NCBI GenBank assembly: GCA_029261635.1
Contig: JAJDAW010000136.1
Span: 1 to 34,979, forward strand
Direction: 5' to 3'
Source of the DNA: Nitrospinaceae bacterium
GTDB taxonomy: Bacteria; Nitrospinota; Nitrospinia; Nitrospinales; VA-1
DNA length: 34,979 nucleotides
The position numbers and the translations under genes were made by a program. The notes beneath the pieces are model-generated. The model ran no database searches and was not told where the DNA came from. It saw only the letters and a list, made by a program, of their open reading frames with translations. Of the stretch, positions 1 through 34,979 are shown one piece after another (the first letter of the stretch is position 1; each line of letters opens with the position of its first letter).

Positions 1-1
1 G

Positions 2-241
2 GCCTTTGTGCTTAAAAAAGAGACCGGGTTTGCGGTTGGAGAATCGGAATGCCAGTGTGGCAGTAGCGATTTCAGTCCCTTACAATTAGACCTGTTTGTG
101 AGCGACCTTCAGTCATCTATGGAAGCTCAAGATTTGGATGATGACGATGGAGATTTCGACTGGTGTCGCCCAGGCCCAGATGATTCTTCTGAAGGGGATT
201 ACAACAATGTTTTCGATGATGACCCTGGGTTTTCCAAATAG
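2..241 (+). CDS. C-terminal end of unknown acidic protein (partial)
   Basis: I do not recognise this protein. The frame is open to the left edge of the window, so the listed GTG start at position 8 is probably internal and the real start lies outside. What is visible is a short stretch with a Cys-x-Cys pair (ECQCGSSDF), followed by a strongly acidic tail rich in Asp (DLDDDDGDFDW) that ends in DDDPGFSK. The Cys pair could be half of a metal-binding site if partners lie upstream, but that is inference. The following gene begins 145 bp downstream with no clear terminator in between. Confidence 0.5.
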   Translation, partial: AFVLKKETGFAVGESECQCGSSDFSPLQLDLFVSDLQSSMEAQDLDDDDGDFDWCRPGPDDSSEGDYNNVFDDDPGFSK

Positions 242-386
242 ATAGAATTACTTCAACTCGCCCCTTCCGTTCCAATCCCAACATTCCCTTTCTCATTGAA
301 AATATTAAATTTATTTGTCAAAACTCCGATAAAAGATATAATATAAAGCTAATTATTCCCAGAAATAGTGTAAATATATAAACTAT

Positions 387-1607
387 ATGAACGAGAAAAA
401 GCCTCTTGACGGAAACGTTTGGAGAGAAAATCTGAAAAATGCGCTGGATATAATTAACACCAGCGAGAGCTTCTTATTCAGCGGAGACATTGACCCCGAT
501 TCGGTAGGGTCGATGTTATCTCTTTCGCTTTACCTTCATCAGCTTGATAAAAAGGTTTTTTTAATCCTGCCTGAGAACCTGGGTGATAATCTCGATTTTT
601 TCGAGAAAATTATCGAATACAATTCGATCAAAATTTTACGGAATAAAGAACAGATCCTAGCCGTAAAAAGTGAAATAGATACCGTTATTTTTTGCGACAC
701 AGCCAATACAAAACTGGTTCCTCATTACTCTTTTATTGCAAAAAATATTTTATCCAACAAACCCAAAGTGATTGAGATTGACCATCATTTTGGTGCAGAC
801 AGCGAAGAACTAACAGATTACGGAATCAAATTATTTCGCAAGGCCAATGCCAATACCGAAATTATTGGAAAAATTCTTTTAACGTATCATGAAAAATATC
901 ACGAAGGGCCTAATCCCTTTGACCAACGCAACATCATTCTCGGTTTGATTACCGGCATGCTGGGTGACACCGTCGGCGGGAAGGTTATTCCCTTTAAAGA
1001 AGATTACGACTACTGGATGAACTTGCTCAAAGAGCGTCTGCAGAGTATTACGCGTTGGAGAGAATCGGATGAAAAAAGAAATATAGACCCCAAGGACGCG
1101 AAATTTGGCGACCCCCAACAGATTCTGGAATACCTGAATCGGTTGACCGATGAACAGGAAGCCTGCTTCAACCTTTTGAATGACCGTGCCGTATTAAAAG
1201 GTCAAATTGGTTTCTTAAATCTATTCCACTCCACTCAAGATGATGTGGCTGATACCTGCAAACCGTTCGATTCGGACTGGTTCGCAGACATCCAAAACTT
1301 TCTAATGAATTCAGTCCCTGAGAAATCGGGTTGTGCCGGCATGGTCGTTTTTGAAGGTCAAAATGCCGAAGGGGAGAATTGCTTTTTCATAAAGCTTCGA
1401 CGAGCGGTCAAGTTTTCTGGAATTGACCTGCGCACTGCAGAAGATAAATTAAAGGAATTATTCGGCGATCTTTATATGGGCGGCGGCGGTCATGCAGGTG
1501 CTGCTTCATTTAGAATCCATCCTCTGGACGAAAAAGAATTTCTAGAGAAAATTGAAAAGATATTCGATTTTTTCAATGCAGGCCTATTAGCATCCAGCGA
1601 CAAATAG
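387..1607 (+). CDS. DHH/DHHA1-family phosphoesterase (NrnA-like)
   Basis: This 406-residue protein has the two-domain layout of DHH phosphoesterases, the superfamily of NrnA oligoribonuclease/pAp phosphatase and RecJ. Visible motifs, in order, are the first metal motif DIDPDSVGS near residue 34, DTAN near 103, the signature DHH near 132, GDTVGG near 196, and the DHHA1 glycine-rich motif GGGGHAGAAS near the C-terminus. The family hydrolyses short RNA, pAp or cyclic dinucleotides with Mn; which substrate applies here cannot be told from sequence. The histidine that usually opens the first motif of NrnA-type enzymes (HxxPDxDAxGS) is not present; a Ser/Gly stretch is there instead. An insertion of about 60 residues (YWMNLLKERLQ to NRLTDEQEA) lies between the DHH and DHHA1 parts. 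It converges with the following glycosyltransferase, 22 nt away. Confidence 0.8.
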   Translation: MNEKKPLDGNVWRENLKNALDIINTSESFLFSGDIDPDSVGSMLSLSLYLHQLDKKVFLILPENLGDNLDFFEKIIEYNSIKILRNKEQILAVKSEIDTVIFCDTANTKLVPHYSFIAKNILSNKPKVIEIDHHFGADSEELTDYGIKLFRKANANTEIIGKILLTYHEKYHEGPNPFDQRNIILGLITGMLGDTVGGKVIPFKEDYDYWMNLLKERLQSITRWRESDEKRNIDPKDAKFGDPQQILEYLNRLTDEQEACFNLLNDRAVLKGQIGFLNLFHSTQDDVADTCKPFDSDWFADIQNFLMNSVPEKSGCAGMVVFEGQNAEGENCFFIKLRRAVKFSGIDLRTAEDKLKELFGDLYMGGGGHAGAASFRIHPLDEKEFLEKIEKIFDFFNAGLLASSDK

Positions 1608-1629
1608 AACAATTTACTCCTGCTTAGCT

Positions 1630-2763
1630 CTATCCTTCCAACACCTTTTTATAAATTGAGAACGTTTGTTGGGCCATAAGATTCAAAGAGAACTGGTCTA
1701 GAATTCTCGCCTTGCCATTTTGTTGCATTGCTTTCCGTTCCTCCGGGCCGAGTTCCAATAAAGTCAAAATACCATGAGCAAGGGTTCTTGCCGAATTAAC
1801 AGGAACCAGTACCCCTTCGACAGACTTTCTAATAATATCGTTGTTACCGGGTATATCCGTTGCCATCACCGGTTTCCCGGCTGCCAATGCTTCCAGTAGA
1901 TTATAAGGAAGCCCTTCACTCCGGGATGGGGAAATATAAAAATCTATAGTCTTTAATATCTCCAGCGCATCTTCCCGCACCCCTAAAATTTTTACAGCCT
2001 CATCCAGTCCATTCTCGTGGATGTACCGCTTTATCGTTTTAACATATTCTTCATGTTCGTCAGGGCAATCACCGATGATTAGAAGTCGAATGTGGGGAAC
2101 CACTTTTGCCGCTTCGACAAAACCTTCCAGCAGCGTATCCAGCCCTTTTTCTGGTGAAACTCTTGAGAGAGTACCGAAAATTTTTATACTTTCACGAGGC
2201 CCCAACTTCAATGAAGCAAGTGCCTCTTCTGCTAATGGCAGCGCTTGAATGGAGTCCAGATCAATACCATTGTTAACAACACTGGAGTTCGAATCATTTA
2301 GAAACATTAAAACTTTTGCTTTGTTTTTTTCTCCATTGCCAACAAAAATGTGGTGCCGGGTCAACAATGTCAGAACATTTTCTACAAACAGATAAATCCA
2401 TTTTTGGATAATAGGAAGGAGTTGGTGCTGAAAACCGTGAAAAGTGTGCACCACAGGAATTCCCAACATCCAACCAAGTAACCTGCCATAAAGGCCGGGG
2501 CCTTTTCCATGGGTATGAATCAAATCGGGTTTCTCTCTCCGCAAAATTCTCAACAGTTTCAAGAAAGCAGACAAAGACAGTTTCCTTAAGACCAGATCAT
2601 AAGGAGCAATTCCTAAGGCAATCAACTTATCCCAATAGGAACCATCGTTGTGAGTACAAACAATGACATCCCATTCCTTGCGGTCCATTTTTTCCAGCAA
2701 GCTGTAGATATGCCTGGGGCCTCCCCCGGGTGCAGTGGTGCCGCTGATAATAGCTAATTTCAT
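1630..2763 (-). CDS. Glycosyltransferase family 4 (GT-B fold)
   Basis: This 377-residue protein resembles GT4 retaining glycosyltransferases, which transfer a sugar from a nucleotide donor in envelope polysaccharide or glycolipid synthesis. The N-terminal Rossmann domain opens with MKLAIISGTTAPGGG and contains the acceptor-side stretch PDLIHTHGKGPGLYGR. The C-terminal domain starts near GTLSRVSPEKGLDTLLEGF and carries the EX7E donor-binding motif in SRSEGLPYNLLEALAAGKP. Length is normal for the family. No signal peptide or membrane span is evident, so it probably acts on the cytoplasmic face of the inner membrane. Donor and acceptor are unknown, and there is no surrounding polysaccharide cluster to narrow the role. 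Confidence 0.85.
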   Translation of the reverse strand: MKLAIISGTTAPGGGPRHIYSLLEKMDRKEWDVIVCTHNDGSYWDKLIALGIAPYDLVLRKLSLSAFLKLLRILRREKPDLIHTHGKGPGLYGRLLGWMLGIPVVHTFHGFQHQLLPIIQKWIYLFVENVLTLLTRHHIFVGNGEKNKAKVLMFLNDSNSSVVNNGIDLDSIQALPLAEEALASLKLGPRESIKIFGTLSRVSPEKGLDTLLEGFVEAAKVVPHIRLLIIGDCPDEHEEYVKTIKRYIHENGLDEAVKILGVREDALEILKTIDFYISPSRSEGLPYNLLEALAAGKPVMATDIPGNNDIIRKSVEGVLVPVNSARTLAHGILTLLELGPEERKAMQQNGKARILDQFSLNLMAQQTFSIYKKVLEG

Positions 2764-2913
2764 GGTCGAGGCTGGGTGGTTAACGGAAGATGATTAAATA
2801 ATACGATATTTCCGAACCTTGAGGAACTTTATTTTTCCCCTACAAGTTAGGGATGGCTACGCGGTAATATTTGGGGATCAAAATTATAAAACTATAATTT
2901 CGATTTTCGTCAA

Positions 2914-2940
2914 TAGTGTGCGGCACCACGCCGCACACTA
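2914..2940. repeat. Perfect inverted repeat, 11-bp arms, 5-nt loop
   Basis: The arms tagtgtgcggc and gccgcacacta are exact reverse complements around the loop accac. It lies in the 241-bp gap between two minus-strand genes, downstream of the lipoprotein gene ending at 3005. It is GC-rich in an AT-rich spacer and has no T-run on either side, so it is not a classical Rho-independent terminator. It may be a terminator of another type, a transcript-end stabiliser or a dispersed palindromic element. I see no second copy in this window. Confidence 0.6.
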
Positions 2941-3004
2941 CATCGAAGTATAGATTGCCAACCTGAGTGAGCATCGTCTGCTTGTCAGGGACGACCCGTT
3001 AGCG

Positions 3005-3853
3005 TCACGCTGAGTCTGCTTCGAGGTCGGTATGGGACAGGAGGTTTTCGTCCTCAATGGCCATAGCGATGTTTGGGTCGGATTTAAAACTATCGTTAAT
3101 CGCACTCAACAAAGTGGCTGCATCTGAATAATAAGATTGTTTATTCACCCCATCGACTTTTCGTAGCGAAAGATCTTCGTACAAGGCGACCATATTTTCC
3201 GAACGTGAGATGGACTCCCTCACTTCGGAAAAGGGGATGTTGCGTTTCTTACTTTCAATCGCACGTTCTGCATATTCAATCCATAAATCAATATCACCAG
3301 CAGCATCGCCAAGCTCAAGATAGTTTTGTCGCATCTTCTCTTTTCCCAGTTTCTGCAACTGTTCCACCTTTTCTCTTCCCCAACCGTTCAACCGCATTCC
3401 TTTAGTTGCCCGGCAAAGGTTCTTCAGGGAAAGCACCAGACGATTCATCTGACTGTCAAGTTGCATGCCATAGTTGGTATATTCTTTAATCTCCATAGAG
3501 CTTTCAAAAATATGCCAAATACCTCCGCGCTCTTGAACAGCAGTTCGTCTTTTATCCAGGGCGTTGGCTTGAGAAAGACAATCCTGCTCATCTTTCACTT
3601 CAGGATTTGAAGTCGATATAGTTTTAAGTTTTTTTGCTAACGATGCGTCAACCGAAAGAGCAGGCAAAGTTTTATTTGAAGATTCAGATATCTCGGCACT
3701 AGATCTCGTCAACGTTTCTTTGCGTACCCAAGTATTTTCCTTAAATGGCATTTGTAAAGGGGCTTCATCAACAGGTTCAGCGGAACACCCTGAAGCAAAA
3801 GTTCCTGTCAGCACAGCACATAAAATAATTTGTAAACACCTTATTTTAAACAT
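3005..3853 (-). CDS. Putative lipoprotein of unknown function
   Basis: I do not recognise this family. The 282-residue protein starts with a type II signal peptide: a basic N-terminus MFKIR, a hydrophobic stretch, and a lipobox ASGC with the lipidated Cys at residue 23. After a Ser/Thr-rich linker the rest is charged and mostly helical in character, with many Lys, Glu and Arg residues and no obvious enzyme motif. It is probably anchored to the inner or outer membrane facing the periplasm. It is transcribed divergently from the FlgO-like lipoprotein gene, across a 339-bp spacer. A weak GAGAG ribosome-binding site precedes the ATG. Confidence 0.65.
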   Translation of the reverse strand: MFKIRCLQIILCAVLTGTFASGCSAEPVDEAPLQMPFKENTWVRKETLTRSSAEISESSNKTLPALSVDASLAKKLKTISTSNPEVKDEQDCLSQANALDKRRTAVQERGGIWHIFESSMEIKEYTNYGMQLDSQMNRLVLSLKNLCRATKGMRLNGWGREKVEQLQKLGKEKMRQNYLELGDAAGDIDLWIEYAERAIESKKRNIPFSEVRESISRSENMVALYEDLSLRKVDGVNKQSYYSDAATLLSAINDSFKSDPNIAMAIEDENLLSHTDLEADSA

Positions 3854-4192
3854 TTTGGTCTCTCATTAATTTTGGAAAATAGTCCATCTTTATACACTAA
3901 ATTTTTGCCCCTTGCATGAAAATGACAATGACAGAATTCCTGCCAAATCTGCCATTAAAATGGCTAAGCTCGACAAAAATTCGACGCTTTTAAAAGGAAT
4001 TTAAGTCTAGTTATTAAACTACCAAAAAAACATAACAACATAAACTACGATATTTAAATGAGTTCTATTGATTTTTTGATATTGTCCCTTAATAACCCTT
4101 TAAGGCACATGACTTGCAAAAACCCTTGAGTGATAACAGGTTTCTGTCGTTAAGAGAACTATAAATTAAAGAATATCAAAGGTTTGTATACT
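3854..4192. other. 339-bp divergent intergenic region
   Basis: This spacer lies between two divergently transcribed lipoprotein genes. It is AT-rich, and I find no ORF or RNA gene in it. The clear signal is a sigma-54 type -24/-12 element at 4104-4117 directed toward the plus-strand gene. No enhancer-binding site could be recognised with confidence. On the minus strand a TATAAA-like -10 sits near 3890, but its -35 is poor. Confidence 0.5.
4104..4117 (+). promoter_or_regulatory. Sigma-54 (RpoN) type promoter, -24/-12
   Basis: The sequence GGCACATGACTTGC matches the RpoN core GGCAC-N5-TTGC, with the invariant GG and GC exactly 10 bp apart, and is followed by A. The base before GG is A rather than the usual T. 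Transcription would start about 12 bp after the GC, near 4129, giving a leader of about 64 nt before the ATG at 4193. RpoN promoters need an AAA+ activator, and they commonly drive flagellar and nitrogen genes. That fits the FlgO-like product downstream. Confidence 0.55.
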
Positions 4193-4765
4193 ATGAAATT
4201 AAAAAAACTGCTTTATTTACTGATTACTGTCTTCCTGTTTTCCGGGTGTGAAGTAAAAATGGGTCCCTCATCGTTCTGGAGCAAAGTATTCCGAACTCAA
4301 ACCGACTCTAAATATTATATGGGGAAGACAGAAGATCTGGTTCAATCTCTTACGGAAGATGTTGCTGAATATGAAATCAACAAAGTAACCGTATTTGACC
4401 TTGTGGATGAAGAGAACAAAACTCCTATTCTCGGCGAATATATTTCTACAAGAATTGTTGAAGCCATCACCAAGAAGTATTTCTTTCGCGACAAGCAATT
4501 TCGAGTGGCGCAAAAGGGCGAGGTGAAATCAGTATTAGACGGCTTAAAGCTTCAGCCTTCGTTTCATTACAATAAAAATGAGTTGCGAAATTTGGGGAAA
4601 GCCCTCAACTCGCAGGCTGTCATTACCGGAAGGATTACAGACCTCGGAACCAATCTGGATGTTCATCTCACTTTGACCGATGTCATGAGTGGAGAAGTTA
4701 TCGCATCCGCATCCGAACCTTTAACGCGAACCAAGTTTGCGGTTGAAATGTTGAGGCACCATTAA
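4193..4765 (+). CDS. FlgO-like outer-membrane lipoprotein
   Basis: This is a 190-residue lipoprotein starting at MKLKKLL. The ORF track begins at a TTG at 4184, but the AAAGG ribosome-binding site at 4178-4182 is well placed only for the ATG at 4193. The signal peptide ends in the lipobox LFSGC. The mature part resembles the FlgO domain family: a strand-helix start around VTVFDLVDEENK, then FRVAQKGEVKSVLDGLKLQPS, then the ALNSQAVITGRITDLGTNLDVHLTLTD region, and a final SGEVIASAS strand. FlgO is a flagellum-associated outer-membrane lipoprotein in Vibrio, but this fold is also found in other lipoproteins and in CsgG-like proteins, so a motility role is inference. The sigma-54 promoter upstream agrees with it. 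It converges on shc with a 6-nt gap. Confidence 0.65.
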   Translation: MKLKKLLYLLITVFLFSGCEVKMGPSSFWSKVFRTQTDSKYYMGKTEDLVQSLTEDVAEYEINKVTVFDLVDEENKTPILGEYISTRIVEAITKKYFFRDKQFRVAQKGEVKSVLDGLKLQPSFHYNKNELRNLGKALNSQAVITGRITDLGTNLDVHLTLTDVMSGEVIASASEPLTRTKFAVEMLRHH

Positions 4766-4771
4766 GAAAGC

Positions 4772-6742
4772 TCAATCGTTTTCAATAGCTCGGCGGTAAC
4801 GGGCGAGTGCCATCAAAGGGAAAAAGTGCTGGTACATGTGGTACTTGATGAAGAAATGGATGGGAAATCCTGTCCCGGTAAATTCATCTTCCCACCAGGT
4901 CCCCTGGTCGTTTTGATTGCGCATCAAAAACTCTATCCCGCGTTTAGCAGCATCCCCTTTTGCTTCGCCGCCAGCGATCAATCCCAGTAAACCCCATGCT
5001 GTTTGCGATGCCGTGCTTGTGCCGCGTCCGCGCAAGCTGGGTTCTTCATAATTCTGACAGGTTTCGCCCCAACCGCCATCTTCATTCTGATGCGCCTCCA
5101 ACCATCGAATAGCTTTGCGGCTAAAAGGTTGACTCATATCCTCACCCATCGCCGACAGTCCGGTCATAGCCAGAAATGTTCCATAAACATAATTCACTCC
5201 CCCACGGCCAAACCAGCAACCATCAAGTTCCTGCTCCTCTTTAACAAATTTTAAGGCGCGTGCGACTTGCGGGTGTTCTCTTTTGAATCCCCATTGAGAC
5301 AACATCCATAAAATACGACTGGACACATCAACAGTAGGCGGATCGAGCAAAGCCTTATGGTCAGCAAAAGGAATTTCATTTAAAATTTCTTTATCATTGT
5401 CGACGTCAAAAGCTCCCCATCCTCCATTTTTACTTTGCATGTTGAGCAACCAACTCAAGGCTCTTTGGCATTCGTTCAACTTCCAGCGAATGTCGGGAAC
5501 TTCTATCCGATTCAATGCCAATAAAATCTCTGCGGTGTCGTCCGTGTCAGGATACAACTCGTTATAAAATTCAAATGCCCATCCGCCTGGCTCTGCATGC
5601 GGTTTTTTAATCTGCCAGTCGCCGCGCTTAACCACCTGCTTGGAGAGAATCCATTCAGCAGATTTAATGAGTGCCGGGTGATCCGTTGGCATTCCCGAAT
5701 CCATCAATGCGTTCAAGCAGATCGCCGTATCCCACAGCGGCGATACACAAGCCTGCATCCATAGCCGATCTTCTTTTTCCAGAAGAAAGCGGTCAACCGC
5801 TTCCATCCCTTTGACACAAGCAGGATGATCTTTGGGGTAGTCCATCAGATGCAATGCTAACAGGGAGTTGAGCATAGCAGGCTGAATTCCAGCCCAGTCG
5901 CCTTCATCTTCCTGATGTTCCAGTGTCCACTTTTCTACTGCGCGCAGAGCCGCTTTACGATAAGGCTTCCAAGGGAACTTACCAATGAATTTGATGATCC
6001 GGTCAAGATAGATAAACGTGTTTCTCCAGCTCGTGAACGGCAGGCCGCTGGGTTTGAAATCGAGATCGTTGTCGTTTTCCGTGAACAGTTCCTGAACATC
6101 CCGCCCGGCAGGCAAAGAATGCACCGGCTCCAGAGAACGCACCACAGAAAGCGGCACCACGGTGCCACGTGACCAACTGGAAATTTCGTAGATGTTAAAA
6201 AAGAATCCATTCGGTAATAAAATAATTTCCGCCGGGATAGCGGGGCAAACATCCCAAGATACCTGCCCAAACATGGCAAGAAATATTTTGGTGAAGACGC
6301 GTGTCTTTTTTATGCCGCCATTTTTACGGATGGCGTTTCTGGCGCGTACCATTTCTTCCCGGTCCGCTGGAACTCCTGCCATTTTAAGCGCCATATAAGA
6401 TTCAACCGTGGAGTTTATGTCGCACAAGCCGCCATGAAAAAGCGGCCAACTCCCATCCTCGCGTTGCATATAAAGCAGATAATTGACTATTTTTTGCTGA
6501 CGTTCGCTATCCAGGCGATCCGTGAAATGCATAAAGAAGATTAATTCTGCCGAAATGGTTACATTGGCTTCAAGCTCATCGACCCAATAGCCCTTTTCAT
6601 TCTGACGGGATAGCAGGTATTCCCGCGACCTTTCGATAGAGCGGTGCAATATATCCATAGACACGCCCTCAAATGACACAGAGGTTTCTTCCATTTCCGT
6701 AACTTTTTCCATATTTTCCATATAGTTAGCTAGTATCCGCAA
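4772..6742 (-). CDS. shc: Squalene-hopene cyclase
   Basis: The enzyme cyclises squalene to hopene/hopanol, the core step of hopanoid synthesis, as a monotopic inner-membrane protein. The 656-residue ORF has normal family length. It shows the catalytic acid motif DxDDT (DTDDTAEIL, about residue 400) and repeated QW motifs, for example REDGSWPLF, QSKNGGWGAFD and QNEDGGWGE. No other hopanoid genes (squalene synthase, hpnH, shc accessory genes) are adjacent. The start is uncertain: the ORF-track start is a TTG at 6742 with no clear ribosome-binding site, and in-frame ATGs follow at 6721 and 6712. The protein core begins near SIERSREYLLSRQNEKGYW, so any of these would be functional. Confidence 0.93.
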   Translation of the reverse strand: MRILANYMENMEKVTEMEETSVSFEGVSMDILHRSIERSREYLLSRQNEKGYWVDELEANVTISAELIFFMHFTDRLDSERQQKIVNYLLYMQREDGSWPLFHGGLCDINSTVESYMALKMAGVPADREEMVRARNAIRKNGGIKKTRVFTKIFLAMFGQVSWDVCPAIPAEIILLPNGFFFNIYEISSWSRGTVVPLSVVRSLEPVHSLPAGRDVQELFTENDNDLDFKPSGLPFTSWRNTFIYLDRIIKFIGKFPWKPYRKAALRAVEKWTLEHQEDEGDWAGIQPAMLNSLLALHLMDYPKDHPACVKGMEAVDRFLLEKEDRLWMQACVSPLWDTAICLNALMDSGMPTDHPALIKSAEWILSKQVVKRGDWQIKKPHAEPGGWAFEFYNELYPDTDDTAEILLALNRIEVPDIRWKLNECQRALSWLLNMQSKNGGWGAFDVDNDKEILNEIPFADHKALLDPPTVDVSSRILWMLSQWGFKREHPQVARALKFVKEEQELDGCWFGRGGVNYVYGTFLAMTGLSAMGEDMSQPFSRKAIRWLEAHQNEDGGWGETCQNYEEPSLRGRGTSTASQTAWGLLGLIAGGEAKGDAAKRGIEFLMRNQNDQGTWWEDEFTGTGFPIHFFIKYHMYQHFFPLMALARYRRAIEND

Positions 6743-6823
6743 AAAATCTTTATAGAAGACTAAATTAACCCATTTTCAGATATAAAGCAAAACCCCTCAT
6801 GTAGAGGTTTCGAACAAAACTCA

Positions 6824-6852
6824 TTGACAATACTGCAAATCTCTTTTAATAT
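6824..6852 (+). promoter_or_regulatory. Sigma-70 type promoter for rplM-rpsI
   Basis: A perfect -35 hexamer TTGACA (6824-6829) is followed after 17 bp by TAATAT (6847-6852). The predicted start near 6859 leaves a leader of about 42 nt before the rplM ATG at 6901. It lies in the divergent shc/rplM spacer and is the best housekeeping promoter in the window, as expected for a ribosomal protein operon. Confidence 0.65.
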
Positions 6853-6900
6853 AGCCGGTTTACGACATACAAAATTTAATATCAAACAGAACCGGAAATA

Positions 6901-7332
6901 ATGAAAACAACTTTTTTTGCAAAACCTGGCGAGATCGAGAAGAAATGGGTGATCATTGACGCGACAGATAAAGCTGTTGGGCGTATCGCCACTAAAGCGG
7001 CATCGATTATTCGCGGAAAAACAAAACCGACTTATACCCCTCATACAGATACTGGGGATAATGTAATTATCATTAATGCATCCAAGGTTAAGTTAACCGG
7101 GAAAAAATGGGACGACAAAGTCTATTACCACCATACCGGTTGGTCGGGAGGGATAAAATCCATTACTGCTAAAGAAGTTTTGGAAAAAAATCCTTCGGAC
7201 CTTTTGCAAAAAGCCATTCGAGGAATGTTACCCAAAAATAGATTGGGCCGCACTTTGAACAATAATTATCGAATATACGACACGGATAAGCATCCTCACG
7301 GGGGACAGAACCCCGAAACCGTAGTTATTTAA
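6901..7332 (+). CDS. rplM: 50S ribosomal protein L13
   Basis: L13 is an early-assembly protein of the large ribosomal subunit that binds 23S rRNA. The 143-residue length is typical. Recognisable family segments are KKWVIIDATDKAVGRIAT near the N-terminus, GDNVIIINASKVKLTGKKW in the middle, and MLPKNRLGR before the C-terminal NPETVVI region. It is followed after 35 bp by rpsI, the conserved bacterial pair. The gene follows the TTGACA promoter at 6824. Confidence 0.97.
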   Translation: MKTTFFAKPGEIEKKWVIIDATDKAVGRIATKAASIIRGKTKPTYTPHTDTGDNVIIINASKVKLTGKKWDDKVYYHHTGWSGGIKSITAKEVLEKNPSDLLQKAIRGMLPKNRLGRTLNNNYRIYDTDKHPHGGQNPETVVI

Positions 7333-7367
7333 TTCCCTAAAGAAAAAGACGGAGAGTAAAAAATATT

Positions 7368-7766
7368 ATGGACGGCACCATCGAACGATTTTATGCAACA
7401 GGAAAACGAAAAGAGACCATCGCAAAAGTATGGGTTCAAGCTGGCAATGGCAAAATCACGGTTAACAATAAATCCTTGAAAGAATATTTTTGCCGCGAGA
7501 GCTTGGAATGCATAATTAAGCATCCCTTGATCACAACCGAAACTCTTGAGTCAGTTGATATCAAAGCAACGGTTAAAGGAGGCGGGCTTTCGGGTCAGTC
7601 TGGCGCTTTACGTCTGGGAATTTCCCGAGCTCTTATTTTGACCAACGCTGATTTGCGAGCACCTCTCAAAAAAGCAGGATTTCTCACCCGAGATTCCAGA
7701 GCCGTAGAAAGAAAGAAATACGGGCAGCCTGGCGCGCGTAAAAAGTTCCAATTCTCCAAGAGATAA
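7368..7766 (+). CDS. rpsI: 30S ribosomal protein S9
   Basis: S9 is a small-subunit head protein whose basic C-terminal tail reaches toward the P-site tRNA. The 132-residue protein has the family start YATGKRKETIAKVWV, the glycine-rich KGGGLSGQSGALRLGISRAL segment and the terminal SRAVERKKYGQPGARKKFQFSKR with its invariant final KR. A GGAGAG ribosome-binding site lies upstream of the ATG. It is co-transcribed with rplM and followed by a stem-loop terminator. Confidence 0.97.
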   Translation: MDGTIERFYATGKRKETIAKVWVQAGNGKITVNNKSLKEYFCRESLECIIKHPLITTETLESVDIKATVKGGGLSGQSGALRLGISRALILTNADLRAPLKKAGFLTRDSRAVERKKYGQPGARKKFQFSKR

Positions 7767-7801
7767 ACGGCAACTCCTCTTCGTCTTTCGATTCGTCTAT
7801 G

Positions 7802-7826
7802 AGCTTTGCCATCTGGCAAAGCTTTT
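7802..7826 (+). terminator. Rho-independent terminator after rpsI
   Basis: The 9-bp stem agctttgcc/ggcaaagct closes on the loop atct and is directly followed by TTTT. It begins 36 nt after the rpsI stop codon and separates the ribosomal pair from the arg genes. Confidence 0.7.
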
Positions 7827-7934
7827 CGCGAAAAAGGCACCTCTTTTTTCAACAATCAAGTAAAATCCAGAGAACAACCTCGTAGCAAGCAGGCGAGGTA
7901 TTGAATAAAACACTATTTAAAAAAGTGATTAGGC

Positions 7935-7975
7935 ACGGAGGCTCACTTTCAGAAGTGACGCAAAATCCGTAGGAG
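7935..7975 (+). promoter_or_regulatory. Nested hairpin and Shine-Dalgarno in the argC leader
   Basis: An inner 6-bp hairpin (tcactt/aagtga, loop tcag, 7943-7958) sits inside an outer pairing acgga/tccgt (7935-7939 with 7966-7970). The outer arm abuts the AGGAG ribosome-binding site at 7971-7975, which serves the argC ATG at 7985. Such a fold could influence translation initiation, but no known riboswitch or ARG operator is recognised. Confidence 0.3.
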
Positions 7976-7984
7976 TCTATTATT

Positions 7985-9022
7985 ATGATAAAAGTCGGCA
8001 TTGCTGGAGCCAGCGGGTATACCGGACTCGAGTTGATACGCCTTTTGGTGAATCATCCTGAAGTCGAGTTGACCGTTTTGACTTCCGAGACATATAAAGG
8101 AAAATCGATTGCTGATGTTTTTCCATCATTGAATGGAATCATCGACATTGAATTGCGACCTTTCGATAGTGAAATTTCAAAAGCCTGCGATGTGGTTTTC
8201 CTGGCGTTGCCCCACACCACCGCCATGGATAAGTTGCCGCAATTAATCGAGTCCGACTGCAAGGTCATCGACCTGAGTGCCGACTATCGATTGAAAGATG
8301 CTGACGCTTACCCGGAATGGTACTCGTTGACTCACACACATCCTGAATTATTGTCAAAAATCGTATACGGTCTTCCTGAGTTGCATCGCGAAAAAATAAA
8401 AAATGCGCAGGCAGTCGCCAACCCGGGTTGTTATCCCACCAGCGTTATTCTGGCTTTGGCTCCTTTAATGAAAACCGATTGGGTAAACTTGGACAGCATT
8501 ATTTCTGATAGCAAGTCTGGAGTTTCCGGCGCGGGACGCAAACCTTCTCTAACCAGTCAGTTTTCGGAAGCGAACGAAGGGGTAAGCCCTTATGGTTTAG
8601 CAGGTCATCGCCACACACCCGAAATGGAACAAGAGCTTTCCAGCTTGGCAGGCAACCCTATTAAAATTAGTTTTTCTCCGCATCTCATTCCTATGAGCCG
8701 CGGAATGCTGAGCACGATTTATATCGATCTGAAAAAAAAGTTAAGTGATGATGACCTTATCGAACATTATCAAAAATTTTATAACGATGAATATTTCGTT
8801 CGTGTTTTGGGCAAAGATCGGTTTGCAAGCACTCGCTCTGTCGCTGGTTCCAACTTTTGCGACATCGGAATCAAGGTGGATACACGAGTAGATCGACTCG
8901 TCATCACCAGTGCCATAGACAATCTTGTCAAAGGTGCTTCAGGACAGGCCATACAAAATATGAACATCATGCTGGGCTTTGAAGAAAAAATGTCACTTCA
9001 ATCGCCAGCAATTTTTCCTTAG
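7985..9022 (+). CDS. argC: N-acetyl-gamma-glutamyl-phosphate reductase
   Basis: ArgC reduces N-acetylglutamyl-phosphate to the semialdehyde with NADPH, the third step of arginine (ornithine) synthesis. The 345-residue protein has the N-terminal NADP-binding motif GIAGASGYTGLELIRLL. The active-site Cys is at residue 149 in ANPGCYPTS. Further family segments are SKSGVSGAGRKPS and the GLAGHRHTPEMEQEL region with a conserved His. argJ follows after 6 nt, which indicates co-transcription. A good AGGAG site fixes the start. Confidence 0.96.
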   Translation: MIKVGIAGASGYTGLELIRLLVNHPEVELTVLTSETYKGKSIADVFPSLNGIIDIELRPFDSEISKACDVVFLALPHTTAMDKLPQLIESDCKVIDLSADYRLKDADAYPEWYSLTHTHPELLSKIVYGLPELHREKIKNAQAVANPGCYPTSVILALAPLMKTDWVNLDSIISDSKSGVSGAGRKPSLTSQFSEANEGVSPYGLAGHRHTPEMEQELSSLAGNPIKISFSPHLIPMSRGMLSTIYIDLKKKLSDDDLIEHYQKFYNDEYFVRVLGKDRFASTRSVAGSNFCDIGIKVDTRVDRLVITSAIDNLVKGASGQAIQNMNIMLGFEEKMSLQSPAIFP

Positions 9023-9028
9023 AAGATC

Positions 9029-10243
9029 ATGAAAATATTAAAAAATCGCAATCCTGCCGTGCCAGGATTCAAAGCCGCAGGGCTAGACTGCGGAATAAAA
9101 GACGATCGTATCAAAGACCTGGCACTTATTGTTTCAGAAACCCCTGCAACCGCCGCCGCTGTCTTTACCAAAAATCGTGTGGTGTCGCCGGGTGTGACTT
9201 GGAGCCGTCGCGCACTGGCCAAGTCGTTGGGTAACTGCCGCGCCGTTGTCGTTAACAGCGGGAATGCCAATGCAGTAACCGGTTCAAAAGGATTAAAAGA
9301 TTGCGATGCGATCACAAAAAAAGTTGCCCAGGAACTTGGCATACCCCAAAAAGAAGTGTTCATTGCTTCCACCGGAATTATTGGTGTACCACTTCCTTCC
9401 GAGAAAATTTTACAGGCCACTCCTAAACTGGTTTCCAGTTTAGGAGGAAAAGCTAAAAACTGGACCGATGCATCCGAGGCCATAATGACCACCGATCTAA
9501 TCTCCAAATCAGATCGAATAAGCTATTCTTATAAAGGAAAGCGCATCGTCATTGGGGGAATTACCAAAGGGTCTGGGATGGTCCATCCCAATATGGCTAC
9601 CATGCTCGGGTTTGTGTTCACAGATGCAGTCATCGATTCAAAAACTCTTAAAATGGCTTTGACGGAAGCGGCAGACCGTTCCTTTAATCGCATAACAGTT
9701 GATGGAGACAACAGTACCAACGATTGTGTTGCCATACTGGCTAATGGCAAGGCGAAAAATTCTTTGATAAAACCGGGTACTCCAGCCTACCGGGAATTCT
9801 TAAAAGCCTTGACGAAACTATGTAAAAACCTGGCATCTAAAATTGTTCTCGATGGAGAAGGCGCGACCAAGTTCGTCACGGTCCGAGTGCAAGGAGGAAA
9901 AACACGCAAGCAGGCCTATCTCATTGCAAACTCTGTCGCCACATCCTCTCTTGTTAAAACTGCATTATTTGGGGAGGACCCAAACTGGGGACGGATTTTT
10001 TGCGCCGTGGGAAATGCGGGGGCGGCCTTTGATCCTGATATAGTTGATATTTATTTAAATAAAAACCGGCTTTTAAAAAACGGCAATCCGACCAATCTGC
10101 CACCTCAAAAACTGGTCAAGGCCATGCAGCAGCATGAAATTAATATCACCATTGATTTAAAATGTGGCAAAGAGTGGGAAGAAGTTTTAACCTGCGATCT
10201 GTCCTACGATTATGTAAAAATAAACGCTGAATATACGACTTAA
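9029..10243 (+). CDS. argJ: Bifunctional ornithine acetyltransferase / N-acetylglutamate synthase
   Basis: ArgJ recycles the acetyl group from N-acetylornithine to glutamate, and in bifunctional forms also acetylates glutamate from acetyl-CoA. The precursor cleaves itself before a catalytic Thr, here Thr191 in HPNMATMLGF, to give alpha and beta chains. The 404-residue length is normal. Other conserved parts are VVNSGNANAVTG near residue 75, IASTGIIGVPLP near 112, TVDGDNSTNDC, and the GEDPNWGRI segment. Whether it is mono- or bifunctional cannot be told from sequence; no argA is visible in the window. Confidence 0.95.
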   Translation: MKILKNRNPAVPGFKAAGLDCGIKDDRIKDLALIVSETPATAAAVFTKNRVVSPGVTWSRRALAKSLGNCRAVVVNSGNANAVTGSKGLKDCDAITKKVAQELGIPQKEVFIASTGIIGVPLPSEKILQATPKLVSSLGGKAKNWTDASEAIMTTDLISKSDRISYSYKGKRIVIGGITKGSGMVHPNMATMLGFVFTDAVIDSKTLKMALTEAADRSFNRITVDGDNSTNDCVAILANGKAKNSLIKPGTPAYREFLKALTKLCKNLASKIVLDGEGATKFVTVRVQGGKTRKQAYLIANSVATSSLVKTALFGEDPNWGRIFCAVGNAGAAFDPDIVDIYLNKNRLLKNGNPTNLPPQKLVKAMQQHEINITIDLKCGKEWEEVLTCDLSYDYVKINAEYTT

Positions 10244-10272
10244 CTTTCTCAACTCATCTAGTTTTTTTAATA

Positions 10273-10785
10273 ATGGCATTACTACCCATCAAAAATTGTC
10301 TCGATCCGGTTTTAAGAAAACAATGCCAGATCATTAATAATATTGACGGAGAGTTGGTTACCCTATCGGAAGATATGATCGAAACCACCCTTGCAGCTCC
10401 TGGCGTTGGCCTGGCAGCGAATCAGATTGGAATTCCCTGGCGATTGTTTGTCGTTAATATGGGAGTCGAAACAGATAAAGACAATCTAGTCACTCTCATC
10501 AACCCGGAAATCACAGCGACGGAGGGAAGTGAAATGGGAGAGGAAGGCTGTCTAAGCATTCCCGATGTGATTGCCGAGGTTAATCGCGCAACCGAAATAG
10601 AAGTAAAAGCCATTGATCTAAATGGTAACGATGTTCGCTTTGAGGCAAAAGGGTATCTAGCCCGTGCCTTACAGCACGAAATGGATCATTTAAATGGTGT
10701 TTTATTTTGGGACAGCTTGGGAAAAGTAAAACGGGATATCCTGAAACGAAAATTTAAGAAAAAACTTAAAGAGCAGGATGCATGA
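10273..10785 (+). CDS. def: Peptide deformylase
   Basis: This enzyme removes the N-formyl group from nascent proteins in the cytoplasm. All three family motifs are intact: GVGLAANQIG (45-54), EEGCLSIP with the metal-ligand Cys93, and QHEMDHLNG with ligands His135 and His139 and catalytic Glu136. The length of 170 residues is typical. The stop overlaps the fmt start by 4 nt (ATGA), so the pair is translationally coupled, matching the common def-fmt gene order. Confidence 0.97.
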   Translation: MALLPIKNCLDPVLRKQCQIINNIDGELVTLSEDMIETTLAAPGVGLAANQIGIPWRLFVVNMGVETDKDNLVTLINPEITATEGSEMGEEGCLSIPDVIAEVNRATEIEVKAIDLNGNDVRFEAKGYLARALQHEMDHLNGVLFWDSLGKVKRDILKRKFKKKLKEQDA

Positions 10786-11711
10786 ACATCGTTTTTATGG
10801 GAACCCCTGAGTTTGCACTCCCAACCTTAGAAAAAATCCACAACACTTCCCATAGCATTTTATCGGTGATAACCCAACCTGACCGGCCCAAAGGTCGAGG
10901 CCAAAAGCAGGTTGATTCCCCCATAAAAAAATTCGCGTTGGAAAACAATCTTCCTGTACTACAACCTGCAACAGTCAACACGCCAGAATTCATCGCAACA
11001 CTTTTAGAAAATCGACCCGACTATATTATCGTTGTCGCGTTTGGCCAGATTCTTAGTGAAGCGTTACTTAAAGTACCCAAACTATTTTGCATCAATCTGC
11101 ATTCTTCATTGCTACCCAAATACCGGGGAGCGGCTCCCATCAATCGCGCTATTCTTTATGGAGACACTCGTTCGGGAGTTACCACCTTGATTATGGATAA
11201 GGGAATGGATACGGGGGATATATTACTGGTCGATGAAACACCCATCGAACTAAACGACGATGCGCAATCTCTTCACGACAAGTTGTCAGAGCAAGGTGGG
11301 GAGCTGGTTCTTGAAACTCTTTCCCGGCTGCAAAAAAATGATCTTCTGCCAACACCTCAAAATTCTGACCTTGCCAGCTATGCTCCGAAACTCAAAAAGG
11401 AGGAAAGCCTCATCGATTGGAAAATGGATGCTGAAAATATCTTTAATAAAATCCGGGGTCTGAGTCCATGGCCTGGAACACATACTTTGTATAACAGCAA
11501 AAGACTTGCTATCTTAAGGGGCGAGATCGTTTCAGGAGAGTCTTCAGATCGACCCGGTCATGTTGAACGCATCACCGACACGGGCATTGAAGTGGGCACA
11601 GGTAAAAACCGATTAAAAATAACAGAACTTAAACCCGAAGGAAAAAAAGCAATGCCCGTAAAAAGTTTTCTCTCAGGTTATAAAGTTAATCGCGACGACC
11701 TATTCGAATAG
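10782..11711 (+). CDS. fmt: Methionyl-tRNA formyltransferase
   Basis: Fmt formylates initiator Met-tRNA using 10-formyltetrahydrofolate. The 309-residue protein has the N-terminal formyltransferase domain with the catalytic Asn106 and His108 in [17 protein letters not shown] and the Asp in [11 protein letters not shown]. The C-terminal OB-like domain begins near [14 protein letters not shown]. It overlaps def by 4 nt. Downstream, the UDP-glucuronate decarboxylase starts 32 nt later, so read-through is likely. Confidence 0.96.
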
Positions 11712-11743
11712 GTTTTAATTTTACAAAAACTCAAGAGGTCGAT

Positions 11744-12682
11744 ATGCCAAGAACTTTGGTTACAGGTGGCGCAGGATTTCTAGGGTCGCATTTATGCGAA
11801 TACCTGGTGAATAAAGGACATGAAGTGGTCTGTATGGATAATTTGATCACGGGATCCAAACAAAACATTGCCGGAATAAAAAGTGGGAATTTCCATTTCG
11901 TTAACCACAATGTATCCGAATTTATTGATCTGGATGGAGACCTGGATTACATTCTTCATTTTGCATCCCCTGCCAGCCCTATCGATTACTTGGAACTACC
12001 GATTCAAACTTTAAAAGTAGGGGCATTGGGAACCCATAATGCGCTAGGCGTTGCTAAAGCTAAAAATGCGACTTTTCTTCTAGCTTCAACTTCCGAAGTA
12101 TACGGAGACCCTTTGGTTCATCCTCAGCCCGAGGAATATTGGGGCAACGTTAATCCGATTGGGCCACGAGGCGTTTATGATGAGGCAAAAAGATTTGCAG
12201 AGGCTATTACCATGGCTTACCACAGGACACATGGCGTCAATACCAAGATCGTCCGCATATTTAATACTTACGGACCAAGAATGCGCATCAAGGATGGCCG
12301 TGCAATACCCAACTTTCTCAAGCAAGCCCTTACCGGCGAAGACCTGACTATATACGGAAATGGATCGCAAACGCGTAGCTTCTGTTATGTTTCCGATCTG
12401 GTTGAAGGCATTTATCGCTTATTGATGTCTGAACAACACGAACCCGTGAACATTGGCAATCCCATTGAAATGACGATTCAACAAATGGCAGATAAAATTT
12501 TGCAAGCAACCCAAAGCAAGAGTAAAATCGTACAAGTTCCTTTACCGGAAGATGACCCTAAAACGCGGCAACCCAATATAACCCTTGCAAAAAAATTGCT
12601 CGATTGGGAACCGAAAGTTAGCTTGGATGAAGGTCTGGGAGCGACATTGGAATACTTTAAGCAACAGATCAATTCTTCCTGA
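11744..12682 (+). CDS. UDP-glucuronate decarboxylase (UDP-xylose synthase)
   Basis: This is an extended short-chain dehydrogenase that oxidises and decarboxylates UDP-glucuronate to UDP-xylose for polysaccharide or lipid glycosylation. The 312-residue protein has the NAD motif [11 protein letters not shown] at residues 7-17 and [19 protein letters not shown], a segment typical of the UXS family. The catalytic Tyr145 and Lys149 are in [12 protein letters not shown], and [10 protein letters not shown] with [13 protein letters not shown] form the substrate side. A dTDP-glucose 4,6-dehydratase is the main alternative, but the ASPASPIDY and RMRIKDGR segments favour UXS. An AAGAGGTCGAT leader provides a ribosome-binding site. 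Confidence 0.9.
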
Positions 12683-12688
12683 AATGAT

Positions 12689-13387
12689 ATGCCAGGAAAA
12701 AATTCAGCTTCCATAAAAGATTGGCCCGAAGACGAGCGACCTCGGGAGCGACTGATAAAATATGGTAGCAGCAGCATGTCCGATGCACACTTGCTCGGGA
12801 TTCTGATAGGGTCTGGAGACCGACGTGCAAGAAAAAATGCCGTGGACTTGAGCCGTGACCTGCTAAACAAATTTGGAACCCTGGAAAATATCGATCAGGC
12901 CTCGATCACCGAAATTTGTCAGATACAAGGGATAGGTGCAGCAAAAGCCGCACAAATAAAAGCGGCCCTGGAAGTCGGCAAGCGGATGGCCGCAAAAACT
13001 TCAGGAAAAAAAATAAAGATGAAATCCAGTCGGGTTTTCTTCGAACATTTTTCACCCTTTTTAAAACATCTGAAAAAGGAAATAGTTAAAATCGTACTTC
13101 TTGATCCCAAGCTTCAATTTATAAAGGAAATAACCATTTCCGAAGGTAGCCTGAATGCAAGCATCGTTCACCCCAGGGAAGTTATGATTCCGGCTATTAA
13201 AGAATCCGCTGCATCGTTCGCGTTGATTCACAATCATCCCAGTGGAGATCCGACACCAAGCCAACAGGATTTCGAGATCACCCACAGGCTCAGTAAAACA
13301 GGAAAAATAATTGGAATAAACATGGTCGACCATATTATCATCGGTGGTAACAATTTCTTCAGCTTTGCTGATGAAGGACTATTATAA
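12689..13387 (+). CDS. radC: RadC family (JAB/MPN domain) protein
   Basis: This 232-residue protein has the RadC layout. An N-terminal helix-hairpin-helix region (IQGIGAAKAAQIKAALEVG, about 79-97) is followed by a JAB1/MPN metal-binding domain. The zinc motif HNHPSGDPTPSQQD gives His181, His183 and Asp194 as ligands. RadC was once linked to DNA repair, but its biochemical role is unsettled. It starts 6 nt after the UDP-glucuronate decarboxylase stop, so the two are probably co-transcribed without obvious functional connection. Confidence 0.93.
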   Translation: MPGKNSASIKDWPEDERPRERLIKYGSSSMSDAHLLGILIGSGDRRARKNAVDLSRDLLNKFGTLENIDQASITEICQIQGIGAAKAAQIKAALEVGKRMAAKTSGKKIKMKSSRVFFEHFSPFLKHLKKEIVKIVLLDPKLQFIKEITISEGSLNASIVHPREVMIPAIKESAASFALIHNHPSGDPTPSQQDFEITHRLSKTGKIIGINMVDHIIIGGNNFFSFADEGLL

Positions 13388-13414
13388 AAACGCTTTATCT
13401 TTCTAATAAAAAAA

Positions 13415-13975
13415 ATGGAACGTGTAAAAAATCTTCTAAATATTAGCGCTGACTTGAAAAGAACAGTAGCAGAAACGCTTTCTTCTGAAATATTGGATGC
13501 CGCCCAGCAAATCAAAAGCAGACTCGAAGCAGGAGGAAAATTGTTGTTGATGGGCAATGGTGGAAGTGCAGGAGATGCTCAACATATTGCCGCTGAATTG
13601 GTGGGTCGATTTAAGAAGGAAAGGAAAGCCATACCCGCGCTTGCCTTAACTGTTGACACCTCTTCTTTGACAGCACTTGGAAACGATTACGGATTCGACA
13701 CTATTTTCGAACGGCAGGTTGAAGCCCTTGCGAATAAAAACGATGCGGTCATTGGTATCAGCACCAGTGGAAACTCTGAAAATGTGCTTCGAGCTGTCAA
13801 TAAAGCCAACACTATTGGCGCATACACTATTGGTTTTATTGGAAATGATGGTGGAAAATTAAAAGGTGCTGTGAATCTTCCTATCATTATTCCTTCAAAC
13901 GATACGGCTCGAATTCAGGAAGTTCATATAACCATCGGCCATATCATCTGTGAAATTATAGAAGAAGACTTATAA
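13415..13975 (+). CDS. gmhA: Sedoheptulose-7-phosphate isomerase (SIS domain)
   Basis: GmhA converts sedoheptulose 7-phosphate to D-glycero-D-manno-heptose 7-phosphate, the first step of ADP-heptose synthesis for LPS inner core. The 186-residue protein is a single SIS domain with the family segments MGNGGSAGDAQHIAAELVGRF, SSLTALGNDYGFDTIF and GISTSGNSENVL. The GmhA assignment is supported by hldE, which follows with a 1-nt overlap (TAATG). A DiaA-like role is possible for this family but less likely in this context. The ribosome-binding site is weak. Confidence 0.93.
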   Translation: MERVKNLLNISADLKRTVAETLSSEILDAAQQIKSRLEAGGKLLLMGNGGSAGDAQHIAAELVGRFKKERKAIPALALTVDTSSLTALGNDYGFDTIFERQVEALANKNDAVIGISTSGNSENVLRAVNKANTIGAYTIGFIGNDGGKLKGAVNLPIIIPSNDTARIQEVHITIGHIICEIIEEDL

Positions 13976-15462
13976 TGAAAGAACGATTTAAATTTTTCTT
14001 TGAGCAACAAGACCGGCCAAAAGTTTTAGTGATCGGTGACCTTATACTGGATGAATACATCTGGGGTGGGATAAACCGCATTTCCCCAGAAGCGCCCGTT
14101 CCTATTCTGGAAACTCGTTCCGAAACCCTTGCTCTTGGTGGTGCCGCGAATGTTGCCAACAATCTGGTTGCCCTGGGATGTGAAGTTCATCTTTGTGGAG
14201 CCATTGGCCAAGATGAAAAAGGCGATAAACTTTTACAAACCATTCATAACCGCTCCATCCAGACAGAGGGAATATTCCGTTTTGTACATCGACCTACCAC
14301 TTCAAAAATGCGCATCATTGCGCACAATCAACAGGTTCTTCGAATAGATAAGGAAGATAACCGACCCATTACCGAAGAAACCGAAAAAAAACTCATCCAA
14401 TATATAAACCAAACTCTTCCCAGCATGGATGGTGTGGTTTGCTCTGATTATCAAAAAGGAATACTTACCGAAAAAGTCATACACGCAATCATGCATCGGG
14501 CAAAGAAATCTAAAAAGTACGTCATCGTAGACCCTAAAAGTTCAGATTTCTCGCTTTATAAAGATGCTACCGTCATCACGCCTAACTTAAACGAAGTTTC
14601 TCGGTCCGCACCGATCAAAATTACGGACAAGGAAAGCCTCAACCGAGCAGCTGAATACCTACTGAATCTGACACGCTCCAAAGCCATTCTCATCACCCAG
14701 GGAAAAGATGGCATGACGCTTTTCCAAAACAAAGAAAAACCTGTTTCCATCCCCACGGAAGCAAAAGAAGTTTTCGATGTTACCGGCGCTGGCGATACGG
14801 TTATAAGTGTATTTAGTATGGCCTTGTTTATGGGTTTTGATTTAAAAGAAGCCGCATGGCTTTCCAATATGGCTGCCAGCATTGTAGTCGGAAAAGTGGG
14901 AACTGCCGTCGTCACCTTAAACGAAATAAACGAATTTCTTCAAGAAGAAATGTTACGCACTTCCCATACCGTTCTTGAGCTTGAAGAATTGAAAAAAATT
15001 GTTGGCCTTGCAAAAAGTTCTGAAAAAAAGGTCGTATTCACAAACGGTTGTTTCGATATCCTTCACGGAGGGCATATCGAATTTTTACAAAAAGCAAAAT
15101 CTCTGGGGGATATTTTAGTGGTCGGACTCAACACGGATGAATCCGTCCGAAACTTAAAGGGAGAAGGGCGGCCCATAAAAACTGAAAGAGAGCGCGCCAA
15201 TATTCTTTCTGCATTGAAGTTTGTTGATTACATCACGCTCTTTAATGAAGCCACTCCAGAAAAACTGATTCGCGAAATAAGACCCGACATCCTGGTAAAA
15301 GGCGATGACTATAAAATCGATGAGGTTGTCGGACGCGAAATTGTGGAAGGTTATGGAGCGCACGTAGAACTCATCCCAATACTAAAGGGTCACTCGACAA
15401 CCATGACATTGGAAAAAATCCTCGCCAAGCATCAATCTTCTGATGACAGTAACGGGAATTAG
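13975..15462 (+). CDS. hldE: Bifunctional heptose 7-phosphate kinase / heptose 1-phosphate adenylyltransferase
   Basis: HldE phosphorylates D-beta-D-heptose 7-phosphate at C1 and later attaches AMP to give ADP-D,D-heptose. The 495-residue protein is the full two-domain form. The N-terminal PfkB kinase has VIGDLILDEYIWG and the catalytic DVTGAGDT (Asp274). The C-terminal nucleotidyltransferase starts near residue 350 with FTNGCFDILHGGHIEFL, containing the HxGH-like signature. The intermediate phosphatase GmhB is not in this window. It is co-translated with gmhA and converges on hldD with a 40-nt gap that holds no strong terminator. Confidence 0.96.
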   Translation: MKERFKFFFEQQDRPKVLVIGDLILDEYIWGGINRISPEAPVPILETRSETLALGGAANVANNLVALGCEVHLCGAIGQDEKGDKLLQTIHNRSIQTEGIFRFVHRPTTSKMRIIAHNQQVLRIDKEDNRPITEETEKKLIQYINQTLPSMDGVVCSDYQKGILTEKVIHAIMHRAKKSKKYVIVDPKSSDFSLYKDATVITPNLNEVSRSAPIKITDKESLNRAAEYLLNLTRSKAILITQGKDGMTLFQNKEKPVSIPTEAKEVFDVTGAGDTVISVFSMALFMGFDLKEAAWLSNMAASIVVGKVGTAVVTLNEINEFLQEEMLRTSHTVLELEELKKIVGLAKSSEKKVVFTNGCFDILHGGHIEFLQKAKSLGDILVVGLNTDESVRNLKGEGRPIKTERERANILSALKFVDYITLFNEATPEKLIREIRPDILVKGDDYKIDEVVGREIVEGYGAHVELIPILKGHSTTMTLEKILAKHQSSDDSNGN

Positions 15463-15502
15463 CAACATTACGCTGAATAATTCTCAGAATAATTATCTCG
15501 CT

Positions 15503-16483
15503 TTATACAGTACCCGACCCTAAGTGCTTACCAGGAATAAGGTATTGAGTTACATAATTTTCGATACCCGCTTCCAGTGACATAGCGGGTTTAGAATAAC
15601 CGGCATTTCGAATTTTTTCTGTGTCTGAACAAGTGTGGTATTGATACTGGTTTCTGATCTCCGAGGGCATATCAATATATTCAATGTTGATTTGTTTGTT
15701 CATTGCCCCAAAAATTGCTTTCGCAAGATCATTCCAGTTTCTTGCCTTTCCCGATCCCACATTAAAAACCCCTCCTACATCTTGCCGTTCCAGAAAAAAC
15801 AGAGTCATGGCCACAGCATCTTTTATGTATAAAAAATCCCTTTCCTGACCTCCATCAGAATATTCCGACTTATAAGACTTGAATAGACGCAACTTGTCCG
15901 TATCGCGTAGTTGAAGAAATCCTTTTCGCACCATGCTTTGCATGTCCTGCTTGTGATATTCATTCGGACCGTACACGTTAAAATATTTCAATCCTACTAG
16001 ATTTTTCAAGGCACCCTGCGCTTGAGCCCATAAATCAAATTTTTGTTTACTGTCTCCATATAGGTTGAGAGGCTTTAAAATTTTCAATCTGGATTCATCA
16101 TCGGAGTAGCCGTTTTCACCTGCGCCATAGGTGGCCGCACTGGAGGCATAAATAAATCGGATTCCCTTTTCCAGACAAAAGCTAGCCAGATGCCGCGTAT
16201 ATTCAAAATTATTTTTTGTCAAAAAAGATTCATCCGTTTCAGTCGTTGAGGAACAGGCTCCCATATGAAGTATCGCGTCGCATCGGGGAATTCTCTTCGC
16301 TAACACACCTTTTAGAAAATCATCTATCCCAATCAGACGGTCAAAAACAAGAGGATTCAAGTTTTCCTGTTTCTCTGGATGATCAATCTGATCGACAACC
16401 CAGATATCTTTAATACCTTTTTCGTTTAATCCATTTATCAGAGCACTGCCGATAAAGCCTGCTCCACCAGTAACAACAATCAT
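15503..16483 (-). CDS. hldD: ADP-L-glycero-D-manno-heptose 6-epimerase
   Basis: HldD (RfaD) epimerises ADP-D,D-heptose to ADP-L,D-heptose, the LPS core donor. The 326-residue extended short-chain dehydrogenase has the nucleotide motif MIVVTGGAGFIGSAL, the catalytic Tyr142 and Lys146 in NLYGDSKQKFDLWA, and the family-diagnostic FNVYGPNEYHKQDMQSM. Its start overlaps the stop of the upstream GT-C gene by 4 nt (ATGA), so it is the last gene of a coupled minus-strand group rather than of the gmhA-hldE operon it faces. Confidence 0.96.
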   Translation of the reverse strand: MIVVTGGAGFIGSALINGLNEKGIKDIWVVDQIDHPEKQENLNPLVFDRLIGIDDFLKGVLAKRIPRCDAILHMGACSSTTETDESFLTKNNFEYTRHLASFCLEKGIRFIYASSAATYGAGENGYSDDESRLKILKPLNLYGDSKQKFDLWAQAQGALKNLVGLKYFNVYGPNEYHKQDMQSMVRKGFLQLRDTDKLRLFKSYKSEYSDGGQERDFLYIKDAVAMTLFFLERQDVGGVFNVGSGKARNWNDLAKAIFGAMNKQINIEYIDMPSEIRNQYQYHTCSDTEKIRNAGYSKPAMSLEAGIENYVTQYLIPGKHLGSGTV

Positions 16484-18534
16484 GTCCCATTAACTCCGAA
16501 TTTTATTTGTTCATCGGGCATTGAAATTTCATAACTCAAAAAATTTTTCAGCATTCCTGCATTTCTCTTTTCGAAAAAATGCACATCCAACACAGCAACC
16601 GTACTTACCCCCGAAGAAACTGAAATCGCCGGATTCCAGTTCCGATTTAATATACTGGTCCCATAAGGGTGATCCAGAGTCCAACCATTTATTTTCCAAG
16701 AAGGATTATGTTTTATCTGCTTATCTTCCATTTGGCCTTCTAAAAAGGCTGCCGAAAAACCCCTGTCGCTCCCCGACACATTCATCAAATTCAAGTTCAG
16801 GCTATAATGAGCCTTAGATTGTTTATTTTTAAAAGCTATTAAAAATGAATCTACAAATTTTATTTGACGTTGGATATCTTTCCCCGTTCCCGTATTTTTC
16901 CATTGGAAGTTTTTCTTCCCCATAACACCTACAGTTTTAAAATTTTTTTTCAAAATTTCCTTTTTCTTCAACCAACCCGGATTTATTTTATGAAACACGA
17001 AAGGCCCGAATCGATCTACTTCCGTCACTGCCTCTATAGGCAATAATGGGGAATCATCCTTAGCATTTTGAACCAAGGGAAGGTACCCCGAAAACTTTAT
17101 TGATTTCCCATCCTCTTGAACAACAAAGGAGGAAGCTCCATTTTTATGATATTCGAGGAAATAAATATTATCAACTTTACCTTCCTTAAGAATATTTTCA
17201 ACGCGCTGGCGCATTTCAGCTGCCCCATAGAGATAAAATTCTACATGCAGATCATCTGGCACGATGAGTAAATCGTTTTGACTCAATGATTGCGCAAATT
17301 CCAATACCTTATTCAGAGGCTCACGTTCCACGCGCTTTATATAAATTTCCTGATAACCATTTTGAGCCGCTGTTATTATGAAAATAAATATAATTATCCC
17401 TGATGCCCATGGGAAGAATATACTCTGAGTCTTTTCTTTAAATTTATCCTTAATACAGACTCTTAATGCTCTCCCTATTATAAAAACTCCCAACGCAGCT
17501 AATGTAATGAAAAATGGTTGCAAGTAAAAATAGGTCCGAGCGTGGGGCACCCCCGGCAATAAGCCCAATTTAAATCCTAAAATTCCTGCAATAATGGGTC
17601 CGAGCAAAATTGATGCAATAAGAAAAAGTTTTGTTGGTTTTCGTTTCCACAAATTCCATCCCCCTACCCCCGCAAAAACCAGAAAAATAAATTTTAATTG
17701 TTCAAATGGAGCCAACCATTGAGCCATCACTTCACTAAATAATAGGCTTAATGAAGTTTGGGCTGCATTGGATTTTGCTGAATCCAACATTTCTGGAGAT
17801 ATCCACACATAATACTGCCAGTAAAAAATCACCAAACCTGCTATCAGAGCTATCAATGGAACAAAAAAAATATTTGCAGATTCTTGTGTAACTACCCTTC
17901 TCGAAATAATGATTGCCAGTAAAAATACAGCCAATGATAATTCGAAAAAAATAAATGTAGGCACGGTCCAGCTTCCTACGGTCCAAATCAACAACCAACC
18001 CAATGAACTGATTAAAATATTTGCTGACCCGCCATCGTATTGAGTCGTCTTTGGTTCTTCTTTCAATCGGCCTAACATTCTTTCAAAACAAATTTGCCCC
18101 AACAACATTACTAGAAGGTATCCTCGTGCATTTGTAGAGAAAAAAATATGCCACTCGCTTAAGGCCAGAAATAAAGCTGTCATCCAACCTACCATTTCAT
18201 CTTTTCCGACAATCTTTCCTGCCCTGTAACCCAGATAAATACTTAAAACTCCACAAATCAATATTGGGAGACGGAGAAGCCATTCATACAACCCAAAATA
18301 CTTTAGTAAAAAACTCAGAATTAGTGTTAAGAAAATATGATTGTTGGGGTACTGATAATTTTGAAATATTTTTTCATAGGGCATCTGACCCCATAGGGAT
18401 ACCATAGCGAGTTCATCGCTTGCCAATACCGCATCAAACCCAGGCAATCTGAAACAAAGAGCCAGGCCCAATAAAAAATATAATGTGGGTTTCAAAATAG
18501 GATGAGACCTTCTAAGTTTGGAATCATTCATCAA
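16480..18534 (-). CDS. GT-C family membrane glycosyltransferase (GT39/ArnT-like)
   Basis: This 684-residue polytopic protein has about ten hydrophobic segments in its first 390 residues, followed by a soluble C-terminal domain. Near the N-terminus, FRLPGFDAVLASDELAMV places acidic residues in the first periplasmic loop, as in GT-C enzymes of the PMT/ArnT type, which take sugars from polyprenyl-phosphate donors on the periplasmic side. A second loop, WHIFFSTNARGYLLVMLLGQ, fits the same family. The acceptor is unknown, and the context (hldD overlap) suggests LPS or envelope glycan modification. The C-terminal 290 residues look periplasmic and are not recognised. Start and stop overlap both neighbours by 4 nt. 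Confidence 0.7.
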   Translation of the reverse strand: MMNDSKLRRSHPILKPTLYFLLGLALCFRLPGFDAVLASDELAMVSLWGQMPYEKIFQNYQYPNNHIFLTLILSFLLKYFGLYEWLLRLPILICGVLSIYLGYRAGKIVGKDEMVGWMTALFLALSEWHIFFSTNARGYLLVMLLGQICFERMLGRLKEEPKTTQYDGGSANILISSLGWLLIWTVGSWTVPTFIFFELSLAVFLLAIIISRRVVTQESANIFFVPLIALIAGLVIFYWQYYVWISPEMLDSAKSNAAQTSLSLLFSEVMAQWLAPFEQLKFIFLVFAGVGGWNLWKRKPTKLFLIASILLGPIIAGILGFKLGLLPGVPHARTYFYLQPFFITLAALGVFIIGRALRVCIKDKFKEKTQSIFFPWASGIIIFIFIITAAQNGYQEIYIKRVEREPLNKVLEFAQSLSQNDLLIVPDDLHVEFYLYGAAEMRQRVENILKEGKVDNIYFLEYHKNGASSFVVQEDGKSIKFSGYLPLVQNAKDDSPLLPIEAVTEVDRFGPFVFHKINPGWLKKKEILKKNFKTVGVMGKKNFQWKNTGTGKDIQRQIKFVDSFLIAFKNKQSKAHYSLNLNLMNVSGSDRGFSAAFLEGQMEDKQIKHNPSWKINGWTLDHPYGTSILNRNWNPAISVSSGVSTVAVLDVHFFEKRNAGMLKNFLSYEISMPDEQIKFGVNGT

Positions 18535-19670
18535 TCCCTTGGTTTTATTTCATTCCAGTTAGAATTTGGATATAGGGGGATCCATAACTTTTTTGAATTA
18601 TACTCTATTTGTTTTTCAAGTTTTTTAAGGCGACTTTTAGCGGACGGGTGGGTGGACAGATAAGAAAACACTTCTTTGGCATTTTTTGATGTTGATGAAT
18701 TCTTTTTATTTTCTTCTAATTTCAACTCTTCTTTTAACAACTTTTTAAAGATACTCAACATTCCCTGAGGGTTGATCTTCGCATCCAACATTAACTCCAT
18801 CCCTTTTATATCTGCTTCCGTTTCCATTTTACGACTAAAACCCAAGGTATTAAGTTGTCCGGCAATACTAACCACGCTATCCATAACGGCATTAGCATCT
18901 CCCAGAACCAGAGTTAGTAACATACCCGATGCCAGGTTCCGTAAGATGCCTCGTGTCGAGTGCTTCAGAAAAATATGCTGCGCTTCATGAGCCAGCACAC
19001 CTGCGAGTTCTTCAGGCGAGTCGGCTATTTTAAGCAATCCTTCAAATACGATAATATTCCCACCCGGCAAAGCTAATGCATTGATTTGCTCAGTCGGCAA
19101 AATAAAAATTTTCAGATTATAGGGAGTCTCCTCCGGCTTCGACTGCTTCAAAAGGCGGAGTATATCCGTGAGCAAAGCTATTACTTTCGGGTCAGGATTT
19201 TTATCTACTGGGAAGGCGGACAAAACCCCGTCTCCCAATGCCTCTTCCCACTCCACCGGAATTTTATCTACGAGCTGATCCACTAAATAGTTTGGAACAA
19301 TTTTATATGCTGCATAAAAGAACAGAACTAGACTGAAAATTCCCGCTGATAATATTTTCCAATTGAATGAAATTTTTGTTGTTGTTCGGGAAAATTCCTC
19401 CGGGGCTATTCTCCGACAATTTTCATAAAAATCGGGATCTTCTACAACCAGAGTTTCCATTCTCTCGTCTGGGGTATTGAGCTGATGTTCAATATGGAAG
19501 GGGATTGTTTCTGCAGCCCATCGAATTTCCGAGTAAGGCCAATTAACCGCAGATTGGCCTGGGAGTGTAAGGGCAATATGGTAAGGAGTTAATTCGATGC
19601 GAACGGGTTGCTTTTGCGCGCTTTTCCCATCGAACAAGGAACCGCTGAACTGAAATTTTGGGGTAACCAT
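18531..19670 (-). CDS. M48-family zinc metallopeptidase with N-terminal membrane anchor
   Basis: This is a membrane-anchored protease of the M48 family (HtpX, Oma1, BepA relatives). The 379-residue protein has an unrecognised N-terminal domain of about 100 residues, one transmembrane segment near 106-124 (SAGIFSLVLFFYAAY), and then the peptidase domain. The zinc site is HEAQH at residues 228-232 within LAGVLAHEAQHIFLKH, with the third ligand in METEAD. Typical flanking segments INALALPGGNI and STHPSAKSRLKKLE are present. No TPR repeats are seen, which differs from BepA. It follows the DUF898 gene after 97 nt, and a CAGGAG site precedes the ATG. Confidence 0.88.
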   Translation of the reverse strand: MVTPKFQFSGSLFDGKSAQKQPVRIELTPYHIALTLPGQSAVNWPYSEIRWAAETIPFHIEHQLNTPDERMETLVVEDPDFYENCRRIAPEEFSRTTTKISFNWKILSAGIFSLVLFFYAAYKIVPNYLVDQLVDKIPVEWEEALGDGVLSAFPVDKNPDPKVIALLTDILRLLKQSKPEETPYNLKIFILPTEQINALALPGGNIIVFEGLLKIADSPEELAGVLAHEAQHIFLKHSTRGILRNLASGMLLTLVLGDANAVMDSVVSIAGQLNTLGFSRKMETEADIKGMELMLDAKINPQGMLSIFKKLLKEELKLEENKKNSSTSKNAKEVFSYLSTHPSAKSRLKKLEKQIEYNSKKLWIPLYPNSNWNEIKPRD

Positions 19671-19767
19671 TCCGCTCCTGACAAGAGCTTTGAATAAGCC
19701 GCGATCCTTCGATGCCTTTAGCTTCTTGAAGGTGACGGTTGTTTTTCAGAAATCTGCTGAGGGAAGT

Positions 19768-21006
19768 TTAACCGATGTCAATGGGCACATCCATAATATC
19801 CATACTCTCTTCGCCAAAGGCTCCGCTGTCTTGCATTTCCTGGACGACTCGATTGAGTTCGATATTTCCTGAAAAAGTTAAATGGTCAGCAATAAATTTG
19901 CGGTTGCGAACTACAACCCAAGGAGCACCCAAACCGAGAGTAAAAATAATGATGAAAAAGTTAGCCACTTTTAAATTGAAATAGTCTCGTCCCTTAATAG
20001 GGAAATGGAAAGTACCGCCCCCAATATGAGTATGGGACCATATATATCGACTTAAATCGGCATTGAACCAGAAAAGATAAAACCCTAGCGTTAAAGGAGT
20101 GAGGAATAGGGCTGCAATAAATTTTTTCAGAAAGTCTTTTCCTTTTCCGGAAAAACGCATCTGCACATCGCCGAACCAGGAATTCTGTCGCCAGAATTTT
20201 TCTGTTTCCATTTTGAAGTAAGGCCAGTAAAGCCCCAGAGTGAGTGGAACGGCAAGATAGCCTTTAAAATAAACTGTCAAGGCTTGTCGCCCCTGACCAC
20301 GAAAAGAGAATCGTATTCCCCTCCACGCTGTTCTGGAAAGACGATATCTCCACGCTCCCACCATAAGAAAGGGAAGGCAAAACATAAAGACCACTGTAAA
20401 TACATTTCCAACCAGTTCACTTCCTTCCGGACCATACTCAAGAAAGGTATAGACACTCACCACAACGAAAAGAAGTAAAAATAATCCAAAACGAATAGCA
20501 CCTCGCAACAGCTCCTTTGCTGTTCCGTGATAAGAAAACCGGTCACCAGCAAAAAGCGTTTGCCCCCAAAGATATTGGCGCACACGAGTCTTTGCCCAGA
20601 ACCTATAAAATCCGAGGGTGAAAATGGTTTTGATAAGATTGATGAATGTGATGCCGAACAACGTGCGACCATCGCCTTGGAATCCCATGCGATAAGAGGA
20701 TTCAGCTTCTGAAGGTGCCGTGGGTACTTCGGGTTCAGCCACATCGACGGGTACCGGTAAAGGTTCTACTTCGCCTTCTACCGGTGTGATTTCTACAGAG
20801 AATCCAATCTCTTGTAAAAATTTTGCAGCTTGGGTTGCCTGTTGGTCGGAAATAGTATTTTCGAATCGCCAGGGAAGCCCTTCGCACAGACCTCCCACTG
20901 TAGCCAGGCCTTTTTCTTTACTCAACCGGAATATTCTTGATAGCTTCTCGGCGGCTTCTGCCTTACTTTCCCCGGACCAAGTGCTTAAAGTAATCTGGTA
21001 ACTCAT
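19768..21006 (-). CDS. DUF898 (YjgN-like) membrane protein with N-terminal extension
   Basis: This 412-residue protein consists of an N-terminal soluble domain (about 1-75), a Pro/Glu/Val linker (about 78-100), and a DUF898/YjgN-type membrane region. That region has repeated TLGFYRFWAKTRVRQYLW-like segments: NLIKTIFTLGFYRFWAK, then TLGLYWPYFKMETEKFW, then TLGFYLFWFNADLSRYIW. This internal threefold pattern is typical of the family, whose function is unknown. The N-terminal part (AEKLSRIFRLSKEKGLA, QAAKFLQEIGFSVEI) resembles the small alpha/beta fold of ribosomal protein L7/L12 C-terminal domains, which is inference. DUF898 genes commonly sit beside M48 peptidase genes, as here. Confidence 0.8.
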   Translation of the reverse strand: MSYQITLSTWSGESKAEAAEKLSRIFRLSKEKGLATVGGLCEGLPWRFENTISDQQATQAAKFLQEIGFSVEITPVEGEVEPLPVPVDVAEPEVPTAPSEAESSYRMGFQGDGRTLFGITFINLIKTIFTLGFYRFWAKTRVRQYLWGQTLFAGDRFSYHGTAKELLRGAIRFGLFLLLFVVVSVYTFLEYGPEGSELVGNVFTVVFMFCLPFLMVGAWRYRLSRTAWRGIRFSFRGQGRQALTVYFKGYLAVPLTLGLYWPYFKMETEKFWRQNSWFGDVQMRFSGKGKDFLKKFIAALFLTPLTLGFYLFWFNADLSRYIWSHTHIGGGTFHFPIKGRDYFNLKVANFFIIIFTLGLGAPWVVVRNRKFIADHLTFSGNIELNRVVQEMQDSGAFGEESMDIMDVPIDIG

Positions 21007-21091
21007 TTACGGGCCATCCTCCTTAACCGCCCTAACATTATTTTGATACTTATAACCTGTGGGGAACGCGAAACTTTATGTGAAATGTTAT

Positions 21092-21976
21092 TTATTTGAA
21101 ATCGTATGCCACATTCTGTTCTGTCCAACCCAGAAAACCATCCTTAGCTGGCTCACCTGTAAAATCGGTTGCCCCCTTTGCCCAGGTTTCCGGTTTATCC
21201 CAGTTATCCCCATAATGGTACAAATACATTTTTGATTTAACATCATCCGGCAAAGTATTCAACTCTTGATAGGAAGCATGCACTCCGCCAAAAAACAATT
21301 GTGTATCATGAAACATGACTTCAGCCATTTTACTGAAACGAATCGGGTAATCCTCATCGAACATCGTGTCTCCCGAAATCCAAGCACGTCGATTTATGAA
21401 AACACCTGAACACCATTGTGATTCATCAACACTGATAGCCGTGTCTGGAAAATGCCGAGTCCTCATTATCACCAGCTCAATGGGCCCGTGTTTATAGGAC
21501 CAGAACTTTCGACCATCTATCTCTATATTTTGTGGACGTAAAATGTTGAAAAAATCATTCAATTGAAGGGGACGGCCCTGATTGGCCTCACAGGATTCAC
21601 AACCTCCCGCGAGACTTTTACTCCAGAGCAGGTCCTGATAATCCCGTAGAATAATCATATCGGGTTTTTCCGCGTTGGGGGTATAGCGATTCATCAAAGC
21701 GACTTCTTCCAACCCGCCAATATGATCTGCATGGCTATGCGTAGGGTGATAGCAGCGTACTTTTAAAACACTCAGCCCTACATCATTCAAAGCCAGGGGT
21801 CCTTGCGTACCACAATCAATCAAAACATGGTGGTCGCCCTGAATGACAAGCATATTGGACTGTCGTCGACGCTTTGCAAAAGCAGAACCCGTGCCTATAA
21901 ATACAATGCGAAGATGGCCATCAGTGGTCAGGGGCAAGGGCGATCCATTTTTACAAATCTCGTTCACCTCATACAT
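21092..21976 (-). CDS. Metallo-beta-lactamase fold hydrolase (RNase Z-like)
   Basis: This 294-residue cytoplasmic protein has the MBL fold. Its dinuclear metal motif is THSHADHIGG (His80, His82, Asp84, His85), with later ligands in MRTRHFPDT, ISGDTMFD and LYHYGD. The N-terminal IVFIGTGSAFAKRRRQSNML resembles RNase Z and cyclic-nucleotide phosphodiesterase subfamilies. A Cys-rich insertion (GGCESCE, about 125-130) is an extra feature. Substrate is unknown. An AAGGAG ribosome-binding site lies 7 nt before the ATG. It heads the minus-strand run toward DUF898, but an 85-nt gap leaves open whether they share a transcript. Confidence 0.85.
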   Translation of the reverse strand: MYEVNEICKNGSPLPLTTDGHLRIVFIGTGSAFAKRRRQSNMLVIQGDHHVLIDCGTQGPLALNDVGLSVLKVRCYHPTHSHADHIGGLEEVALMNRYTPNAEKPDMIILRDYQDLLWSKSLAGGCESCEANQGRPLQLNDFFNILRPQNIEIDGRKFWSYKHGPIELVIMRTRHFPDTAISVDESQWCSGVFINRRAWISGDTMFDEDYPIRFSKMAEVMFHDTQLFFGGVHASYQELNTLPDDVKSKMYLYHYGDNWDKPETWAKGATDFTGEPAKDGFLGWTEQNVAYDFK

Positions 21977-22047
21977 GCATAATCTCCTTAATTTCTCCCC
22001 GAAACCAATGGATAAAAATTCTCAAAATGTTTCGCTCACTCAGCAAT

Positions 22048-22076
22048 ATTATATACTTTGGAATACCGTATCATAA
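22048..22076 (-). promoter_or_regulatory. Candidate sigma-70 promoter for the MBL gene
   Basis: On the minus strand a perfect -10 hexamer TATAAT (plus 22048-22053) lies 17 bp after TTATGA (plus 22071-22076), a weak -35. The start would be about 65 nt upstream of the MBL ATG. Confidence 0.35.
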
Positions 22077-22333
22077 AAGTGATAATTCGTCCATAACAGT
22101 CTGATTTTAAGGGCAAAAACTAATTTCCCAGACAATAAAAATATCGCATATCCAATAAATTTTTGAACTACTCTGTCCTATTTTTGGGTGGAGTTTTTCG
22201 GAATCTTCAAGCCTATTCAATTTTTAATTTTGCTCTCCTAAGATAAACATACAAGCTGGCTTTTTGTTCAGGGTCTCTCTATATTCATAAAAACAACTCC
22301 GCAATTGGACTGGGGAATTTAGAAAAATTAAGT

Positions 22334-22339
22334 TATAAT
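22334..22339 (+). promoter_or_regulatory. Candidate -10 element for the apgM-like/lysC/cimA operon
   Basis: TATAAT matches the consensus and lies about 43 nt before the ATG at 22382. The nearest -35-like hexamer, TTGGAC at 22305, is 23 bp away, which is too far. If this is the promoter, it must rely on other contacts. Confidence 0.3.
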
Positions 22340-22381
22340 TCTCAGTTCCCGGCTTACCGGATCACTAAATTCCCTAATGAA

Positions 22382-23581
22382 ATGAAATATTTAGTCGTAA
22401 TTGTGGCGGGCCTGACTGACAAGCCTTTCGCTGAAAAAGATAATAAAACTCCTTTGCAACTTGCAGAGACCCCCAATCTGGATGCCTTGGTACAAAAAAG
22501 CCAATGTGGACCAGTGCAAACCCTTCCAGACAGCCTTCATCCAGGGAACGAAGTTTCTTGCCTGGGGCTTTTTGGCTACGATCCGGAAAAGTATAAAATC
22601 GGTCATGCCGCGCTCGATGCAGTTGGACTCGGAGTAAAACCTGAAGCAGATGAAATCGTTTTATGCTGCGATTTAATAACCCTTCAAGCCACCCATGACG
22701 ATATGGTGATGAAGGATTATACTGGCGGAAACTTATCCGCTGAAGACTCAGAATTTTTAATTAACGCTTTAAACGAACAGGTAACAGATGCCACGTTCCA
22801 TCATGGAAAGGGATATCATAATCTTGTAGTATTAAAAAATCCGCCGATACAGGAAAGGTTGACTCCACCCAATGAACTTATTGGTGAGGGAATAAGAAAG
22901 TTTATGCCCGAAGGAAAAGACGTGCGCGATCTTGTTTTCGTGATGAATCAAGCACAAATAGTTTTGCACAATCTTCCTTATAATCAAAAACGCACGCAGG
23001 AACAAAAAGATCCTGTTAATAGCATTTGGCTCTGGGGAAACGGCGAGCCTCCATCGCTACCCACATTCCATAAACGATTTGAAAAGTCGGCAGCCGTCAT
23101 CACCGCATCATCGATGGTTAAAGGTATTGCCAGGGCTTCAGAAATAGAAATTTTAGATGTAGAAGGGGCAACCGGTTTTTACAACACCAATTATTCTGGA
23201 AAAGTAAAAACCACTCTAGCAGAACTGGAAAAGAAGGATGTGGTCTTCTTGCATATTTCCGCGGGAGAAGAAGTTTCCCTTAAAGGCAGTATTGACGATA
23301 AAATTTTGGCGATTGAAGATTTCGATTCAGAAGTGGTCAAACCCATTGCTCAAGCGCTTGAAATGCAGGAAGAAACAAAACTATTGATTGTTGTCAATCA
23401 TGTAAGCTCCGCATCATTGATGAAGTATGACCGAGGCCCTGTGCCCTATCTGGTTTACTCTTCAAAAGCTAAAGAAGAAACTGGCGGATTAAAAAAATAT
23501 GATGAACAAATTTTAGAATCGGGGAAAAAATTTAACACCGCTCCCGAATTGATCGAAGCATTTTTAAATAACGAATTATGA
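22382..23581 (+). CDS. ApgM/iPGM-like alkaline phosphatase superfamily protein, probable pseudoenzyme
   Basis: The 399-residue protein aligns end to end with archaeal-type 2,3-bisphosphoglycerate-independent phosphoglycerate mutases and with the related proposed homoserine kinases. Family landmarks are kept: [55 protein letters not shown] and AIEDFD. The catalytic positions are not. The metal Asp of LDGMGD is Ala9 (IVAGLTDKP), the Ser/Thr nucleophile of PGSDVA is Asn56 (PGNEVS), the PDEAGH motif reads GEEVSL, the DHPTP Asp is Asn339 (VNHVSS), and the THxxDPVP His is Tyr349. Mutase or kinase chemistry of the usual type seems impossible. It overlaps lysC by 4 nt (ATGA), suggesting a role tied to aspartate-family amino acids. 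The start has no strong ribosome-binding site. Confidence 0.8.
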
Positions 23582-24873
23582 ACATGCCCTTAGTCGTACA
23601 AAAATATGGAGGCACATCGGTCGGTACTATTGATCGTATTCAACATGTTGCCCAAAGAATCGCCCGAATCCGAAAAACAGGAACCCAGGTGGTAGTCGTA
23701 GTTTCAGCAATGGCAGGCGAAACCGATAAGCTTGTAAAAATGGCCCGTCAAATTTGCGATAACCCGGAAAGAAGAGAGATGGACCTTTTACTTTCATCGG
23801 GGGAAAGAATATCAAGCGCCTTGTTGACTATGGCCCTTCAGGCTCGCGGCATTCCTGCGATCTCTATGACGGGAAGGCAGATTGGTTTGCAAACAGATAG
23901 CGTGCATACCCGCGCGCGGATTAAACAAATCGACGCTAAAAGAGCTAAACAAGCTTTAAAAGAAAACAACGTTATCGTTGTGGCTGGCTTTCAAGGCATC
24001 AATGAGCAAGGCGATGTAACCACATTAGGGCGAGGAGGCTCAGACACTTCTGCCGTCGCATTGGCGGTTGCGCTCGGTGCCTCTCAATGCGAAATTTATA
24101 CAGATGTTGATGGCGTTTATACTGCAGACCCAAGAATGGTACCAAAAGCAAAAAAGCTTAACGTGGTATCCTATGATGAAATGCTGGAAATGGCCAGCTT
24201 GGGGGCTAAAGTTCTGCAAATACGTTGCGTTGAATTTGCCCATAGGTTTCAAATGCCTTTGGTCGTAAAATCCTCTTTTATTGAAGGGGGTAAAGGAACG
24301 TTGATCTGCGAGGAGGATTCAAATATGGAACAGCCGGTGGTTTCCGGAATCATGTACGATAAAAATCAGGCGAAAATCACCTTGAAAGAAGTCCCCGATC
24401 AACCGGGTATAGCAGCAAATATATTTGGATCGATTGCTGATGCCGGTCTTTCTGTGGACATGATCATCCAGAATATAAGTGCCGAAGGCCATACTGATTT
24501 ATCTTTCACATTGGGCCGTGAAGAATTGAATGAGGGAATGGTGATCATGGAAAAAGTGGCTAAAAAGATTCGCGCTGTAAGCGTTACTGCCGATTCGAAG
24601 ATAGCTAAAATTTCCATTGTAGGTGCAGGGATGAGAAGCCATTCAGGGGTCGCAGCACGAATTTTTAAAACACTTTCGAAAGAAAAAATTAATATCCTGA
24701 TGATCAGCACTTCAGAAATAAAAGTTTCATGCATCATCGAACAAAAAAATACTAAAGCCGCTGTCAATGCGCTTCATACGGCATTCGGCCTGGACACCAA
24801 ACCAACACCAGTAAAAAGTATCGAGAAAAAAAGTAGCCCGGCCCGTAAAAAATCTAAAGCAAAGAAAAAATGA
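23578..24873 (+). CDS. lysC: Aspartate kinase
   Basis: This enzyme phosphorylates aspartate, the entry step to lysine, threonine and methionine synthesis. The 431-residue protein has the catalytic amino-acid kinase domain with [10 protein letters not shown] at the start, [26 protein letters not shown] and [15 protein letters not shown]. Two C-terminal ACT domains (around [18 protein letters not shown] and [19 protein letters not shown]) allow feedback control, probably by lysine and/or threonine. The C-terminus ends in an unusual Lys-rich tail ([13 protein letters not shown]). It overlaps the ApgM-like gene upstream and cimA downstream by 4 nt each. A second in-frame ATG two codons on is an alternative start. 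Confidence 0.96.
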
Positions 24874-26453
24874 GCTCTGTAAAAATATACGACACTACGC
24901 TTCGAGATGGCTCGCAAGCAGAAGGTGTGTCGTTCACCGTTGAAGATAAAATGCGCATCGCTCACAGGCTCGATGAGCTGGGGGTGCATTATGTCGAAGG
25001 CGGATGGCCAGGGTCGAACCCACGAGACATAGAGTTTTTTTCAAAAGCTAGTCAGGCAAACTTTAAACAAACAAAAATTACGGCATTTGGAAGCACCCGC
25101 TACCCCGATAAAAAGGTAGAAGAGGATATCGTTTTACAAGCTCTGATGAAAACCGAAACCGAAGTTATCACCCTTTTCGGAAAAACATGGGACCTGCATG
25201 TAACAGATGCCTTGTCCACTACCCTCGATGAAAACCTGAGAATGATTTTTGATAGCATCAGCTATCTCAAAAAACATAGAACGGAAGTTTTGTTTGATGC
25301 CGAGCATTTTTTTGATGGCTATAAAAATAATCCAGAATATGCGATAAAAGCAATCAAAGAGGCTGAGTCTGCGGGCGCAGACTGGATCGTACTCTGCGAT
25401 ACCAATGGAGGAACACTTCCCGATCAAGTTCATTCCATTTTCACAGAAGTTAAAAAATCCGTTTCAGTCAAATTAGGAATTCATGCCCACAACGATTCCG
25501 AATTAGCGGTAGCTAATTCGCTAAATGCAGTACGTGCAGGAGCAGAGCAAGTTCAAGGAACAGTGAATGGCATTGGCGAGAGATGCGGAAATGCGAACCT
25601 TATCTCCATTATCCCCAATTTAAAAATAAAAATGGGATTCGATTGCATTTCTGATGAGCAACTTGAAACAATAAAAGATGTTTCTTCATTCGTAGATGAA
25701 TTGGCAAATAAAGCGCATTGGAATCAACAACCGTTTGTTGGTAAAAGCGCTTTTGCCCACAAAGGCGGCGTTCATGTAAGTGCGGTGCGCAAAAATTCTC
25801 AGACCTATGAACATATCAAACCCGAAGCCGTTGGTAATAATCAACGTATCCTGATCTCTGATCTTTCCGGAAAAAGTAATGTACTTCATAAGGCCAAAGA
25901 GTTTGGCATTGATGTCGATGGGAATGACCCTAAAATTCAGAAGATACTCGCAACCCTCAAGGAATCTGAAAACCTGGGTTTTCAATATGAAGGAGCGGAA
26001 GCTTCTTTCGAATTAATGATGCGAGATGCTCTGGGTGAAAAAGAAGTCTTCTTTGAGTTTATCGGTTTCCGCGTCATCGTTGAAAAACGTCAAGAAGATG
26101 AAGAACCTATATCTGAGGCCACCGTAAAGTTAAAAGTGAACGGGGTGCAAGAGGTTTCTGCGGCGGAAGGAACGGGTCCCGTAAATGCTCTCGATAAAGC
26201 TATCAAAAAAGCATTGGTAAAATTTTATCCAGAACTGGAAGAAGTCAATCTCTACGATTACAAAGTGCGAATCCTCGAAGAGAAAAAAGGCACACGCGCC
26301 AAAACCCGTGTGCTAATTGAATCAGGCGACCATCACCATAAATGGGGAACGGTGGGCGTATCGGAAAATATCATCGAGGCCAGTTGGCAGGCTTTGATCG
26401 ATAGCATCGCTTACAAGCTCAACGCTTTTCCAAAAAACACCTCAAAACCCTAG
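24870..26453 (+). CDS. cimA: (R)-citramalate synthase
   Basis: CimA condenses pyruvate and acetyl-CoA to citramalate, giving a threonine-independent route to 2-oxobutyrate and isoleucine. The 527-residue protein has the family N-terminus [17 protein letters not shown], the metal-binding [16 protein letters not shown] region, [15 protein letters not shown], and a C-terminal LeuA-type allosteric domain from about residue 395 ([24 protein letters not shown]) to the end. The length and the [12 protein letters not shown] segment fit the long citramalate synthase type rather than 2-isopropylmalate synthase. It is the last gene of the ApgM-like/lysC/cimA operon. Confidence 0.9.
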
Positions 26454-26504
26454 CACCTACCCCTCGCAGATTAGCTTCAACAGGGGCCTTGGTGCTTTCG
26501 CCCC
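26452..26504 (+). terminator. Terminator-like stem-loop after cimA
   Basis: Arms agcacc (26452-26457) and ggtgct (26491-26496) pair, with an inner cccc/gggg, starting at the cimA stop. The same gggg can instead pair with gcccc at 26500-26504. No long T-run follows, so this is a weak candidate. Confidence 0.3.
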
Positions 26505-26588
26505 ACCAAAAAATCACTCTCCCCCTTACTCAACCACTGGGTAACTATCCAAGTAAGCATAGCCATATCATCCCTAGACCAAAGGTCT

Positions 26589-26614
26589 TAATTGTTCCTA
26601 GAAAGGAATAATTA
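26589..26614. repeat. AT-rich inverted repeat, 10-bp arms
   Basis: Arms taattgttcc and ggaataatta pair over 10 positions, with one G-U wobble if read as RNA, around a 6-nt loop (tagaaa). It lies about 170 bp before the chemoreceptor promoter and about 135 bp after cimA. It could be a terminator remnant or a protein-binding palindrome. Confidence 0.4.
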
Positions 26615-26785
26615 GACACAAGCACAACTAATTAATAAACACAACACCCTAAGTAAATATAGTATCTAAGCAAGTACAACTCATACCTACTTTAAAATAA
26701 TTTGAGAGCGATCAAAACAAAAACCCCTTTTAACTAGCAAAAATCGCATATAAAATAAAAATATTCCCGCCAATCAACAAATTCA

Positions 26786-26814
26786 TTGAACTACTATAGA
26801 TTTCTATGTAATAT
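26786..26814 (+). promoter_or_regulatory. Sigma-70 type promoter for the chemoreceptor gene
   Basis: TTGAAC (26786-26791) and TAATAT (26809-26814) are separated by 17 bp. The -10 is the same hexamer as in the rplM promoter. The leader to the ATG at 26935 would be about 115 nt. An AAGGAG ribosome-binding site (26924-26929) lies 5 nt before the ATG. Confidence 0.5.
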
Positions 26815-26934
26815 AACCCCCAATCTCAAAAAAATAATTAGTCCTATATTTGGAGCAACAAATATATATTTATTTGGATTAGCGATTATAAAATATTTTT
26901 TTATTTCTCAATTTTTAAGGAATAAGGAGAAAAA

Positions 26935-27744
26935 ATGCTTACATGGTTTAACCATTTAAAAATAGTAGCAAAAATTCAAATAGGCTTTGCCCTGGTAGCT
27001 GCAATCATGGTGATTATAGTAGGCAATGCCATTTGGCAAACTAAAGAAGTTAAAAGTATTTCTGACAAAGTTGTCGATCTTCGTGTGCCAACCGCACAAA
27101 ACAGTCTGATGATGTTGAACGGCATCAATCACTCTTTGGCTGCATTAAGAGGATGGATGATTCTTGGAAAAGACAAATTCAAAGCAGAACGAGAAAAATC
27201 CTGGTCCGAAGAAATTCAGCCTTCGATGGATAAAATGGAAGCATTTTCTAAAAACTGGACAAATCCAGAAAATGTACAACGAATGTCGGTTATCAAATCT
27301 AAATTGAAGGACTTTCAAAAAGCTCAGAATGAAATCGAAGCCATCTCTGGAACAATTGATAACCTACCTGCAAATAAAATTTTACTACAAGAGGCGGCAC
27401 CAAAAGCCAGCATTCTAGTCAGCACAATTACAAAAATAATTAACTTGGAAGCGAAACAAGCGGCAACCCCGAAAAGAAAAGCATTGTTGGGAATGATGGC
27501 CGATGTACGAGGAACCACAGCTCGATCTTTGGCTAGCATTCGAGCTTTTCTTCTCTCAGGGGATTTCAAATTCAAAAATGCGTTTGATGTCATGTGGCAA
27601 AAAAATATTCGCCGCTTTGGAGATTTGACTGCCAATAAAAATCTTTTGACACCTGAACAAGCACAGTTATTTAAGGAGTTTTCTCAAGCGAGAGAAGCTT
27701 TTGCTCCGCTACCTGAGAAAATGTTTACAATCCGCGGTAGCTAG
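26935..27744 (+). CDS. Chemoreceptor, 5' part: TM1 and periplasmic sensor, ends at amber codon
   Basis: This 269-residue piece starts with a short cytoplasmic tail and TM1 (about 15-30, GFALVAAIMVIIVGNAIW). It is followed by a long helical region resembling four-helix-bundle or HBM ligand domains (LRVPTAQNSLMMLNGINHSLAALRGWMI and later GTTARSLASIRAFLLSGD). It stops at SIRGS-type sequence MFTIRGS before the second transmembrane segment. Alone it would be a membrane-anchored periplasmic domain unable to signal. The ligand is unknown. Confidence 0.7.
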   Translation: MLTWFNHLKIVAKIQIGFALVAAIMVIIVGNAIWQTKEVKSISDKVVDLRVPTAQNSLMMLNGINHSLAALRGWMILGKDKFKAEREKSWSEEIQPSMDKMEAFSKNWTNPENVQRMSVIKSKLKDFQKAQNEIEAISGTIDNLPANKILLQEAAPKASILVSTITKIINLEAKQAATPKRKALLGMMADVRGTTARSLASIRAFLLSGDFKFKNAFDVMWQKNIRRFGDLTANKNLLTPEQAQLFKEFSQAREAFAPLPEKMFTIRGS

Positions 27745-27807
27745 GACTGGAATGTAGCCAATAGCTGGCTTGGCACCAAAGCAGCCCCAACTGCCTTTGC
27801 GATTAAA

Positions 27808-29697
27808 GTGCAAGTAGATGCCATGGCGGCAAACCAAAAGAAGCTACTCGAAGCTGACATGTTAAATTCTAAAACCCGTTCTGAATCCTTGGTTACCAAT
27901 CTATGGATCTTACTTGTTATAGGATTAATATTGACTGTGGTTTTCACAAAAATAGTTGTTAATGCAGTTAGAAAACCGATTGAAGACGCAGACCGGGTAT
28001 CCTCCATGGTTGAAAATGCTCCTTTCAATTTTATGATGGCAGATATTAAAGATTTCAGCGTGCTTTACATAAACCCGGCATCCAAAAATACTCTAAAGAC
28101 TATTGAACAATATCTACCCATTCCAGCCGATCAGATACTGGGGAAAAGTATAGATATTTTTCATAAAAATCCAGCGCACCAACGAAAAATATTATCTGAC
28201 CCGAACAACTTACCTCATAAATCACAATTTCAATTAGGGCCTGAAATCCTCGAAATCGAAATTTGCGCAATAATTGACAGCGACGGGAACTATACAGGCC
28301 CCATGCTCACTTGGACTGTAGCAACAACAAGAATTCAGCAAGAGAAAAAAATCAATCGACTCGCTGGCTTTGTAGAAAACAATCCAGGAAATATGATTGC
28401 AGCGGATCAAGATTTAATTATTCAGTACATGAACCCAGCTTCTACAAAAGTCCTTAAAACTTTGGAAACGTATCTTCCTGTAAAAGTAGATGATATCGTT
28501 GGACAATCTGTTGATATATTTCATAAAAACCCAGCTCATCAACGAAAAATACTTTCTGATCCAGCCAACTTGCCACACGAAGCAATGATTCAAGTGGGGC
28601 CTGAAATTTTAAAATTAAGCATTACTGCAAATATAGACGATAACGGTGAGTATCTTGGGCCCATGGTCGATTGGGGTATTGTTACTGACCAAGTACAAAA
28701 GGAAAAAACTGCAAACGAGGCAACAGAGCGTGAACAAAAATTGGCCAAAGAACTTCAAGAAAAAGTAGACTCCATGCTTACTGTAGTCCAAGCCGCATCA
28801 AAAGGAGATCTCACTCAGGAAATTACCATCGACGGTAATGATGCCATTGGGCAAATGGGTGCGGGCCTCAAAGAGTTTATTTCTACCTTGCGCAGTGATT
28901 TAGGAGATATTGGCAAAAATGCAGAATCTGTCAGTGCAGCTGCAGAGGAACTGACGGCAACCAGCACCACCATGTCTGCCAATGCAGAAGAAACATCTGC
29001 CCAGGCTGGGGTAGTTGCTTCTGCCAGTGAAGAAGTGGGCAATAATGTTCAGACCGTTGCCACTGGCGCAGAAGAAATGACTGCCAGCATCAGCGAAATA
29101 GCTAACAATTCAACACAGGCAGCCCAAGTTTCCAGCGAAGCCGTTGAAGTGGCTAAACGAACCAATGAAACCATAAGTACCCTTGGTGAAAGTTCCAAAG
29201 AAATTGGTGAGGTCGTCAAAGTGATCACCTCTATTGCCGAACAAACCAACTTGCTAGCCTTGAATGCTACTATTGAAGCAGCCCGAGCCGGTGAAGCAGG
29301 AAAAGGATTTGCTGTGGTCGCGAATGAAGTGAAAGAACTTGCAAATCAGACAGCGAAAGCCACAGAAGAAATCGGCAATAAAGTTCAGACCATTCAGTCC
29401 AATACCGGAAATGCAGTTGAAGCTATTGGGGAGATTAGCAATATCATTAATAAAATAAACGATATTTCCAGCACCATTGCCAGTGCAGTCGAAGAACAAA
29501 GTGCGACGACAAGTGAAATGTCAAGAAATGTTCAGGAAGCCGCAAAGGGAGTTGGGGAAATTTCTCAGAATATCACTGGTGTTTCAACCGCTGCGGAAGA
29601 GACAACACAGGGTTCCAGCCAAACCAAGGATGCAGCAGATGAGCTTTCAAAGCTTGCTGTTGATCTTCAAGGCTTGGTCAGTAAGTTTAAAATTTAA
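27808..29697 (+). CDS. Chemoreceptor, 3' part: TM2, two PAS domains, HAMP-like and MCP signalling domain
   Basis: This 629-residue piece opens in-frame at an ATG with no clear ribosome-binding site, so independent initiation is doubtful. It contains TM2 (about 30-52, [20 protein letters not shown]), two tandem PAS-like units (about 70-175 and 190-300), a HAMP-like stretch ([20 protein letters not shown]), and the MCP hairpin with the conserved tip [19 protein letters not shown]. The two PAS units are near copies, sharing [17 protein letters not shown] and LGPMLTW/LGPMVDW-like ends, which points to a domain duplication. No C-terminal CheR-binding pentapeptide is seen; it ends LVSKFKI. CheA/CheW coupling follows from the family. 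Confidence 0.85.
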
Positions 29698-29706
29698 AAA
29701 CTAGTT

Positions 29707-29734
29707 GAGCTATTTAAAACTTTTTAAATAGCTC
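29707..29734. terminator. Bidirectional terminator between chemoreceptor gene and glnE
   Basis: A perfect 12-bp stem gagctatttaaa/tttaaatagctc with loop actt lies between two convergent genes, 10 nt after the chemoreceptor stop and 2 nt before the glnE stop. T-rich sequence follows on both strands, which suits termination in both directions. Confidence 0.75.
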
Positions 29735-29736
29735 TC

Positions 29737-32700
29737 TTAATTGACCGTATCAATGGGCCTATTCTCATTTTCCTCTGCAGAGGATGAGCGTGGCCCGGTA
29801 CGCAATAATTGCCCAATGGTCTCGCGGTAGTACTCCCGCATTTGCACTGTATGCTTTTCGTAATCTTTCAGTAAAGCATTGGCAAGGCTATCTGCATCAG
29901 TCCCCACGTAGGACATCAAACGAGCAAGTTGTGCCAAGTCGCGTACTTCCTTCGGAAGGTTACTGGAGGAGGTCTCGCGAATAATCCGCAATGCACACTC
30001 CAGTCTTCTTAAAAAGAGATAGTTCTCTTTAGCCTGATCCGCTTTACTCTGATCTATCATTCCCTGAGCCACAAACATAGCGAGAGCGCTCATCGTATTT
30101 GTTTTCCGGAGGCGTGGATTTTTCTTCCCGTGCATCAATTGTAAAATTTGCATAGCGAATTCAATATCTGCTATTCCTCCAAATCCGAGCTTTACATTTT
30201 TACCTTTAGTTTTTTCCTGAGCCAACTCTAGTTCCATCCGTTCCCTCATCCGGGAAATTTCTATGAGCGCGCTGTATTCAAAATCATCCTGAAATACAAA
30301 ATCGTGAACCCGTTCCATGAACTTCTTCCCAACTTCTTCGCTTCCAGCCACCACGCGCGACCTCACCATTGCCTGCTGCTCCCAGATTCTTGCCCGCGTC
30401 TTGAAATAGCGCTCATAACCTTCGATAGACATAACTAAAACCCCCGCACCTCCTTCGGGCCGAAGATCCGTATCTATTTTGTAGGCGTATCCCGCAGAAG
30501 TCATTTCAGAAGTCAGCTTGTAAATCAGTTGGGAAATAGCAGCATAATGGGTTCCATTATTCTCTTCGGGTTCGTCATAAACGAAAATCACATCTAAATC
30601 AGAACCAAAATTCAACTCTCCGCCGCCCAACTTACCCATGCCTACAATACAAAAGTTTGTAGCAACAGGATGACCGCTTTTTTCTGCCAATTCCTCACAA
30701 GCCAACTTAAATACCGCCTGCAGATAAACATCGGCAAGGTTTGAGAGATCAGAAAGCGTGCCCTCTAAGTCTGCTTCCTTGATCAGGTATCGCACACCGA
30801 TCCGCAACTCTTCAGCCTGTTTAAATCGACGCAGGATAAGCGACTTTTCATCCAGAGTACTACCCGCCAATAAATACTTATCTAAATCTTCTGAAATTTT
30901 TTCAGGTGTCTTAAATCGATAAACCGCATCCATATCCGTTAGCAGGTCTACCAATTCTGGTTTTCTTATAATTATCTGAGAAAGAAGACCGCTACTTCCA
31001 AACAGGATAAGCAAAAGTTCCAAAAACTTTTCATTCTCTTGAAATAGATTTAGAAAAGATTCCCTCGCTCCCGTAGCCTCGACAAACCGGCACAAGTTTT
31101 CAATTGCCACACCAGGGCTTGGGACGCGACCGCATTGGTCAATTATTTTCGGCAAGATAAAATTGAACACCTGAATACTTTTTTCTGAGGGATGCGAAAA
31201 CGCAGAACCATCACGAAAGACTTTTAAGAATCGAAATGCCTGAGCTGGATCTCTAATTAAAGGAATGGATGCAAGAACATCTTCAGAAAACAAGATCTCC
31301 CCTTGTCGTGATTGTTCCCATTCACGAGAAATCTTTTCTGCTGCTTCGCGCTTTTCCTTTTCTGCAAACTGTTCGGAGAAAATTTTTCCAACAAAAGAAG
31401 TGTGCGATTCATAAACCTTCATCAGGTTGACGGCCAGTTCCTCCGCTGTCTTTCCTTCAATTCGCATCTTTTTTGCGAGAACTACTCGGTCCGTATCATT
31501 TTCCGGGAGCTGGTGAGTTTGCAGACCAAAGGTTATTTGTACTCTGTTCTCAAGATGCCTTAAAAAAATATAAGCCTCGCAAAGACATAAATAATCTTCT
31601 TCAGCGATAATATTTTTATTTTTCAAAACCTCCAAAGCCATAAGCGACCCTCGAGTGCGCAATTCTTTATCTCTACCACCGAACAAGAGTTGATATGCCT
31701 GAATAAAAAACTCAACCTCGCGTATGCCTCCAAATCCGAGCTTGATATTTCCAGATTTTTTACCTTTCAGAGTTTGGTTGATGCGGTTTTTCATGGATTT
31801 GATTTCTTCTATAGCTTCAAAATCCAAACTTCGCCGATAGATAAATGGCTCCATCATTGTAAAAAATTCTTTGCCTAGAGCCTCACTACCAGCCGAAACC
31901 CTGGCCTTGATCATGGCCTGCCTTTCCCAGGTTCTTCCCCAGGATTGATAATAGGTTTCGCAGCTAGCCAACGAACTTGCAATTTCCCCGCTAGGCCCAT
32001 CAGGTCGAAGATCCAGATCGACTCGAAAAACATTTCCTTCGGAAGTAATTTCATTTATGTACTTGGTAATTTGTCGGGCTAACTTAGAAAAATATTCATG
32101 ATTGGATATTTTTATACCTGAGATCGACTGAGATGGATCGGGTTGGGTTTCCCCGTGACTCGAAGAATAAATATAAATAAGATCGATATCTGAACTGTAG
32201 TTGAGCTCTTGCCCACCCAACTTACCCATCCCGAGAACAGCAAATTCAGCTACTTTTAAATTCCCATCTGTATCTTCATACGAAGGAATTCCGTGTTTTT
32301 TTTGCAAATCCCTATTCGCTTTTTCATAAGCAATTTGCAAGCAAACATCTGCCAGATTAGAAATATCACCTACTGTTTCCATTAGTTCTACGCTTCCGAG
32401 CAAATCGCGAAGACCAATGCGGATGTATTCTCTTTTCTTAAATTTCCTGAGGAGGGTTGAAAAATCTTTTTCATCAAATCCTTCCCATTCATAAAAATCT
32501 CTTATCAAAATATCTTTTGATTTGGATTTGGTCAGAGTGTTGGGTCGGCTCAGCCAATTTACATAAGAAGGTTCACTGAGAAGGGTGTCTGTAAGAATCT
32601 GGCTTCCTGAAAATAAAAAAACCAATGCCTCCAGCAGAGAATCGGATTCCGAAAACTGCGTAAACAAATGATCTTTATCGGAAAATTTTTCAGAAAAACG

Positions 32701-32934
32701 CTCGAGGTTATGCAATGCCAAATCTGCATTATGCGAGCGTGCGGATATTTCTAATAGTCTTGAAAAAAAATGCGGATAGAGTTTTTTGAAATTTACATCT
32801 TTAGCAAGAGAAATTAAATCTTTCCAGCATTTGGATGGAACTTGGAACCCAAAATCCATTAATTCAGATTCCAGCTGATTATCCCAAGGCTCACCGTTAT
32901 GTATTTTTTCTATTAGCGTTTCTTTTGAGTTCAA
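29737..32934 (-). CDS. glnE: Bifunctional glutamine synthetase adenylyltransferase / deadenylase
   Basis: GlnE adenylylates glutamine synthetase to switch it down and removes the AMP again, under PII control. Two nucleotidyltransferase domains are present: the first with GMGKLGGQELNYSSDIDLIYIY near residue 235, and the second with GMGKLGGGELNFGSDLDVIFVYD near 770. The ORF track starts at 33063, but that extension reads through the glnA terminator (FPLGSPRGFFFVFG). The likely start is the TTG at 32932-32934, preceded by AAAGGTGA, giving 1065 residues. That is longer than the E. coli enzyme (946). glnA, its target, lies directly upstream on the same strand, and glnB precedes glnA. Confidence 0.93.
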   Translation of the reverse strand: MNSKETLIEKIHNGEPWDNQLESELMDFGFQVPSKCWKDLISLAKDVNFKKLYPHFFSRLLEISARSHNADLALHNLERFSEKFSDKDHLFTQFSESDSLLEALVFLFSGSQILTDTLLSEPSYVNWLSRPNTLTKSKSKDILIRDFYEWEGFDEKDFSTLLRKFKKREYIRIGLRDLLGSVELMETVGDISNLADVCLQIAYEKANRDLQKKHGIPSYEDTDGNLKVAEFAVLGMGKLGGQELNYSSDIDLIYIYSSSHGETQPDPSQSISGIKISNHEYFSKLARQITKYINEITSEGNVFRVDLDLRPDGPSGEIASSLASCETYYQSWGRTWERQAMIKARVSAGSEALGKEFFTMMEPFIYRRSLDFEAIEEIKSMKNRINQTLKGKKSGNIKLGFGGIREVEFFIQAYQLLFGGRDKELRTRGSLMALEVLKNKNIIAEEDYLCLCEAYIFLRHLENRVQITFGLQTHQLPENDTDRVVLAKKMRIEGKTAEELAVNLMKVYESHTSFVGKIFSEQFAEKEKREAAEKISREWEQSRQGEILFSEDVLASIPLIRDPAQAFRFLKVFRDGSAFSHPSEKSIQVFNFILPKIIDQCGRVPSPGVAIENLCRFVEATGARESFLNLFQENEKFLELLLILFGSSGLLSQIIIRKPELVDLLTDMDAVYRFKTPEKISEDLDKYLLAGSTLDEKSLILRRFKQAEELRIGVRYLIKEADLEGTLSDLSNLADVYLQAVFKLACEELAEKSGHPVATNFCIVGMGKLGGGELNFGSDLDVIFVYDEPEENNGTHYAAISQLIYKLTSEMTSAGYAYKIDTDLRPEGGAGVLVMSIEGYERYFKTRARIWEQQAMVRSRVVAGSEEVGKKFMERVHDFVFQDDFEYSALIEISRMRERMELELAQEKTKGKNVKLGFGGIADIEFAMQILQLMHGKKNPRLRKTNTMSALAMFVAQGMIDQSKADQAKENYLFLRRLECALRIIRETSSSNLPKEVRDLAQLARLMSYVGTDADSLANALLKDYEKHTVQMREYYRETIGQLLRTGPRSSSAEENENRPIDTVN

Positions 32935-32983
32935 CGAATCACCTTTTGCAGAATAGCTAACAAAAATGCAAAGCTCTCTCAAA

Positions 32984-32998
32984 GAGATATAATATCTC
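32984..32998. promoter_or_regulatory. Palindrome in the glnE upstream region
   Basis: gagata-taa-tatctc has perfect 6-bp arms and a 3-nt centre. It overlaps a possible minus-strand -10 (TATTAT) with a poor -35 and lies between the glnA terminator and the TTG start of glnE. It could be an operator, but no regulator is suggested by the sequence. Confidence 0.25.
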
Positions 32999-33018
32999 CA
33001 CTTTGTATTCCCGAAAAC

Positions 33019-33049
33019 AAAAAAAAACCCCCTGGGTGAACCCAGGGGG
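33019..33049 (-). terminator. Strong Rho-independent terminator of glnA
   Basis: On the minus strand a perfect GC-rich stem ccccctgggt/acccaggggg is followed directly by nine T residues. It starts 37 nt after the glnA stop codon. It should end most glnB-glnA transcripts, so glnE needs read-through or its own promoter. Confidence 0.9.
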
Positions 33050-33085
33050 AAATTACATCTCAATTACTCTCTGGCATTCACCAAA

Positions 33086-34498
33086 TCAGCAATCATAGTA
33101 CATTTGAAACTCAAGTGGAGTCGGACGCAATCTAGAGGGATCAACCTCATTTTCTCTCTTATAATCTATCCATGTATCGATCACATCTTGAGTGAACACA
33201 TCGCCTTTAAGCAAGAACTCATGATCATCTTCCAAGGCCTGAATGGAACCTTCCAAGGAATGCGGCAGAGTGGGGATGTTTGCCAACTCTTCCGGTCCTA
33301 AAGAATAAATATTTTTATCCAACGGCTCACCAGGATCAATTTTATTTTGAATTCCGTCCAGTCCCGCCATAAGCATCGTAGCGAAAGCCAGATAACCATT
33401 ACAAGATGGATCTGGAAACCGGATCTCCAAACGTTTTGCTTTGGGGCTAGGAGAATACATTGGAATTCGAATTGAAGCACTTCGGTTTCGACTAGAGTAA
33501 GCCAGATTTACCGGTGCTTCAAATCCGGGTACTAGTCTTTTGTAAGAGTTCGTGGTCGGATTAGTAAATGCGCAAATAGCATTCGCCTGTTTTAAAATTC
33601 CACCTATATAATGCATTCCCATTTCACTAAACCCGGCATAGCTGTTGCCAGCAAACAAAGGTTTGCCATCTTTCCAAATACTCTGATGGGTGTGCATTCC
33701 CGTTCCGTTATCGCCATACATGGGTTTTGGCATAAACGTTGCCGTTTTACCGTGTGCCTTGGCAATATTTTTAACAATGTATTTGTACCACATCAGCTTA
33801 TCGCCACAGTCGACGAGAGATGTAAAACGCATCGCCAATTCACATTGACCTCCTGTTGCCACTTCATGGTGATGACATTCCATAGCCATTCCCACCTGTT
33901 CCATCGTCAACATCATTTCGGATCGAATATCCTGAAGTGTGTCGGACGGAGCCACTGGGAAGTAACCTTCTTTATGGCGCGGTTTGTGGCCGAGGTTCGG
34001 GCCTTCATCACTACCTGTATTCCAGGTTCCCTCTTCTGAATCAATAGAATAAAACGATTCGTTAGTCGTTGAGTCGTACTGAATATTATCGAAGATGAAA
34101 AACTCAGCTTCAGGGCCAAAATACGCAGTGTCGCCGATTCCTGTAGATTTAAGATAGGCTTCGGCTTTTTGCGCTATGTTTCGCGGATCTCGGCTGTATT
34201 TTTCCTTAGTGATTGGGTCAACAATATTACAAATCATACTAACCGTCGGGTGCTTCATAAAAGGATCCATAATCGTTGTAGCGGGATCAGGAATAACCAG
34301 CATGTCACTGTTGTTGATGGCCTGCCAACCACGGATACTTGAGCCATCAAAACCCAGCCCGTCTTCAAACAAACCTTCTTCTAATTCACTGGTGGGAACA
34401 GAAAAATGCTGCCACGAACCCAACAGATCCATAAATTTCAAATCGATGACTCGAGCATTATTTTGTTTAGCGTAATCTACCGCCTCTTTGGGGGTCAT
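33086..34498 (-). CDS. glnA: Glutamine synthetase type I
   Basis: GlnA makes glutamine from glutamate, ammonia and ATP as a cytoplasmic dodecamer. The 470-residue GSI protein shows the N-terminal [12 protein letters not shown], the metal/ATP region [26 protein letters not shown], and [10 protein letters not shown]. The Tyr that GlnE adenylylates is present in [11 protein letters not shown] near residue 400, matching the glnE gene downstream. The ORF track starts at 34504, but the GGAGAA ribosome-binding site lies only 2 nt from that ATG and 8 nt from the next in-frame ATG at 34498, which I prefer. glnB lies upstream with a hairpin between. Confidence 0.97.
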
Positions 34499-34554
34499 TA
34501 ACATTTCTCCTGCAAAAATTAATTAAAATAAGTTCACTAAAATAAAACGCAAAA

Positions 34555-34582
34555 GTTCAGTGCCGCTTAGCGACTACTGAAC
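34555..34582 (-). terminator. Hairpin between glnB and glnA (terminator or attenuator)
   Basis: Outer arms gttcagt/actgaac (7 bp, perfect) and inner gccgc/gcgac (with a wobble on the minus strand) enclose the loop tta, with one bulged base. On the minus strand CTTTTGCGTTTTATTTT follows. This may reduce read-through from glnB into glnA. Confidence 0.5.
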
Positions 34583-34611
34583 CAAAATAAATCCACTTTC
34601 CGGGAGTATAA

Positions 34612-34959
<348 letters not shown>

Positions 34960-34979
34960 CTAGCCAATTTGTTCAGATA

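Follow-up and report, generated by a model that had tools for sequence, protein, structure and literature searches.

What can a protein of the ApgM family do for the cell once its metal site is gone, and why is its gene kept directly upstream of the one for aspartate kinase? The question is raised by a gene of a Nitrospinota bacterium (genome 2.18 Mb, completeness 81%) that lies within a stretch of 34,979 nucleotides that was analysed as a whole and is referred to as the window. The gene encodes PGM*, an ApgM/TIGR02535-like protein of 399 residues without the metal site (22382..23581, + strand), an open reading frame backed by profile and alignment evidence. Next to it are lysC for a monofunctional aspartate kinase with ACT domains (23578..24873, + strand), whose first 4 nt coincide with the last 4 of the PGM* gene, and cimA for citramalate synthase (24870..26453, + strand; TIGR00977, 834 bits versus a cut-off of 450), which overlaps lysC by 4 nt. 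A sequence-only reading had given the same coordinates and 399-residue, full-length ApgM-family translation, and the ATGA overlaps of 4 nt that it described on both sides of lysC (23578 and 24870) are real. The Rfam scan of the window for an RNA leader returned zero matches, and promoter and terminator scans gave counts no higher than in shuffled sequence. The divergent neighbour (21092-21976) encodes a metallo-beta-lactamase-fold protein that the Pfam model Anti-Pycsar Apyc1 scores above its cut-off; an ordinary RNase Z-like enzyme is the likelier identity.

PGM* exceeds the cut-offs of both Pfam PF10143 and PF01676, and its residues 2-373 match the archaeal ApgM structure 2zkt with an E value of 1e-38. 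By full-length homology to solved members, it has the alkaline phosphatase superfamily fold. It scores 372.7 bits with TIGR00306 (apgM), above the cut-off of 320, and its alignment lacks the Ser nucleophile and, His340 apart, the metal ligands of that family. With TIGR02535, annotated as proposed homoserine kinase, PGM* reaches 356.8 bits and falls below the curated cut-off of 446.3. It also matches the PhpG model NF038358 weakly. An AlphaFold2 model computed from 18 close homologues is poor (pLDDT 51), and the only structures that it matches at E ≤ 0.001 are six ApgM chains.

The active site was compared column by column between 58 Nitrospinales sequences from four families and a reference set, which consists of ten intact orthologues, all from sister orders within the class, and six further ApgM-like proteins from the phylum. 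At columns 9, 56, 296, 300, 339, 340, and 349, the intact orthologues have Asp, Ser, Asp, His, Asp, His, and His, the last three columns being reached by nine of the ten as the tenth stops short. The corresponding residues of the window's PGM* are Ala, Asn, Glu, Leu, Asn, His, and Tyr. Across the 58 Nitrospinales sequences, the columns read A, N, S, or G (also C or D), N (also S, P, A, or D), E, L, N (also S or G), H, and Y. Hence, six of the seven metal and nucleophile columns are altered in all or nearly all of them, and His340 alone survives. Specifically, codon 9 (22406..22408, + strand) has Ala for a metal ligand Asp and drifts within the order among A, N, S, G, C, and D. Codon 56 (22547..22549, + strand) has Asn for the Ser nucleophile, with order-wide counts of N 46, S 5, P 3, A 2, and D 1. 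Codons 295-300 (23264..23281, + strand) read GEEVSL for PDEAGH, of which E296 and L300 are invariant across Nitrospinales. Codons 339-340 (23396..23401, + strand) read NH for DH, so that the Asp is gone and the His retained, and codons 348-349 (23423..23428, + strand) read KY for TH, the metal His being replaced by Tyr in 54 of the 58. Aligned with the ten intact orthologues and the six ApgM-like proteins, the substitutions named by the sequence-only reading all prove correct; Asp296 to Glu, Asp57 to Glu, and the retention of His340 are to be added to them.

The loss extends beyond the ligands. R75, R95, N97, R146, H147, D165, D244, and E293, among others, are also invariant in the ten intact orthologues and lost in Nitrospinales; R75, R95, R146, and H147 are presumably substrate contacts, going by what is known of iPGM. 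Of the outgroup-invariant columns, 23% are lost in PGM* versus 4% in LysC, the control from the same genomes, and ligand columns are over-represented among those lost (P about 4e-4). Several old active-site columns have been refixed to new residues in Nitrospinales, namely C95, N147, E165, E296, L300, and S343, whereas the columns of D9, S56, and R75 drift. The TIGR02535-specific residues S214, W216, and W218 are retained at a level of at least 90%, and the polar residues N213, Q192, and H340 are retained as well. Shifted residues probably do not supply the ligands, judging from the alignment: no gaps interrupt the first three ligand motifs, and replacement Asp or His residues are absent at the lost positions, E296 excepted.

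Searching 77 Nitrospinota genomes recovered the gene in 69 of them, including all 31 of good quality. Within this survey of Nitrospinota loci, the gutted version is found at 58 of 58 Nitrospinales loci, and the gutted proteins form one clade with an SH-aLRT of 100 and a stem length of 0.79. All six Nitrospinales versions scanned fail the TIGR02535 cut-off of 446.3 with 317-369 bits, and the three intact sister-order orthologues scanned pass it with 520-555 bits. The frames are open, 79 PGM* columns are at least 95% conserved across the order, and pairwise dN/dS is 0.05-0.13, indicating purifying selection; most values are between one and three times the LysC figure, and PGM* evolves faster than both LysC and CimA. 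Every Nitrospinales genome that yielded the gene shows the same state, the frames are open, and dN/dS is low, so that chance and sequencing or assembly error are excluded as its cause. The private decayed copy that the sequence-only reading had considered is likewise excluded within Nitrospinales, although sister orders do retain the canonical residues. Its proposal of a maintained pseudoenzyme is well supported by this order-wide, single-clade, and purifying-selected loss of the metal site. Most of the genomes are incomplete metagenome assemblies in which a single absence says little; our conclusions rest on many genomes jointly.

We then compared the gene neighbourhoods. In Nitrospinales, lysC follows the PGM* gene at 58 of 58 loci and is itself followed by cimA at 57, the one other locus lying at a contig end; the lysC-cimA neighbours thus accompany the same substitutions throughout the order. 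This invariant linkage fits the suggestion of the sequence-only reading that the protein may be an allosteric partner or scaffold for LysC or CimA. The 4-nt overlap between the PGM* gene and lysC occurs at 39 of the 57 Nitrospinales loci where the start of lysC can be recognised, the remainder ranging from -1 to +90 nt, and is absent wherever an intact gene adjoins lysC, the gaps there being 6-241 nt. The fixed stoichiometry earlier read into the overlaps is therefore overstated, as such an overlap suggests coupling rather than stoichiometry. The intact gene stands in the order hom-thrC-apgM-lysC in f7 genomes and apgM-lysC-cimA in f8 genomes. Adjacency of apgM and lysC is seen in genomes of f5, f7, and f8, most of which lack cimA at the locus, and is thus older than the loss of the metal site in Nitrospinales. 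Homoserine dehydrogenase (hom) or threonine synthase (thrC) lies within 5 kb at 6 of 10 intact loci versus zero Nitrospinales loci, 20 of which had flanks of 1.5 kb only. The threonine/aspartate pathway neighbourhood that belongs to the definition of TIGR02535 is thus present around PGM* through lysC and cimA, without hom or thrC. The tie to proposed homoserine kinases drawn by the sequence-only reading holds, since intact orthologues exceed the TIGR02535 cut-off and some of them stand in the hom-thrC-apgM-lysC order. Nitrospinales LysC has a variable C-terminal tail past the ACT domains (24750-24873 in the window), which is lysine-rich in the window's clade; most sister-order LysC proteins end earlier.

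Homoserine kinase is the step that Nitrospinales appear to lack. Both hom and thrC are present and mutually adjacent in the order, and ThrC is about 70% identical to its sister-order counterpart with motifs intact. The window genome's hom (L141:2406-3710) is broken by an in-frame TAA, possibly an assembly error. Nitrospina gracilis has been grown in nitrite mineral medium with 70% seawater (PMC3578206), and it therefore likely makes threonine. For the classical homoserine kinase (TIGR00191), nothing in the phylum exceeds the cut-off, and the best matches checked are IspE; nor was the APH-type enzyme (TIGR00938) found in these genomes. Nearly all Nitrospinales carry one full-length shikimate-kinase homologue, aroK, and one genome (G027) carries two. 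No second, shikimate-kinase-like homoserine kinase was found in the order, and the window genome's aroK copy scores 85 with the Desulfovibrio homoserine kinase model, whose cut-off is 197. Apart from PGM*, the searches of these genomes found no homologue of any homoserine kinase family. A conserved 333-residue GHMP kinase (L142:983-1981), HddA-like but far under the model cut-off and adjoining a short MlaC-like-looking open reading frame, occurs across the phylum; as sister orders carry it too, it is not tied to the metal-site loss and is at most a possible replacement homoserine kinase. A second ThrC-like protein of about 412 residues (L140:1240-2478 and L132:7735-8976) is encoded between cysteine synthase-like and ThiF/MoeB-like genes and may act in cysteine rather than threonine synthesis; at L132, a short open reading frame between these genes is a candidate ThiS/MoaD-like carrier. 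As to the genuine thrB and phosphoglycerate mutase genes that were to be sought elsewhere, neither thrB nor gpmI was seen in Nitrospinales, and gpmA is above cut-off in nearly all well-covered genomes of the order, which dismisses PGM* as the cell's phosphoglycerate mutase.

We favour the reading that PGM* is a pseudoenzyme whose ancestor was an alternative homoserine kinase and that it has been reused as a ligand-binding, non-catalytic partner of the aspartate kinase LysC, and give it a probability of about 0.5. Its ancestor would have been a metal-dependent homoserine kinase candidate of the TIGR02535 type within a cluster of aspartate-family genes. Along the stem of Nitrospinales, the protein lost its binuclear metal site, its Ser nucleophile, and several Arg and His residues, putative substrate contacts, and the gene left the hom-thrC neighbourhood. 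It was retained at the head of a compact PGM*-lysC-cimA unit, overlapping in most genomes. Phosphate transfer by PGM* would then have ended, and the remodelled cleft most likely would bind an aspartate-family metabolite. As a partner of LysC, PGM* may set or relay feedback on the flux that leads to lysine, to threonine, and into the citramalate/isoleucine branch. The refixed active-site columns, together with drift at D9, S56, and R75, suggest a kept binding cleft without a selected nucleophile. On the other side, H340, E296, and the WLWG motif could make up a partial active site, which would speak against the favoured reading.

The main rival, because the step is otherwise unfilled, is that PGM* is still the homoserine kinase, alone or with another subunit, using a rebuilt single-metal or metal-free site and hence new chemistry. 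It could be so because hom and thrC persist, with ThrC about 70% identical across the split and its motifs intact, and no known homoserine kinase was found beside PGM* as the sole family homologue; the retained S214, W216, W218, N213, Q192, and H340 agree with this. However, the nucleophile column wanders through N, S, P, A, and D and the Asp9 column drifts too, the metal ligands His300 and His349 are gone, the candidate phosphate-binding residues R75, R95, and R146 are replaced, and the gene is out of the hom-thrC context. We consider this rival possible but unlikely. A sharper form of it, in which O-phosphohomoserine is made throughout the order by a protein of the alkaline phosphatase fold devoid of binuclear metal site and Ser nucleophile, possibly only when complexed with the overlapping aspartate kinase, is a long shot; if true, it would be new phosphoryl-transfer chemistry on this fold.

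The role of PGM* might also be unrelated to LysC, whether enzymatic or binding and whether directed to CimA or another pathway, with the gene order reflecting co-regulation only. Linkage to cimA is as invariant as that to lysC, and the distance correlations of PGM* with LysC (partial r 0.46) and with CimA (0.44) do not separate the two, so that co-evolution specific to LysC is rejected and LysC is not singled out as the partner. The family is, moreover, known for other transfer reactions, and a weak match to PhpG (NF038358) was noted above. But the overlap is with lysC, and the older apgM-lysC adjacency in f5, f7, and f8 genomes is mostly without cimA, which makes a role apart from LysC doubtful.

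Most Nitrospinales, but none of the sister orders, have a threonine-aldolase-like PF01212 protein of about 345 residues (E about 1e-104), with loci on contig C17 of genome G000 (L152:72-1112) and at L153, L154, and L155. Its phyletic split is nearly that of the PGM* metal-site loss. Threonine could thus come from glycine and acetaldehyde, so that homoserine kinase was no longer needed by the time its gene took on another use. The equilibrium of threonine aldolase favours threonine breakdown, though, hom and a ThrC about 70% identical across the split remain, and a gain on the same stem may be unlinked to the metal-site loss; we regard this route as improbable. That PGM* is a decaying remnant, kept by its operon position or for translational coupling of lysC alone, would fit its faster evolution relative to LysC and CimA but is very hard to reconcile with a dN/dS of 0.05-0.13, an open frame, 79 columns conserved at 95% or more, and newly fixed columns absent from intact relatives.

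When amino-acid pathways are reconstructed from genomes, homoserine kinase is one of the steps most often missing (PMC7311316); TIGR02535 is its proposed but unproven filler. Nitrospinales, which include major marine nitrite oxidisers, are a natural experiment in this respect, as they have kept the TIGR02535 gene, hom, and thrC and destroyed the metal site. This leaves three options: the family plays another part in the aspartate pathway that is not catalytic, the order has a homoserine kinase of unknown type, or the chemistry is new.

A TIGR02535 protein has been proposed as ThrB2 from genome context (PMC9026213). Mutants of the member BT2402 of Bacteroides thetaiotaomicron need threonine, and E. 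coli thrB is not complemented (PMC7311316); its zinc sites are fully conserved (PMC9765024). The TIGR02535 branch, to which the ten sister-order orthologues belong, some in hom-thrC-apgM-lysC order, is orthologous to PGM* by tree, length, and fold. BT2402, however, keeps the seven metal and nucleophile residues, of which Nitrospinales have lost six. The archaeal ApgM proteins (2zkt, 3kd8, and 3idd; TIGR00306) match PGM* in sequence over nearly the full length but differ from it in that PGM* has no metal site and that its W216 and W218 follow the TIGR02535 type instead of the ApgM pattern. Our literature search found no pseudoenzyme of the alkaline phosphatase superfamily tied to aspartate kinase. 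HisZ is a regulatory pseudoenzyme of an amino-acid pathway; it differs from PGM* in fold and pathway, and is a dead relative set beside the first committed enzyme, as proposed here for PGM*.
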